Shown here: positions 1-64,000 of the stretch, one piece after another
Layout of the letters: every line of letters starts with the position of its first letter
How positions within the stretch are numbered: position 1 is the stretch's first letter
Assembly: GCA_003116975.1 (NCBI GenBank)
Contig: BGKB01000006.1
Location: forward strand, 62,001 to 126,000
Direction of reading: 5' to 3'
DNA length: 64,000 bases
Origin: Aurantiochytrium sp. KH105
Lineage: Eukaryota > Sar > Bigyra > Thraustochytrida > Thraustochytriidae
The notes under the pieces: model-generated
What the model was told of the DNA's origin: nothing
Database searches by the model: none
What the model saw: the letters and a program-made list of their open reading frames with translations, nothing else
Program-made: the position numbers and the translations under genes

Positions 1-379
1 TTAGCATTCCGCTGGAAATGATACGTCTCGAGGTCAAGTACGGTGAGCTGCCACCTGAATAGAAGAAAAATTACGAAATAGTTTTTTGACCGGAGCTCTC
101 TCATTTCTGTTCCAACACCATGTATACTGTTTTTTTCGCTCTGCTGCATCGACAAGAACAAGCGAAGTTCGAGTGTGAAGTAGTGTCGGTTGACAAACTC
201 ACGAACCATGCTCTTTTCGATTCTACACGGGCGGTCGGCGGTCATCAAGGGTGCAAGAAAGAGTGTCGAGCTCTTGTCTGCTTAATTGCCTTGGTTTGTT
301 TTGCTTTGGTTGGGTTTGGGTGGGTTGTGTTCATTCATTCATTTATGAATTCGTTTGTTTGTTCGTTCGTTCGTTCAAA
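1..379. other. No gene recognised; short tandem repeats
   Basis: No open frame here resembles a protein I know. The stretch carries short tandem repeats: TTCA units near 340-352 and GTTC units at 361-376. It lies beyond the 3' side of COX19 and of the open frame that overlaps it. Confidence 0.5.
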
Positions 380-1033
380 TTATTCCATAATAACACTGCG
401 TATCCGACATAACTTCTCTTGCGCAGCGGCGTCACGTGCAATTCTTGCTGCGTCAGCTCTAATTTTTCGTGCGAGGCCCCGGGGCGCATACGCGCAGTTG
501 ACAAACTTTGCGTCATCATACGCGTCGTTGTACTCAACTTGATGCTGGTCTTCGAGCACGACAAGGTCCTCATCCAAAGCCTCGTCTCGATCAAAAATTT
601 GCGCGATCCGTGCTTCCAGCGCTTGAGACATGGCAGCGGCTAATTCGTCTTCGGAGGTTCGCCCGTCTCTAGCGCGAGGCCTAGGAGCCTGTCTTGCCCG
701 GGATCGATTGCGCTCAAGTGCAGGCTTGTTTTGATGTTCCTTCCTTGTCCGAAGTCCTCTCGACGGGGCAGCTGCAGCGCGTCTCCATTCACGCGTGGCG
801 GCAGACTCGAGCGAGGCTTGCGCCGCCCGAAGACGCTCTTGATAGAGCGCCCGCGCACGTTCGATAGCAGGAAACTCTGCTGCAGAAGTCGCTTGGAGAT
901 TCTCGGCCGCCTCATTCGCTGTCCTTGTTGCTGGCCTCTGCGCCTGCTGAAGCCTTGTACTTGACGGCGGAGAGGCCTCCGTAAAATCCTTTTCGCTCCT
1001 TCTTTTCGGCCTCGAGGCTTGCGAGTTTTTCAT
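380..1033 (-). CDS. Open frame of 217 codons overlapping COX19 exon 2 in another frame
   Basis: An ATG-started frame on the same strand as COX19, but shifted, runs through COX19 exon 2 and about 530 nt past its stop at 912. The part beyond 912 is Arg/Ala/Glu-rich, then acidic around a DEALDEDLVVLED stretch, and ends in an Arg/Ala helix-like tail; it reads more like real coding than the part overlapping COX19. It could be a separate short gene, an alternative 3' reading of the COX19 transcript, or a chance frame in GC-rich DNA. I recognise no family. COX19 is the only secure product here. Confidence 0.25.
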   Translation of the reverse strand: MKNSQASRPKRRSEKDFTEASPPSSTRLQQAQRPATRTANEAAENLQATSAAEFPAIERARALYQERLRAAQASLESAATREWRRAAAAPSRGLRTRKEHQNKPALERNRSRARQAPRPRARDGRTSEDELAAAMSQALEARIAQIFDRDEALDEDLVVLEDQHQVEYNDAYDDAKFVNCAYAPRGLARKIRADAARIARDAAAQEKLCRIRSVIME

Positions 1034-1441
1034 CGTCTATTTCTACGTTGTATCGGAATCCCAGATCGTCAAGGTTCTCTTCTTGCATAAGACCTCTGTT
1101 GCGTTCATCGTCATATGATCAATCAACCAATCGATCGCTCGCTCGCTCGCTCCGTCAGTCTACTGTTGCAGCTATTGCTGGTGCTGGTGCTGCTGGCCTG
1201 ATGTCTGCTTCAACCTTGCAGCGCGCCCGGCCGAGCCTCGGAAAAAGTTCACAACTCACCGTTGAATGCGGCACTCGAGGTACGACTTGGACAAGTTCTT
1301 GCAAAGATGGTGCTTGTTCTTGTTCTCCTTGAGGCACGTAAGGAACTCTACCATAGGCTGCTTGCACTCGGCCTTGTGGTCGAGCGGGAAGGAGCCCTTC
1401 TCAGGCGGCACTGCCTGGACGGCCCCGCCCAAGTATGCCAT
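912..1441 (-). CDS. COX19: COX19-like cytochrome c oxidase assembly protein (2 exons)
   Basis: Small twin CX9C (CHCH) protein of the mitochondrial intermembrane space, needed for copper-dependent assembly of cytochrome c oxidase. Exon 1 is 1260-1441 and exon 2 is 912-1095; together they give 121 residues. Exon 1 holds PPEKGSFPLDH, a hallmark of COX19, then C26-x9-C36 and C47-x9-C57. The donor reads GTGAGT at 1259 and the acceptor CAG ends at 1096 (164-nt intron). Joining restores ECRIQRGLMQEENLDDLGF, which matches the conserved COX19 ECRMxRxLM...LGF region, so the splice is well supported. Without splicing, the frame stops one codon after the donor. Divergent from the OPA3-like gene, another mitochondrial protein. 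Confidence 0.9.
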
Positions 1442-1862
1442 GAGCCGCTGCCGCTGCCGCCGCTACCGCTGCTGCCGCTGTCGCTGCCGCTGTCGCAGCA
1501 GCGCCTCGACCCTCTCTCCCCCTCGCAGGCCGACCCCGGCCGGCGCTCCGCGCGTCTCGCCGCTCCCCGTCAGCAGCGCCGCCAAGCCCGCGGAGTTATT
1601 GCTCTGCCGCTCGCCGCCGCTGCCCCGCCCGCCGCGCGCAAGTGGGCTATCGGCCGCCGCGCAAGTGAACCTTTCGCCCGCCGCAAGCGCTTTATGCGCG
1701 AGCGGCCCTCTTGCGGCCGCGCCCGCCGCCGCCGCCGCAAGTGGGCTTCCGCCGCATAGCCCACTGTGGCGCGGCCAGAGTTTCACTTGCGCGGCGCGCG
1801 GCAAGTGCGGCTCCGCGGCGCCCGCCCTCGCAGCCCAAACCCGCATCGCGGCGCCGCCGAGG
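1442..1862. promoter_or_regulatory. Divergent COX19/OPA3 promoter with repeated GCAAGTGGGCT motif
   Basis: This 421-nt GC-rich spacer separates two divergent start codons and must contain both promoters. It holds several copies, on both strands, of a core GCAAGTGGGCTAT / ATAGCCCACTTGC: around 1636-1650, 1736-1747 and, inverted, 1755-1764, with partial copies at 1661-1670, 1783-1792 and 1801-1810. The same core recurs upstream of eIF3e at 44300-44395. The flanking DNA is CCG/CGC-rich. Function as a transcription factor site is inferred from position and repetition only. Confidence 0.55.
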
Positions 1863-2826
1863 ATGGCGCTGCCGCTCTTCAAGTTCGGGATCCTCGCCGT
1901 GCGGACGGTGAGCAAGCCCGTGGCCAACAGGCTCAAGAGCTATGTGAGTTGCCGCGGCCCCGGGTCGCGCCGCGGCCGGCGAGGCGGATGATCTGATCTG
2001 GTCTTGGCCTCGAGGTTCAGGCGCCCGCCGCGGCGCTGAGCTGAGCTGACCTGACCTGACGAGCTCGGGGCCGAGGCCCGCGAGGACAGCGGGCGAGACG
2101 CCGTGGAGCGAGTCCGGGAGCGTGCGAGTAAAGAGCGACGACGACTGACGACGGGTTTGGCATGAAAAATTGATCGTGGATCATGAATTTGGGTGTTATG
2201 ACTGCTCCTTCTTTTTGCTGCATGTTTTGGTGGGCCTGCTTTGATTTGCTGGGCATTCTGCGCAGGCCGTCGATCACCCGATCATGCGCAGTGCCTGCGA
2301 GGTGACTGGGCAGATCTGGCACCGCACGTAAGTCTACGGAGGCGTGAACACCTAGAGGAACCAATCGGCACGTTCCTTGTGCGTGGGCTGGAACCAGACC
2401 AGCCCGTGCCGTGAATAGAAGATGAGGTGACAAGCTAACGCTCGAGTGTTCAACCCAATGCTGTGCAGCGTAACGCGCGTGAATGTGCGGCTCATGGGTC
2501 ACAAGGTGTCAAAGATCAAAGATCTTCCCGAAGCCGAGGCAGTAACGCGCGGAGCCGACTTTTTTGGCGAACTCTTTGTGTATTGCGTATCTGCAGGAGG
2601 CATTATGCTCGAGCTCTGGCGTAGCGGGCGTGAAGGCAAACGCAAGGAGGCAGCCAAATTAGCTCGTCGGGCCGAAAAAGAACGCGTTTGGGGAGAACGA
2701 CTCGGCCAGCTCGATCGTCAAGTTGCTGTTCTCCAGGAAGAGAGTCTCGCTACACGAAAGTTGCTCGAGGAAATCAGGCAAAAGCAAGAGGCAGCGGCAC
2801 AAAAGAGATGGTTCTCGTGGCAGTAG
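1863..2826 (+). CDS. OPA3: OPA3-like mitochondrial protein (3 exons)
   Basis: OPA3 family, a small membrane-associated mitochondrial protein linked to mitochondrial morphology and lipid metabolism. Exons are 1863-1943, 2266-2327 and 2469-2826, giving 166 residues (human OPA3 is about 179). Exon 1 encodes MALPLFKFG...RTVSKPVANRLK, close to the family N-terminus. Exon 2 supplies AVDHPIMR...TGQIWHR. Exon 3 supplies VNVRLMGHKVSKIKDLPE and a GADFFGELFVY...LE membrane-like stretch, then an Arg/Glu coiled coil. Donors are GTGAGT and GTAAGT, acceptors GCAG and GCAG; joining keeps frame (phase 0, then phase 2). Head-to-head with COX19. Confidence 0.88.
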
Positions 2827-3032
2827 TGCCTCTCGTCTTTGACTCGTTCTGCTCGTTAAGCACGCTCTGACGGCAAAGCTCAATGAGGAGAATGGCGCCT
2901 GGGAGGGACTGCATAGAGCACCAACGGCACCCAAAACATGTATTTGCTACGCTGGTGCATAGGGTCTTTGCAGTCGCGAATAAACTTTGAGATTGATCAT
3001 TTTATGAGAAGGGGTGTTGTTTTCTTCTTGTT

Positions 3033-3582
3033 TTACTTGGCAAACTCATTCATCTTGGTCGCCAGCTTGGTATCCTGCGTTCGTATTCGCATGCGGGAAC
3101 GATGAGTAAGCTTGCTTGGCTTGAAAATTTGCTTCATCGCTGTAGACAGACACGCGTTGCGCCAGGACTTACCTTTTTCGTGAGCCCACTCGCGTCGTGA
3201 GTGGTAAGACGTACCTGTTGTGGCCAGAGCGTTAGTCAATTTTCTTTCATACAAGTCGAGGCGATTCGAGTCCACGTACTTCTACACGGTTGTAGACATT
3301 GAACCACTCTGGATGGTGATCCATCTTCTCTGCGATCAGCGCGGAGCGGGACATGAAGCCAAAGGCCTCGGTGAAGTCCTTGAACTCGAATGTCTTTGTA
3401 ATGGCATCGGCGGCGCCATCCTTTTCGGCCTCAAATTGCCATCCTTGCATTTTATCCGACTTCAGTGCCTTCTCCACGTCCTCCTTGGCGAGGCGCTGCG
3501 TCGCAAAGCCCCGTACGCCAGCCGCAAAGCCTGCCCGCGACAGAGCGCGTCCCGCGGTCAGCTTCGTGAGCGTGGAGGCCAT
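3033..3582 (-). CDS. Pterin-4a-carbinolamine dehydratase, mitochondrial-type N-terminus (3 exons)
   Basis: PCBD/DCoH family: dehydrates 4a-hydroxytetrahydropterin to quinonoid dihydropterin in the recycling arm of aromatic amino-acid hydroxylases. Exons are 3280-3582, 3173-3214 and 3033-3074, coding 128 residues; introns are only 65 and 98 nt, with donors GTACGT and GTAAGT, and intron 1 has a CTAAC branch-like site. The family signature E-x3-H-H-P-x5-Y-x9-H-x8-D is completed only by splicing: [11 protein letters not shown] sits in exon 1, the distal THD in exon 2 and the last D at the start of exon 3. The first 27 residues are Arg/Ser/Ala-rich and lack acids, as in a mitochondrial presequence (inference). 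Confidence 0.9.
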
Positions 3583-4227
3583 CGTGCGCGCCTTTTTGCT
3601 CCGTGCTTGACTTCAACGTCGACCTGTGCGCGCGCAAAAAGAAGACTCAAGAAAGCCGAAAGGGGACAGAAGGGCTCGCACCTCGCTGCTTGCTCCTGCC
3701 GTCGCGTTCGTTGCGCTTCGAGTCGCGTCGAGTTGCGGGTCTGACAGCCGAAGCCAAGTTGGGACTCGCTTCACCTCGTGGACATCTTGGCAATCACAAA
3801 AGTCAAGGCAAGAGGAAAGGCAAGAGCGGTATCTTCGCACCGCCTCGTACGTCCACGGCGCCGGCGCAAAAGGGCGGCAGATGCGTCCTGTATACATACA
3901 AGCACGCCTTTTCTCTGAGGGATGTTGTGATGACTTGGGGCTCATCGGCATCGTGATTTTCGCTGGCGCCACATCGCGCATACTTATGACCCGCGCAAAG
4001 CGGCGCAAAGAGAGGAAAAGAAGAAGAAGAAAGAAACTTTGAACGAAAAAGGTGGTTAGACCCAACAAAACGCGGATAGGTCGGCGCCCACGCGCGAGAG
4101 CACGATGGGCCTGCAGCCTCGCACGCGGGTGAAAGAACGTCTTCCTGCTGCTCCAACATTGTCATCGTCATCATCAGCAGCAGCAACAGCAGCTGCAGTC
4201 GCGGCGTCTTCTGCAGCGACGGCGACG
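3583..4227. promoter_or_regulatory. Divergent spacer between the carbinolamine dehydratase and MRH genes
   Basis: This 645-nt spacer lies between two divergent start codons and should hold both promoters. Open frames crossing it on both strands are basic and low in complexity, and I take them as chance. An ATG at 4105 is in frame with the MRH gene and could extend it by 41 Ser/Ala-rich residues, but the signal peptide argues for the ATG at 4228. Confidence 0.4.
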
Positions 4228-5091
4228 ATGAAGATGGCGCTTCTGATTGTGCTGCTTTTTGCGAGTGCCCTTTGCGCTCGCGCTGACGGCGAGGGGGCGA
4301 GCGTGAGCAAAAGGGCGAGAGCGCCTGAAACAGTGGTGATGGCAGACGTTTTGCTAACAGATCTCGCGGCAGCACCCGGATGGAAACAGCACATTTCTGT
4401 ACCCGATGCAACGACAAAGAGCAAGCGAGCGACCCCGCGGCCGCTCGCTGCGCAGGAGCTGCAGCTTGACCTCGCCAAGCTCAACGGGACATGCTGGGAC
4501 TACGAGGAGATTTACGCACACCAAACCTCGCGCATCTGCCCATTTCAGTACGTTTTTCTTTCGAGCGATTGGCAAGTTGCAATAGCCTAGACTAACGACG
4601 CAATGCACAGGAATATCACGCGCAAAAACGCACGTTATGCTTCTGATCAGGTCGACTTTGTGGGTGCTTTTGAGGACTTGGTTGCTCCGGCAACAATGAT
4701 TTTCAGTCATGGCGATGTCTGCGCGGGAGAAGAGAAAACATCTGCCACGGTGACCTTTCGCTGTCCACGTGAGTCCGAGCTAAATATCACCGCAGTTGTC
4801 GCATCTGAAAAGGAGGAGTTCTGCAAGACAAGCTACGTGATCAAGACACCGTGGGCATGCAGTATTCCAGACGCGACACCATTTGAGCAGAGTGCCTGTC
4901 GCCAAAAGAGCCAGGATCTTGCCGCGCTTCAGCAGGCCGTTGAGGCCCAATTTGCGGCTTTTGTCATGCCCGACCTCATCGCCTACATTGACAGCAGCAT
5001 CGACGCTTTGCTGCAGATGCTGGCGCAAGAAGCTGCAGCGAGCGGCAGCAGCACCAGCACCAGCGAATCCGGGAGTACGAATCCCCTGTAA
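4228..5091 (+). CDS. Secreted MRH (PRKCSH-like) domain protein (2 exons)
   Basis: Exons 4228-4547 and 4611-5091 code 266 residues. The donor is GTACGT after CCATTTCA, the intron is 63 nt with a CTAAC site, and the acceptor is CACAG. The chosen ATG starts a clear signal peptide (MKMALLIVLLFASALCARA). The spliced core reads NGTCWDYEE...ICPFQNITRKN..., then FSHGDVCAG, TVTFRCP, EEFCKTSYVIKTPWAC. That is the six-cysteine mannose-6-phosphate receptor homology pattern found in glucosidase II beta, OS-9 and the GlcNAc-phosphotransferase gamma subunit. The last two Cys fit the usual E-x-x-C-x-Y...C ending, but the Arg of GDRC is Val, so sugar binding may be weak. The C-terminal 100 residues are helical and Ser-rich. 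It likely acts in the ER or secretory pathway; the exact orthologue is uncertain. Confidence 0.75.
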
Positions 5092-5327
5092 TTACAATCC
5101 CCTCTACAATCGATGCGCATCCCCACACACTCTTTCACTAACCCTATGAGACAAGCAGACAAGAAGCAGCAAGAGCAAGAAAGGAACTCGCGCGCAAACA
5201 AGCTCGATAGGAAGCGTCTGGTATAGCACGTTTTCTATACATCAGAGAGAAAGAAAATTCACCCGACTTGGACAAACAAACCCCCGGAGCGCGGGTCGAA
5301 AGGGATCTGCGCCTTGCGCTTATATGC

Positions 5328-7310
5328 TCAGAGAGGTCTGGACGACGGATCTTCGGCTCCATGACCAGAAGACGGCACGTCAAGGTCTTTGAAACCATGG
5401 AACGAAGGCGCGTCAAGATCTTCCTGGAACCACCAGCCCTGATTTTCGCCCATGTGCTGCTTGGTGTCTTCGCACCACCAGCCACAGCGGTGCAATGACT
5501 CTAGGAGGTAATTGCGCAGGTGAAAGATCTCGTTGCGGAAATCGCTGTTTTGGCTGATGAGCTCAAGCTCATGCACGTGCCACTGGTGCTCCCAGGCGAG
5601 AAAGTTGAACGGCAAGTTTGTACGCTGATCTTTCGTAAGCACGGGGCGACTTCCATCGCGCGAGAACCGCAACAAGTGATTGAGGTCTGCACGCTGCTGC
5701 TGCAGCGCGGAGGCCACCGCGCTCTGCACGTCGCACTCTTCCCGCTCGTCAAGTGCGAAACGAAAGAAACTGCCAGGCTCTAGCGAGGTCTGCAGAGGCA
5801 GCAGCAAGGATGCCGCCGCCTCGTCGTCCTGCGCCTGGAACCTCTGGAGAGGCGCGAAGAGTCTGCCGCTATGCCATTGCGCGAGTAACACGGCAAGAAG
5901 AAGACCCAAAACGAAAAAACAGAGCTTTCGGAACGCTCCAAAGGTCTTGACTTGCGTGCGAAATACGAAAAGTGCCAAGAGCGTCACAAAGCCCAGCGCT
6001 GGGCTGCTGGCGAGAGTCACGAGCCCGCACATGAGCACAGCCGCCAAGTAGATCGTGTAGGTGGCAACATCCAGAGGTGTCGTTTTGTGCTTTGGCGCAT
6101 CAGCGGTCCCTGTCCAGACGACAGTTGCGCAATCCATTTCGACGGCCATGAGGAGCTTTTGGGCAACCAAATTGGCTGCCTCATCCTCGGACAGAGCCTC
6201 TTTTTGGACAAGCCCGCCTCCCGTGGGAAGCACCATGACAGCCCTAGCCCAGCCAGGTGCGATACGGTCGGGCTTGACCACAGACGCATTGCGCTCATGG
6301 ACCTGGTCGAGTGAATGAGTCGATGCCACGTCAGCTTCCTCGGGACAAGTGTGTACAAGAATGGCCATGTCGAAGCGATAGCGCTCGGAGCTCTCGCAGC
6401 AGGTGACGCCGTCATAGAACTTGAGGACTGCCTTGAGACCGCCACTCCTCCCGCGATGGGCCTCTTCGGCATTGTCCTCCTCGTTCATAATGTCGTCATT
6501 GTCTTCTTCTCCTTCTTGATCGTCTTCTTCTTGTTCTTGGTGTCCCGTACCAGTCTTGTCGTCATCATCCTTGGGCGTTTCCAGAGCAGTGGGTTCTGCC
6601 CCTGGGTTTGCGTACACATGAACTTGTCGGGCAACAAGCGGGGTGCGCCAGGTCACCTCGTACTGATCGAGAGCCTGAAGAACCTTGGTACGAAAGCTTT
6701 CGATATGGTCCGGAGACTTGCCGCCCACGAGGTGCACAGCGTACGACCGAAAGCGTGGTGCCTGTACATGGTTTGACTTCATGTGCGCGGCACGATGGCG
6801 AGTCACCCCGTCATTGGTGGCAACATTCTCGCCATCCGCGTCGCTATCGCTGCTGGAGTCCAGGTCGAAATCCTCGTGGCTGTCCCCTTCCTCGCTGCCA
6901 GCATAGATATCGCTAGTTTCGCCATCGGGAAGATCTTCGTCGTCATCCTCCTCTACGTCGTCGTCATCGTCGTCGTCGTCGTCGTCATCATCGTCGTCGT
7001 CGTCGTCGTCGTGATTTCGGTCAGGGCGACGAAGATGTTCCTCTAAGACCACGCTGCCTGCGTATTCGGCCATGCCAGGCAAGTTGACCTCTTCTTCGTC
7101 AAGGTCGGCCACGTGGGTGCTCTGGGCGTTGCTCTCGTCACTGCCGCTGTCAGTCGCGGCAGAGGCAAAAGTCGAACCAATCAGGTTCGCAGGTGTAGAC
7201 GAGGTCTTGAACGAGGCGGGTCGATCGCCAACACTGACCCAGCCTTCTTCATCGCGCGGACCAGCAGAAGACCGGCCCTCGAGCTGGTCGTCTTCCTCGA
7301 GATGCTGCAT
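5328..7310 (-). CDS. Acidic membrane protein of unknown function
   Basis: A 660-residue single-exon frame with a good ATG. I do not recognise the family. The N-terminal third is disordered and acidic, with an almost pure Asp run near residues 100-120 (6950-7012 on the + strand, GTC/GTCATC triplets) and a second Glu/Asp/Gln block near residues 245-280. A folded-looking segment follows (LKAVLKFYDGVTCC...ERYRFDMAILVHTCPEE). Three hydrophobic segments lie at about residues 413-482. The C-terminal 170 residues are Trp/His-rich (LAWEHQWHVHELELI, CGWWCED). The Asp run is triplet-repeat DNA and may vary in length between strains. The end is convergent with the MRH gene (236-nt gap). Confidence 0.7.
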   Translation of the reverse strand: MQHLEEDDQLEGRSSAGPRDEEGWVSVGDRPASFKTSSTPANLIGSTFASAATDSGSDESNAQSTHVADLDEEEVNLPGMAEYAGSVVLEEHLRRPDRNHDDDDDDDDDDDDDDDDDDVEEDDDEDLPDGETSDIYAGSEEGDSHEDFDLDSSSDSDADGENVATNDGVTRHRAAHMKSNHVQAPRFRSYAVHLVGGKSPDHIESFRTKVLQALDQYEVTWRTPLVARQVHVYANPGAEPTALETPKDDDDKTGTGHQEQEEDDQEGEEDNDDIMNEEDNAEEAHRGRSGGLKAVLKFYDGVTCCESSERYRFDMAILVHTCPEEADVASTHSLDQVHERNASVVKPDRIAPGWARAVMVLPTGGGLVQKEALSEDEAANLVAQKLLMAVEMDCATVVWTGTADAPKHKTTPLDVATYTIYLAAVLMCGLVTLASSPALGFVTLLALFVFRTQVKTFGAFRKLCFFVLGLLLAVLLAQWHSGRLFAPLQRFQAQDDEAAASLLLPLQTSLEPGSFFRFALDEREECDVQSAVASALQQQRADLNHLLRFSRDGSRPVLTKDQRTNLPFNFLAWEHQWHVHELELISQNSDFRNEIFHLRNYLLESLHRCGWWCEDTKQHMGENQGWWFQEDLDAPSFHGFKDLDVPSSGHGAEDPSSRPL

Positions 7311-8523
7311 GATGGATGTACAATGTTTTTACTTGCTTCCTTGCTTACTTCCTTGCTTTAAGCGAATGAAAAGCCGCAGAAGCACTTTCTCCCTTGCCTG
7401 CTTGCTTTCCTGCTTGCTTGCTTTCCTGCTTGCTTATCTGCTTGCTTTCCTGCTTGCTTGCAAAGACGAAGTCGTCGTTCTCCGAAATCCGAGGCCCCCA
7501 GGTGGTCGTCGCCAAAGTCCCGGTAACCCCGTCGCCGCTTTTCGCGCTATTACTCTGCAGAAGAAGACGACGAAGAAGACGAAGTCGCGGCTGCGAGCTC
7601 TTTAGCTCGCGTGCGCACGCGAGTGCTTGCTCGCGTCTCCCGCGGCGGCGGCGACGTCCAGCAGCTTCCTTTGCTGCACGTTCGCGCGGGTCGACGGGCA
7701 GCGAGGAGCTTTCCGCGACCACGCCGGGCTCGTTTCTTCGCGCTCGGCCCTCGCGGGCGCGCCGGCGCGGGGCCGCGCGGAGGCGGCTGCGGCGCGAGCA
7801 AGCGGCGCGAGCGAGCGGCGCGGGCGAGCAAGCGCGCGAGCAAGCGGGCGGCGAGCGCGGCGAGCGCGGCGAGCGAAGGCGGTCTGCGGCGGCCTCAAAG
7901 ACGCAGAAGCAGCAGCAGCAGAAGAAGAAGAAGGAGGAGAAGAAGGAGGAGAAGGAGCAGAAGATGGGGAAAAGGAAGGGAAAAGAAGGATTTGAAAATG
8001 GGGCCGAGTGCGGGAGAGCGCAAGGGTCGCAGAGCTCAAGACGCAGAACTGCCTCGGGGTGCGCCGCCGACTTGTCCTCTGCCACAGTTCACCCTCCTGA
8101 TGCTCAGTGACGATACCGATGACGGTGCAAGGTTGACACGCGCGGAAAGCATGGGGAATCCCACAGCTGTATCTTGGCTCCTCCAAGCGTCACTGCCTCT
8201 GGAGAGCGCAGCGGGAGCGGCGGGCGTCAGAGGGGGCTCGCAGTGGAGAGAGGCGGACAGGGGGCGGGAGGAAAGACAGACTCGCGAGGACTTTTCCTCC
8301 CCGGAATGACGCGGGAAGGCCCCCGAATGGGCACTCAAAAAAAATTAAACACGTAAGAGGAGGAGAATGATAGAGCTTGGAGGGAAGAAGTGTCTTTGTT
8401 GATAAGAACAAGAAGTAAAATGAAGAAGAGGAGGAGGAAGAAGAAGAAGAAGATCCTTGGGGCGGTTGGATCTTGTGTATGCATGCTTGATCTGTCGGGC
8501 TGGGAAACTATTGCTAAGCAATG
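7311..8523. other. No secure gene; purine-rich and TGCTTGCTT repeats
   Basis: Upstream of the acidic membrane protein. Positions 7385-7465 carry an interrupted tandem repeat of CTTGCTTTCCTGCTTG type; 7900-7985 is an AAG/GAG/CAG purine-rich tract on the + strand. Long open frames occur on both strands (for example 7345-8085 on - and 7394-8110 on +), but they are Arg/Ser/Lys or poly-Cys/Phe translations of these repeats and I do not support them as genes. Confidence 0.5.
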
Positions 8524-8840
8524 TTAATTGGCTCGCACGGAAAGGATCTGTTTGCTGAAGTTGAACATGCTCCCATTCGTGTATGTCCACATTCGAGTTG
8601 TTGCGGGGGAATGAATGAGCGTCTCAGAAAGCTTTGCGGTGCCATCACTTTGGCGAAAAAGCACATCTTCAACTGGCCGTTTCAGTGACTTGAAATCGTG
8701 CTGTCCCGCGTTTTCGAAAGGAAAACTCTGTTCAGCGTACACGATATCGGCAGGGAATACAGTAGCAATAAGGGCGCAACTGACAGAAGTGGCGCTATAG
8801 ATCAGGCCACAGTAGTACGTACATGACGCGCGCCTACGAT
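8524..8840 (-). CDS. Possible C-terminal exon of an unrecognised membrane protein
   Basis: An open frame of about 105 codons ends with TAA at 8524 and has no ATG near its 5' end, so it would have to be an exon. It starts near CTYYCGLIYSATSVSCALI, a hydrophobic stretch, and continues with FPADIVYAEQSFPFENAG and a polar tail. Composition is protein-like and the DNA is less GC-rich than its surroundings. A TAG followed by GCGCG at its upstream edge could serve as a splice acceptor. A rival ATG frame of 61 codons lies on the + strand (8615-8800). I cannot choose between them. Confidence 0.22.
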
Positions 8841-8852
8841 AGCCTTCAGGGT

Positions 8853-8884
8853 GAACGAACGAACGAACGAACGAACGAACGAAC
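8853..8884 (+). repeat. Tetranucleotide microsatellite (GAAC)8
   Basis: Eight perfect GAAC units. Slippage by one unit would change the reading frame of any coding sequence running across it on the minus strand. Confidence 0.95.
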
Positions 8885-10520
8885 AGACAAGGCTAAGGAA
8901 GTTTGACTCATGAACGTTGTCGAAGCCACATCGAGTGCTACATACACGGCCAACGCCTGTCGCTGCTCAGATCGAGCCAGACAAGACGATGTCAACTTTC
9001 TCTGTAAATTCTTCCACTTTTCTCCTCGTTTCGGAAGAGCCAATCTGCAGCTAGCACAGCTTTGGCCAGCTCTTCGCTGCCACGTAGCTCCGCCTCACCC
9101 GCCAGCAATCGCATCTGGCGAAGTTATCCATGCACCACTCTCTTCGCCCCGTCCCATCAATCCCATCGATTCCATCCATTCCATTGACCACCATCATTGC
9201 ACCATCGATCTCATTAACCACCATCATTGCACTCGTCCTCTTGTTCTACTTCATCTACTTCATCTACTTTTTCTACATCTTCTTCTTCTTCTTCTTCACG
9301 CCGTCTGCGCCGGGTCCCCTCCCCCGCGCCGTTCAGCTCTCGCGCTTTTCAGGCTGCGCTGCATGTGCTGACTGACAGATACGCGAGAAACCGTGCATTC
9401 TTCTTCTTCTTCTTCTTTTCTCTCACAGGAATCAACGACGACTCACGCGTTGCTGACTCTCCGCGACGGCCATGGTGGATGAACGTCAGTCGCCACAGGC
9501 ACCATGGCCAGCAGGTGGCAGCTGCAGCAACAAGCTACCTGCAGCCACCCAACTTCCCGCGCGTCATCGCATTTCTCTCATCGCCGGCGCTCAGCGCGTC
9601 CGCGAGGAGGCTGGTGTGCTGCTGCTGCAGCTGCTGCAGCTGCTGCTGCTGCTGCTGCTGCTGCTGAGACTCGCCGACTTCTTCATCCATCCATCGATCC
9701 ATACATCGATGTATCAGCAGCTGACAGGTGCCTCGGCCTCGGCCATGCTTCCTTTCCTGCACGACGGGCGTCTGTCTTGTGATCATCTCAGCGCTTCTCC
9801 GGCCAAGCTCCTTCTTCTTCGGCGTCCTCTCCTCCTCCCCAGAAAGATCGACATCATCATCACCATCATCACCATCACCATCACCTTCTTCGCTCGTGAT
9901 GTTGCTGATGCCGATGTCGATGCCGATGCCGATGATGCCGATGATGCCGATGCCGATGCTCAGCGCCTCATCCAGCGCGCCGGGGTGTCCCGCGCACCTC
10001 TCCGCCCCGACGCCCTGCCTCTGTCCCCCTCCCCCCCTCCTCCCTCCCCTTCCCGCGCGCCGCGGCCTGCCGCCGGGACTCCCCGCGTGCCCTGATTGCG
10101 CGTCGCGCCCGGGTTCAGCCCACGTGCGGATGGACCCGCCCTGGCGCGCAAGTGTCGATAGTATCGGCAGTTGGCCGTCGACGCCGCGGCGCGTGAAGAG
10201 GCGAGGGCCGAGGCGAGGCGAGGGAGGCGAGGCGAGCGGCAGAAGACGATCTATCTTCGCGGGCCGGACGCACGAGGCCGCGCAGGACCCGGCGGAGGGC
10301 GCGTACGTCGCGGAGGGCGCGGAGTCCGCGAGCGCGAGGCTCGCGGAGCTCGCGAGGCCCGGCTGGAGCAGCGGGAGCATCGCGGGTTCGTCGGGCGGGA
10401 TCAGGATCATATCATCGACGGCGACGGCGACGGCGACGGCGACGAGGGGTACGCGCGACGCGACGGCGAGAGGCAGCGGCGAGGGGAGGAGAGGAGAGGA
10501 GAGGTTAGAAGGAGGGAAGC
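8885..10520. other. Microsatellite-rich spacer upstream of RETSAT-like gene
   Basis: No gene recognised. Contents include CATC/CATT-type repeats at 9140-9230, TTC runs near 9240-9300 and 9395-9420, a CTG tract at 9617-9666, CATCAC repeats near 9850-9892, GATGCC repeats at 9903-9960, and GGCGAC repeats at 10415-10445. Open frames of 200-320 codons on both strands are translations of these repeats. The last few hundred bases should include the RETSAT-like promoter. Confidence 0.5.
9617..9666 (+). repeat. CTG trinucleotide tract
   Basis: CTG units interrupted by two CAG triplets, followed by eight or more pure CTG units. It is non-coding as far as I can tell. Confidence 0.9.
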
Positions 10521-12431
10521 ATGTGGGGCACGGGAGCGCTCGTGCTGGCGACGATTGGCGCGCTATGGGCGGTGTCGAGCGTGCCCGTGGTGGGCACGGT
10601 CGTGAGCCTGCTGTCGCTCGTGAGCGCGGCCGGACTGCTCATCGTCGCGGCGCTCGCGTTCTCGCCGCTGGCGCTCCAGTTCAGGGAGCTCCCGCAGGGT
10701 AAGGCGCGCCGTGGCCTGCTGCACGAGCGGTACTCCAAGTCCAAGGCCGTCGAGGATGGACCCTGGGACGCCATCATCATTGGAAGCGGCATGGGTGGCC
10801 TCACGTGCGGATCCACGCTCTCCCGCTTCGGCAAGCGCGTGCTCGTGCTGGAGCAGCACGACATGGCCGGCGGCGGCACGCACACCTTTGTGCTCCAGGG
10901 CAAGACGGACTACAACTTTGACTCGGGCCTTCACTACACTGTTCCCGAGAGCGCCGAACTCATCCAGCTCGCCTGCGGAACGCGTAACAAGCCCATCGAA
11001 TTTGACAAGCTCGGCGAGGAGGACGACTGCTTTGACAAGGTCGTGCTCGGCGACATCAAGCAGGACGGCTTCCGCGTGCGCTATGGCGAAAAGCACCTCG
11101 ACACGCTGCGTAAAATGTTCCCGGACGCCAAGGATCAGCGCGAGATGGACGAGTTCTTGGCGCTGGCCAACCGCGTCAACAACCTCTTTCCCGTGTGGCT
11201 TCTCTCCAAGGCGCTGCCCAAGTGGGCGCGCCACCAGTGGAAGCAGCTCTTCCTCAAGACCTTTACGGCCTACGCGAGCCGCACGGGCGAGGACGTGACC
11301 AAGGAAATTGTCTCGAACCCCAAACTGGCAGCCCTGCTCAACGGACTCTGGATGGATGCCGGCAGCCCGCCTGACGAGAGCACCTTTATGATGTCTGCCG
11401 CTCTCAGCGTCGGCTTTCCGCAGCGCGGTGGCGCCTACCCCACGGGTGGGTCCGAGCTCATGGCCACCAAGCTCATCCAGGGCATTGAAGCTTCGGGCGG
11501 CCGCGTGCTCATGCGCGCGCGCGTGCAGGAAATCATGCTCGAGAACGGTCGCGCCGTCGGTGTTCGCATCGACAATGGCGACGAGGTGCGTGCCCCCCTT
11601 GTCATTTCCGCCTGCGGCTATGGCAACACCTATTCGCGTCTGCTTCCCAAGGACGCCATTCCCGAGGGCTACATGCGCAAGGTCAAAGGTCCGGACGGCA
11701 AGGAGCAGCTTGCTCTTCCCGAGACGCTCACCAACTCGTCCTCTTGGGTAATGGCTAACTTGGGCATTCGTGTCGACCCCAAGGAGGTCGGCATCGGTTG
11801 CAGCAACGTTTGGGTCCATCCTTGCAGCGAGGAGAACAACTATGATCTCTTCCAGGGTGTGCGCGAGTACTTTGCCAAGCCTCTTGACGTGCCGACGATT
11901 CCCATGATGATTACCTTTCCCTCCGTCAAGGATCGCGCCTGCAAGGCTGGCGAGAAGCAGCGCCTTACCTGCCAGCTTTTGGCCCTCGCGCACAGCGAGT
12001 GGTTTGACAAGTGGGAGGCCGAGGAAGGCAAGCATCCTGCCGGCGGCGAGTACGAGACGCTCAAGCAAAAATGGATGGATCGTCTGCTCGAACTCTTTCT
12101 CCAACGCTATCCGATGCTCAAGGACAAGATTGAGCTTTCTGACCTGTCCACGCCCCTCTCCATCAAGTACTTTCTCAACAAACCGGGCGGTGGCGCCGTT
12201 GGTCTCGATGTTACCCCTCCTCGTTTCTCTGATACGCACACTGAGGATCTCCTCGACATGAAGTCGCCCATCGATGGCCTTTGGCTTACGGGTGAGGATA
12301 CTCTTCTCTGCGGCCAGCCTTTGGCGCAGCTTTCGGGTATTCTCACCACCTTCCGCATCGTGGGTCTCAGCGGCTCGTTGCAATTTGTGCTTTGGGTCAT
12401 CAAGCTCGCCATTAGCGACCTGCTGCTCTAG
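10521..12431 (+). CDS. RETSAT-like / carotenoid isomerase-type FAD oxidoreductase
   Basis: A 636-residue intron-less gene of the CrtI/phytoene desaturase superfamily, closest in layout to all-trans-retinol 13,14-reductase, which saturates a polyene double bond. An N-terminal pair of hydrophobic segments (about residues 5-50) suggests membrane anchoring. The dinucleotide-binding motif is IIIGSGMGGLTCGSTL (about 85-100), ending with VLVLEQHD and followed by GGGTHTF and DSGLHY, all typical. The C-terminal FAD contact reads GLWLTGEDTLLCG. The substrate in this organism is unknown; retinoid and carotenoid are both possible. The last 161 nt of the gene are repeated directly downstream (see 12271-12624). 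Confidence 0.88.
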   Translation: MWGTGALVLATIGALWAVSSVPVVGTVVSLLSLVSAAGLLIVAALAFSPLALQFRELPQGKARRGLLHERYSKSKAVEDGPWDAIIIGSGMGGLTCGSTLSRFGKRVLVLEQHDMAGGGTHTFVLQGKTDYNFDSGLHYTVPESAELIQLACGTRNKPIEFDKLGEEDDCFDKVVLGDIKQDGFRVRYGEKHLDTLRKMFPDAKDQREMDEFLALANRVNNLFPVWLLSKALPKWARHQWKQLFLKTFTAYASRTGEDVTKEIVSNPKLAALLNGLWMDAGSPPDESTFMMSAALSVGFPQRGGAYPTGGSELMATKLIQGIEASGGRVLMRARVQEIMLENGRAVGVRIDNGDEVRAPLVISACGYGNTYSRLLPKDAIPEGYMRKVKGPDGKEQLALPETLTNSSSWVMANLGIRVDPKEVGIGCSNVWVHPCSEENNYDLFQGVREYFAKPLDVPTIPMMITFPSVKDRACKAGEKQRLTCQLLALAHSEWFDKWEAEEGKHPAGGEYETLKQKWMDRLLELFLQRYPMLKDKIELSDLSTPLSIKYFLNKPGGGAVGLDVTPPRFSDTHTEDLLDMKSPIDGLWLTGEDTLLCGQPLAQLSGILTTFRIVGLSGSLQFVLWVIKLAISDLLL

Positions 12432-12624
12432 ACGCGCGTTAGGAGAATCGATGGCCTTTGGCTTACGGGTAAGGATACTCTTCTCTGCGGCCAGCCTTTG
12501 GCGCAGCTTTCGGGTATTCTCACCACCTTTCGCATCGTGGGTCGCAGCGGCTCGTTGCAATTTGTGCTTTGGGTCATCAAGCTCGCCATTAGCGACCTGC
12601 TGCTCTAGACGCGCGTTAGGAGAA
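12271..12624 (+). repeat. 177-bp tandem duplication of the RETSAT-like 3' end
   Basis: Copy 1 (12271-12447) contains the last 53 codons, the TAG stop and 16 nt beyond; copy 2 (12448-12624) follows with no gap. I see three substitutions between them, for example G at 12294 versus A at 12471. The copy-2 reading frame lies outside the gene because the stop of copy 1 comes first. High identity implies a recent event. Confidence 0.97.
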
Positions 12625-13328
12625 AGTCACCTTGTTCATTTTTTTCTTTTTTCGTTGTTGGCAATTTTTGTTTGTTCTACATTTTTCTTTCTTCCTTTCT
12701 TTCGCTCTCGGGCAGCAAACACCTATACAACTTTTTCAGACAGACAGACAGAGGAAGGCTGCAACTAACAGTAAGTAGTTTTGAAATTAGAGCATGGCTG
12801 CAATCAACTTGGAACCTGCGTCTTGTGCAGGACAAGCCCATGATAACGCCAGCGGCAGGATTCTGCAGACACGTGCGTCTACCCTGCACTGCGCACCTCC
12901 ACGCCATCCATCCCGTCGCCAAGTTGGCCACAGACAGGCGGCGGCCGGCCGGCCGAACTCGACATTGCTCGCTCGAAATCACTCGCTCGCTTGTACGAAA
13001 AATATCGAATCTTCAAGGTGTGCACTCTCGAGCGATCGTGCACGTGCTGTGCGTTTTCTTGGCGTGCGTGCACCACAAAGGTTCCCGCGCTGGGCTGGCT
13101 CGTGGCAGGCAGATTGTCCTGCCGGGCGGGCCGACAGGCCGACAGGCAGACACGCAAGGTACGGCGAGCGCCAGCACTGTCAGGAGACGCGGACTCGCCT
13201 TCACGCTCGCGTTTGCGAGGCGGAGCGAGCGAGCAAGAGGCGCGCAACGAACTCGCTTCCATTCCGAGAAAGTGACGTCAAACTCAAGGACGAGCGCATA
13301 AGCTCGAAAACAACAAGCCTCAAGGACA
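12625..13328. other. Spacer between RETSAT-like gene and unknown membrane protein
   Basis: No gene recognised. A T-rich stretch follows the duplication (12630-12710), with CAGA repeats near 12739-12752. GACAGGC-type repeats occur at 13125-13150. The promoter of the 13329 gene should lie in the last part. Confidence 0.45.
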
Positions 13329-15518
13329 ATGTCGCGCACGAGGTATCACAAGGTGGACAACTTTGCCCACGAAGTCGAGGAAAAGCTTCTGGAGCAAGGG
13401 AAGCACGTGCGAAACTATGGAAGGTTGAATAGATGGTACATGGACGCGCTGGCGCGCGGCAAGCTCGAGGACGGAGATCCGCACGTTGTCTTGGACAGAC
13501 CTCGACCTTGGAGGCTGCAGAACTTCTTGCGCAACCTCGCGCCGCACGCATCGTATGGTGAAATCTCGCACCGAAACTACACGTTGCGCGTCATTAACGC
13601 TGGCATCGAGGATGCGCTGGGCCGAGGGAAATCAAGTGATCAGCTCGAAGAGCTCCTCTCACCTTGGAAACAAAATGAACATTCGTATTGGGAGAACTTT
13701 CAGTTCCACAAGGAGCTTATCGGCACGAGCCTCATCAACCTTTTGCCCGATCGCTCGTTCGCACTCTACGTCTATGCCAAGGACGCCGTCGGCGACGACG
13801 CACCTGTATTTTATATGGAGCTCGAGGTGGGACGGTCAATAGACCGCCACGTCATGGTCTGGGAGCTCGACCAAGTCATGGTGAAAAGCGCGACAGTTGC
13901 GCAGCCGCACGAGGCCTCCGAGGCCTCCGAGTACGCATCCGCGTACCAAAAGCTCTACTTTTACCTCAATTGGGAAGAAAAAAAGCCGCGCTACATTATT
14001 CGCGTCGTCGTGTCTGACCTTCCCAAGGTCGCTCACAAGTCTTGGGATGCCTGGCTCGGCGAGATGCACAAGAGTTCTCACGTTGACGCCTTTGTCGCCA
14101 TCTCGATTCTCATCCTTTCGTCATACTATGGCGTCTTTGGCGTTGGCAAGCCGTGGGTCGCCCAAGAGTGTGGCATTGGAGACTATCAAGGCAGTGGCGA
14201 AGGCGACAGCTCTAGTGTGGCTCTCATTGCTGGCATTGTGGTCGCCGGCATCGCCTCGGAGGAATGGCTTTCGCCATTTGCCATCATTCTAGGTGCCATA
14301 TCTCGGTTTTACGCGAACGAGTCCCTCACGCTGCGCGTCCACTATCGCGCCAGCATCTCGCTTTCTGTCAAGCGAGTCATCATTACGCTCTTGGCCACCG
14401 CATCCGAGCTCGGACCCTACGTTTCGAGCACGCTGGGAATTGACTACGCGTTCAGAGACCGGTACGCAGAGTTGAACGCGGGTCGCGACTCTTCCGAGAC
14501 CTACTTGGCGCCTATCTGCGGCTCGGACATGGTACTGATCATTGGCGCCATTTTCAACGTCATGGGTCTCATGCAGAGCGCGTACGCCGGCGTATACGAT
14601 GGCTTCAGTCACTCGGACTTTCCCGCAGTGCCCTCGATTCGCCCCGTGGTCTATGTGGCGAAGGAAGCGCAGCACTTTAAGCAGATCCTCGGCGACTGTC
14701 GTGCTGTGGAGGAGTATTGTTCAGTTTTCCGCCCCATTTTGCACTGGCAGCAAGGTGTGAACAAGCGATTCCTTGGCGACGCGATTGACCTGGCCGCGCC
14801 CGGCTCGCCGCCGAGCTTTCTCTCTTACTGTCTGGCGACGCCTGCGACAAGCCGTATCGCTGTACGTTATGCCGTTTATGGCGGCCTTTTCCGCTTTTGG
14901 CTTCTCCCGTTGGCATTTGTCGAGCAGATGCTTGCGGCATTCGGGGGCATTTTCATTCTTTTGCTCGATCTCCCTGTCGTGCTGGTGCTCACTTTTTCGC
15001 TCGGGCTCAAGACCTTGGGAATTCCACGTTCGGCGACGAAAGGGTTCAACACCTTTGCGCTCAAGTTGTACCTTCCTGCAGATTATGTGCTCGCCTTGCT
15101 CGAGGCGTACAATGAGCGCGTGGCAGATTGGCTCGATATGCAGACCATGGAGTGCCGTGGACGTTCGACCGCACGGCTCTACCGTCTCCCTCTCATTCAG
15201 GCTGTGCGCACGGGCCGCACCTCAAACCACGCGTGGAAGTTTGGAGACTATCTTCCCGATTCCAGCTACTATCGTTGTTCCGATATGGTTGTTGTAAATC
15301 CGCGCTCTTGCAAGCTTGCCATCATCAATGCTGGCAATCTCTTTTACAATCGTCACAAGCTGCTTTGGACTACCGTCGGCGGCACGCGATACGAGAATCC
15401 GTGTCTTGCGTGCGGAGACAATTCCGTCTCGCACCGCAGCTCGCTTGAAGGCCAGCAGGACCCGGAAGAGGCGCTTCACGTCTCGCAGACTCAGGTTAGT
15501 CCTAAGCTATCAATGTGA
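13329..15518 (+). CDS. Polytopic membrane protein of unknown function
   Basis: A 729-residue frame with a good ATG. I do not recognise the family. The first 240 residues are soluble and mixed, with YLNWEEKKPRYIIRVVVSDL before the first membrane segment. About six hydrophobic segments follow, around residues 253-275, 293-325, 340-360, 400-420, 515-545 and 545-565. The region after residue 570 is again polar and ends in a Ser/Gln-rich tail. A GTTAGT after CAGACTCAG at 15494 could be a splice donor that removes the last few codons, so the C-terminus is uncertain. Confidence 0.7.
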   Translation: MSRTRYHKVDNFAHEVEEKLLEQGKHVRNYGRLNRWYMDALARGKLEDGDPHVVLDRPRPWRLQNFLRNLAPHASYGEISHRNYTLRVINAGIEDALGRGKSSDQLEELLSPWKQNEHSYWENFQFHKELIGTSLINLLPDRSFALYVYAKDAVGDDAPVFYMELEVGRSIDRHVMVWELDQVMVKSATVAQPHEASEASEYASAYQKLYFYLNWEEKKPRYIIRVVVSDLPKVAHKSWDAWLGEMHKSSHVDAFVAISILILSSYYGVFGVGKPWVAQECGIGDYQGSGEGDSSSVALIAGIVVAGIASEEWLSPFAIILGAISRFYANESLTLRVHYRASISLSVKRVIITLLATASELGPYVSSTLGIDYAFRDRYAELNAGRDSSETYLAPICGSDMVLIIGAIFNVMGLMQSAYAGVYDGFSHSDFPAVPSIRPVVYVAKEAQHFKQILGDCRAVEEYCSVFRPILHWQQGVNKRFLGDAIDLAAPGSPPSFLSYCLATPATSRIAVRYAVYGGLFRFWLLPLAFVEQMLAAFGGIFILLLDLPVVLVLTFSLGLKTLGIPRSATKGFNTFALKLYLPADYVLALLEAYNERVADWLDMQTMECRGRSTARLYRLPLIQAVRTGRTSNHAWKFGDYLPDSSYYRCSDMVVVNPRSCKLAIINAGNLFYNRHKLLWTTVGGTRYENPCLACGDNSVSHRSSLEGQQDPEEALHVSQTQVSPKLSM

Positions 15519-16559
15519 TTGATTGACTGATTTGTTGATCACCAACTTGACATGGAACCATTATGGCAAGCGAAGGAAACCTTGTCGTTCCAAGAATGCT
15601 TTTTGACGACAACTTGTTCGGTTCCCCGTCTCGCTCGCTTGGTCTCTCTGCAAGTAGCCTGTTTCGTCATTCGCCAAACTCACCGTCAGTGCTCTGCTCT
15701 TGCACCTTCCTTTTCCTCCGCCCATCATCCTCCCTAACAAAGCGCACCCTCTCCTCTCCTGTCCTCTCCTGCTGTCCAAGCACCATCCATTCTTCCATCA
15801 ATCAGCTGCAGCCCTCATCGCATCCACCCTGATCACACGATTTCTGCCGCGGCCGCTGCCATTTCCATCCTCCCCGACCTCGTCCAGGCCGCCTCGAGCT
15901 AGCTTTCTTTCTCCAGCTCCAGCCCCGGCTCCAGCGCGAGACCTTCGAACGGACCTCCGCTGCTCTTCTGCTCCTTGCCCTGCGCTGCGCTGCTCTGTGC
16001 ACGCCGCGGCGCAACGGGTGTCAGCTGCAGCGGACGGCGTGCGTGCGGGAGTGCTGCTCGCGGCGAGGTGGTAGCAGCTGGCCGTGCCGCTGCCGCACTG
16101 CTGGTATCGAGACAGCGCTGGCGACGCGGGCAGCAGGGAGTTGCTGTTGGTCCGAGGCGGTGTGTCCAGGGAGCGATTGAAATGCGGTGACGGACCCGAG
16201 CCCGCGCCAAGTTGACCCCGCGCGACGACGCGAGACCCGGCGCGACGGCGGAGCCGCCCGCCAAGGCGGGGCCGCCCGCGAAGGCGGGGATGCGAGGCAG
16301 GTCGGCGGTGGCGGGGGAATCTGATGAGTTGACTTGAGTTGAGTTGAGTTGAGCTGAGCTGAGTGAGTTGAGTTGAGTTGAGATGTGCTAGAGGGTGAGG
16401 TGCACAACGCCAAAAGAGGAAGAGCTCGAGGCCTTCCTTTGCACAGACAGACCCCGAACCGACCCGAGCGGACCCGGCCCGACGCGCCGCGACGCAGCTC
16501 GAGGCGCGGCAGGCAGGCAGGCAGCGAGCGAGGCAGGGAGCGAGGGAGCGGGAGCGAGG
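15519..16559. other. Spacer with GAGTT repeats; ABHD-like promoter
   Basis: No gene recognised. Positions 16326-16381 hold an imperfect GAGTT/GAGCT pentamer array. Positions 16255-16290 hold GCCGCCCGC-AAGGCGGGG repeats. In-frame codons upstream of 16560 extend the hydrolase frame but lack an ATG-started, family-like sequence. Confidence 0.45.
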
Positions 16560-18380
16560 ATGGGGGTCGCGGAGCTCTCGAACGCCGCGCGCGAGGCCGT
16601 CTCGCGCAAGGACCTGCGCAAGGCGCTGCTCAAGTACGGGGTGCCGGCGGCGCTGCTGCTGGCCGCGGTGAGGACGTTTGCGCCGCGGCAGAGGGTCAGC
16701 ATCAAGAGCAAGGAGGAGGTCAGAGGCAGCGGCAAATACTTTGCCAGTCTGGCGCTCGCGCTCAAGAGCTCGACGCTGCGCAACATGCTTCTCAGCGCGC
16801 TGGGCGTCACCTACCTGTCCAACCGTCTCTTTGGCGTTCGCGCCAAACGAGCCTTTCCCAGCTTCTTTGCCACCATCTGGGGGCTCATCTACTTTTTCCA
16901 CGTCGCCGAAACGCCGCACGTCTGGTTCCGCCGCACGTACTACAACACCACTCTCGTGGAAAAGAGCAAAATCACCACCACCGAGTTCTGGCCCGTGTTC
17001 TGGCTCTTCAATCGACACGCCCAGACCGTCACCTGCTACGTCCTCTCTGCGCTAGAGTGGCTCTGGGCGCAGCCCATCGAGTACCGGCGGGAGACGCTGC
17101 CCTGCCACGACCCGCCCAACGAGCAGTACCTGGACTGGGCCTACTTTGGAGACGCCTCCTCCATCCTTCCCGGTGCCAAAGAGCACCATGGCCCAGAGGA
17201 CCCGCCCGAGGGCGAACCCGGCGAACCGAGTGGCGCCGCCCCGGGCCCCGCGCCAGGCTTTGGCCCCGAGCTCGGTGGCGCGGACGAAGATGATAATGCG
17301 CGTTCCACCTGGCAGACGCCCATTGTCCTCTGCATCCACGGACTCGGCGACAATAAGGACATCCCGTACATTAAGCGCTTCGCACGCGTGTGCTTGCGCA
17401 AGGGCTGGCGCGTTGTCGTCTGGAGTTACTGGCGCTTCATGTTCGAGGAGTCTCGCGACCTGAAAATCGTCATTGACCATTTGCACACCCAATGCCCACG
17501 CGCCCCCATCACGGCCGTCGCTTGGTCCGCGGGATCGTACTACCTGACCCGGTATCTTCAAAAGGCCGGCGCTGACAAGACGCCGCTAGTGAGTGCCATT
17601 TGCCAGAGTCCCTGCCTTGACTTTGTTCAAGCCGTCAATGATGTCACGGCCAATGAGAACACCACCTACCCTTTGTTTTTGCTCGGCCAGGCTCATACCT
17701 GTGTGCGCCGCCACGTCCGCAATGACAAGCGCATCAAGGACAAGGCTGCCTTTAACGACCTTCTCCTCGAACTCGATCCGATGATGCTTTTCAACCGCTT
17801 TTCAACCATGCTGCCCGAACCTATCCCGGACGACACTGGCTTTGGGCCTGCTGGCTTCACCACAGACACGGGCACGGTCATGGAGCGCGTGCAGAATGCT
17901 GCACATTATACAACGCGCAGCATCGACGAGATGCACAAGATCCAAGTCCCCACGCTCTTGCTTCATGCCGAGGACGACCCCGTCGTATCCTCGCTGCACG
18001 TGGACTGGGGCAAGCTCGAGTCGAACCGCAAAATCATTGTGGCCCACACGCGCCGGGGCGGCCATTGCGCATGGCATGAGGGGCTCATGCCCGTTGGGGA
18101 CACCTGGGGAGACAGGGTCACATCGAACTTTATCTCGGCCGTCATCGAGATGCACTCGCAGACGCACTTTCTCGTTGAACTGGTGCGAAACGCCATGGCC
18201 CTCGAGAACTTTTCTGCGCGTCCAGGCATGCGCCGTGCCCAGGGCTTTGATCCGCGGTCCATTACACGAATTACCTCGGCCAGCGACCTGGCCTCCATGG
18301 GCCAGGCGAGGCTCACTGTCGGCCACAATGGAGTCTTTGGAACGTCACGTCAGGACTCGAATCGCGAATGGGCCGAGTAG
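16560..18380 (+). CDS. Alpha/beta hydrolase, ABHD1/ABHD3 (YheT/EMB8) type
   Basis: A 606-residue protein. The N-terminal part has two or three hydrophobic segments and then NRHAQTV, the landmark just before the hydrolase fold in the ABHD1/2/3 and YheT family. An insert rich in Pro/Gly/Glu spans about residues 205-245. VLCIHGLGDNKD carries the oxyanion region. The nucleophile is likely Ser323 in AWSAG (the first Gly of the usual GxSxG is Ala). The acid is Asp472/473 in HAEDDPVV and the base His502 in RGGHCAWHEG. Members act on medium-chain esters or phospholipids; the substrate here is not evident. I start at 16560 because upstream in-frame codons look like GC-rich leader. Confidence 0.85.
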   Translation: MGVAELSNAAREAVSRKDLRKALLKYGVPAALLLAAVRTFAPRQRVSIKSKEEVRGSGKYFASLALALKSSTLRNMLLSALGVTYLSNRLFGVRAKRAFPSFFATIWGLIYFFHVAETPHVWFRRTYYNTTLVEKSKITTTEFWPVFWLFNRHAQTVTCYVLSALEWLWAQPIEYRRETLPCHDPPNEQYLDWAYFGDASSILPGAKEHHGPEDPPEGEPGEPSGAAPGPAPGFGPELGGADEDDNARSTWQTPIVLCIHGLGDNKDIPYIKRFARVCLRKGWRVVVWSYWRFMFEESRDLKIVIDHLHTQCPRAPITAVAWSAGSYYLTRYLQKAGADKTPLVSAICQSPCLDFVQAVNDVTANENTTYPLFLLGQAHTCVRRHVRNDKRIKDKAAFNDLLLELDPMMLFNRFSTMLPEPIPDDTGFGPAGFTTDTGTVMERVQNAAHYTTRSIDEMHKIQVPTLLLHAEDDPVVSSLHVDWGKLESNRKIIVAHTRRGGHCAWHEGLMPVGDTWGDRVTSNFISAVIEMHSQTHFLVELVRNAMALENFSARPGMRRAQGFDPRSITRITSASDLASMGQARLTVGHNGVFGTSRQDSNREWAE

Positions 18381-19651
18381 AAATGATGGGAGGCCTGCAG
18401 CAACCACCGCGTCGACGCTTTGAAGATCGTCGCGTTACGTTGCGCACGCTCTTCTCACTCGCCGCCCCTGCGAGCTTGCGCATCATGTGAGTGGTATAGC
18501 TAATCATGTAAAGGAAAATTGAGAACAGACATGCTACTTTTTCGCGCAGATGACATGTGTGCCTGTCGAGGAGAAGTCGATCAAGTTGTAATGATCAAGC
18601 AATCGACTTCCTCTGGTAAGGTTTGAACGGTTGAAGTTTGGGTGCAGGCAAGCTGCACCAATCTCTTCCCCTTCGTCGCACGCGCTACTTTCGACTTCCT
18701 TGATTTTCTACTGTCCTCTTTGCTCGCAAAACTCAAATTTCAGCACGACGCTTAGAATCAATGCACAACTGAATTAGGCTTATTACACGACCGGCTGCGA
18801 TAATCTTTTGAAAAAAGGAAAAGAGAGCGATCAAAGGGCTTTCCCCATGAAAGCTCGCATGCTTGACGGATTTTATACAACAAACACGTTGCAATTGCGC
18901 CGCGAGTAGCAAAAACCCATGTCAAGCAAAGGTGGTGAAGTAAATCTCTAGCTGCTTCGAAGTGAGCCAGATCTCAAGAAGAAATGTGTGAATAAGGGTA
19001 GAGCGAGACATGCGTGCCCCTTTTCACTCGTTTTCACCTATTTCCAGACAACATGCTCTTCGTTCATGTCAAGCGTGGGATTACTGTTTCGGTATCTCCA
19101 ACATCGCACGTCGGGTCGCTTGCGGTTCTGTTGGCCGCGTTGATGATCGTTGACGGATCGCAGGCTGCAAACTGCTCCAGACCAGGCCAGCCTGAGCCAG
19201 CCAGCGCGTGTGCACCGTCCGCGCGTGCCAGCGTGTGCACACGCTGGTCTTCTTCGCCCAAACACCTAATCCCCCTTTCGCCCCTCCGCGCAAGGCGCGA
19301 CCGCGCGGCAGGCAGGCAGGCAGGTGCGGCAGGCAGGCGCGCAAGCCAGCAAACCCCCTCCCTCTCTCCCCCCTCCTCGCGCGCGGGCGCCGCCGCGGCA
19401 CGCTCCGTCCGTCCGCGCGCGCCCCCCGGCGGAGAACGCGCCAAGGCCGCATTGCATCAGCAGCCAGCCCAGCCAGGCTCTTCCAGCCCGCCCTTCTTAT
19501 CCTCCCCTCGTCCGAGAGTCTTCGTCTCTCTCTCTGCTTTCTCGCCCCCTCTCCGCCGCACCCGCCCGCTCGCTCGCGCCGCTTCTTCGCGCCGCCCGCC
19601 CGCCCGCACGCACGCACGCACGCCCTCGCTCCCCTCGCCGCCATCGCCGCC
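18381..19651. other. Spacer upstream of WD40-Roc-COR-TIR gene
   Basis: No gene recognised. The left 600 nt are AT-richer. The right 400 nt are GC-rich, with pyrimidine stretches and a CGCA/CGCC repeat at 19595-19625 just before the ATG, and are the likely promoter and leader of the 19652 gene. Confidence 0.45.
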
Positions 19652-22600
19652 ATGGGCCGCATAGGCGCCGTGTTTGGCGTCGCGCAGTCCGCCGACCTCG
19701 TGCTGGCCGCCAGCTACGACGGCTGCGCCTTGCGAGCATGGAGCAAGAAGGACGGCGCCCTCGTCTTGGAGATGAAGACGCCCAACGACAAGGCGGCCAG
19801 GACAGTGGCCGTGCAGGGCAACCTCGCCGCCGTGGGGACTGACGCAGGCGGCCTCTTCCTGATCGACCTGGCCACCGCCTCCGTCCTGCACGCCCTCCAG
19901 GGCCACACCGGCCAAGTCAACAGCGTCATTTTCGACGGCAACGAGATCATCTCCAGCGGCGGGAGCAACGACCAGACCGTCCGCGTCTGGGACAAGATGA
20001 GCGGCCGAGAGACCTTGAGGATCGACGCCGGGTCGTGGGTCTGGAGCGTTGCCGCCCACGAGAACCTGCTCGTGGCCGGGTTGCAAGACCACACCGTGCG
20101 CGTCTTCGACCGGGCCAGCGGCGGCCCACGCCACGTCCTCACGGAGGCGACAGGCGAGGTCAACGCGGTCGCGATCGACGCGCAGCGCATGGTGAGCGGG
20201 TCCGACGACTACAAGGTGAGGGTCTACGCCGTGCCTTCCTTCCAGCTCGTCCGCGTCCTCGAAGGACACACCTGGTTTGTGCGCTCTGTCGCGCTCGAGG
20301 GAGACCGCATCGTGAGCGGGGCAAGCGACAAGACGGTCAGACTCTGGGACGCGCGCAGCGGAGACGCGCTGCACGTCTTGCAAGGACACTCGAACGATGT
20401 GATGTCGGTCTCTCTCTTGGGGTCGGAGGTCGTGAGCGGATCTGACGACCAGAGCGTGCGCATCTGGGATGCGGAGACGGGCGCCTCGACGCGCGTGCTG
20501 GACGGCACGGAGGCCGTGCGGCCCATCGAGGACGTGCTCGGCGGCCCCGCGACGACTGCGGCGGCGAAGGAGGCGCTCCAGGCGGCGCTGGCGAACGGGG
20601 ACCCCGCGGAGCTGGGCCGCTGCAAGCTCATGGTCGTCGGCCAGGGCGCCGCCGGCAAGACGTCCGTGGTGCGCTCGCTGCTGGGCATGCCGCCCGTGGC
20701 GGAGCACCTCTCCACGGTGGGCGTCGAGCTCAAGCGCACCGATGCAGAGTCGTGGCGGGAAGAGGAATTCGACAGCGGCTTTGAACGCCAGGCGTACCGC
20801 GTGGCGGCGCTGCGCATGGCCACGCAGGAGCAAGCAGCGAGCAAGAAGCGACAATCGCTGCCCAGGCGCGTGTCTCGCGGCCTTGCGGATGCCGTGCGTC
20901 GGCGTTCTTCTGCGGCGCGGCCCTTTGTCGCAGAGGTGCAGGTGGAGCTTGTGCCCGAAGCCGAGATGGCGCAGCGGTTCGAATATGCGGAGATCGAGGA
21001 CATGGCCGGCCAGACGCAGTCGGGCCAGAAGATCAAGTTTACCATCTGGGACTATGCAGGTCAGGACGTCTTTTAGGCGCTGCACCACATTTTCCTCACG
21101 CGCGAGGGCGGCGTCTTCATGCTCGTCTTTGACATGCAGGAACTCCTCACCGAGCAAAACAAAGCTTTGGGGTACCTGCGCTTTTGGCTCAACTCGATCA
21201 AGCTGCACGCGCCCAAAGCCCCTGTTCTTCTGGTCGCAACGCATTACGATCAAGCTTCCAACAGCCTGCAAACCGTTGAGAGAATTCTCCAGTCCCTTTT
21301 TCGTAAGCTGCGCGGAATCAAACTGGTAAAAAACAGTGGGACTCGCCTGAGTTTTTTCCCCATTGACAACATGAGTCCCGCAGCGAACCGCGCTGCCGAT
21401 CTGCGCGCTGCTGTGGAGAAAGCGGCATCCAGCCTTGAGGCTGTGTCGCAAAAGATCTCGCTGCGCTGGCTCAAGGTCGTGGATGATCTCATGAAACTGA
21501 ACTGCGACCACGTTCCCTTTGCCAAAGTGCAGGAATATGCGACCAAGTACCATGCTGGCGACCAGACAGACGAGCTGCTCAAGTTTTTCCACGAGCTTGG
21601 CATGCTTGTGCATCTGCGTGCCACCGATACGCTGCACGACAAGGTCGTGCTAAACCCACAGTGGCTTTTGGACAAGCTGGCCCGAGTCATTGCCGACGAG
21701 ATCCACGTCCAAGACATTTACTACGACGAGCGGCTTTCCGACCTCGAACTTGAGGACGACTTTGCGCTCCTGCGTCACAAGGGCATTGGTTCACGCGCCT
21801 TGCTCGGGTTCCTTTGGGACGATGAAGAAGTCGAGTACCTCGTGGAGTTCATGCGCGGCGCCATGCTACTGTCAAACTGGGATTTCCCGGAAGATGCTTT
21901 CACATCAGGCCGCCAAGGCGAGCCTCTCTATCTGGTGAGCAGTCTGCTCAAGAATTCGACCGACGCTGATCTTGTCGCAGAGATTGCGGACATGGACCCC
22001 GGTTTGACATGCGTTCTGGACTTTACCAAGTTTTTTCTTCCGGACGGCGTCTTTGCACGACTGCTTTCGCTTTGCGCTCAGTACAGTGGGAACTTTGGGG
22101 CCATCTCGCGTGCACCTCAGCTGGCAGCGAGCCAGGCCATTGTTCACTTCGGTCTCTCCGTCTTTGCGCTTGAGCAGACTCAGGACAAGATTTGGATTCG
22201 CGTGGAACGCGACTCCGAAAAGCCAGCAAACACGCTCAAGACGCTGGTGAGCATGTTTCGAAGCGCGCGTGACGCAGTCTTTCAAGATTTGCCATGGGAG
22301 CTTCTTCTTCAGTCGCCGAGAAATGCGTCCATTTTGGTCGCATACGACGAAGCTGCGCGGGCGTTCTCGTCCCCTGGAACCCAATCTGTCAACTCAGTGG
22401 GCACGAAAATCGTAAAGGTAGCAGACTTCGAGCCGTTTTTCAAAGATGGCTCGTTGACGGAGGATGAGAGAGACACGGGCGAGGTCGAAGAGGCAGATCT
22501 GCCGTTGGCTCCCGGCTTGAAGTATCACGTCTTTTTGAGCCACAAGCAGCTCGAGGCCGGTGACGCATGCAATCTCATGGCCGAGAAGCTCGTCAATCGC

Positions 22601-22954
22601 GGACTCAAGGTTTGGGTCGACCAGCGAACAGAGGGCAACCTCTCCCCGGAGAAGATGCGAGCTGGAATCCAGGCGTCAAAATGCTACTTGCTCTTTTTGA
22701 GCAAGACGGTCTTCAAATCCGAGATGGTCTGCATGGAGCTCGACACGGCCTTGCGAGCCGAAAAGCCCATTTTGCTTGTGCATGAGAGCGATCCCAATCG
22801 CGTGGGGTTCGCTGCGTTTCAGACGTACATTGACACAGTCCCCGCGTCGGCTGGGCATATTTTCGGTCTCAGCGAGTCTATGCCTTTTCAGCGTCGCTTG
22901 TATCTGACCGAAGGTTTCTACAATGAGCTCATCAGTCGCATTGATGCCAGCTAA
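19652..22954 (+). CDS. WD40-Roc-COR-TIR protein, interrupted by one in-frame TAG
   Basis: One frame of 1101 codons, broken only by TAG at 21074-21076 (codon 475). Residues 1-290 form about seven WD40 blades (VRVWD, VRVFD, VRLWD, VRIWD endings). The Roc GTPase has a P-loop GQGAAGKTS (330-338), a long variable insert (about 362-455), DYAGQ (467-471) and THYD (530-533, the G4 position). The COR region follows, with VVLNPQWLLDKLARVI. A TIR domain starts near residue 956 (YHVFLSHK...GLKVWVDQ) and keeps a Glu (E1029, in CMELDTAL) where TIR NADases carry their catalytic Glu. The stop falls between DVF and ALHHIFLTREGG, inside Roc. It could be a nonsense allele, a sequencing error or readthrough. TAG ends other genes here, so code reassignment is unlikely. 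Such sensor-switch-effector layouts suggest immune or cell-death signalling (inference). Confidence 0.82.
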
Positions 22955-23139
22955 ATTCTTGAAAAATGTTTTTGTAGTTTGTTCTCTTCGTATCACCTGG
23001 TCAGTAGATGCACGTTTTGCAACACAGCCAAGTCTTTATCGTCTGTTGTTAGCGGGCTTACCTCTCGTCACTCCCAGTGAGCTCGAAACCCCGCGACCCT
23101 TCGCCCGCAACGTGCCCTTCTTCGAGCTGGGCCGCGTGT

Positions 23140-25139
23140 AACAAGGGCCACTCGAACAAGGTGCTCTCTGTCGCGATCGAGGGAGACCGCATCGTGAGCC
23201 ACCAGGCAGGCGACAAGACGATCAAGGTCTGGGGCGCGCGGAGACGCCCGCTGCACATCTTGCGAGGCCACTCGAGCTAGGTGCAGGCGGTCTCCATTCG
23301 CACTTTGAGATGGTGCGTGTTTGTGACGTGGAGACGGGCGCGTGCTGGACGGCACAGAGGCTGCATGGCCCGTCGAGGAGGAAGTGCTCGGCGCCACCGC
23401 GACTACTGCGGCGGCAGAGGAGGCGCTCTGATCAACCTTGGTAATGTCGAAAATATCATTCGTGGGATGTTGCATGTTGACGAAAATGAAAACATCATCC
23501 CATACTCGGCAGCAAGCCTGAGCTTCTTTCCCATCGATAATATGAGTCGCGAACCGGGTCATGCCTCAAAGTTGAGAGCTGCGGTTGAAGTTAGCGCGTC
23601 GTCGCTCGAGTCTGTCTCACGAAAGATCTCGCTGCGCTGGCTCAAGGTGTTGGGCGACTTGCTCAAGCTTGACTGCGATCACATACCGTTCAAGACAGTG
23701 CAAGAGCTCGCAACCAAGTGTCACGCCGGTGATCAGACCGACGAGCTCTTGATCCTTTTTCATGAGCTCGACATGCTCGTTCATCTCCGCGCAACAGACA
23801 CCTTGTACGAAAGTGTCGTTCTGAACCCGCAGTGGCTCCTGGACAAGCTTTCGCGCGTGATTGCGGACGAGATCCATGTCAAGCAGATGCGATACGACCG
23901 TCATCTTCAGGATGCTGCTGTGATCAAGGACTTTACGGTGCTGCCAAGACGCAGTCTTGCGACGCTCCGCCTGCTGGCGTTTCTGTGGACCAATGAAGAG
24001 GTCGACCATCTGCTGGACTTGTTACGCGATACGATTCTGCTATCAAGCTGGATTCCTCCCGAGAAATCCCTCTCGAAGGTCAATCAAAACGAGCTGCTCC
24101 TAGCTAGTGAGCAGTTTGCTCAAGAACGCAATCAATGGTAGCTTAGAAGCCGAGATTACGGGCATGGACATTGGTCTGACATGCATACTAAATTTTTCCG
24201 AGTTCTTTCTCTCAGACGGTGTCTTTGCGCGTCTGCTCTCGCTCTGCGCCCAGTACAGCGGAGAGATGGGAGCTTTCGCGCGCGCGCCCCATTTGGCATG
24301 GAATCAAGCTGTCATTCACTTTGGTCTTTCCGCGTTTGCGCTTGAGCAGACACAGAATAAGATCTGGCTCCGCTTGGAGCGCGACTCCGAAAAGCTAGCC
24401 AGCACGCTCAAGACGCTGTTGAGCATATCCCAAGGCAATCGAGACGCGGTCTTTCGAGGTTTGCCATGTAAGCTCCTTCTTCAGGCGTCTGTTCTGGTTG
24501 CGTACCATGACGTCTGTTCTGGTTGCGTACGATGACGTGATTCAGGCGCGCACATCAGGGATTGACGCCGTCATGTCTGTGGGCACAAAGGTCGCCAAGG
24601 TCGCCGACTTTGTACCGTTTTCGAAGATGGCTCCCTCCCTGAAAGAAGACGAGGGAGATATCGTGGCGGTAGAGAGGATCGCTGTGCCTTTGGCGCCAGG
24701 TTTGACGTATCACCTTTTTCTGAGCCACCAGCAGACTGAGGCCGGCGGTGCATGCAATCTCGTGGCTAAAGAGTTCATGAATTGCGGACACAAGGTTTGA
24801 GTTGACCAGCAAACGGAAGGTAATCTCTCAACGAAAGAGATGCCCGATGTAATCCGTGCGTCAAAATGTCACCTTCTTTCTCTGGCAAAGTTTGTCTTTA
24901 GTTCCGAACCAGCTTTCATGTAGCTGAACACGACCCTGCAAGCCAAGAAGCCTATCTTGCTCGTGCATGAGAGCGACTCAAGTCGCGTGGGGTTTGCAAA
25001 CTTCTCCACTTGTATTTACACGGTTCCAGATTCGGCCAAGCACATTTTCGACCACAGGGGGTCGATGCCTTATCAGCGTCGTTTGTACTTGGCTGAAGGA
25101 TTTTACAAGGAGCTCTTTCATCGCATTGATGCCAGCTAA
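23140..25139 (+). pseudogene. Decayed tandem copy of the WD40-Roc-COR-TIR gene
   Basis: It starts inside a WD40 blade (GHSNKVLSVAIEGDRIVS) 185 nt after the first gene ends, so the N-terminal blades are missing. TAG at 23278-23280 replaces an Asp codon. The Roc P-loop, DxxGQ and G4 regions are deleted: homology jumps from the end of the WD40 part (TTAAAEEAL) to SFFPIDNMS. COR then runs to about 24105, where a one-base shift occurs; a further frame change follows near 24500. In the TIR part, TGA at 24798-24800 replaces the Trp codon of the KVWVDQ motif, and TAG at 24921-24923 replaces the Glu codon equivalent to E1029. The final codons before TAA (RIDAS) are intact. It is not expected to make a functional protein. 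Confidence 0.93.
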
Positions 25140-25416
25140 CTTGTGGGAGATATTTTTTTTGGCTTGTCTGTTGCATTCAACGTTTCGCGCCAACAATAGA
25201 TTGATTCAAGCAGAGATGTCCTCGTGCTGATTATTTTCTGTTTCTCTTCAGCATGATAAATCGTGGTGGGAACAGGTTCGTAGGGCCTGGACGGCAAGAG
25301 GAAGTTCCCCCTATCTCGCATTTCTAAGTAAGATTTATAAAAAAGTAGAAATTGAGGTGAAACGCCGAATTATTTTAGTACTTATTTCTTTGTCCTTCAC
25401 GGGGAGAACATCCTTT

Positions 25417-26508
25417 TCAGATGAGGTCGATGGGACGCTGCTGGTTCAACCAGGGCTCGGGCTTGTTGCCTAGAATTTCGTCAATCTTATCCATGTGGTC
25501 GTCCGTCATCTTGAGCAGAACCGGGAGCGCACCAAGGTTCTCCTCGAGCTGCTCCGTTTTGGTCGCACCGAGAAGGACCGTGGTGACGTTCTTGTTCTTG
25601 AGGCACCACGCCAGCGCGAGTTGCGAGGTAGAGCACTGAAACTCCTTTTCTGCAAAGTCGGCAAGCTTTTGCACCTTGTCGAGGCTGCCGTCCTCCTTCC
25701 AGGCGTCGAGCTTCTTGACCAGCCACTCGTAGCCCTTTTGGGCGAGGCGCGAGTCTTCAGGGATCCCGTCCTTGTACTTGCCGGTGAGGAGGCCCGAGGC
25801 GAGCGGGCTCCAAATGGTGGTGCCAATGTTGTAGGGCTGGCGGTAGAGCGGAAAGTACTCCTTCTCGAAGCGCTCGCGGTGCATCATGTTGTACTGGGGC
25901 TGCTCAAAGGCCGGGGCGATCATGCCGCCGCGCTGTGCGATAAAGTAGGCCTCGGTTATCTGCTGGGCGCTCCACTCGCTGGTGCCCCAGGCGGTGGCCT
26001 TGCCGGAGCGCACGAGGTCCGTCATGGCCTGCACGACCGTCTCCGTGGGCGTGTGGGCGTCGGGGCGATGGCAAAAGACGAGGTCAACGTAGTCGAGCTG
26101 CAGACGCTTGAGTGAGGCGTCGATGCCCTCGTTGATGTGCTTGCGCGAGAGGCCCTTTTCGTTGACGGTGCCTTCGTCGCCCTGCGCGCACCAAAAGAGC
26201 TTGGTGGTGATGACGAGCGCGGACCGGCGCCAGAGCTGCGCGTCCTCCTGGCGGAGCTGCGCGAGCGCCTCGCCCATGATGCGCTCCGCCTCGCCCGAGG
26301 GGTTTCCGTACACCTCGGCGTTGTCGAAGCAGTTCACGCCGGCCTTGCGCGCGAGCCGCAGGCAGTCCTTGGCCATGTTGATGCCGTCCTGCTCGCGCAG
26401 CGTATCCTTGACGCCAAAGGTGGCCCAAAACCCGTAGCTCAGCACGGACACCGCCAGGCCCGTGTTGCCCAGCATCCTGTAGTACATCTTCGGCGCCTCG
26501 GCCGCCAT
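25417..26508 (-). CDS. Aldo-keto reductase, Kv channel beta-subunit (AKR6) type
   Basis: A 363-residue NADPH-dependent oxidoreductase resembling KCNAB and plant/yeast AKR6-type proteins. The TIM-barrel motifs run in order: RMLGNTGLAVSVLSYG, NCFDNAEVYG with D62 and Y67, TTKLFW with K103, and VFCHRPD with H147. Animal Kv-beta has Asn at that last site, so this protein keeps a full D/Y/K/H tetrad. Later come WGTSEWSAQQI, TTIWSPLASGLLTGKY and TVLLGATKTEQLEENLGAL, all typical of the family. It may be a free reductase rather than a channel subunit; no channel gene is nearby. Its 3' end faces the TIR pseudogene. Confidence 0.92.
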   Translation of the reverse strand: MAAEAPKMYYRMLGNTGLAVSVLSYGFWATFGVKDTLREQDGINMAKDCLRLARKAGVNCFDNAEVYGNPSGEAERIMGEALAQLRQEDAQLWRRSALVITTKLFWCAQGDEGTVNEKGLSRKHINEGIDASLKRLQLDYVDLVFCHRPDAHTPTETVVQAMTDLVRSGKATAWGTSEWSAQQITEAYFIAQRGGMIAPAFEQPQYNMMHRERFEKEYFPLYRQPYNIGTTIWSPLASGLLTGKYKDGIPEDSRLAQKGYEWLVKKLDAWKEDGSLDKVQKLADFAEKEFQCSTSQLALAWCLKNKNVTTVLLGATKTEQLEENLGALPVLLKMTDDHMDKIDEILGNKPEPWLNQQRPIDLI

Positions 26509-28026
26509 CCTCTCCTCCCCGCGCTCTTCCCGCCGCCGTCTCCGCCGCCCTGCGCGCTCGCTCGCCTCGCCTCGCCTCGCCTCGCCTCGCCTCGCCTCGC
26601 CTCGCTCTGCCTCGCAGGATGCGTCCGCCTCGCGGGATCAGGCCCGATCGATCTCCCGCCCTCGCAGATTTGGTTCTGCTGCACGCACGCGAGTCCAAGG
26701 GCGGATAAGATACTGCATGCGGCACACGTCCTCGTGCGGCAGGCCGCTGCGCCGAGCCGCTCGCGGGTACCTTCGAGTCCTCCCGACGGCCGCGACCTTC
26801 CTTGCCGCCCGCCTCGCGCCGCCCGCCTCGCCGCCGGCGCCGGCTGCGGCGTCTTCTCCGCGGCCGCGCGGCATGGGATGGGCGGCATCGCGGGGCGCCG
26901 CGGCGTGGCAGCGCAGGCAGCGCGGGCATCGCAGGCATCGCAGGCGCGCCGCGGCGTGGCATGGCGCGGCGGCATGGCAGGAGGCGGAGCGCGAAGACGA
27001 CAGAGCGGACGACAGAGCGGCAGGCGCGGGAGATGGCGAGGGCGAGGGGCGAGAGGATGCGAGGAACGACGCCACGACGCGGCTCCGAACCGCGGCGGGG
27101 AGGTCGACGGAGGCGAGGCGCACCTCGCGATCGGGAGCGAGCTCGGGCGGCACCGAGGCCGGGCCGCAGCAGCAGCTGCAGCAGCAGCTGCAGGTGGTAT
27201 CTTTTCTATCTTATCTTGAGCTGCGTGTCGCGCGCTCTCAACCAAGACGATGAGGATCGCTGGCGACCTACAGCCCGGCAGTGCAGAGCGAACAAGAGCT
27301 CGCAGTGCGCTTCGCGCGGGCACGGTGCGGCGGGGCGCGTTCGCAGGTTGAAGAGCAGCTCGCGGCGCCCAGCGGCAGCAGCTGCGGCGGCAGCAACAGC
27401 AGCAGAGCAGAGCTCCGAAGCGACGAGGCCGCGGGCAGCGACCGAAGGCGACGAGTCGACGTCCCGCGCGTCGCGTGTGCTTCCGTCTGCGGCCAGGCGG
27501 GTGCGGCATGGACCCGAACGCGACGACCTCGATCAAGACTCCGACAAGTCCGTGGCACAGGGACTTCGGGTCACTGTCGGTACAGCTGAGCTCATCTGGC
27601 TTCCCGGAACAAACCAAGAAAAGGTAGGGAGATGAACACAGAATGGGATGCGCGCAGAATGGGTTGCGCGCAGAATGGGATGCGCACAGAATGGGTTGCG
27701 CACAGAATGGGTTGCGCACAGAATGGGTTGCGCAATTTCATTTTCATTTTCATTTTCCAGTGTTTTTTTTTTTTTTTCTAGTTGGACTCCGGAAAGTAGA
27801 GGCGCAACGCGCCGAGGAAGAGAAAGGAAAGGGCCCGATCGCCTGCGCGACGTCGCGGGGACGCGCAGGGCAGAGACTGAACGCCTCGTAGCGCAGTGTA
27901 GCACAGAGCAGTGCAGCGCAGTGAAGCAAAGCAAAGCAAAGCAAAGCAAAGCTGCTTGCCGGTCTGGAGAAGAAGAAGAAGAAGAAGAAGAGCCGCACGA
28001 CGAAACCAGCCTAACCGCGAGCCGCG
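26509..28026. other. GC-rich divergent spacer with several tandem repeats
   Basis: This lies between the start codons of the aldo-keto reductase (-) and the RING-BRCT gene (+). It holds CGCCT pentamers (26562-26605), CGCGGCATGGCA-type repeats (26870-26990), CAGCAGCTG repeats (27165-27192), a 16-bp minisatellite (27640-27735), poly-T (about 27762-27778), GCAAA pentamers (27926-27950) and a GAA run (27968-27991). Open frames of 200-430 codons here are Arg/Ala-rich and are not supported as genes. Confidence 0.5.
27640..27735 (+). repeat. 16-bp minisatellite, six units
   Basis: Six head-to-tail units of AGAATGGGTTGCGCAC, exactly 96 nt. Units differ only at two positions (GGTT/GGAT and CAC/CGC/CAA endings). 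It sits about 290 nt upstream of the RING-BRCT start codon. Confidence 0.97.
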
Positions 28027-30000
28027 ATGACGGCCAACTTTCGGATGGCGGCTATGCAGCTGGAGAACTTGCGCGCCATGGAGAAACTGCTTGAGTGCGG
28101 ACTGTGCAATAAGCTCCTCGACAACCCGTACTCGACAGACTGCGAGCATCACTTTTGCAAGACATGCATCGATGACGCACTCTTTGACCAAAGCAAGTGT
28201 CCCACGTGCGGATTGCCCGTACGCCCGCGAGACCTTGCGCGCAACCCGACCTTTTGCAACATCGTAGGCAGCGTCAGCAAGCTGCGCGCTGCACTGACGC
28301 GGCTCGAGACGCGACGCGAAGAGCGAGCCCGCAAGTCCGCATCAGCATCTCATGATCCTGAAGCGACTCAGAGTCCCGTGAAACGCTCGCGCAATGAGGT
28401 CGAGAACCCCGCCACAGAGACTGCCAACGAGCCCAACGATGAGAACGATCCTATGCAAATCGACCAAGATTCTAGGCCGACCCCCGCGAGGGAGACTTTG
28501 AAACCTACCGCCGCCGAGGAGGCTCTTGCGGCCGCGCAACAGCGCTTCAAGGAACGCCAAGCTCGTTTGGGAGGAACTGCTGCCCCTTTCTCAACTTCAA
28601 GCGTAGCAGCGGCAGCATCATCAGCTACAGCAACCACCACAACGACAGAAACACCATCGAAAGAAACAGCAAACGCAGCGACCAAATCCAAATCAGATGA
28701 TCCAGCGCCTGACGACGACACACGTGCTTCGATGAACGAAGACAATCCTTCGGCCGCCTTGGAAGCGTCGCGTCGCAAGTTTCAGGCTCGCCAAGATCGC
28801 TTCCTCGGTCTGACTAGAGAGAAGGAAGACTCGACTGAAAATGACAAGACAAAGCTTGTGGCACCGTCGCAAGCGGAAAAGGAGCCGGCTGAGTCGCCAG
28901 CGCTGCAAGAGGATAAAGATTCGGCTGGGTTACCAGCGTCGTCAGCTGAAAGAGAAGGGGTAGTCTTGCCGACGTTGCCAGAGGAAAACCCACTGGGCAC
29001 TGTTTCGTCGCCAGAGGCGCAAAACGAAGCTGATGCACGAAAGTCCCCCAAAGAGAAGGAAAGAGCTGTCTCGTCAGGGGCACAGGATGGGGAGAATCAT
29101 TCGTCGCAAGCGCAAGCGACGCAAGACCCCGCGCCCGAACCCTCCAAGATGACAACCAAGCCGCATATTTTGGTCACTGGACTCGAAGGCGAGGACCTGG
29201 ACCGTTGCATCGTTTGGGTGGAGCGGCTCGGTGGCGAGTACTTGCGCAAATTCGAGTACAAGTCGCATGTTACCCATGTAATTGCGAAGCCGCGTGGCCA
29301 AAACAAAGCAGGCGAGACCGAAGTGAAAAACTCTCCAAAGTTCATTTTTGGCCAAGTCGTCGGCAGCGAGCTCGTGACGCCCGCGTGGATTGAGGCCTGC
29401 AACGCCTCGGGAGAATGGGTTGATGAGGAACCGTATCGCATCAAGCCAACTTCCTCGGTGCTCACGGGAAAGCTGAGCGCTGGCGAGATTCCAGATAAGA
29501 CCATGCTCGGCCAATTTGACTACATCTTCACGGCCGACGACGTGCATCGACCTCTTCTCGCAAGGTGGCTCTCTAAATACTCGTCAGTCACGCAGCGTGA
29601 CATGTGTTATCTGCACCCAAAACTCACGCAGCAAGCAGAGACACTGCACGATCTTGTCCCGCAAGCGCAGACGCGCGACCTGCTCGACGATTTCCCTGAC
29701 AAATCGCGAATGACGGTGGTTATTGTGGAGCGCTGTCCGAGGCAAAACGATGCCACGCACGACCGCAAAGCCTGCTCATACTGTCTCAATGTGCACCGTC
29801 TCCGGTCTCATTTCGAGCGCTCTGTTCTACTTGAGCCCAGACAAATTCTCAACTGCATCATTCGAAATCGGCCACTGCGGCCAAACAAACCGCCGCAGTC
29901 GCAACATGCGCAGCGTCAGGCAAAGCTCCGGCAGGGCAAGAGTTTCAAATGGCCAGAGCCCGAGCTGATCTCCTCTTTAAAGAGCGAAGCTCCAAAGTAG
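28027..30000 (+). CDS. RING finger - BRCT protein, BRCA1/BARD1-like
   Basis: 657 residues. The N-terminal C3HC4 RING reads C24-x2-C27-x11-C39-x-H41-x2-C44-x2-C47-x10-C58-x2-C61, flanked by helices as in BRCA1/BARD1. A long disordered Ser/Thr/Glu-rich middle (about 90-375) includes two related short motifs, AAQQRFKERQARLGG and ASRRKFQARQDRFLG. Two BRCT repeats follow: the first from HILVTGL through THVIAK to TPAWIEAC (about 379-460), the second from FDYIFTADD to about 630. RING plus tandem BRCT is the BRCA1/BARD1 layout of ubiquitin ligases in homologous recombination; no ankyrin repeats are seen. Which of the two it corresponds to cannot be told by eye. Convergent with the methyltransferase (380-nt gap with CTT repeats at 30271-30300). 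Confidence 0.85.
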   Translation: MTANFRMAAMQLENLRAMEKLLECGLCNKLLDNPYSTDCEHHFCKTCIDDALFDQSKCPTCGLPVRPRDLARNPTFCNIVGSVSKLRAALTRLETRREERARKSASASHDPEATQSPVKRSRNEVENPATETANEPNDENDPMQIDQDSRPTPARETLKPTAAEEALAAAQQRFKERQARLGGTAAPFSTSSVAAAASSATATTTTTETPSKETANAATKSKSDDPAPDDDTRASMNEDNPSAALEASRRKFQARQDRFLGLTREKEDSTENDKTKLVAPSQAEKEPAESPALQEDKDSAGLPASSAEREGVVLPTLPEENPLGTVSSPEAQNEADARKSPKEKERAVSSGAQDGENHSSQAQATQDPAPEPSKMTTKPHILVTGLEGEDLDRCIVWVERLGGEYLRKFEYKSHVTHVIAKPRGQNKAGETEVKNSPKFIFGQVVGSELVTPAWIEACNASGEWVDEEPYRIKPTSSVLTGKLSAGEIPDKTMLGQFDYIFTADDVHRPLLARWLSKYSSVTQRDMCYLHPKLTQQAETLHDLVPQAQTRDLLDDFPDKSRMTVVIVERCPRQNDATHDRKACSYCLNVHRLRSHFERSVLLEPRQILNCIIRNRPLRPNKPPQSQHAQRQAKLRQGKSFKWPEPELISSLKSEAPK

Positions 30001-30380
30001 GACTGGGTTAAAGACAAGTTCACGTTTCCCCATCGTGTGATGTGAGACACTCGAAAGCAGGTGGTCGATCGCTCACGTGAACGAGGCTCTACCATTTTTT
30101 GCCATCGACGTTATGCTTTGACCGGGGTCAAACCTGTCCCAAGTCAGAAAAGACTCGCTGACGCGCGCAATGCAAGCGATCAAGGATTTTCCAACATTTG
30201 GCAGCAGATCCTTTCTATTGTGTTCTATTTTTTCTATTTTTACGATTGATCTGGCGGACCAAATTCCTTTCTTCTTCTTCTTCTTCTTCTTCTTTTTCTT
30301 TTGATTTTCAAGATGAAAGGGTGAAAGTATCGACAATAACACACACATACGCAGGAAGAACAACTCTTCCAGCTTGCTAA

Positions 30381-31544
30381 TTAACTGGCCTCCAAACGGG
30401 TCGCTGTGGTGATTTCGAACGAAACATAGGCTCGCGCAGTGCCGAGAAAAACCTCTCCTCGAGCCTGAGATCCCTCGGAAGCCGGCAGACAAACATCAGG
30501 GACCGGCAAAATGGTCTCGCGACACTCAAGACCTGCGGCTTTCATGGCAGGCGCAAACGCCTCAACCCCAAAGCGAGAATCTGCCGAGCCAAGCGTCACG
30601 AGCGCAACCCCAGCTCCGTTCGGACGCAAGAGACGCGTGAGTACACGCCCCACAAGCTCGCAGTCCAATGCCTGGCACACAATGTCGGAGCCAATGATAA
30701 GGTCAAACTTGTCGTCAACTTCGTCCTCAAAAGCAGCGTCCAAGTCTTCCCAGTCGAGCACCTGCGCCGAGCATCGCGGCGTCTCAAGATCATTGACGGC
30801 AATATTGTATGCGAGATTGCTAACAATGCGAGGGTGGAAGTCTGTCAATACCACTGCGGCAGCTCCAAAATCGGAACGTCCCGCGGCGAGACCACAGAGT
30901 CCCAGTCCGGCGCCAAGCTCCAATACGCGCTTTCCCTCGAGAGATCCCTTGGCGCCCATTTCCAGCAATGCTGTAGCCAGCACCACGGCGCCGCCCCAGA
31001 GCTTGTAGCCCACACGAACATTGGCCTTGTCGCCGTGTGCCGCCTCACTGTGATCATCGCGAACCTCGCGGAGAATGACTTCAGTGTCGTTGGCGAGGTG
31101 CACTACGAATGGCCGCGGACGGTCGTCCAGAGCTCCGACAGGGGCTTCTCGCATCAGTTTTCCCAGCGTTGTCAGCGTCACCGATGTCCAGTCGGCAACG
31201 AGATCAACGGCACGACAGTCATCCCACATGGCGCATCGCTCCAGCAGGCGTGTAGCCAAGGCGTGTCCGCCAAGAAAGCCAATTTCTTCGGCGCAGTCCT
31301 CGTCCGCGGATGCGTCCACAATCTTGGTCAGCGCTTCGAGTAGCGCCTCAATGTGTTTTTGCTGTTCTTCCGGCTCATCCTTGTGTTTTTCTGCTGCGGC
31401 CGCGAGCGTCTTGACCTCGCCGACGAGGTCTTCGAGGCCTCCCTCAAGCCTTAGGTCCAGGAGTTGGTGCACCCCTGCAGACGCTTGCGGCGCAGCGAGG
31501 TTTCCATCCTGCGACCTGTACGCCTCGAGCCTCGGCACGGCCAT
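30381..31544 (-). CDS. METTL21/FAM86-type protein methyltransferase
   Basis: 387 residues from the ATG at 31544. The C-terminal half is a Rossmann methyltransferase of the Methyltransf_16 group: KLWGGAVVLATALLE, then SAM motif I VLELGAGLGLCGL, VLTDFHP (acidic loop) and DLIIGSDIVCQ where the family has a D/E-x-x-Y or SD-x-x-Y type motif. The N-terminal 150 residues are helical and family-specific. Members methylate Lys on chaperones or translation factors; the target here is unknown. The frame stays open upstream to 32204, so a longer start is possible, but that part is Arg/Ala-rich and overlaps the divergent neighbour. Confidence 0.82.
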   Translation of the reverse strand: MAVPRLEAYRSQDGNLAAPQASAGVHQLLDLRLEGGLEDLVGEVKTLAAAAEKHKDEPEEQQKHIEALLEALTKIVDASADEDCAEEIGFLGGHALATRLLERCAMWDDCRAVDLVADWTSVTLTTLGKLMREAPVGALDDRPRPFVVHLANDTEVILREVRDDHSEAAHGDKANVRVGYKLWGGAVVLATALLEMGAKGSLEGKRVLELGAGLGLCGLAAGRSDFGAAAVVLTDFHPRIVSNLAYNIAVNDLETPRCSAQVLDWEDLDAAFEDEVDDKFDLIIGSDIVCQALDCELVGRVLTRLLRPNGAGVALVTLGSADSRFGVEAFAPAMKAAGLECRETILPVPDVCLPASEGSQARGEVFLGTARAYVSFEITTATRLEAS

Positions 31545-32067
31545 CGCGCTGAGAGGGAAGGCCGGCTGGTCGGCTCGTCCGCGCTGCGCCCAGCAAGCCG
31601 CCGCCGCGCCCAGCAGCCAAGGTCGGTTGTTTTCTTCGAGCGTCTGTTCAACTTTGTGAATTCGGTTGGTTGGCGTAGGTCGGTCCGAGCCGCTCTCGTC
31701 CAGCCCTCCTCCCTTCCCGCCTGGCCCAGCGCAGGCGGCGTCGAAGCGCAAGCCGCTCTCAGCTCGACGCGCGGCCCCGGCCCGTGCCGGCTGCGGTCTG
31801 CCAGGCAGGCGTCTGCACTGCGAGCGGCAGCGGCGTTTGTTTGCTGCGTCTGCCGCCGCGTCACCCGCCCGGGTCACCATCGACTCGGCCTTTCTGGCCT
31901 CGCCGGGGCAAGAACCTGACTCGCCCCGCAGCGCGTGGAGAGTGCAGCAGAGTTTGGATATACCTCGCGGCAGATCGTCTTGGCAATCTTGGGCGGGACG
32001 TGGCTTGGCTTGGCTTGGCTCGGCTCGCTTGGCTAGGCCTGGCCTGGCCTGGCGCGCGCGGACGGCC
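31545..32067. promoter_or_regulatory. Divergent promoter, methyltransferase / phosphoesterase
   Basis: A 523-nt spacer between divergent start codons. A CTTGGCTTGG to CCTGGCCTGG pentamer-like repeat occupies 32002-32052, just before the + strand ATG. The open frames that cross the spacer are GC-rich and not family-like. Confidence 0.45.
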
Positions 32068-33900
32068 ATGGGCTCGCGCGGGGGCGAGGACGTCGGCGCC
32101 GAAGCCGCGGCGCAGCTGCGGGACCTGCAGCTGCGCGTCGTGGCCGGCGTCGCGGCGGCCGAGAATGCGGCGGACCTCGAACTCGCGCTGCGCGAAGGAC
32201 TCAAGCACTTGCAGGGTCTCCGGGAGCGCGAGGGCGAGCGCGAGCGCGAGAGGGCGTCGCTTCTGCGCGCAAAGGGTCACGAGGCAGAAGAGACCAAGGA
32301 AGTACACATCTTGCACTTTAATGATGTGTACAACATCGCAGCGCGAGAGCAGGAGCCCGTCGGGGGCGCGGCGCGCTTCGTAGCACGCGTGCTCGAGCTG
32401 CGCGAGAAGGAAGATGACAGCGAGGCACCGCTCGTGCTCTTTAGCGGGGACTGCCTCAATCCTTCGATGCTGAGCACCACGACGCGCGGCGCGCACATGG
32501 TGCCGATCTTGAACAACGCGTGCGTCTCGGCGGCCTGCTTCGGAAATCACGACTTTGACTTTGGCATTGATCAGCTCACGCGGCTCATGGCCAACTGCGA
32601 GTTTCCCTGGATCACAAGCAACGTGCGATACCGCCCCGATGGCGGCAACTTGCTGGCCGGCGCCGAGGAGTTTCTCGTAATCGAGCGAGCTGATGGCCTG
32701 CGCATCGGAATCATTGGCCTTGTCGAGTACGCGTGGATGGCCACACTCTCTACGATCGAGGAAGAGGACATTGAGTACGAGGATTTCGTCGAGTGCGCCA
32801 GGCGGCTTGGTCCGCGCCTGCGAAGCCAACATCGGGTCCATCTTGTCATTGCTCTCACGCACATGCGACTGCCCAATGATGAGCGACTTGCGCACGAGGC
32901 AGGTGACGTGGTAGACTTGGTCCTTGGCGGGCACGACCACGATTACGAGGTGCGCTGCGTCGAGCCACACAAAGTGTGGGTCATCAAATCTGGTACCGAC
33001 TTTCGTGAACTTACGGAGATGCGTGTCCGCGTGACTGGGCGATTCGCACTCGAGTCAGACGCAGCAAATCCAGAACGTTTTCGCGTCGAGGTCGTGATGC
33101 GAGCCCGCCACGAAATTAACAACACGATTGTTCCCCACGAGCGCACGCAAGAGCTTGTGGAAATGTTCAACGAAAAGGTGGCTCAGGACATGAACCAGGT
33201 CATTGGCGAGAGCGCGGTCCCGCTCGATGGGATCTTTGCGCATATTCGCACGCGCGAAACCAATTTGTCTAATTTTGTGGCGGACATTATGCGCGTTGGT
33301 ACGCGTTCTGAGGTCGCGATCCTAAACGCCGGCACTCTTCGTCTCGATGCCATAGTGGAGGCTGGCACGATCACGCTGGGCGATCTACGCGGCATCTTGC
33401 CCATGGTCGACGGCCTCGTTGTTCTTGAAGTCCCAGGGTCGCGTCTCCTGGAGGCTCTCGAGAATGGCGTGAGCAAAGTTCCAGCCACCGAAGGTCGCTT
33501 TCCCTGCGTTGCGGGGGTCTCTTTCACTGCAGACTATGCACTTGAGCCGATGCACCGTGTCTCGAACGTTTCAGTGGGTGGCGAGCCGCTCGAGAAAGAC
33601 CGTCTCTACCGTGTTTGCACCAAGCTGTACTTGGCTAATGGCAAGGATGGCTACAGCGCCTTTCAAGACTGCAAAGTTCTTGTCGACGATGAGTGCTGTC
33701 CGGTTCTGCCAACGCTCGTACGCAACCATTTCGCCGCGCTTGACGTGCTCAATGGCTTCAATTGTTTGTCGCGTCGATATGGTCACACTTTTATGAAAGC
33801 TGTGCACAAGCTTGAAACCTTTGCCAAGAAGAAGAAAACGGGTGCGCTTTATGTGGAACCGGTGGTAGACGGGCGCATCACCGCTGTCAACTTGACGTAG
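32068..33900 (+). CDS. 5'-nucleotidase / UshA-like metallophosphoesterase
   Basis: 610 residues from ATG 32068. A helical, Arg/Glu-rich N-terminus is followed by the calcineurin-like metal sites in order: LHFNDVYN, LFSGDCLNPS, FGNHDFDFG, THMRLPND and LGGHDHDYEV. The C-terminal 5'-nucleotidase domain has NLSNFVADIMR, NAGTLRLDAIVEAG and LYLANGKDGY. There is no signal peptide, so it is probably cytosolic, unlike periplasmic UshA. The HFNDVY variant occurs in fungal and protist members whose substrates are poorly known; nucleotides or sugar phosphates are likely. Divergent from the methyltransferase. Confidence 0.9.
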   Translation: MGSRGGEDVGAEAAAQLRDLQLRVVAGVAAAENAADLELALREGLKHLQGLREREGERERERASLLRAKGHEAEETKEVHILHFNDVYNIAAREQEPVGGAARFVARVLELREKEDDSEAPLVLFSGDCLNPSMLSTTTRGAHMVPILNNACVSAACFGNHDFDFGIDQLTRLMANCEFPWITSNVRYRPDGGNLLAGAEEFLVIERADGLRIGIIGLVEYAWMATLSTIEEEDIEYEDFVECARRLGPRLRSQHRVHLVIALTHMRLPNDERLAHEAGDVVDLVLGGHDHDYEVRCVEPHKVWVIKSGTDFRELTEMRVRVTGRFALESDAANPERFRVEVVMRARHEINNTIVPHERTQELVEMFNEKVAQDMNQVIGESAVPLDGIFAHIRTRETNLSNFVADIMRVGTRSEVAILNAGTLRLDAIVEAGTITLGDLRGILPMVDGLVVLEVPGSRLLEALENGVSKVPATEGRFPCVAGVSFTADYALEPMHRVSNVSVGGEPLEKDRLYRVCTKLYLANGKDGYSAFQDCKVLVDDECCPVLPTLVRNHFAALDVLNGFNCLSRRYGHTFMKAVHKLETFAKKKKTGALYVEPVVDGRITAVNLT

Positions 33901-35202
33901 GCGCGTTCGGCCACCCAGGCCGGTCTGACGAATCGTGTTGAAACCATTTGCCAGGAAAAATTAAAAAACGTATTTCTCCGGATCCCGTCTTCTCCGCTTT
34001 GCTTCTTCTTTCAGACCCGCGAAATCCTCAAATTCCAGTTGTTGCAAAGGCGCCAAGCTGGAATGCTAACTAACAACGGGGCAGGGACAAGTAGAAGAGA
34101 AAGGTATCCTCGGCTACTGCTACCAACCTGGCGAGGCGTGCAAGTTTTTTTCGACTAACAGTAAACGACGCGCGGGTCAATTCGTTGATCACATCGGTCA
34201 AGCAGGACATCGAAACTAGATTCAAGCGTACAAGAATTTGATTTTTTGAGATTGCCTTTGTACTTGCCAAAAGTAATGCTTTCTGTACACGTCACTTCCA
34301 TGTCCTAAAAAGTATTCACCCTGACTCATCCATGATCCTCTTTTTGCAGACGAGCGTCGCTGTCCCCAACTTGATCCCCAACCAAACAAGTCTTCCCACA
34401 CGAATACCTCCTGTCCCGAATGGAGTTTCTCCGCCAGGCTCGCTGCCGGCCACCCAGACCGCTGCCGCCCCATCGACATGGCTGCTGCATTCATCGTCCC
34501 TGGCAGGCCGTCCCCAACCGGCGACGCGATGCGACGCGACACGAGGCGTCCGGGCCCCAAAAGGAAGGACGCTTGTCAGGATTGGCGCGTTGACCTCTGC
34601 ATGCTGATGCATGCGCATCATGATGCCACTGCCTCCGTCCCTCCGCACCTGCACGCATCGCCTGGCCAATGGCATCACGATCATCATTCGCGAAACGCCT
34701 CTGCGGTTCTGCACGCAAAGCCCTGGCGTCCCGGCCGCGAGCGAGCCTGTGCTCGCGCCGGCAGTCGCCTGTGGTCCGCAGTGCCTGCACCTCCAGCGGC
34801 TGCAAAGCGCAAGGGAAACGGCACAATAGGCGTAGTACAACTATCCAATGAATGATGTGGTGTGGCGTGCACAACAACGGTGATTCGTCCCCCAGTGATG
34901 GAGGCAGTTTTAGTTGTGCACGCAGCTGCAGCTGCAGTGATGTGGCTGTTGTATGCAGCGGCCAGGCGTCCCGGACGCTGCAGTCAGGTGTGGCGCGAGC
35001 TTGGTGCGAGGAAGCAGCAGCAGGTTTCGCCACGAAGCGGAAAGGCTTGGTGTGGAGACAGACGGCGGATGGCGGCCACGCAGCAGCAAAAGCAAAAGCA
35101 AAACCCGAAAGAAGGAGGCCAGGTAGCCGGCGAGCGAAAGACTTGGTTGGCAGACGGTTGATTGATTGATTGGATCGAGCGAGTGCGCGTATTCGAGAGA
35201 GG
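33901..35202. other. 1.3-kb spacer, no secure gene
   Basis: I see no supported gene. Frames on both strands (34316-34840 and 34491-35225 on -, 34611-34829 on +) are not family-like. CAGCTGCAG palindromic runs lie at 34920-34935 and AGCAAA repeats near 35083-35102. GATT repeats at 35159-35172 precede the flavohemoglobin ATG. Confidence 0.45.
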
Positions 35203-36390
35203 ATGGCACTGTCGCGCAAAACCATCGATGTGGTGAAGGCTACCGCGCCCGTGGTGGCCGAGCACGCCGTGGAAATTACGTCGACATTTTACCCGCTCAT
35301 GTTCAAGAACAACCCGGAAGTGCTGACGTTCTTCAACAAGGGCCACCAAAAGGAAGGCCGCCAACCGCGCGCCCTGGCAGACGCAGTCGTCGCGTTCGCG
35401 TCGCACATCGAAGACCTCGGCGCAATCAAGCCGGCCGTGGACAAGATCGCAGCGAGACACGTCGCTCTCAGCGTCAAGCCGGAACACTACGCGATCGTGC
35501 ACAAGAACCTGATGGCCGCCATTGGCCAGGTCCTTGGCGATGCCGTCACGCCTGAAATTGGCCAGGCATGGAGCGACGCTGTGCTCGCTCTCGCCGGCAT
35601 TTGCATCGACGCAGAGGAGGCGCTGTACAAGCAAGCCGAAACGCGCAAGGGCGGTTGGAGGTATGAGCGCGAATTTGAGGTCAGCGCCAAGGAAAAGGTT
35701 GCAGAGGACACGGTTCACTTTCAGTTCAAGCCTTGCGATGGCGGCTCCAAGGACGGCTTCGAGTTCACGCCTGGACAGTACCTCACGGTGCGCGTGCCGG
35801 AGGTCTCGGCACCCCGGCACTACACGCTGACGAGCAAACCTGGTGCAGAGTATCTGGAGATCACGACTCGTCTTGTCTCTGGCGGCGACATGTCCAACTT
35901 TATGCACAAGGAGACCAAGGTTGGAGACAAGGTGCTTCTCGGCGCGCCCATGGGCGTCTATGTCCCAGAGCCCTCCGGAAAGCCTGCTGTGCTCGTGTCT
36001 GCGGGTATTGGCGAGACCCCGATGCTGGCCTTCTTGCAGTCCCTGCCCCGCTCACGCATTGCTGGCGCTCTGCATGTCGACCGTAGCAAGGCTCGCCACG
36101 CCTTTGATGCCATCTTTCAAGATGCCAAGCTTCCTTTTTACAAGACCGTGTACTCATCGGAGGGAGCCCCAGACGTGAGCGCCTTGGCGAAAGAGCTCGT
36201 CGAAGCGACTGGACCTGATGCGGACTACTATGTCTGCGGACCCAACAGCTTTATGGCCGACATCGAGGGCGCTCTGCGCGAACAGAACGTTTCTTCGGTC
36301 ATTTCGGAGGTTTTCGGCACTGGCAGTGTGCGCACCAACACGGAGGCACAGCAAGCGATGGAGGGCAAGGAGGCGGGCGGAGCACAGTAA
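35203..36390 (+). CDS. Flavohemoglobin (nitric oxide dioxygenase)
   Basis: 395 residues. It oxidises nitric oxide to nitrate with O2 and NAD(P)H, protecting against nitrosative stress. The globin domain (1-140) has Tyr30 (TFYPLMF, B10 position), Gln54 (E7 position) and proximal His86 (AARHVALSVKPEHYAIV). The reductase has RHYTLTSKPG where RxYS-type FAD contacts occur, GDMSNFMH, the NAD site GIGETPM and the C-terminal EVFG. Length matches bacterial and fungal Hmp. I use the ATG at 35203 because MALSRKTIDVVKATAPVV aligns with family N-termini. Eukaryotic copies are often thought to come from bacteria, but composition here does not differ obviously from the neighbours. Confidence 0.95.
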   Translation: MALSRKTIDVVKATAPVVAEHAVEITSTFYPLMFKNNPEVLTFFNKGHQKEGRQPRALADAVVAFASHIEDLGAIKPAVDKIAARHVALSVKPEHYAIVHKNLMAAIGQVLGDAVTPEIGQAWSDAVLALAGICIDAEEALYKQAETRKGGWRYEREFEVSAKEKVAEDTVHFQFKPCDGGSKDGFEFTPGQYLTVRVPEVSAPRHYTLTSKPGAEYLEITTRLVSGGDMSNFMHKETKVGDKVLLGAPMGVYVPEPSGKPAVLVSAGIGETPMLAFLQSLPRSRIAGALHVDRSKARHAFDAIFQDAKLPFYKTVYSSEGAPDVSALAKELVEATGPDADYYVCGPNSFMADIEGALREQNVSSVISEVFGTGSVRTNTEAQQAMEGKEAGGAQ

Positions 36391-36916
36391 AGATTTGTTG
36401 AGAAATTGGGATGTACTCGAGTGGTCAGGTCTAAATTATATCCATATGTCATTTTGTCACGATGAGTGAGCTAGAGGCAGACCGCGGTGCGCGTGGACCT
36501 GGTTTCCGTGCGTATGCTCGCAACGTAAAATTTCTCTCTGTGTGTATCAAAATTTTCGGCATTGCGGGAAAAGATTGTCTGGCTGACTGATGTGAGCACA
36601 TCGTTGCAACTTGCGAATCATGAGTGCGGGAGAGCGATGAAAAGACTTGTCCGACTGACTGAGCACATCATCGCAACTTGCGAATCGTATTTGTGAAAGA
36701 GACAAGTCTGCTCGCATTGCCTGTCTGACTAAGCACAACGTTGCGTCGCAGCTGCCAGAGATCTCTCGAACGGCCAGCTCGCCAAACTTGGTAGAAAATG
36801 ATCAAAGTGAAAAAACTGATTTGTTGGTTGGTTGGTTGATTGGATGGATGAATGGATGGATACGTACAAAAAGTAAAGAGAAAAAGGCGAAAGTGTGGTG
36901 GTCACCTTCGGCAAGT
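36391..36916. repeat. Convergent 3' spacer with imperfect ~70-nt direct repeats
   Basis: Between the convergent flavohemoglobin and Cys-rich genes. A segment reading GACTGA..GAGCACATCRTYGCAACTTGCGAATC occurs at about 36573-36620 and 36645-36690, with a decayed third copy at 36720-36750 (CTGACTAAGCACAACGTTGCG). GGTT/GATG repeats follow at 36825-36860. No gene is seen. Confidence 0.7.
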
Positions 36917-37882
36917 TTAGTCGGAAAAGTAGGCCTTGCAGGAAGGCTCCGAAGCCTGGAAGCAAGCCATGCGAGTGCACACAAGCTCCGCGCCAACTTC
37001 GTTGCGGGTGCACGTGTTGCAGCCATCAAACCACTGGCGGCAATCATCCGGAGCGGAGACAGAGGTCTTCTTTACGGTCCGCATAGGCTGGGAGACGAGC
37101 GGCTTGGGACGAATCATCATGCCCGGAGCAGGCTTGACAATCTCGGGCGTGTCGAATTCGTCATCGCGGGCGGAGTCGTCAATATCGACGGCCACAATGT
37201 CCTCGTCCGACGCGTCGAGCTTGGCCATCTCAGTCTCATCAAAGGTTTCGCGGCACGAGCTCGGCGAGGCGCTTCCATGGCACATCATGCGAGTGCAAGC
37301 AAGCTGCGCACCGGGAAGAGCGCGGCGGCACGTGTTGCAGCCGGTAAACCACGTCTTGCAGTTCCGCGGCGCGTCCATGTCCTCCTTGGCGGCAGAACCA
37401 ATCTTGAAGACGCCCGGCTTGGAAGAGATGAAGCCGGGCTTGGCCATGTGTGTGACGGAGGCAGCGTTGGAACCAGCAAAACCGATCTTGCAGTACGCCT
37501 TTCCGGGGCGCTCGCACAGCCGCTCCGTGCACGCAAAGGGCGCATCGCGCGAGGCGCGCGCGCACGTGTTGCAGCCATCGTAGTAGACCTTGCAGTCCTC
37601 GCGTTTGTCACGCGCGGGGCCGTTGTCGTACACAAAGGTGGGCTTGACCGTCTTCATGCCGTCGTTTCCGCCACGCAGCTGCTTCATGCACCCAGAGACC
37701 GCGCCGTCGAAGGCGGTCTCGAGGGCGGCCGAGACGACGAAGACGACGCACGCGATGATGAGCACGCGCAGCACGCGGCGGCCGCACGAGGACGCGCCGC
37801 GGATCTCGCTCGCGCGGAACTCCTCGCCGCCGTCCTCCGGCGCATTCTTGAGCGGCTCGTACGTCACGGGGTTCTGCTCCAT
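36917..37882 (-). CDS. Type II membrane protein with three Cys-rich repeats
   Basis: 321 residues. A short cytoplasmic N-terminus is followed by one membrane segment (about 38-53, VLRVLIIACVVFVVSA) and an exposed region. Three repeats of about 35 residues share the pattern [DN]C-x2-[YW]-[FY]-x-GCNTC-x-R-x(8-9)-C-T-x3-C-x(7-8)-C, spanning C97-C131, C175-C210 and C281-C315. Each has six Cys, so three disulfides per repeat are likely outside the cytosol. Acidic linkers separate repeats 2 and 3. I recognise the GCNTC core as a recurrent Cys-rich motif but cannot name the family or function. Confidence 0.8.
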   Translation of the reverse strand: MEQNPVTYEPLKNAPEDGGEEFRASEIRGASSCGRRVLRVLIIACVVFVVSAALETAFDGAVSGCMKQLRGGNDGMKTVKPTFVYDNGPARDKREDCKVYYDGCNTCARASRDAPFACTERLCERPGKAYCKIGFAGSNAASVTHMAKPGFISSKPGVFKIGSAAKEDMDAPRNCKTWFTGCNTCRRALPGAQLACTRMMCHGSASPSSCRETFDETEMAKLDASDEDIVAVDIDDSARDDEFDTPEIVKPAPGMMIRPKPLVSQPMRTVKKTSVSAPDDCRQWFDGCNTCTRNEVGAELVCTRMACFQASEPSCKAYFSD

Positions 37883-39031
37883 GGTCGCGGCGGTCTCCTC
37901 GTCGCGCCTCGTTCGTCGCGTCTTTGTCGCTCCGCGCGCAAAAGCGCAAGAGCGAGCGGGCGCGCGGGCGCGCGGGCGGGGAGGGCGGCGGGGAGGGGGG
38001 CGTGCGGCTTCGGCGTGCGGCGTGCGGCTTCGGCTTCGGCTGCGGCGCGGCGCGATCGGGTCTGCTGCTCCGGGCAGAGTCGCGCGCCCGCGTTCGTTCG
38101 GAGGCGGCCGGTCAGACGCCTGCTTGGAAGTTGTTGTAGAACCGTACAGAACGGCCGGGCGAGAGAGCGAGCTGGAACCGAAGGGGAACGAATGCGGAAC
38201 GGTGTGCCTCCTCGCTGGCTGCCATGGCTGATGATGATTTGGGACGGGACTTGGGAGGGGAAGAAGAGACTTTTTACTCTAGGCTAGGCTGCGCTCATCT
38301 GTGGCGACGAGATGCGATGCAAAATGGTAGCGCCGTTGCGGCAGGAAAGCAAGGTTGATGGCTATGGCGGTGTGGAGGGCAGCTCAGTATTGTTTGGTAT
38401 AGTTCAAAGAAGATCTTCATGTCATGACGCGCGAGGTAGGCCTACAGCAAAATTAACTGCACGATGAACACCCTGAAGTTGACTTTGCATGTGTATGTAA
38501 ACCAATTCTTGAAGAAGTCAAGGTATAAATATAGAACTCTCGTAGATTCTGCCACGCATTCTCCCCAATAGTATACTGTTCTGTCAAAGAAATGAAACAA
38601 AGGATTGTGCATGTGGGCATGTGTTTTCTCTTCGTTGACGAATAAGCAACGGGTCGAAAGAGTTTTGTGAGAATGCACATTCTTCTTCTTTGATCAAGTT
38701 ATGCTTTCGTGTCAAATGTTTTGATACTGATGGACACCTTCATTGCAGGTGTGGCGCCTGGCAACTCAAAATACATCAATCGACCTGTATGTAGTGCTCT
38801 GGATGAAGAACCGATCGGCATACTTTGCCAGGCTCCTCGATAGTAACGCCACAGCTCAGAGGGCTCGAGCCCGGAAGCGCGCAGGCTGGCTGTTCATAAC
38901 ACTGGCGGGTTCACATCCCGATTCGGAACAAGGTGAGAAAGCTCAAGAATGAAAGCAAGCGGGAGAAACGAGCAAAGCTCAAACCAGAGTGGTCATGGAG
39001 ACGGCTGCGCAGCGAGCGTGAGCGCGGCGCC
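37883..39031. other. Divergent spacer; AT-rich centre
   Basis: Between the Cys-rich protein (-) and UVSSA (+). The left 350 nt are GC-rich with GCGTGCGGCTTCGG repeats (37995-38040). The centre (38420-38720) is AT-rich with a TATAAATATAG at 38523. Two overlapping minus-strand frames of about 75 codons occur there but are not recognisable. A frame upstream of the UVSSA ATG has no in-frame ATG. Confidence 0.45.
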
Positions 39032-40672
39032 ATGCCGCTATCAGAGGCCGGGTTCACGCGGCTCAAGAAACTGGTGCGCAAGGCCACCAAGGCCGGCGCA
39101 GTGGGCATCGATGTCATCGACGGTCTGGCGCTGGACGAAGAAGTCCTGCGCGACACGCTCGTTCTCGTCCGCAGTGGCGGGGCCTCGGCGGCGCGCACGG
39201 CGAGCGACCTCGTGCGGCGCGTGCTGGAAAGCGAGAACGCCAAGCTCCGCTATCGCGGCCTGCTGCTCGCAGATGAGCTGTTCCTGCGATCCAAGGCATT
39301 TCGCTCGCGGCTCTGCACAGACATTCGCGGCTTCGTGCGCAGCGTCATGCGGATTCCGGGCCTTTCCGAGCTCCCGCCCCCAGAAAAGGCGCAGGTCTTG
39401 CTGCACCGCACGGCGCTCTTTAGGATTCTGCCCAATTGGCGCAAGCACTTTGCGCGCGAACAGCCATCGCTCACGTTGGTGATGCAGTTTATTGACGCCA
39501 AATTAGGCCGCATTGGACGCGTGCTTGGCGGACGTCATGAGCAGGAGGCGCGTCGTCGCCGCGAGCGCTCTCGCAGACTGCGGCGTGCTCAGTTCGAGAC
39601 CGTCTGTGACGAAATGAGCGCGCAGAGCGGCAGCGAGCTCTTTTCAAGCATGGAAGGAACACTTTATGCACTCACGTCGGCGCTCGATCTGCTCGACGCG
39701 CGCTTTGATGCGCTCACGGAGCAGTTCCGCGCAGAAACCGGGCGCGGCGCCACAAGTGCATCAACAAATGCCCTTTCAGAACACTCCAATCGCGATCAGA
39801 CCCAGACAGAGAATTCAAACAGTGTCGCTGCATCAACGTCAGCTTCTGCCATCAATGCCAACGACGATGATGACGAGGACGAGGACGAGGATGATGACTT
39901 CTTTGACGTCGACTGGTCTGGTGTGGAGCCTCCCGCGCTCGCGCCTGCGCCCTCGCACGCGCCCGCAACAACCGGCGCAAACGCGCAGGGGTCATCGTCG
40001 CCCGAAGTCGACGATGATCTGGAAGAGTGGGCATCCTTTCATCACGATGCCCGAGAGCGCGAGGCACATCGCGCACGAGAAAACAAGCTCGTCGAACATC
40101 TTGATCCAAACTTCCGCCTCGAAGTCAACATGCGTCCGGCCCCGACAAAGGCAGACGTAGTTGCCGAGAGTGACTTGGGGCCTGTCGTGGCAAGCTTCCG
40201 CGAGGCTCTACATGAGGCCGTCCGCACGCACAGTCACCAACTTGAGCGCTGGATCCAAGTTCTTACGCGCGCAGAGCTCGGAGAATCCACTTCGCGCATG
40301 CGGCGAGGCGACCTCTTGCGCGTTGCCTTAGACATGAAGCGTGGCTTCAAGGACGCCAAGGAGCGCGGCGAGGCTTTCGGAATCCATGTCGACATCGACA
40401 CTAATGTCGTTGAGGACACAGACTTTCTGGGCCTTCTCGAAGGCGGAACTGTAGGGGACTTTGTCGATGCTCGGACCAAGGAGGCGAAGGCACTTGCCAA
40501 GAAGCGCCGGAGAGACGCCGCAGCTGCAGGCACGTCTTCTTCGGCTCACCGTGCAAAAGATGAAGAGATATCTGGTTTGTCAGCCAAGTCAGAAGAAGTC
40601 CCGTCTTCGAGTCGACGTGCAATCATCAATCCATTTGCTCGCCCTCGCAAGCGGGCGAAGCCGAAGCCATAG
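39032..40672 (+). CDS. UVSSA: UVSSA-like transcription-coupled repair scaffold
   Basis: 546 residues. The N-terminal VHS-like domain reads ...LRYRGLLLADELFLRSKAFRSRLC... then LPPPEKAQVLLHRTALF..LPNWRKHF, matching the UVSSA pattern of DELF-x-RS-x-x-FR followed by LPPP and a Trp helix. The middle has a coiled, Arg-rich segment, then a Ser/Thr/Asp-rich linker with a DDDDEDEDEDDD run. A second helical block (about 395-500) precedes a basic, NLS-like tail (RPRKRAKPKP). UVSSA stabilises CSB and recruits TFIIH to stalled RNA polymerase II. The C-terminal DUF2043 part is not clear here and may be diverged. I start at ATG 39032 because the upstream frame lacks an ATG. Confidence 0.8.
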   Translation: MPLSEAGFTRLKKLVRKATKAGAVGIDVIDGLALDEEVLRDTLVLVRSGGASAARTASDLVRRVLESENAKLRYRGLLLADELFLRSKAFRSRLCTDIRGFVRSVMRIPGLSELPPPEKAQVLLHRTALFRILPNWRKHFAREQPSLTLVMQFIDAKLGRIGRVLGGRHEQEARRRRERSRRLRRAQFETVCDEMSAQSGSELFSSMEGTLYALTSALDLLDARFDALTEQFRAETGRGATSASTNALSEHSNRDQTQTENSNSVAASTSASAINANDDDDEDEDEDDDFFDVDWSGVEPPALAPAPSHAPATTGANAQGSSSPEVDDDLEEWASFHHDAREREAHRARENKLVEHLDPNFRLEVNMRPAPTKADVVAESDLGPVVASFREALHEAVRTHSHQLERWIQVLTRAELGESTSRMRRGDLLRVALDMKRGFKDAKERGEAFGIHVDIDTNVVEDTDFLGLLEGGTVGDFVDARTKEAKALAKKRRRDAAAAGTSSSAHRAKDEEISGLSAKSEEVPSSSRRAIINPFARPRKRAKPKP

Positions 40673-40734
40673 GAATGTTTGTAACTTATCCAGAATTTTT
40701 TTGGTACATTACTGACAATGTCAAGCAATAGGTG

Positions 40735-41060
40735 TCCCAACGCAATGTGCGTATTTGGATCAGATCAAGCAGCGAGCGAACAAGCATGACTTTCGTGCCT
40801 ACTGATTTACTTTCAACGCTGCAAGAAAACCCCCATCAAAACAGATAAACAAGCTGCTTCACGGTGTTTTTGAGAACTGGCACATAATTGACTTGTTCTG
40901 TGTGAAGCAAAGCCCAACGCAATGTACGCATTTGGAACAGACCAAGTAGCAAGTGAGCAAGCATGACTTCCGCGCCCACTGGCTCATCTTCGAAGCTGCA
41001 AGAAAAAACCACCAAAACAGATAAATAAGCTGCTTCATGGTGTTCTTAAAAACTAGCATG
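40735..41060 (+). repeat. Two diverged 177-nt direct repeats between convergent genes
   Basis: The segment starting CCCAACGCAATGTRCG at 40736 recurs at 40913, about 177 nt on. Both copies continue through AGCAAGCATGACTT, GCTGCAAGAAAA, CCAAAACAGATAAA and AAGCTGCTTCA before ending in GGTGTT. The copies differ at many positions, so this is older than the RETSAT duplication. It lies between the UVSSA stop and the transporter stop. Confidence 0.9.
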
Positions 41061-41130
41061 CCTTTCCACAAAGGGACGAAAGAAGCGCCCTCTTCTCTCG
41101 CCGCTTGACGACGGCCGAGCGCAGCGCGCG

Positions 41131-43079
41131 TCAATTCATAAGTCCTTTGACGCCGTCGTAAAGAGACTGCGCGCCGCCCCAGCAGCCCACCGCAATGATA
41201 CAGATATTCAGCACGACGCGCGGCCACGACTGTGCGCTCCAACCACCATGTAAGCGCATGTTCATGATCGGCGGCAAGATGAAGGCAATGACGGCAGTAA
41301 ATGCACCACCTACCGTGGAAATCATGGCAAACTTGTCACCGGCCAACCAAGCGAGCACGCCAGTGGCAAGAACAAGCACGGTGCGCGAAATGATTTGCGA
41401 AGTTGTGAGCGCCGAGGTCCCGTCGTCGTCATCGCTCTCCGCTGAGCTTTGCGACTCTTGTGAGCTAATGGACTCGATCAACTTGGAGCGCTCCGTGGGG
41501 TCCATGCGGGTGGAGTGACCGATGCGCGCGACCTTGAAGCCAAGACCTGGCTTGTATGTCTCAGATTCGAGTTTGAACGTTTGCTCGACCATTTGATGGA
41601 CGGGAAAAAAACTCAGAGGGAAATTACAGCAAAGCATGGCTGACATGAGTGTCTGGATCAAATAACCGAGCACGCTGTGCGAGGCAGTGAGATTCGTAAA
41701 GATAATCTGCTCGGTGTCCTTGCCAAAGCACGCATAGGAATAGACGGCGACAAAGAGGTAGAGGAGGATGGCTGCTGCGTAGGCGGCATTGACGATCTCC
41801 TCAAACTTTTTGCGTCCCTTGGTGGAAGCCGTGCTATAGATACCGAGCGACTCGGCGGGGGCCGCGAGCGTAAAGCACGTGACGCCAAAGGCCATGACGA
41901 TGCCGTTGCCGGTCTCAAAGGCATGAACGTTGGCAAGCGTGGGCGGCGCGTACCAGGCGCTGAAAACGACAATGAAGCCAAGCGAGACCATGAAGATGAT
42001 GTTGCCAAACTTGGAGGTGTTTTGCAGGAAGGATGGATCCGGGGCCATGGCGAGCCCAACTTGAATGGCGACAAGGACAAGCAAGAGGACGTTGCGCACA
42101 AGCACGTGGTGCGGGCCGTCGCGATCCTCCCCGTAAATGAGGTAGCCAAGCATGGGCGAGAGCGTCGTGTCGAAAAAGACAAAGTACGTGGCCACTGCAC
42201 AGAATTGCGCTGCAAAGATGCTCACAGACACAATCCACGCCCATTTCCCAAGTGCGACATCTGCGACCTGCGTAAAACCAATCTCGGACCGCTTGAGGTT
42301 GTCGAGTTCTGTGCGGCGCCTGTACTCTTCAGATGCACTGCCGGCGCTCTTGATGAGCTGCTTGGTGGTCTCGACGCTAAAGGCGGCCACCACGAGGACG
42401 ACGATCGAGCCTCCGANGTAAAGCACGTGACGCCAAAGGCCATGACGATGCCGTTGCCGGTCTCAAAGGCATGAACGTTGGCAAGCGTGGGCGGCGCGTA
42501 CCAGGCGCTGAAAACGACAATGAAGCCAAGCGAGACCATGAAGATGATGTTGCCAAACTTGGAGGTGTTTTGCAGGAAGGATGGATCCGGGGCCATGGCG
42601 AGCCCAACTTGAATGGCGACAAGGACAAGCAAGAGGACGTTGCGCACAAGCACGTGGTGCGGGCCGTCGCGATCCTCCCCGTAAATGAGGTAGCCAAGCA
42701 TGGGCGAGAGCGTCGTGTCGAAAAAGACAAAGTACGTGGCCACTGCACAGAATTGCGCTGCAAAGATGCTCACAGACACAATCCACGCCCATTTCCCAAG
42801 TGCGACATCTGCGACCTGCGTAAAACCAATCTCGGACCGCTTGAGGTTGTCGAGTTCTGTGCGGCGCCTGTACTCTTCAGATGCACTGCCGGCGCTCTTG
42901 ATGAGCTGCTTGGTGGTCTCGACGCTAAAGGCGGCCACCACGAGGACGACGATCGAGCCTCCGAGGACGCCCGCCTCCCGCATGGCGTACGGCAGCGCGA
43001 ATGCGCCGGATCCAACGACGGACTTGAACATGAGTCCGAACTCGGGGGTCTTGTACTTTTTCAGGCCCATTTTCCCCAT
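41131..43079 (-). CDS. AAAP-family amino-acid transporter (broken by an assembly join)
   Basis: Polytopic transporter of the amino acid/auxin permease (SLC32/36/38) type. It opens KTPEFGLMFKSVVGSGAFALPYAM, the family TM1 signature, and has about ten more hydrophobic segments; a Ser/Asp-rich loop (SSQESQSSAESDDDDG) precedes the last ones. As printed the frame breaks at N 42417, because 547 nt are present twice around it. The printed length (1949 nt) is not a multiple of three; dropping one copy and the N leaves 1401 nt, a 466-residue intact protein. The proper ATG is at 43079. Substrate and membrane (plasma or vacuolar) are unknown. Confidence 0.87.
41870..42964. other. Exact 547-bp direct repeat around a single N: probable assembly artefact
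   Basis: 41870-42416 and 42418-42964 are, as far as I read, identical, and the only ambiguous base of the window (42417) lies between them. Removing one copy restores the transporter frame. Two overlapping contigs joined with a 1-N gap, without merging the overlap, would give exactly this picture. Confidence 0.93.
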
Positions 43080-44583
43080 GGCGGAACTCGCCAAAGCGCG
43101 CTTATTTTGTTATGCCTCTGCTGTGTCTCCGACCTTCTCTCGTCGACCCTCGTCTCCTCCCCTCGCTCGGCTTCGAGGTTTACCCCCTCGCGCCGCGCGC
43201 CCGAGTCTCAACGAGGCTCACCTCCCGTTGCGGTAGGTGCCTGGCGACCAGCTAGCTAGCTTGCCTATTAGCTACGCTATCCCGTCCGTCTTGATCAGAC
43301 TCTCAGCAGCAGCAGCAGCAGCAGCCGCAGCTAGCTAGCTAGCTAGCTAGCCAGCCAGTCAGCGAGCTCCCGGGGTCCCTCGATCTTGCAGTCGCCGTCG
43401 CTGTCGTCGTCGCCGTCGCTCGCGCTTGTGCTCGGCCGCTCTGGGGACTCGGACGCGGAGCCTCGGACTCGGCCGGGACGCGCGGCCGCTGTCCCCGGTC
43501 AGGTTTGACGGGTCTTCGCCTGCCGGCGAGGTTAGGTTTGCGGGGCGGGAGTCCGGCGCCGGGCCGCGCCGGAAGAGGGAGAACCCTGACGGCGCGCATG
43601 TATGTATAGTATGTATATGTATCGTAGAAGAAGGAAGGAAGTGTCCGTTGAGTTGCTTGGTTGCTGTTCTGCTGGCTGGATGGTTGTTTTTATCTGTCAT
43701 GGAGAGCGAGCTCTGGCGGGGGAAAAGGGAAAAGACGCGTGGTGGTGATCATGATGATGAAGACTGGACAACTTGGAGAGGTGGGGAAAGATTACGTGAG
43801 TGATTGAGTGGATAAATTGCGAGAAATTCTTGCTCTCGTTGCTTCATCTTCAGAACCACCCAGAGAACAGAATAGATGCTTGGGTAGGCTATTGGTGCAA
43901 GCCAAAATCTTCGGGATTCATTTTTTTCCTTCCTCGAGTCCTAGCCTCCCCAAGCCAAAAATTTCCCGCTCGTCCCGAGTCAAGATCTTCGGCCTCGCTC
44001 CTTTCTCTTGCGCATTTTTCTCCTCCTTCCTTCCCTTTACTCGCTCGCTCGCTGGCTCGCTGGCTGGTTGTCTAGCTTCGCCCAGCCAGCCCGACCTCTC
44101 TCTGCGATGACCACGACAAGCACCCAGCCGCCAAAGAAAGAACCAATGCCCGCCGCATCCCGCCCACGCTGCTCGAGCTTCCTTCGCCAACTCATTCCAA
44201 CGTCAACCCTCGAGCCGAGCCTGCCGCGATCACTGGCGACCCAAGGCCGGCCGCCCGCCCCCTCCTCTAACCACCGGGCCCGCTGCTGCAGTGCGGGCGG
44301 CGCATAGCCCACTTGCGGCGGCGGCGCGGCCACTTGCGGCGGCGCGCATAGCGCACTTGCGGCGGCGCGCATAGCCCACTTGCGGCGGCGGGTGGGTGGT
44401 CGTGGATCGCGCGGCGGCAAAGAGGGCAGCAGCGCACGCACGCACGCGGCGCGCGAGCACGGCCGGCGAGCGAGCGCGCAGAGCGGCAGCGAGCGGGCGG
44501 CGAGCGGCGAGCGGCGGAGCGTGCGCGCCAGGCAGCGGAGCGCGGGCGAGCGGCGAGCGAGCGAGCGAGCGAGCGCGAGCATC
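43080..44583. promoter_or_regulatory. Divergent spacer; repeated CATAGCCCACTTGCGGC motif before eIF3e
   Basis: Between the transporter (-) and eIF3e (+). CAGCAG runs lie near 43306-43325 and AGCTAGCT repeats at 43250-43350. At 44300-44395 a GC-rich array carries the core CACTTGCGGCGG four times, three of them preceded by GCATAGC. This matches the motif in the COX19/OPA3 spacer. GAGC/GCGA repeats (44520-44580) directly precede the eIF3e ATG. No gene is recognised; a frame at 43339-43700 (-) is Arg/Pro-rich. Confidence 0.5.
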
Positions 44584-46044
44584 ATGGCGAGCCAGACCGG
44601 AGAGGATGCCGCCGTGGCGGCCAACGAAGACCCGCGCGTGCGGTATGACCTGACGGCCAAGCTGGCGGGCAACATGGACCTGCACATGCTGTTCCCCATC
44701 ATCGTGTGGCTGCAGGAGCAGGACTTTTACGACAAGGTCGAGCTCGTGGAGGCGACCCTGCAGTATCTGAGCGCGACGCGCATGTCTGACTACTATCTGG
44801 AGGTGGCCGAGGAGAACCCCGAGGCCAGCGCAGAAGCAGCCGAGGACATGAAGGTCAAGCACGACGAGACCGTCCAGTTGATAGACGAGCTCGAGGAGGG
44901 CTGCGGAGAGCTCCTCCGCATCCTCCGCGACGAGGAGGCGCTCCAGGAGCTCGTCTCGGCCGGCAACTTCAACCTCCAGTACCTGCGCGACGAGATGGGC
45001 GTCACGGAGGAGATGGTCGACGCCTTTTACAGCTACGGCAAGGTCCTCTACGAGGTCGGCAACTACCAGGGATCCGTCTACGTGCTCTCGTACTTTCGCG
45101 AGCTCGCCGGCGAGCACGAGCTGGCCATCAAGGCCCTCTGGGGCAAGCTGTGCGGTGAGATGCTCACGCTGAGCACGCGCGAGAGCGTTGTGACCGCGCT
45201 CAAGGACCTCCTCGCCCTGCAGACCCACATCGACTCTTCAGCCGACACCCAGGGCGCCGCCGGCGCCCAGGACCTCACGGCCACCCAGCACCTCGAGTTG
45301 CTTGCCTTCCGATCATGGCTTCTCACCTGGAGTCTCTTTATTTTCTTCAAGAACCCGGTCGAGGCCGACGAGGAGGACACCCCGGACGTCGGCTCCGAGT
45401 ACCCGCCGGCCGAGGAGATGCCGGAATACCTGCTTCTGCAAATGCTCGACTTTTTCATGGGCCAGAAGCACCTCAACGCCATGCAGACCAACTGCCCCTG
45501 GCTGCTGCGCTATGTCTGCGTCGCCATGGTCTGCACTGCCAAGAAGAGCCGCAAGTACAAGGGCTGGCTCATCAACGTCGTGCAGCAGGAGGCCTACGAG
45601 TTTAGCGATCCCATCACCCGCTTTATCACGGCGCTCTACATTGAATACGACTTTGAAAAGGCCAACGCCTGCCTCAAGGAGTCTATTCCCGTCCTCCAGA
45701 GCGACTTCTTCCTTCACCCCTTTGCGCAGCAGTTCGTCGACGCCGCCCGTCTCGCCATCATCGAGTCTGTCTGCCGCATTCACACCAAGCTCGACACCAA
45801 CACGCTCGCTTCCAGCATCGACCTCGATGCCTCCATGGATTCTGAGCAGTGGATTGTCGACCTTATTCGCGACATCAAGCTCGACGCCAAGCTCGACTCC
45901 GAGCAGCATTGCATCGTCATGAGCTCTCATGTTCCGGAGATCCACCAGATGGTTATTGACAAGACCAAGGACCTGGCCTACCGCACCTTTCAGCTCACCA
46001 ATGAGGTGCAGCAGTTGGCAAACCAGAAGGAGCAGCAGCAGTAG
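44584..46044 (+). CDS. eIF3e: Eukaryotic translation initiation factor 3 subunit E (INT6)
   Basis: 486 residues, intron-less. It follows eIF3e throughout: YDLTAKLAGNMDLHMLFPII at the N-terminus, VDAFYSYGKVLYEVGNYQGS, then ALWGKLCGEML, RSWLLTWSLFIFFKNP and QKHLNAMQTNCPWLLRYV. The PCI domain carries QEAYEFSDPITRFITALYIEYDFEKA, ESVCRIHTKLD, and SEQWIVDLIRDIKLDAKLD. The last is the family's winged-helix signature (WIVNLIRNARLDAKID in animals). It is part of the eIF3 complex on the 40S ribosome. An insertion of acidic residues (about 259-281) is not in the animal protein. The upstream frame without ATG is a GC-rich leader. Confidence 0.96.
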   Translation: MASQTGEDAAVAANEDPRVRYDLTAKLAGNMDLHMLFPIIVWLQEQDFYDKVELVEATLQYLSATRMSDYYLEVAEENPEASAEAAEDMKVKHDETVQLIDELEEGCGELLRILRDEEALQELVSAGNFNLQYLRDEMGVTEEMVDAFYSYGKVLYEVGNYQGSVYVLSYFRELAGEHELAIKALWGKLCGEMLTLSTRESVVTALKDLLALQTHIDSSADTQGAAGAQDLTATQHLELLAFRSWLLTWSLFIFFKNPVEADEEDTPDVGSEYPPAEEMPEYLLLQMLDFFMGQKHLNAMQTNCPWLLRYVCVAMVCTAKKSRKYKGWLINVVQQEAYEFSDPITRFITALYIEYDFEKANACLKESIPVLQSDFFLHPFAQQFVDAARLAIIESVCRIHTKLDTNTLASSIDLDASMDSEQWIVDLIRDIKLDAKLDSEQHCIVMSSHVPEIHQMVIDKTKDLAYRTFQLTNEVQQLANQKEQQQ

Positions 46045-46838
46045 TAGCGCCACCGGCGCGTGCCTGAAGGGCCGGCGGCGATCTGGTTGGCCCGCCCGCC
46101 GCCGCGTGGAGGAAGTTGGACGATCGCAACCACGTAGCTTCGCTTCGCTCGCTAGCTCGTCGACCTTTTCACTTGAATCAAATGACCGACTGACTGGCTG
46201 ATTGACGGGCTTTTTCTGTTCGCGGTTTGAAGCGGCAAGATTGAATCGAATTCCACAGCTCCGCTGTTTCTTTCTTCACCTCAACTCTTCCTTATCGCCT
46301 CATCGTAAACCGTCCATGTCTCTGACAATCACCTCCCACACCCATCATCATCAATAACAACAGCAACATCATTACCACCGCCAAAACATACCGCTTTTAC
46401 TCTTTTCCGTCGGGGATGCCATGCCGCGTATTCTTTTCCCGCCTCTGCAAAACATCCCTTCCCCATCCCGCAGAGCTGTTCTTTTCAGTATGAAGAGGAT
46501 TTGTTCTGCGTTTCGATATTCTCCGAAAAGTAACACTTTTATCCAAAAAAAAAAAAGAAAAAAGATGAACCCTCTTTCGATCCTTCTCGATTCGACACGA
46601 CATTACAGATTCGACAGACGCACGCTCGCAAATCGAAGAGGCCAAGAAATAAAGGGCAAACGCAATCGAGTGAGAGTGTATCTGTGAGCGTAGAGCGCTC
46701 GTCTTGCTCAGCCCGGCATGGTCGTTTGCTCGTGCCCATTCGTGCAAGTTGAAACGTAAAGTGCGCTTGCCTACAGCATGCAAATCGCGCAAAAATCCTC
46801 CAAGCGAAAGGATACATCAGTATAAAAGTGCTGTGAAT
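46045..46838. other. Convergent spacer between eIF3e and kinesin
   Basis: About 790 nt of 3' flank from both genes. It includes a poly-A/GA run at 46547-46563. No gene or RNA recognised. Confidence 0.5.
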
Positions 46839-48956
46839 TCAGGTGCGTCCGTGCAAGGAGGCTAAATGTACGCAATCCTTGGTGACCTGCTCCAACGCGA
46901 GAACGAGGCGACCACGATCGAGTTCAAAAGCCTGTACAAGCTGCTTGACAAGCGCGTCCTCGCGCGCTTTGGCACGCTCAACGTCTCGCTTGCGTGCGCT
47001 CTGTACCGAGTCCAACTCGGCACGAAGGCGCGAAAGCTCGGCTCGCAACACAGAGTTGTCGCTCTCAAGATCCACGACTTGCGCCTCGAACTCCCAAATG
47101 CGTTCTCGCATCTCTGCGTCGCGCGTGCGTGCCGCATTCAGCTTGCGCTGATACGAAGCCTCAATATTTGCAATCTCGGACATGACGTGTGCGCTCTCAG
47201 AGAATTCCTCCCGCAGCTTGGCCTTTTCCTCGTCTTGAATGGCCTTGCGCAGTTCGGCATCCTCCTCAAGAATGCGAGTCTGCGCCTCGAGCTCGGCCTT
47301 TTGCTCGAGCTGCTCTTCCTGATTGCACCGGAGGCGCTCTTTCATGTCTTTAATGTCCGTGCGCTGCGCAATAAGTCGATCGCGATTCTCCTCAATGGCA
47401 GCAAAGAGCTCTTGGATGCGCGCCTCGTCCCGCTCCGCCTCAGGCGTCGCCATCGTCGCCTGATACTCGGCCATGTCCTTTTCAAGCGCTGATTTGGTCT
47501 CGTTGTACTCGGCCTTGGTCTGCTTGAGGGCCTTGGAAAGACCTGCTTTCTCCGTATCAAGCTCGCGCAGACGCTTCATGAGCGCCACCTTTTCGTCCTT
47601 TACGTTTTGCATAATATCACGAACCACATTTTCGTTCTTGAGTGTCTTGTCGCGTTCCTCTTCAAAGGCTGCCGAGAGTTTTTGCACCTCGTCCCATTGT
47701 CTCTTTTTGGTCTCCTCGAGCATGGCGATCTTTTCTCGCATCTCGCGCATTTGCTCGTCCTCGGCGTCCGCTGCACGCGGGCTTAAATCTCCAGCGGCCA
47801 GCAGGCTCGAGGGATCGGCGACGCGATTTCGTTCCAGCTCAGCCATTTGTGCTCGGAGACGCTCCACCTCCTCACGAAGCTCGCGAATCATGCGCTGGCT
47901 GACGTCCTCGTTACGAACCGTCTTGTTCTGAATCTTGCTCGCTCGCGATGCGTACTGCAGGGTTGACAAGGTTTCGCCATAGTTGTTATCTGCAGGGCTG
48001 ATCGCCGCCACCATGACCGTTCGCGCGTTTCCACCCAAGGCCTGCTGGAGCACGCGAGTCAACTTGGAATTTCGGTACGGAATGTGACCTTTACCACCCT
48101 CAGCGAGCATGTTAATGACTTGACCCAGCGTCGACAAACTCAGGTTGATTGCGGCACCCTCTTTTAACCGAGAACCCGCGGCGCCTGTTTTTGCAGCACG
48201 CTCTGATCCCGCCAGATCAACGAGATTGATGCTCGCGTTCAACGTCGTCTCACGCGTTATCTTTTCGTCACCGTTTTCAATTTCCTCTACTTTGCGCTGC
48301 TTGATGGTCACGATAAAGCAGCAATGCGACCGAGAAGAACGCTCGTTCATTTGCGTAGCAGCCACTTGCTTGACGGCGTTTCCCTGGTCTAGCAGCTTTG
48401 CAATGCCCTCGGCGTTTTCCACGACCAGCTCGGCAAGGTGTTCCACATAGATTCCTAATTTGGGATGCTCGCGAATCTTGAGTTGCTTGTCGCTAGGGTT
48501 CAGGAGATCGCGAATTACCTCGTTATAAATTTCGAGATACGAGGCCGTCACGAGCGACTCGCCTCCATCGGCCTCGGTCTTGGCGGCCAAGAGGTCAAAG
48601 ATTTCGCGGTTAAGCATGGGCACAATACCGATATCATCCCCGCTGCCCTGCATCGTGTGCGTTTTTCCTGACCCCGTTTGTCCATAGGCAAAGATAACGC
48701 CATTGAAGCCATCAATGGCAGCTGTCACAATCGGCCGCGCTAGTTCTTCATAGACTTGCTTTTGCGATGTGTCGTACCAGTACGAATGGTCGAAAGGAAA
48801 GAGTTTCTCCTTGCCGTTCTCGTCCCAGATCTTGGTGATTATGCCTTCCATTGAAACGCACTCGCTACAGCCCAGCGTGCGCTCGCGCGAGTTAAGCGGC
48901 CTCGCGCGAACGGCAACGCGCACGTTGACATTGTCTTCCGACGCTGGCGTCGCCAT
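46839..48956 (-). CDS. Kinesin with N-terminal motor
   Basis: 705 residues. The motor (about 9-355) opens VNVRVAVRARPLNSRE and carries the P-loop GQTGSGKTHT (92-101), switch I NERSSRSH, switch II LVDLAGSE, and HIPYRNSKLTRVLQQALGGN. The neck and the remaining 340 residues are almost continuous Arg/Glu coiled coil without FHA, PH or other tail domains. It is therefore a plus-end type N-kinesin; the short coiled tail and SYWYDTS fragment are reminiscent of kinesin-3 motors, but subfamily cannot be fixed by eye. Role (cargo, flagellar or mitotic) unknown. Confidence 0.92.
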   Translation of the reverse strand: MATPASEDNVNVRVAVRARPLNSRERTLGCSECVSMEGIITKIWDENGKEKLFPFDHSYWYDTSQKQVYEELARPIVTAAIDGFNGVIFAYGQTGSGKTHTMQGSGDDIGIVPMLNREIFDLLAAKTEADGGESLVTASYLEIYNEVIRDLLNPSDKQLKIREHPKLGIYVEHLAELVVENAEGIAKLLDQGNAVKQVAATQMNERSSRSHCCFIVTIKQRKVEEIENGDEKITRETTLNASINLVDLAGSERAAKTGAAGSRLKEGAAINLSLSTLGQVINMLAEGGKGHIPYRNSKLTRVLQQALGGNARTVMVAAISPADNNYGETLSTLQYASRASKIQNKTVRNEDVSQRMIRELREEVERLRAQMAELERNRVADPSSLLAAGDLSPRAADAEDEQMREMREKIAMLEETKKRQWDEVQKLSAAFEEERDKTLKNENVVRDIMQNVKDEKVALMKRLRELDTEKAGLSKALKQTKAEYNETKSALEKDMAEYQATMATPEAERDEARIQELFAAIEENRDRLIAQRTDIKDMKERLRCNQEEQLEQKAELEAQTRILEEDAELRKAIQDEEKAKLREEFSESAHVMSEIANIEASYQRKLNAARTRDAEMRERIWEFEAQVVDLESDNSVLRAELSRLRAELDSVQSARKRDVERAKAREDALVKQLVQAFELDRGRLVLALEQVTKDCVHLASLHGRT

Positions 48957-49645
48957 TGTCTCTGTCTCGCCACGAGCCTAGGCCCCCTTGTGCGTTGGCG
49001 GGTTGGGGAGACGGAAACTAAAGCGGAAACTTAAAGCGAAGCGGTCGCGTCACGCCTCCCTCTACTTCTCTAACTTCAGCTTTGGCTTCACCCTTCGCCG
49101 CGCTGCGCCGCGCCGCGCCGGCCCTGTCCCTGGCCCTCAGTCTCCACCTTTAGAAATTGCTCACCGTCGAGTTGTCCGTGGGCCAACCTGCCGCTGCCCG
49201 CTGCATCATCGTCATTCATGTGTCCGTTCGATGGGACAACAACACGCAGCTGGTCCTAATGGCTAGCGAGTCCCACCATCGTTTTTCTTGTGTATGTGTT
49301 TTTATTATTATTATTCATTTGGTTTTCTTCTCCTTCAGGCGAAAGCTGTTATACTGTCAGTCCGTCAAACGGTCGGTTTCTTTGGGCAAGAGCGAGCTTG
49401 AGTCCGTGATCCTTGGCAGGTAGAGAAAGACCAATCATTGTTGCTGGAGCGAGACATCAAAAATTGACGAATGTGACACGATTGCGGCGGTATCAAAAGG
49501 CGATTATGCTGCCGAAGCGAAACAGGCAGCTGCCAACAAAACAAACGAGTAACTTATTGGGTCATAGTATAAATGTGAATGGAAAGAAAAAGATGGAACC
49601 CTGTGAAACAATCTTTTGCCCGTGGTAAATCAAGCCCCGAGTAAA
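48957..49645. other. Spacer between kinesin start and TPR gene stop
   Basis: Both neighbours are on the minus strand, so the kinesin promoter and the TPR gene 3' flank share this 689-nt stretch. TTATTATTATT occurs at 49303-49315. No gene recognised. Confidence 0.45.
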
Positions 49646-52600
49646 TTACGAAGATGCGATGGAGTTGCGCATCGGGCGAAGTCTGCCATCTGATGCTCGG
49701 CGCTTTTGCGAGAGGTGCGAAGCTTGTGAAGTGGATGTGATGTCTTCCTCGCAAACCGAACTGTCAATGCCGAGATCCTCACTCTTGTGCGAAGAAACTG
49801 GGGGAACGGAGGAAGTCGATGCAAGGACAGTTCCCTGCGCCTGATCACCCTGCGAGCCATCTTGCTTGGTCTGGTTCTCGCCGACCTCATTGTCAACTTC
49901 CGCTTCTCCTTGTTCAGACTCGCTCGCCTCTTCTTCATCATACTCAGGTGAAGGTGAAGTTTCCGGTCTCTTTTTGGCAGTTGGCAAACCAAGGTAATGG
50001 TCAAAGTCTGACTCGAGGCGTTCGAGTTGTTCCAACGAGGTGGCAACGAGTCGAAGCATGCGTGCAATGAGAGATGTTCGCCCGCCTGCCTTGCGCGTTT
50101 GTTGCAGCAGGGGGTCGAGAACGACAAGAGCGTCCTCATATTGGCCAAGCTCCACGAGCGCCTCGGCTTGAATCTCCAGCTCGTCATTTTCCAGCTCAAC
50201 GAGAGTTGCCGCGCGCTCAAGCAGCTCGAGAACCTTCTTCCAATCGTGCTTCTCGCGTGCAAGATATGCCAAGCGACCAAGGACAAAGCGCTCGAGTTTG
50301 ATCACCGATGAAACCTGCTCGTCTGGGACTTCCTCTTCACTCTCGTGGTCAACTTCCTCGTGGAGGGCCTCAATGAGTTCGAGAGAGCGAGACAAATGTT
50401 TGCCCGCGCGCTCCTTCAAAGCTGGTGCGCCCTGCATGAATTCACTGCCCAAGAGAGCAATATGAGCAGCATGCGAATGAGCGCGAGCTGCGGGCTCGTG
50501 CGCTTCTGTGGCCTCAAAAGTGGCAATTGCGGATTCGCAAAAGGTGAGCGCCTCCTCGACGAGGGGGCGCGTCCAGGTGTCGGCGTTGCGGGTTTCAAGT
50601 ACATACTCAACGTAGGAAAGCTGGGTCGAAGCGGATGCGACGCCCTGCATCATCGCCGGATTCTTCGTCACGATAGCGAGAAACTTGTGCTGGTACTGAC
50701 GCAACTTCTCTTGTGACGCAGAAGATGCCTCAGGGTATTTGCAGCGGTCCTCGAGAACGTTAATGACCAGTAGCAATGCCTGCAGGTAATCTTGATAAAA
50801 GCTCTCGTCGAGGTCACCGCCCGCAGAGGTCTTGAAGGCTTCAAACTCGGCGACTGCGTTCATCGCCGAGTCAAAGCCCGCATCGACATCGCCTACATCG
50901 TCGAAAAGGCAATGACCCAGACGGAGAAGGGTTTGCGCCAAGTCGAGATGGCTGCCTTGCTCCTTGTAGCCAGTCACCAGCTCACGCAAGGCTTGCGCAA
51001 AGTCGTCGATCTGGCCCAAGGCTTGTGCCGCGGTAGCGGTATCCTGAAGAAATGGCTCTGCGTCCTTGCGCTGACGCTGCTCGAGTCGGAGCGCCACGGC
51101 CATTTGTAAAAGAGGGAGGGCGTCCGCATAGCTCTCCATGGCAAAGTAAGCCTGTGCCAGTGTGTCAACGGCCCGCCTCCAAAGCACGAGATCGACTCTT
51201 GTCTCATGCGCGCCCTTGATTGTGTCAATTGCCGGTTGAAGAACCTGAATGGCATCTTCGAGGTGGCCAAGGCGAAAGTGCGCGTAGCCGAGATCGACGC
51301 TTGCCTCAAACAGCTCGACGAGGTCCTCGAGAGGGCTCTTGTCCCACAGCTCTTTGAAGCTCGCTAGCGCGGAAGCGGCATGCGGGACGACCTCTGCGAA
51401 GAGAGCGCGATCTACATAGTACGAGGCGATGCGAAGCTGGATTCGCGCCAGAGATCGGTCGTCCGGGCCACGATCCTTGCGGCGAGTCGAGAGTCGTTCA
51501 GCCGCAACGCCCTCGTCATGAACGGCACGCAGAGTGGCCTCACAGTATTCAAAAGCCTGTTCGGGGTCCTCGGTCTGGAGACCAAGAGAAGTGAGAATGC
51601 TCGCTCGGGAGAGGGAGTTGGCCTCCGCAATCGCCAAGGCATCCCGAAGACGAGCGAGGGCCTTGGTGGGATTGCCGAGGTCAAAGTAGAGTTCAGCAAG
51701 GTCCATGAGGACACCAACGAGGAACTCGTGATCTTCGCAGGCCTTTTGCAAGGAATAGATTTTCTCGAGGCGAGCGGCCGCGTCCTTGAGCCTGTTGAGA
51801 CCTCGAAGTGCATCCGTTGTCTTGCGCACAAGACGCGAGACGGGAAGGCTTTTCGTGCCGTGGAGCTTGGATCGAATGACGACGGCCTCCTCGGCGGTAG
51901 AAAGCGCCTCTGTAAACTCGCCCTTAGCCAAGTGCACGTCCGATGTGTAGCTGAGGGCGTCGGCGCAAAGGTCACCCTGTTCGATTTTGCGAATCTGCAA
52001 AACGGAGAGACTGGCGCCGTCGGGGGATGTCTTGCGCTTGGAGGCATCGGCGATCTGGTGCATGGTGGCCTCCAGCGCTTTGCGCGCCACATCATGCGCA
52101 GAATTCAAGAGCTTGAAGGCATCTTCGAGCAAGGCTTCATCCCGGATCCAAATTGCCGCCAGGGCAATTGCTGTGGTGGCCTCGGCCTGGAGCTGCTCGG
52201 CGTCTCTTGCGAACTCGAGGTGTTCTGCATAAAGTGAGGCTGCCTCTTCGTTATGTTCAAGCGTCTCCTCAATGTGGGCGAGCTCGAGCACTGACTCTGC
52301 GACACAGGGCATGATCGACTTACGAGTACTGGCGTTCAGAGGAGGAAGGTTCGATCGCTGCCATTTGCGGCGAATACGTAGCGCCGCGAGCATGTGCTTG
52401 CGTGCCGCCTCGGGGTCGCCGAGGCGCTGCAAGAGCGACCCGATGGCATGGTGGCTTTCTCCCGTGGCGAGAGAGGCCTCTCCGAGGCGCGATTGGCGGG
52501 CCTCGAGAATAATTTGATGTGCTGCCAGCGCGTCTTCGGGCCGGGCGTCGCGCATCATCTCGGCAATCCAGAACTTTGTGGCGAGGATCTCCGGATGCTG

Positions 52601-55009
52601 GTCATCGAGCGAAGCCTGCATGATGCTCAAGGCTTTGTCAAAGCGGTCGACGGCGGGCTCGAGCTTTTTCTGCGCGACGCAGACCCGACCCATGAGAGAG
52701 TGTACTCTGGCCATGCAGGGATGCTGCGACATTTGACGCTGACGCGCGATACGCGCGGCATCGCGACAGCGCAGGAGGGCGCGACCAGGTAGGTCGAGAT
52801 CGAGGAGGATGGCTGCCTTTTGAAGCTGGGTTGTCATGAGCGCAGGGTGCAGGTAGCCGAGTTGCTGGAGTTGCATTGTTTGCACTTGCTGCAACTCGGA
52901 AAGAGCGAGGTCGAGCTGGTTCTCGGCAACATGAACAATTGCAAGATTGCGCAGACCGTCGGCAACGAGAGTTTGTACGCCAAGCTCTTGACCTTCAAAT
53001 GCGCGAATAATGTCCAGTGCCTGCATGGTGGCGGTGAGCATGTCCCCAAAGCGATCGACCGAGCCAAGCGCAAGACCAAGGACGAGAAGACTGTGCGCGA
53101 CAGGAATGGTGCGTTTGCCAAAGAGCTCGCGGCGCGCAAGAACGGCACTCTGGGCGTTTTCCAGCGCTTCTTGGTACTTGCCGAGATCCAGGCGCACGAG
53201 AGCCATTTCGTGCTGAATGCGAGCGCGTTGATTCCCGATGGTGCGACCCGCGAGGAAAAAGCTTTCATCGAAATCAGGGTGCGCTCGACGTGTTGAACCG
53301 CGCTGTGCTTTGTTCTTTTGCGAGAGGGACGCGGACGCTCTGGAGGAGGCCTCCTCGATGGCTTCCGGGTGATTGATCGTCTCGAGGGCCTCTTCGAGGA
53401 AATCGTGGGCGCGGTCGATGGTACCGAACTCGTTGAGCATGCGCGCGCCAACGCTGAGGAGGTCTGCAAACATTTGACGCTCCTCGAGGGAGGCTACCTT
53501 TGGCCGCGCGGCATCGATATTGCGCAAGAGATCGCGGAGCAGCCAGTCTTGCATCCAAATGAGGATGGCGGCCTCGAGGGTCTCGAAGCCGCCGTCAAGT
53601 TTTTCGATTTCAATATGAAGCTGTTCGGCTCGAGCAACAGAAAGTGCGGCACGTGCACGGGCCTGGTCTGCGCCAAAAAGTTGCTGCATCAGGCCATCAA
53701 AGTCGTCGGCGAGGAACATGATGTAGCGGTCGTACTCTTGTCGGGGCATGACAATGTCAAGGTTGCTGCGACGACCCTTGAGGTTCGAAATGGTGTAGAG
53801 CTCGCAGACGAATTCAATGTCGTGCAGAGCCTCGATCTGCTCCTCCCAGGACGCCATGTAAAGCAGGCAATCTCGAAAGCGCTGAAAGGCCTCGAGCAGG
53901 TCGGCATCAAAAAGCTGGGCGCGGCGGCGCTGTTCTGTACCATTGTCGGATCCAGCCTCGGTGGTCTCGTCGAGACGTCGTTGGGAAGCCGCGAGGGCCT
54001 CGTTAACGCTGACTCGCATTGTATTTGTGCGTCGATTGGAGAGTCGCTGTTTCGAAAGGCGTCCCCTGTTGGGTCCCGGGCCCAGGAAGCTCACTCTGCG
54101 GGCGGGTGATTTCACGACGAATTCCTCGTCGTCCGAGTCGACGGCTTCCTCGTCGCCGACTTCCGTTGTGGCGGGGCCAACAATCTTGCTGGCGGCAGCC
54201 GCGATAGCGGCACCACGGGCGTTGGCCTCTGCCAGGCGCTCGCGCAATGTTCGTTTCCGTTTGGGTCCACTTCGGGGCAAGATGGCGCCTTGTTCGAGCA
54301 TGCGGCCCTCGACGCCAACATCAGCAAAAAGACTGAGCCAGACGCGGGTGTACTTGAGGTCATGGCCTCGTGCACGAAACTGAGCGGCCAGGGCACGCAC
54401 AAGGTCGACGAGGTTGGTGCTGTACATATGACTGACGACGGAGCCCTCGTATGGGTCGCCAAGGTCTTCGGTGTCGAAGAGACAAGGACCTTGACGGCGG
54501 GTTCTGGCAGCACCGGTGCAATTACCATCATCGGGGTGACCTTTCATGACGAATTCGAGGAGGTCGGAGGTGGTCCAGTCGTGGCGGGCCTTGGGCACGA
54601 GCAGCTCCGTGTCGACGGCGAGGTCGCCGACGCCAGGCAGGTAGATATTGACGCGCGCGGAGATGCCGACGGCGCCGCGATACATGACTGTGGTTCCCTG
54701 CGTCACGAAGATTGCGAGCTCGCCACGTACGCGAAAGTTCTCGCGGAACTCATAGAGCTCAACATCAGGGGCCTCCTCTCCCTCGATAAGGCGGTCCACG
54801 TAGGCCTCAAGGGCCTCCATGGAAACGCCGCGAAAAAGTTTCTCCTCGTCGGAGAGCAGGTCATCTCCCTCGAGACCTACAAAGCGACTCTGTCCGCGTC
54901 CATGGCCGCCGCTACCTCCGGCTGTTCCTCCGCCACGGGTGGGTCGCTTTGGTTTGACAAAGGAGACGGAGCCGCGTACGCTGCGTAAGCTCTCGCGTAC
55001 TTTCTTCAT
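49646..55009 (-). CDS. Large TPR-repeat protein of unknown function
   Basis: 1787 residues in one exon, starting at ATG 55009 (the frame stays open further up but without an ATG). An N-terminal basic leader is followed by a segment at about 60-260 reading YRGAVGISARVNIYLPG, DWTTSDLLEFVMKG and EGSVVSHMYSTNLVDLVRAL...YTRVWLSLFADVG. The SH-x(6-10)-LV-x-AL...VW-x-x-LF arrangement resembles a domain seen in large protist proteins that also carry kinesin-light-chain-type TPRs (weak). From about 580 on, dozens of helical pairs of TPR/KLC type follow (GKYQEALENAQSAVLARRE, GNPTKALARLRDALAIAE and similar). The last 120 residues are acidic and disordered. Probably a scaffold; no catalytic motif seen. 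Confidence 0.8.
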   Translation of the reverse strand: MKKVRESLRSVRGSVSFVKPKRPTRGGGTAGGSGGHGRGQSRFVGLEGDDLLSDEEKLFRGVSMEALEAYVDRLIEGEEAPDVELYEFRENFRVRGELAIFVTQGTTVMYRGAVGISARVNIYLPGVGDLAVDTELLVPKARHDWTTSDLLEFVMKGHPDDGNCTGAARTRRQGPCLFDTEDLGDPYEGSVVSHMYSTNLVDLVRALAAQFRARGHDLKYTRVWLSLFADVGVEGRMLEQGAILPRSGPKRKRTLRERLAEANARGAAIAAAASKIVGPATTEVGDEEAVDSDDEEFVVKSPARRVSFLGPGPNRGRLSKQRLSNRRTNTMRVSVNEALAASQRRLDETTEAGSDNGTEQRRRAQLFDADLLEAFQRFRDCLLYMASWEEQIEALHDIEFVCELYTISNLKGRRSNLDIVMPRQEYDRYIMFLADDFDGLMQQLFGADQARARAALSVARAEQLHIEIEKLDGGFETLEAAILIWMQDWLLRDLLRNIDAARPKVASLEERQMFADLLSVGARMLNEFGTIDRAHDFLEEALETINHPEAIEEASSRASASLSQKNKAQRGSTRRAHPDFDESFFLAGRTIGNQRARIQHEMALVRLDLGKYQEALENAQSAVLARRELFGKRTIPVAHSLLVLGLALGSVDRFGDMLTATMQALDIIRAFEGQELGVQTLVADGLRNLAIVHVAENQLDLALSELQQVQTMQLQQLGYLHPALMTTQLQKAAILLDLDLPGRALLRCRDAARIARQRQMSQHPCMARVHSLMGRVCVAQKKLEPAVDRFDKALSIMQASLDDQHPEILATKFWIAEMMRDARPEDALAAHQIILEARQSRLGEASLATGESHHAIGSLLQRLGDPEAARKHMLAALRIRRKWQRSNLPPLNASTRKSIMPCVAESVLELAHIEETLEHNEEAASLYAEHLEFARDAEQLQAEATTAIALAAIWIRDEALLEDAFKLLNSAHDVARKALEATMHQIADASKRKTSPDGASLSVLQIRKIEQGDLCADALSYTSDVHLAKGEFTEALSTAEEAVVIRSKLHGTKSLPVSRLVRKTTDALRGLNRLKDAAARLEKIYSLQKACEDHEFLVGVLMDLAELYFDLGNPTKALARLRDALAIAEANSLSRASILTSLGLQTEDPEQAFEYCEATLRAVHDEGVAAERLSTRRKDRGPDDRSLARIQLRIASYYVDRALFAEVVPHAASALASFKELWDKSPLEDLVELFEASVDLGYAHFRLGHLEDAIQVLQPAIDTIKGAHETRVDLVLWRRAVDTLAQAYFAMESYADALPLLQMAVALRLEQRQRKDAEPFLQDTATAAQALGQIDDFAQALRELVTGYKEQGSHLDLAQTLLRLGHCLFDDVGDVDAGFDSAMNAVAEFEAFKTSAGGDLDESFYQDYLQALLLVINVLEDRCKYPEASSASQEKLRQYQHKFLAIVTKNPAMMQGVASASTQLSYVEYVLETRNADTWTRPLVEEALTFCESAIATFEATEAHEPAARAHSHAAHIALLGSEFMQGAPALKERAGKHLSRSLELIEALHEEVDHESEEEVPDEQVSSVIKLERFVLGRLAYLAREKHDWKKVLELLERAATLVELENDELEIQAEALVELGQYEDALVVLDPLLQQTRKAGGRTSLIARMLRLVATSLEQLERLESDFDHYLGLPTAKKRPETSPSPEYDEEEASESEQGEAEVDNEVGENQTKQDGSQGDQAQGTVLASTSSVPPVSSHKSEDLGIDSSVCEEDITSTSQASHLSQKRRASDGRLRPMRNSIASS

Positions 55010-58000
55010 ATTATACGAATCGTCGACGTCCTGTGAGCACGAGCGACGGAATGTACAGGTTGCGCGTCTGGGCTGCGCGTTTGTTACTTCTCGCCTGCAC
55101 GAGCCCGAGCCTAAGCTCAAGTCCAAGCCAAATTACTGACAGAGCTCAGGAAAAGCAAAGCGAACTGCAGGTCGCGAGGTTTTACGACGCGTTGCGTTGC
55201 GTTGCGTTGCGTTGCGTTGCGACGTGTTGCGTTCCTCTGCGTCAAGCTTTGACAAGGCCAGCTGCTTGAGCTAGCTGATTGGCCGAGTCCAGTTCGCTGC
55301 GTCCGCCCGGGCGTCTCGAGGTCTCGGGGTCTCGAGCGAGACGCGCGTCAGTCGCCGGTCGCGTGCGTACGCGACCTTCCTCGTCTGCCGGGCTTCGCGC
55401 CCTGCCAGTCCTGCCTTGTTTTGCTTTGTTTTGTTTTATTTTGTTTTGTCCTGTCCTGTCCCGTCCTGGTTTCCGTTTGCTTTTCCACACGCGCGCTCTG
55501 GACGCACACGTCAAGTTCCGTGTGTCCCTGCTGCTCTAGCCTGGCTTGCCGGGCTTTGTCTGGCTGGTGGTCGGTCCTGCACGTGCTCTCGATCGCGGCG
55601 ATGCCCCCGCGGACGCGCTGCGCGGCTCCCGCAGACCTCCCGAGGGCGCGTCCAGGCCTGCCGCGCGTAGAACCGCTCGCTGCGGTTCCCGGGCCGCGAT
55701 CGTCCGCCGCCGTCCCTCCCGTCTGCAGCTGCACGCTCGCCGTCGCGATCGCGCGGGGCGCGAGGGTCTTGCTTGGCCCTCCCGGGCGTCTCGCCCGCGG
55801 CGTCCATTTTCCAGCCTCCCGGGTGCCGCGCAGCGTCCGTCGTTAACCTAGCTGTGGGCGAAAAGACGTCCCACAGCTGCGCTGTGGTAGCCTCGTGACG
55901 AGCCCCTTCATTCCTCATGCGGGGCGATGCGTCGTCCTGTTCAAAGCAGGCGGTCCCGCAGTACTGGCTGTGAAGACGCACAGAAAAGGGGGGAGGAAGC
56001 ACCCGCCACTGCCGGACAGTGGTTAGGTCGCGTTTGGCGCGGCGACCATTCGCAGCAGCTGCAGCATCTGGCTGGCGGTTCACTCGTCGAGCAAGAACCG
56101 GGTTGTCGCGACGGGCAATCGGCCGGTCGCTCACCAATGGTGCGGAGAACTTTTTTCGAGGCGAGCAATCGAGCGAGCGTGCGCGCGAACGCGCCGCCCT
56201 GAGGGCGAAGAGCCGGAGGCGGCGGAGGAGCGGCGGTATGGACTATCATTTCAGAAAGCAAAAAGAGCTACTTGATACTGCAAAGCTGGGTGTGCGTAGC
56301 ACACTTGGTTGCGCGGCGCCGAGAGGGGCTGTGGGAAGACAAGGGCTCTCAGGAAAGGCGGCCTCTGTGGCGCACGAGCTGCGCGCGTCGATCGACGGGC
56401 GCCAGCCAGCTTGACGATGTGCCAGAACGACTTACCTTTTACCGAACGAGGGCTCCCGGCGGGCGACGCGGACGGGAGACGTCGCGAGGGCTGCGCGGAG
56501 AACCGTGCCCGCCAACCCGAGCGGTCAGCAGCCGCAGCAGGGCGGTTGGTTGGCCGCGCCAGTGAGTGACCCGGGCGGCCAGCTACAAATTTTCGCGACA
56601 TTGGTGGCTGGCTGCCATGGCCAGACGTCAACACCAACTTGACCTGGAGGGGAAGAAGGCCAGAGATAGGTTTTCGTCAGTCGCAATCATCGCTTTCTTC
56701 TCCTTCCCTCCTTCCCTCCTTCCGTCACGAGCCACGAACGAACGGACGCTGATTGTTGGCGGGTGTGGCCGACCACGGAACAAAGCCTGAGCCGAGGAGT
56801 CGCAGCAGCCGGCAGCACGCTTCATTGCCTTCGCTTCGCGTCGCCTCCATCGACCGACCTTGCCGGGATAGAAGTGGCCGCCGAGGACGAGGTTGACTCC
56901 GAGATAGGTACACGCTGCGGCTGAAGAAAAAAAGGAAAAAAAAAAGGGCCCAGGCGAGTCGCAGTTGAGGTGGCTGCGCTGGCTGGTAACGTCTACCTTT
57001 CAAGACCCTAGAAGGTATTGTGCCTAGCCGGCCGCATCGTGAAGATTTCCAGCGCAGGCCATGCTCGACGTCGTTCGCCTAGTTCTGCTTGGGTTCTCAG
57101 GCTGATCGATGGTGGCACAACGGACGGCGAAAAACCAACGGCGAATTCGATCGAGGCCGTGCGTGGATGGCCATGGTCGGTTTGGGTGTGCGTGAATACA
57201 TGAATGAATGATAAAAAATGCACATGGTCGTCGCGCGCGGCCACCTCTGTCGCGCGCGAAGATGCGCACACCTGCCTCAGCCGCGGCGACAAGCGCGCCG
57301 CTGCACACGCGGTCGCAGCGGTCTACCACCACAGGCAGGCGCGAGATCCCGATCACCCACCCTACCTGGACAACTTATACTAGTCCTGCCCTCAGGGCTC
57401 GGCCACAGAAAAAATGTGAAGGCACAGGGTGGTATACCAGCAAGCCGCGCGTCTTTATTACGGGTGCAGGCAGGCAGAGAGTGCACCGCCGCCGCGGTGC
57501 ACTTGCAGTCTCCAATCTCTGATGAACAGGCAGAGCGTGCGAGAGTGTGCAGCGCAAATCACGTAGTCCATTTATGCACACGCGAGGGCTCGTGCAGACA
57601 TGGAGAGCAGCATGGACTTGGGTGCCGCGATGGTGTCGCGGTTGCCGCATGTCTGCGCCGCGCCAGCGCGCACGCCTGCACCGGTGACGCCATGAACGCG
57701 GATCGGAGACGCGGAACGGAGCCGCGGAGCTAGCTAGCTAGCTAGAGCTAGATTAGCTAGCTCCGCGAGCGAGCTGTGGCTGCAAAAATGGACAGAGAGT
57801 GGTGGCAGATTTTTAGCTGCCATTCTGACAATAGGCATCACATTTACGCTTTCACACCGGTGTGCGCAGCACAGCAGCGCGGCAATCCGGACTGACTAAC
57901 GGATTCAGACGAATCGTTGTCTCTTGCGAGCCAGCCCGTCGCTCCGCCAGCCAGCTGGTTGCCATCGTAGATTTTGCTCAACTCAATGGCAGCTGCTAGT

Positions 58001-58441
58001 TGGAGGCCTAGTTGGAACGCGAGGTCTCATAACCCGAGAAATAATGTCGACCAAACTTGCCATCAGTGCAGCGATGAGCTAGCCTTTAAAGCAGTAGTTG
58101 ACGTTCGTGTCGAGATGTCGATCTCTCTTCTTTGATTTGCTAGGGTTCCCTTGGCTATTTTCTCCGATCGAGTTCGTTTGGCACGGGTCTCCTCCTTGCA
58201 TTTCGAGTATAGGGCAGACCCTCATGCTGTCACGCAACCTTTGATAAAATTGCTCACCGAGATAGGCAACGCCGGACCTGACGCCAAACTGGCTTTGATG
58301 TTTTTCTCTCTCTGCTGCTTGCAGAGCGTCGTAAGACCAAAGATCTAGCGGGGATGATCAAGAGTATACTATGCCTGACACTAAAAGCCTATCACTGGAA
58401 GGGGAGGAAACGGACGAATCGAATTGAGCTTTCTTTATAAT
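55010..58441. other. 3.4-kb stretch with no recognisable gene
   Basis: Holds GTTGC pentamers (55191-55220), TTTTG/CCTGT pentamer runs (55419-55468), CTTCC repeats (56704-56722), an AGCTAGCT cluster (57728-57765) and scattered palindromic stretches. Frames of 60-210 codons on both strands are Arg/Ala/Pro-rich. The only protein-like one, 58151-58348 (+), lacks an ATG. The first part must include the TPR gene promoter. Confidence 0.45.
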
Positions 58442-58741
58442 TTACAGACCATGCGCAAAGCGTGCAGCGCGAATGGGCCGCTGGATGCCGCGATACTGCG
58501 ACTCTGCACAAGCGCGGCGAGGTCGGCGGGCCTCGAGAGGAGTTCGCAGCGGGCGCGAGGAGGTCTTGCGAGTGGAAACCTTGTGCGTCGAAGTCTTGAC
58601 GGTCACCCAATCGCACGTTTTACTGTGGCTGTGCAGACGTGGGCTGCGACGTGATGGCGACGAGGCCACAGATCCTGATGATGACGAGGTCGACTTGACA
58701 GAGGCCGTGTCGAAGTTGCGAGGGGTCTGGCGGCAGGGCAT
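58442..58741 (-). CDS. Small basic Ser/Arg-rich protein, tandem family copy 1
   Basis: 99 residues from the ATG at 58741; the frame is open upstream to 58891 and may include further codons or an exon. Layout: MPCRQTPRN, a Ser run (STSSSSGSVASS), PSRRSPRLH, a Lys/Thr/Arg segment (VKTSTHKVSTRKTS) and a conserved C-terminus with RTPLEARRPRRA...QRPIRAARFAHGL before TAA. I know no family like it; it is highly basic and could bind nucleic acid (guess). Two further copies lie at 59547-59831 and 60885-61187. Compared with copy 3, 17 of the last 34 sense codons differ and 15 of those differences are silent in this frame. Confidence 0.5.
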   Translation of the reverse strand: MPCRQTPRNFDTASVKSTSSSSGSVASSPSRRSPRLHSHSKTCDWVTVKTSTHKVSTRKTSSRPLRTPLEARRPRRACAESQYRGIQRPIRAARFAHGL

Positions 58742-59546
58742 TTTCGACGCTTTGAGGTCTTCTTGCTCTTTTTGGTTGCTCTTCTTTGCTTTGGTTTGCT
58801 TTAGCTTCTTTGGCTCAAGGTATTCGGGGTCTGCTTTGCCCTCCGCGTCGCAAACTGCTGTATACAAGTTCTCGAGCGGCGCTTGTCGCACGCTGGCTCC
58901 GCCAGCTCCGCGATTGTGGCGGCTGCTCTCGTTGCAGAACCCGTGCGTGGGACTCTTTCAGTCTTCCTTTGTCCCTGGTCACCGGCAGGCTGCAGAACGC
59001 ACGGGTTCCGGCCGCTGTTGCTACTTGGGCGGCAGCGGCGGCGAGCGGCGCGGCCGTGAACGGTACGCGGGCGGGCTCTGCGCAACGAGGTGCAAGCCTT
59101 GAGAGAAGCAACACTGGCTTTGTCGCAGGGCTCAGGCCGGAGACCTTATGGATGGACGGATGCTGGCTGGTTGGCAGCGTGAAAGGCTGTGAAGCAGCGA
59201 GCCTTGCTTGAGCAAGCTTGGAGTCCGCGCGAGCTTGCTTCGAAGAGTAGAGGAGAGGCTCGGAGTCACGGTAAGGGGGCGTGACGCATGGGGGCTCCGG
59301 AGACGAGGGGAGTCTGCCGGAAGAAGACGAGTTTTCAGAACAAAAGCTCGCCTTTTTCTTCCGCGAGACATCGAAAGCCGCATGACTGCGTTGCGCGACT
59401 AGTTGCGCTGTTGTTCTTCGATTGTGAGTCGCACAAAGACAAGAAAAGTGCACAAAAGACGTCTTCAGCGACGTGCGGACACGAAAGCAAGTCTACCGCT
59501 CTTCAAGTTAAAGAGATTAGGATGGATGAATTATGGTATTTATAAT

Positions 59547-59831
59547 TTACAAGCCATGAACAAAGCGTGCAGCGCGAATGGGCCGCTGGATGCCGCGATA
59601 CTGCAGCTGTGCGCATGCGCGACGAGGTCGGCGATCCTCGAGAGGAATTCTGAAAAAGGGGCGCGCAGTCTTGCGCGTCGATGTCTTGACGTTGATGCGG
59701 TGGTGTACTCCATTGTGGCGATGAAGGCGCGGGCTGCGACGCGACGGCGACGATGCCACGGATGACGACGACGAAGAGGCCGACTTGACAGACGCCGTGT
59801 CAAGGTTGCGAGGGATCTGGCGGCAAGGCAT
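59547..59831 (-). CDS. Small basic Ser/Arg-rich protein, tandem family copy 2
   Basis: 94 residues from the ATG at 59831. Same order of segments as copy 1: MPCRQIPRN, Ser run, PSRRSPRLH, Lys/Thr/Arg segment, RIPLEDRRPRRA...QRPIRAARFVHGL. It is closest to copy 1, but more of its changes alter residues (A to V, S to L, A to D, T to I), so constraint may be weaker. An upstream ADPKHLEP-coding stretch (near 59950-59975) is shared with the other copies and may be part of the same transcript. Confidence 0.45.
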   Translation of the reverse strand: MPCRQIPRNLDTASVKSASSSSSSVASSPSRRSPRLHRHNGVHHRINVKTSTRKTARPFFRIPLEDRRPRRACAQLQYRGIQRPIRAARFVHGL

Positions 59832-60884
59832 AGTTCCTACTAAGCAATGAATGTGACAAGATGCGCTCGTCCTTTGGCTCGCTTCGGCTTGCGTTGCTTT
59901 CGGGGCTCGAGGTGTTTGTCTTGCTTCGCTTCTTTGCTTTGGGGGCTCGAGGTGTTTGGGGTCTGCTTTGCTGGCGGCGGCGCAGCAATTCAGTCTCTTC
60001 CAAGCAAGCCCCAGCGGAACGCAGCTGCAGCGGGCGGCTGGCTTGGCTCTGCAGCGGCTCTCTCTCTCTCTCTCTCTCCCGCACTGCCTCTCTCGCGCTC
60101 TCTTCCAGTGCGCAACGCGCGAGCTCGGAGTTCCGCAGACGGGCCGGGACAGTGATTGAAGACAGGGCGCGGGTCCCGCAAGGCCGCGACGGGGAGGGCG
60201 ACAGCCGGGCTGGGGCGCCGCGTGGCGCAGGCGGATGTCCCCCGGGGCGCGCGAGCCCGCTCCACCGCGCTCGATGGACGTGGAGGCGAACGCCCGACGC
60301 GAGTTTGTGCAAAGCTCGTGGGTCGGGACGGGGGCACGAAAGCTATGCTGCTGATGATGGGAGGGAGGGAAGGAAGGAAGCCTTGTGGGGCAGACGCGAC
60401 GCGACGCGATGCGACGCGACGGCCGCGAGGACCATCACATGGGGCGAAATGACTCGGAAGATGACAACCACCAGTGCCAAGCCGAAAAGAAAAGTCGGGA
60501 CCCCCCCCCAAGCTTTGGCCCGAAGTCAAGCAAAGTCACGATATCGTGTCAATCATTTCATCATCTTCAAGCTCAAGCTCAAGCTCAAGCGAAAGTGAAA
60601 GTGAAAGTGAAAGGGAGAGAGAACAAGAAAAAATTTGCCTCTGCGCAGATGCTTGCCTCTACGCAAGCCTGCCTTGCCCAATCATCGTCAACCATTGCAA
60701 CGTCAAATATTCTTTTGCGTTGTCTTTGTTTGAATTTTTCAATTCGTAAGATTGTGCCAACTTCGCTTGCTTGCTTGCTTGATGCATCACCCATGCCAAG
60801 GAGTCGCGCTGCTGGATCACAAGTCATGCCGCTCAGTCGTCAATGGTTGGTCACGATGAGATATTTTTAGTTATGTTTATTTTT

Positions 60885-61187
60885 TTACAAACCATGTGCG
60901 AAGCGCGCGGCGCGAATTGGTCGCTGGTTTCCGCGATACTGGGACTGTGCGCAGGCGCGGCGTGGTCGGCGTGCCTCGAGCGGGGTTCGAGAGAAAGGAC
61001 GCGATGTCTTGCGCGTCGAAATCTTGCGCGTCGATGTCTTGACTGCCGTCCATGAATCGCTCATCTTGTGTAACCGCGGGCTCCGTCGGGAAGGAGAGTG
61101 CGGCAGAGATCCAGAAGACGACGACGACGACGACGACCCCACAGAGGTTGTGTCGAGGTTGCGAAACGTCTTGCAGCGGCTCGGCAT
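60885..61187 (-). CDS. Small basic Ser/Arg-rich protein, tandem family copy 3
   Basis: 100 residues from the ATG at 61187. Begins MPSRCKTFRNLDTTSV, has a longer Ser run coded by GTC/GAC triplets, then HSPSRRSPRLH, VKTSTRKISTRKTSRPF and the C-terminus RTPLEARRPRRA...QRPIRAARFAHGL. It is the most diverged copy in DNA but nearly identical in protein over the last 34 residues (two changes, I to N and E to Q). The shared upstream ADPEHLEP-coding stretch lies near 61275-61300. Confidence 0.5.
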   Translation of the reverse strand: MPSRCKTFRNLDTTSVGSSSSSSSSGSLPHSPSRRSPRLHKMSDSWTAVKTSTRKISTRKTSRPFSRTPLEARRPRRACAQSQYRGNQRPIRAARFAHGL

Positions 61188-61850
61188 GCTTGTAAAAGGT
61201 TGGGTCTAGTTTTCTTTCTTGCTCAGGTGGCTGTATACTTTGCTTTGGGCTTTTGGTTTTGGGCTTTGAAGTTGGCTCGAGGTGTTCGGGGTCTGCCCGC
61301 TCCCCCGCCCAGGTTTGCCCGTCCGCGCCGCTGTGCTCTCCGCCGCGGTCACGCTCGTGGCGGCGACAGCCGGCGTGGCCGCAACCCGCTCGGCGCGTTG
61401 CGGAACCCGCTGGCCGCGCTAGGGCCCTTCTTTAGCGCTTACAGTAGGAGTGTGAAAGTGCGACCGCAACCATGGCAACTGCACGACCACGGATCCTGAG
61501 AGCGCTCCGGCGCGCTGCAGGTGCAGCCAGGTGCGAAACACGCTGCTGCTCGAGTGTCCCGTACTATTGCAAGTACTACACTATGGCGGGAGTCCGATCC
61601 GACTCGGACGTCGTCGCCGTCGTCGTCCGACTGGTCACGGTAGTAGTAGGAGTAGGAGTCGCCGAAGATCAAGAAAAGTACGATAAACAATGGCAAGTGA
61701 AATAATACAAAAGAAGATAAGTTGAACTTGACTCGGGGCTCGATCATCTCACGCTTGCGAGAGGAAAAAGGAAAGGAAAAGGGAAAGGGAGGTTAGATAA
61801 GGAACAATGTGGATTGGCAGGATTCACAGTGCGGCGCCAGGGCCCGCGGT
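61188..61850. other. Spacer upstream of small-ORF copy 3 and downstream of ETHE1
   Basis: Contains the upstream homology block of copy 3 (61275-61300). The right part holds GTAGGA-type repeats (61640-61665) and AAAGGAAAAGGG purine runs (61765-61790). No other gene recognised. Confidence 0.4.
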
Positions 61851-62573
61851 TCATTTCGCACCAGGTGGCACGTCGTGGAGGCCGCAGACGAGGTTCGCGG
61901 GGAGCGAAACGTCAATCTTGGCCGGATACGGGAGGCCGAGGTTGTCCATAAGATCGACAAACTCGTCGAGCGACTTGGTAAGACGCGGGTTGTACTGCTT
62001 CTCCTCGGCGACAGTGCTCATCGTGCGGCCCTTGTAGTCGTGTGCTGGGTAGATAATGGTATCATCGGGCAAGGTAAAGATCTTCTCGTGGACGTTCTTG
62101 TAGAGCGACTTGGAGTTGCCCTGCTGAAAATCCGTGCGGCCGCAGCCGCGCACGAGGAGCGTGTCGCCCGTAAAAACCATGGTGGTGGGTCCGTCGCGGA
62201 CAACGAGCGAGTGGCATCCGTTGGTGTGGCCCGGGGTGGAGAGGAACTCAATCTTGATGGTCTCGCCGACCTCGAGCACATCTCCCTCGGAGAGACGAAT
62301 GTCCGCCATGGCCTCCTCGTTGCCCTCTTCGCCGAGGACGCTCTTGACCTCGGGCAGGATCTTCTTGATGGCCTTGTTGCCAAAGATATGGTCCGCGTGC
62401 ACGTGCGTGTTGACTGCGTACTTGAGATCGAGGTTGAGCTCGTCGAGCATCTGCACGTCGCGCTCCACGAGCTCCAGCACCGGGTCGATCAGCGCCGCCT
62501 CGCGCGTCTTCTCGCACCCGAGCACGTACGTGTACGTGCACGACTCGCGGTCGAACAGCTGCCGAAAGATCAT
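61851..62573 (-). CDS. ETHE1: ETHE1 persulfide dioxygenase
   Basis: 240 residues. Metallo-beta-lactamase fold enzyme that oxidises glutathione persulfide to sulfite in mitochondrial sulfide detoxification, using a single Fe. It matches ETHE1 along its length: IFRQLFDRESCTYTYVLG, EAALIDPVLELVERD, VNTHVHADH (metal ligands), STPGHTNGC, FTGDTLLVRGCGRTDFQQG, VHEKIFTLPDDTIIYPAHDY and NPRLTKSLDEFV. The GCGRTDFQ signature separates ETHE1 from glyoxalase II. No mitochondrial presequence precedes MIFRQLF. A CAACAG just upstream of the ATG could be a splice acceptor, so a targeting exon may be missing from this model. Confidence 0.96.
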   Translation of the reverse strand: MIFRQLFDRESCTYTYVLGCEKTREAALIDPVLELVERDVQMLDELNLDLKYAVNTHVHADHIFGNKAIKKILPEVKSVLGEEGNEEAMADIRLSEGDVLEVGETIKIEFLSTPGHTNGCHSLVVRDGPTTMVFTGDTLLVRGCGRTDFQQGNSKSLYKNVHEKIFTLPDDTIIYPAHDYKGRTMSTVAEEKQYNPRLTKSLDEFVDLMDNLGLPYPAKIDVSLPANLVCGLHDVPPGAK

Positions 62574-62646
62574 CGTGTCTGTTGCTAGGTTCTGCTCTCT
62601 GCTCTCCTCGCTCTTCTGCTTCTGCTTCTGCTTCTGCTTCTGCTGC

Positions 62647-62686
<40 letters not shown>

Positions 62687-64000
62687 CTTGGTCTCGCTGC
62701 TCTTGCTGCGTTCAGGGTCTGCTGCTGCCTGCGCCGCGCCGCCGCTCGCGCCGGGTCCTTGGCGCGGACAATTCACGGACCAGGACTACGGGACTTTCTT
62801 TCTTTCTCTCGCGCTTCCCGAGTCTCCTCCTCCTCCGCGCGCCAGAAAACCCCGCGCCGCTCCTCCGCCGCGCCGCGCCGCCGGCCGCGAGGCGCCGGAG
62901 GCCTGGCTGGCGCCGCGGCTCGCCACTGCACGCCACGCCGCGGCGCCGCGCGGCAGGGACCGCGAGAACGACCTCGACCGGCGATCGCGGCGGCCGGGAA
63001 AAAGCTTCCCTTGGGACGGATTCTCATCCCCGACGGCCGGCCAGACGGAGATGACGATGAGGGCGATGGTGATGGTGTACGAGGCCCAGCAGGATCGCGA
63101 TGGACGTGTCTGCAAGAAGGTCTTCGAGGCCGCGACGGTGGACGCAAGGCCGGCCGGGATGAGCGAAAATGCCGCGCTCAGCTGCGCCGGGAAGAGCGGG
63201 ATGACGGAAGGGTAAAATGCCGCGGCTCGGGGACGCCGGGAAATGAAGGAGGTGTGCGTTGGAGGAGCGCAAGGGGTTTATGGACGTGGTGATGACGGAG
63301 AATTGACTTGGGACGATGGCGAACGCAGGACGAACGCAGGGCGGCGGCCACCATTTGGCCAGTGACGGTTTCGGACGAATGGAGCGCGAAATTCACGTTC
63401 GCAGCCGCCATCGCTCACGCGAGGGTGGCGTGGAGGCTGTCGCGCTCGGTCGGTGAATCACCCGCGGAAAAAGAAACAGGAAAAGGAGAAGAGAAGGAGA
63501 ATAGCCTAGCGGCGCGGGGAAGCCTTCTCATCAGTGGTGGTGGGGCTGGAGACACAGAGTGGGGACGTGGCTGTGGCCATGTCCGTTCAACTGGCCATGG
63601 TGGCTCGTGCCTGTGCCCATGTCGAACTTGTGCCTGTGCCTGGTGCCTGCAGCCAGCTGGATGGCTGATGTTGATCTCTGCGGCAAAACGTTGGCCTCCC
63701 CTGATAACTGCCAGACCAAGTACGAGTCGCCAGCTGGCAGGCAGGTCACTGTGGCGGCCGGAAGTAGAAAGAGTGTAGCCTGGTCTCTGCGCCTCAGTTA
63801 GCCAACCATGCAGCATGGCGGCCTCTGAACGTTGGTTCATGGACATCGTAGTCGCCATCGCTGTGCTGGTCGGTCCATGGCATAGCTCCCTCAGCCCAGG
63901 ATTGCCATGGTGGCTGGTAGGCAAAAGGTATACATACTCCCTTTGAAAAGTCAAGTTGCCGGTGGCGTACTTTGTCGAAAAGAGAAAGGACGGACAAGTA
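62574..64000. other. Upstream of ETHE1: triplet repeats and an unassigned hydrophobic frame
   Basis: A TTCTGC/CTG triplet tract occupies about 62617-62690. On the minus strand an open frame without ATG (about 62786-63240) encodes VIPLFPAQLSAAFSLIPAGL and YTITIALIVISVWPAVG, which look like membrane segments; it could be an exon, but a + strand frame overlaps it and neither is recognisable. The last 700 nt hold GTGGCTGTGGCC-type repeats (63565-63640) and no supported gene. Confidence 0.35.
62617..62690 (+). repeat. CTT/CTG triplet tract upstream of ETHE1
   Basis: TTCTGC hexamers grade into about ten CTG units. On the ETHE1 strand this would be CAG/GAAGCA in the leader or promoter. Confidence 0.93.

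Follow-up and report, generated by a model that had tools for sequence, protein, structure and literature searches.

The gene at positions 19652..22954 of the forward (+) strand of the window, by which we mean the whole 64,000-nucleotide stretch of Aurantiochytrium sp. KH105 DNA analysed here, is probably an allele at one of the loci of a large family whose members encode NLR-like non-self receptors with the domain order WD40-Roc-COR-TIR and have long uninterrupted frames. The architecture, the expansion of the family, its hypervariable positions, the contrast in selection between domains, the mosaicism and a stop in the window copy are all observed. The gene has no visible introns (translation, Pfam, start context GCCGCCATGG, terminal stop), and Pfam searches bore out the predicted succession of WD40, Roc, COR-A and TIR_2 along it, all on the + strand. 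The WD40 propeller spans residues 1-285 (19652..20506; PF00400, 3.1e-30, with many other beta-propeller models and WD40 matches in the PDB) and has seven blades by register of the alignment, blades 1 and 2 being less clear. Roc was matched at 9.7e-9 ahead of the stop and at 0.018, below the cut-off, past it, and holds each of the GTPase motifs that had been proposed: the P-loop GQGAAGKT (residues 330-337, 20639..20662), the G3 motif DYAGQ (residues 467-471, 21050..21064) and the G4-type motif THYD (residues 530-533, 21239..21250). COR-A (residues 605-686, 21464..21709; PF16095, 3.3e-12) follows directly after Roc, as is the rule in ROCO proteins, and the Roc-COR part matches the sequences of bacterial Roco (4wnr, 3dpu) and LRRK2 in the PDB. 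The TIR_2 match (residues 960-1061, 22529..22834; PF13676, 1.5e-11) is accompanied by matches to the AbTIR chains 7uwg (E 4e-4) and 8g83 (E 8e-4). The domain matches lie well above chance level, and the same domain order recurs in many relatives within the same assembly.

The claim that these domains are fused in one frame did not hold for the window copy, as its frame is closed within Roc by a TAG at codon 475 (21074..21076, +; translation, family alignment), four residues past DYAGQ. Codon 475 is open in the 22 other aligned family copies, and the frame is open in the sister allele on contig C15, to which the past-stop half of the window copy is 98% identical. TAG is the natural terminator of 3 of the 23 family copies and thus a true stop in this family, which rules out a reassignment of the genetic code, and the idea that the C15 copy is a mere paralogue was dismissed since the alignment extends through the flanks and 7.6 kb of adjacent DNA, at 92-94%. 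That the TAG is read through or reflects a base-calling error, leaving the window gene functional, is improbable: the remaining frame is intact and as close to the allele as stated above, with one codon alone affected, but TAG terminates other family members and inactivating stops also occur elsewhere in the family (two TAGs in C67 and one in L055, at codon 83). The window copy appears to have been inactivated recently by the Roc stop and the C15 allele not, and a full protein from the window copy is impossible unless the TAG is read through or the assembly is in error. Immediately downstream lies an older, decayed tandem copy (23110..25139, +; tblastn, ORFs, synteny) that extends from the end of WD40 to TIR and carries stops and frameshifts; the sister haplotype also has it, sharing some of the stops.

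In the same assembly, 54 of 72 matches cover the whole past-stop half at 64% identity or more, and 47 of these 54 copies lie in open frames that run to 1,030 aa or more, while at least C9, C14 and C115 among those copies are interrupted further upstream. We assembled a full-gene set of 23 of the 54 copies; 30 copies were cut from loci, with eight broken or partial ones (L012, L019, L020, L028, L039, L045, L046 and L050) left out. DYAGQ is present in all 23 copies, GQGAAGKT in 22 (L034 has GAASK, a Ser replacing one Gly) and THYD in 22 (L049 has THFD). Median dN/dS over all pairs of the 23 genes was 0.89 in WD40 (above 1 in 108/253 pairs), 0.36 in linker/Roc-N, 0.17 in Roc-C, 0.16 in COR and 0.12 in TIR, values that recombination and saturation distort and that come from 253 pairs, or fewer where dS is saturated (171 for TIR). 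Purifying selection acts on COR and TIR. Distances in the WD40 framework correlated with those of RocN (Mantel r 0.80, 20 genes), as opposed to COR1 (0.21), COR2 (0.01) and TIR (0.13), and the histories of the sensor and effector halves are largely independent.

The variation in the propeller is concentrated in 28 hot codons (residues 6, 8, 22, 25, 50, 52, 64, 65, 88, 90, 106, 108, 129, 131, 145, 147, 169, 171, 185, 187, 209, 211, 225, 227, 249, 251, 265 and 267; 19667..20452, +; entropy, divergence and register test), which sit beside two conserved residues in the WD40 blades. These sites were picked after viewing the alignment, so that our first P for their enrichment was circular. A separate test used the seven positions per repeat given in the fungal HET-D/E literature, mapped by a register that we set ourselves, and yielded in blades 3-7 a mean entropy of 2.13 bits at the literature positions versus 0.39 bits at the others (35 versus 165 sites, 43 cassettes, Mann-Whitney 5e-13). 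Positions 12, 14, 30 and 32 of the newer numbering, which we equated by register with codons 7, 9, 25 and 27 of the old one, had entropies of 2.05-3.55 in all five blades tested. Two residue pairs per blade are hypervariable positions, and they may form a binding surface. Among 129 close pairs of cassettes (framework <4%, hot >50%, a selection made on hot divergence itself), most hot codons differed at 0.3-0.7 per nucleotide, codon 108 at 0.13 and codon 52 at 0.04, whereas the Val codon sandwiched by two hot codons showed a difference of 0.000 in five of six blades; the barely variable residue 52 was left out of some tests, and residue 108 out of one. When all 1275 pairs of 51 cassettes (six WD40-only genes included) were compared, eight pairs had 0-3/28 hot differences and 1267 had at least 54%, with none in between.

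Comparison of the window copy with its allele resolved this pattern at a single locus. The two differ at 24/28 hot residues and at 47/81 hot-codon nucleotides versus 9/690 nucleotides of the strict framework, which omits 27 more variable codons (e.g. 23, 48, 105, 208 and 248). At fourfold sites, 0/149 differ in the non-hot WD40 codons (all 257 used, in agreement with the strict framework) versus 28/416 in the rest of the gene; the all-codon pS is 0.054 because multi-change codons at extra variable sites are counted there. dN/dS between the two alleles is 1.67 in WD40, 0.27 in linker/Roc-N, 0.14 in Roc-C, 0.06 in COR and 0.14 in TIR. Two further loci on the same contig pair, one with both of its flanks checked and the other with a single flank, differ between haplotypes at 22/28 and 25/28 hot residues, and another two pairs, assigned from their contig coordinates alone, at 23/28 and 25/28. 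Beyond the pairs window/L010, L051/L052 and L055/L056, allelism was assigned by contig pairing and similarity, not by flanks. In three other putative allele pairs the WD40 dN/dS was 0.39, 0.16 and 0.06, indicating that diversification is not under way at all loci now.

That the family serves non-immune ROCO signalling and that its WD40 domains diversified by neutral decay once duplicated is very improbable and already disfavoured. Some copies are indeed pseudogenes, the window copy included, but the framework is kept down to its silent sites while variation falls mainly in interaction codons, and dN/dS in COR and TIR is 0.12-0.16.

The silent sites pose a puzzle, as most of 28 codons changed while the 149 silent sites around them did not, and two accounts of the diversification, which seems to run in bursts, were weighed; the confidence placed in the rival readings is non-exclusive. 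In the first, whose chances we regard as evenly poised, ordinary mutation is combined with very strong diversifying or balancing selection at interaction sites, while gene conversion keeps the framework evolving in concert, a scheme already proposed for fungal NWD genes. In the second, put forward tentatively, an active mechanism that targets codons would rewrite, in bursts, about 28 fixed codons of the binding face and would be linked to the copying of cassettes between loci and haplotypes; with the same reserve we envisage a framework copied from a shared source in which predetermined codons are rewritten together, akin to the action of bacterial diversity-generating retroelements (DGRs) but with other chemistry. 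Besides the contrast between the window copy and its allele and the lack of intermediates among the 1275 cassette pairs, targeted rewriting is favoured by a 24-member core of cassettes, selected by eye on framework similarity, in which nine pairs lack any difference at 148-153 fourfold sites and yet have 20-25/28 different hot residues, and 75/276 pairs have at most two fourfold differences with 16-27 hot ones. In this core, no linkage is seen between hot codons spaced 6 nt from each other (0.199 versus 0.204 shuffled), which is not expected from tract-wise gene conversion and tells against the first account. Moreover, the third base of fourfold codons changed at 0.094 (same box) and 0.329 (different box) in hot codons versus 0.027 in the strict framework.

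Gene conversion under selection also has difficulty with the allele pairs in which hot sites are retained: strict-framework pS has a median of 0.022 among core paralogues versus 0.023-0.090 in eight such pairs, six of which exceed 0.05, while hot sites are saturated. These eight pairs carry 0-3/28 hot changes only, so the hot change is not gradual. The same account is supported by the match of the hot positions to those of Podospora, as given in the portions of PMC1805685 and PMC2873952 considered here, by a fourfold GC of 0.87 in WD40 versus 0.62 in TIR, as frequent conversion predicts, by a correlation of hot and framework distances (r 0.53, 20 genes) and by the mosaic genes. An excess of shared runs points the same way and hints at some tract exchange: 40 pairs have shared runs of three or more versus 24.6 shuffled, and the variance of sharing is 4.5 versus 3.35 shuffled. 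Further observations weigh against targeted rewriting. Of the five allele pairs whose hot sites differ, just two have a very low framework pS (0.011 and 0.017), the other three having 0.057, 0.062 and 0.100; no template copy was found, the best other cassette reaching 93% among 40 scored; the hot codons retain the C/G-ending usage of the family (GC3 0.855), unlike fresh random codons, and some sites have an inherited third base; and hot codons contain zero stops in the 51 cassettes and eight further loci. One TAA occurs among these eight loci, at codon 27, next to a gap in the alignment. DGR mutagenesis is adenine-specific, and an adenine-specific DGR was ruled out here since variation at many hot codons starts from states rich in T, G or C (judged without ancestral-state reconstruction). 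Hypermutation of whole segments was likewise ruled out, as fourfold diversity rises just moderately around hot codons, to 0.14-0.18 within five codons of them versus 0.118 farther away.

Taken as a receptor, the protein may bind a ligand, switch with GTP, signal through TIR and act in immunity. The WD40 propeller would be the recognition domain, with a hypervariable surface made from the two residue pairs per blade; a bound ligand would switch Roc between GTP and GDP, upon which dimerisation or rearrangement of the COR region would bring the C-terminal TIRs together. These could be enzymes that cleave NAD+ or some related nucleotide, or could nucleate signalling, so as to limit infection or kill the cell. 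Renewal of the WD40 cassette would yield new specificities, while the Roc end, COR and TIR are conserved and have been recombined between loci. The role as an immune or programmed-death sensor proposed in the original prediction is supported by the family as a whole, through its expansion, its mosaicism of sensor and effector and a diversifying selection that is limited to the interaction sites of WD40, and is not borne out for the window copy as it stands, which is truncated in Roc. It is unlikely, though conceivable, that the receptors serve allorecognition between conspecific cells and not pathogen defence. The hot-site differences between haplotypes at the window locus, at the two further loci and in the two coordinate-matched pairs favour allorecognition, as does the use of the same sites as in fungal allorecognition genes; however, a diploid with two specificities at several loci would need tolerance, the family size is equally compatible with pathogen recognition, and the hot sites are kept in eight other pairs.

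SARM1 and plant TIRs are TIR NADases, and a Glu at the position expected for such activity had been claimed for this gene. Glu1029 (22736..22738, +) aligns with Glu208 of AbTIR and has an equivalent in 23/23 copies, so that this gene shares with AbTIR-type NADases the TIR domain, by sequence, the catalytic-type Glu and the equivalents of S140 and D167, which are invariant in 23/23 copies (AbTIR residue numbers are our own count along the PDB alignment). It differs from them in lacking the WxxxE Trp four residues ahead of the Glu, which is replaced by Met, Ala or Ser in 23/23 copies, and in having Asn at the equivalent of R151. These two differences make a cADPR-type product look less likely, and NADase activity seems less firmly indicated than first claimed. 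According to the part of PMC11374754 consulted, the Trp is required in AbTIR and dispensable in TcpC.

Pattern searches, which reach near relatives only, confirmed no relative of the COR-TIR half in genome contigs (59 matches) or viral contigs (26 matches), and none of the WD40 domain among 34 matches in viral contigs. In the open-access literature, thraustochytrid combined with TIR domain gave no match, and no WD40-ROCO-TIR repertoire appeared in the titles and abstract beginnings of the matches listed. Our data suggest that a single-celled eukaryote has an NLR-like repertoire in which a ROCO switch is joined to a WD40 sensor and a TIR effector. The silent sites raise the testable question whether selection and gene conversion alone, or targeted receptor mutagenesis in a eukaryote, account for their pattern. 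If codon-targeted rewriting were true, this unicellular eukaryote would possess a germline machinery for diversifying receptors, which would feed a ROCO-TIR immune or allorecognition system.

Among known systems, the sensors of bacterial DGR conflict systems, in the part of PMC10907252 consulted, likewise combine targeted codon variation with NTPase-effector immune proteins, some with TIR, but they are C-type lectins with template-directed variation, whereas here no template was found and adenine specificity is absent. The LRR-ROCO candidate immune receptors of brown algae are likewise an expanded ROCO repertoire with a repeat domain under diversifying selection at its predicted ligand face (PMC11378527), but have LRRs, 7-55 exons and exon shuffling in place of WD40, TIR and an uninterrupted frame. 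The TPR-ROCO-TIR protein of Chondrus crispus unites Roc-COR and TIR as here, with TPR as its sensor, and no repertoire of it is described in the portion of PMC11378527 considered. The closest counterpart in the sensor is found in the fungal NWD/HNWD proteins (HET-D, HET-E and HET-R of Podospora anserina), whose WD40 domain has hypervariable codons around residues of strand a and the b-c turn (codons 7, 9, 25 and 27, old numbering), as found here, with diversifying selection at these codons and a framework homogenised across the family. The fungal repeats are near-identical, tandem and variable in number, in contrast to the seven blades with blade-specific frameworks described here: among blades 3-7 of the window gene, 0.36-0.64 of 25 non-hot residues are identical (mean 0.46), short of the within-gene conservation of the fungal genes, whereas the same blade has 0.92 identity between core cassettes. 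The fungal effector is an N-terminal HET and the switch NACHT, as opposed to a C-terminal TIR and Roc-COR; NACHT was not among the best 25 of 51 families for the N-terminal half, and the switch matches Roc. As the hot positions coincide with those of the fungal allorecognition receptors, two unrelated types of switch have seemingly recruited, for the sensing of non-self, the same propeller residues.

Translation and a Pfam domain search bore out the domains and their order in the WD40-Roc-COR-A-TIR_2 gene at 19652-22954 (+ strand), whose frame has a strong start context, but not the single continuous frame of the original prediction, as an in-frame TAG (codon 475, 21074-21076, +) lies four residues past the Roc DYAGQ motif. 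Since codon 475 is open in all 22 other aligned copies and TAG is the terminal stop in 3 of 23 family genes, a code change is ruled out and the stop is a loss in the window copy. Judged from the sequence, this loss looks recent, because the rest of the frame keeps the same low level of dN/dS against its allele. An older, decayed second copy (23110-25139) is present on both haplotypes with some stops in common, and the neighbours are a 729-aa frame without Pfam match (13329-15518, +), an alpha/beta hydrolase (16395-18380, +) and an aldo/keto reductase (25417-26508, -). A 726-aa open frame antisense to the WD40-Roc part (19457-21637, -) is probably just a consequence of high GC and biased codon use.

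The genome searched is a eukaryotic assembly of 76 Mb in 367 contigs, which we take as diploid because many matches occur as near-identical pairs, one on each of two contigs. Contig C6, which holds the window, and its sister C15 conserve order (92% identity over the 6.2 kb that hold the gene, 93% over 7.6 kb of DNA next to it), and the C15 allele is an open frame of 1103 residues. A frame on C72 and C155 scored 930 bits against the PUFA synthase model PfaA (residues 6-1035), short of that model's threshold of 1010; 11 of 14 control genomes match too, none above the threshold. Together with a divergent ketosynthase frame near it, this match suggests that the organism is a thraustochytrid. When the half after the stop served as query, 72 matches were obtained, 54 with full coverage at 64% identity or more, and 47 of these 54 lie in frames 1,030 aa or longer, among which at least those on C9, C14 and C115 are broken further upstream. 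Six additional full-length ROCO-TIR matches at 42-45% (C42, C66, C17:617256, C184, C85 and C84:952) are perhaps a second subfamily. Residues 1-474 gave 93 matches, including WD40-only genes akin to the ROCO sensor (L081-L086; C6:241310-244535, C15:583998-587251), possibly sensors, decoys or donors; some form tandem arrays on both contigs of one pair. The TIR repertoire of the assembly is very large, with at least 150 TIR_2 matches (258 candidates) in frames of 173-2016 aa, many of them outside the ROCO family (for example C16:579190, C8:194982 and C51:47683).

The glutamate expected at the TIR NADase position is in place, as E1029 aligns with E208 of AbTIR, a bacterial NADase of known structure; the counterparts of AbTIR S140 and D167 are invariant (23/23 copies) and that of R151 is Asn. 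E1029 is no proof of activity, since a Glu there also occurs in non-catalytic Toll-like receptor TIRs. The Trp of the WxxxE motif is absent from all 23 copies. This Trp, according to excerpts of PMC11374754, is required in AbTIR, dispensable in TcpC and strongly conserved in cADPR-making TIRs.

Among the 23 full genes, median pairwise dN/dS was 0.89 in WD40, 0.36 in the linker/Roc-N, 0.17 in Roc-C, 0.16 in COR and 0.12 in TIR (from 171 of 253 pairs, the others being saturated), and median dS climbed along the protein from 0.165 to 1.73. Between the window copy and its allele, dN/dS was 1.67 in WD40 and 0.06-0.27 elsewhere; three further putative allele pairs gave WD40 values of 0.39, 0.16 and 0.06. 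Over all pairs, pN and pS were 0.568 and 0.347 in 28 hypervariable WD40 codons chosen after alignment (hot codons), versus 0.094 and 0.168 in the remaining WD40 codons (framework). Identity to the window gene varies from domain to domain like a patchwork (L011, COR 92% and TIR 68%; L013, COR 76% and TIR 96%), and WD40-framework distances (20 genes) correlated with those of Roc-N (Mantel r 0.80) but not with those of TIR (0.13) or COR2 (0.01). In 60-codon windows the allele ranked 8th-11th of 22 in framework identity in 7 of 8 windows up to codon 340, and first or second from codon 361 onward. Fourfold-site GC in the 23 full genes is 0.87-0.92 in the P-loop region and the WD40 framework and 0.62 in TIR; this drop suggests either that biased gene conversion acts on the 5' half or that GC simply declines from 5' to 3'.

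The variable sites of blades 3-7 border a conserved strand-a residue and the b-c turn residue, a register less clear in blades 1-2. For fungal HET-D/E repeats, three papers give variable codons 7, 9, 25 and 27 or, in later numbering, 10, 11, 12, 14, 30, 32 and 39 (PMC1805685, PMC2873952, PMC12222747), the former lying on the propeller top face in homology models (PMC1805685, PMC2873952). When the literature positions were placed on blades 3-7 in 43 cassettes (WD40 units), their mean entropy was 2.13 (35 sites) against 0.39 at 165 others; positions 12, 14, 30 and 32 were hypervariable in 5/5 blades tested and position 11 in 4/5, and positions 10 and 39 showed no hypervariability in these blades. 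Unlike in fungi, blades inside the window gene are unlike one another (mean identity 0.46); the same blade compared across core cassettes (24 picked by eye for framework similarity) is 0.92 identical. At window codon 88 (19913-19915) and its homologues the third base is T in 46/50 cassettes and the first two bases are highly variable, T being otherwise rare at WD40 third positions.

Across the 1275 pairs of 51 cassettes (six WD40-only genes included), hot differences numbered 0-3 of 28 in eight pairs, which look allelic, and at least 54% in all others, with no intermediate pair. The C6 and C15 haplotypes differ by 24, 22 and 25 hot residues at three loci, and the window copy differs from its allele at 47/81 hot-codon nucleotides, with 0/149 fourfold sites changed in the remaining WD40 codons and 28/416 in the remainder of the gene. 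In three pairs whose hot sites are preserved, 10-13 of about 150 fourfold sites differ, and nine core pairs have zero fourfold differences yet 20-25 hot differences. A Val codon between two hot codons is unchanged in 5/6 blades (129 close pairs). In the core, hot codons at a spacing of 6 nt show no linkage; a mixed set of 25 cassettes gave a slight, non-significant excess of linkage at this distance (z 1.3). Thus a shared framework spread recently among the core cassettes, with renewal of the hot codons alongside or right after. That selection plus concerted evolution diversified them we regard as about an even chance; gradual selection predicts intermediate pairs, of which there are none, and under blind tract conversion the hot codons would be expected to be linked. 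The same gap and missing linkage speak for a targeted process, which we consider possible but rather doubtful, since in 3 of 5 allele pairs with changed hot sites framework silent divergence is ordinary (0.057-0.100), hot codons have C/G-ending codon usage, third bases are inherited at some hot sites, shared runs are in excess (40 pairs versus 24.6) and no template was found.

Among the papers listed in searches of the open-access literature, no title or abstract start described a WD40-ROCO-TIR repertoire; the parts of PMC11378527 consulted give at most four ROCO copies per species for diatoms, oomycetes and Schizochytrium aggregatum and mention TPR-ROCO-TIR for Chondrus. In its working the family can be likened to fungal NWD receptors, which vary at the same WD40 positions, here with a ROCO switch, and to the brown algal LRR-ROCO repertoires of the same paper; by architecture it is in neither group.
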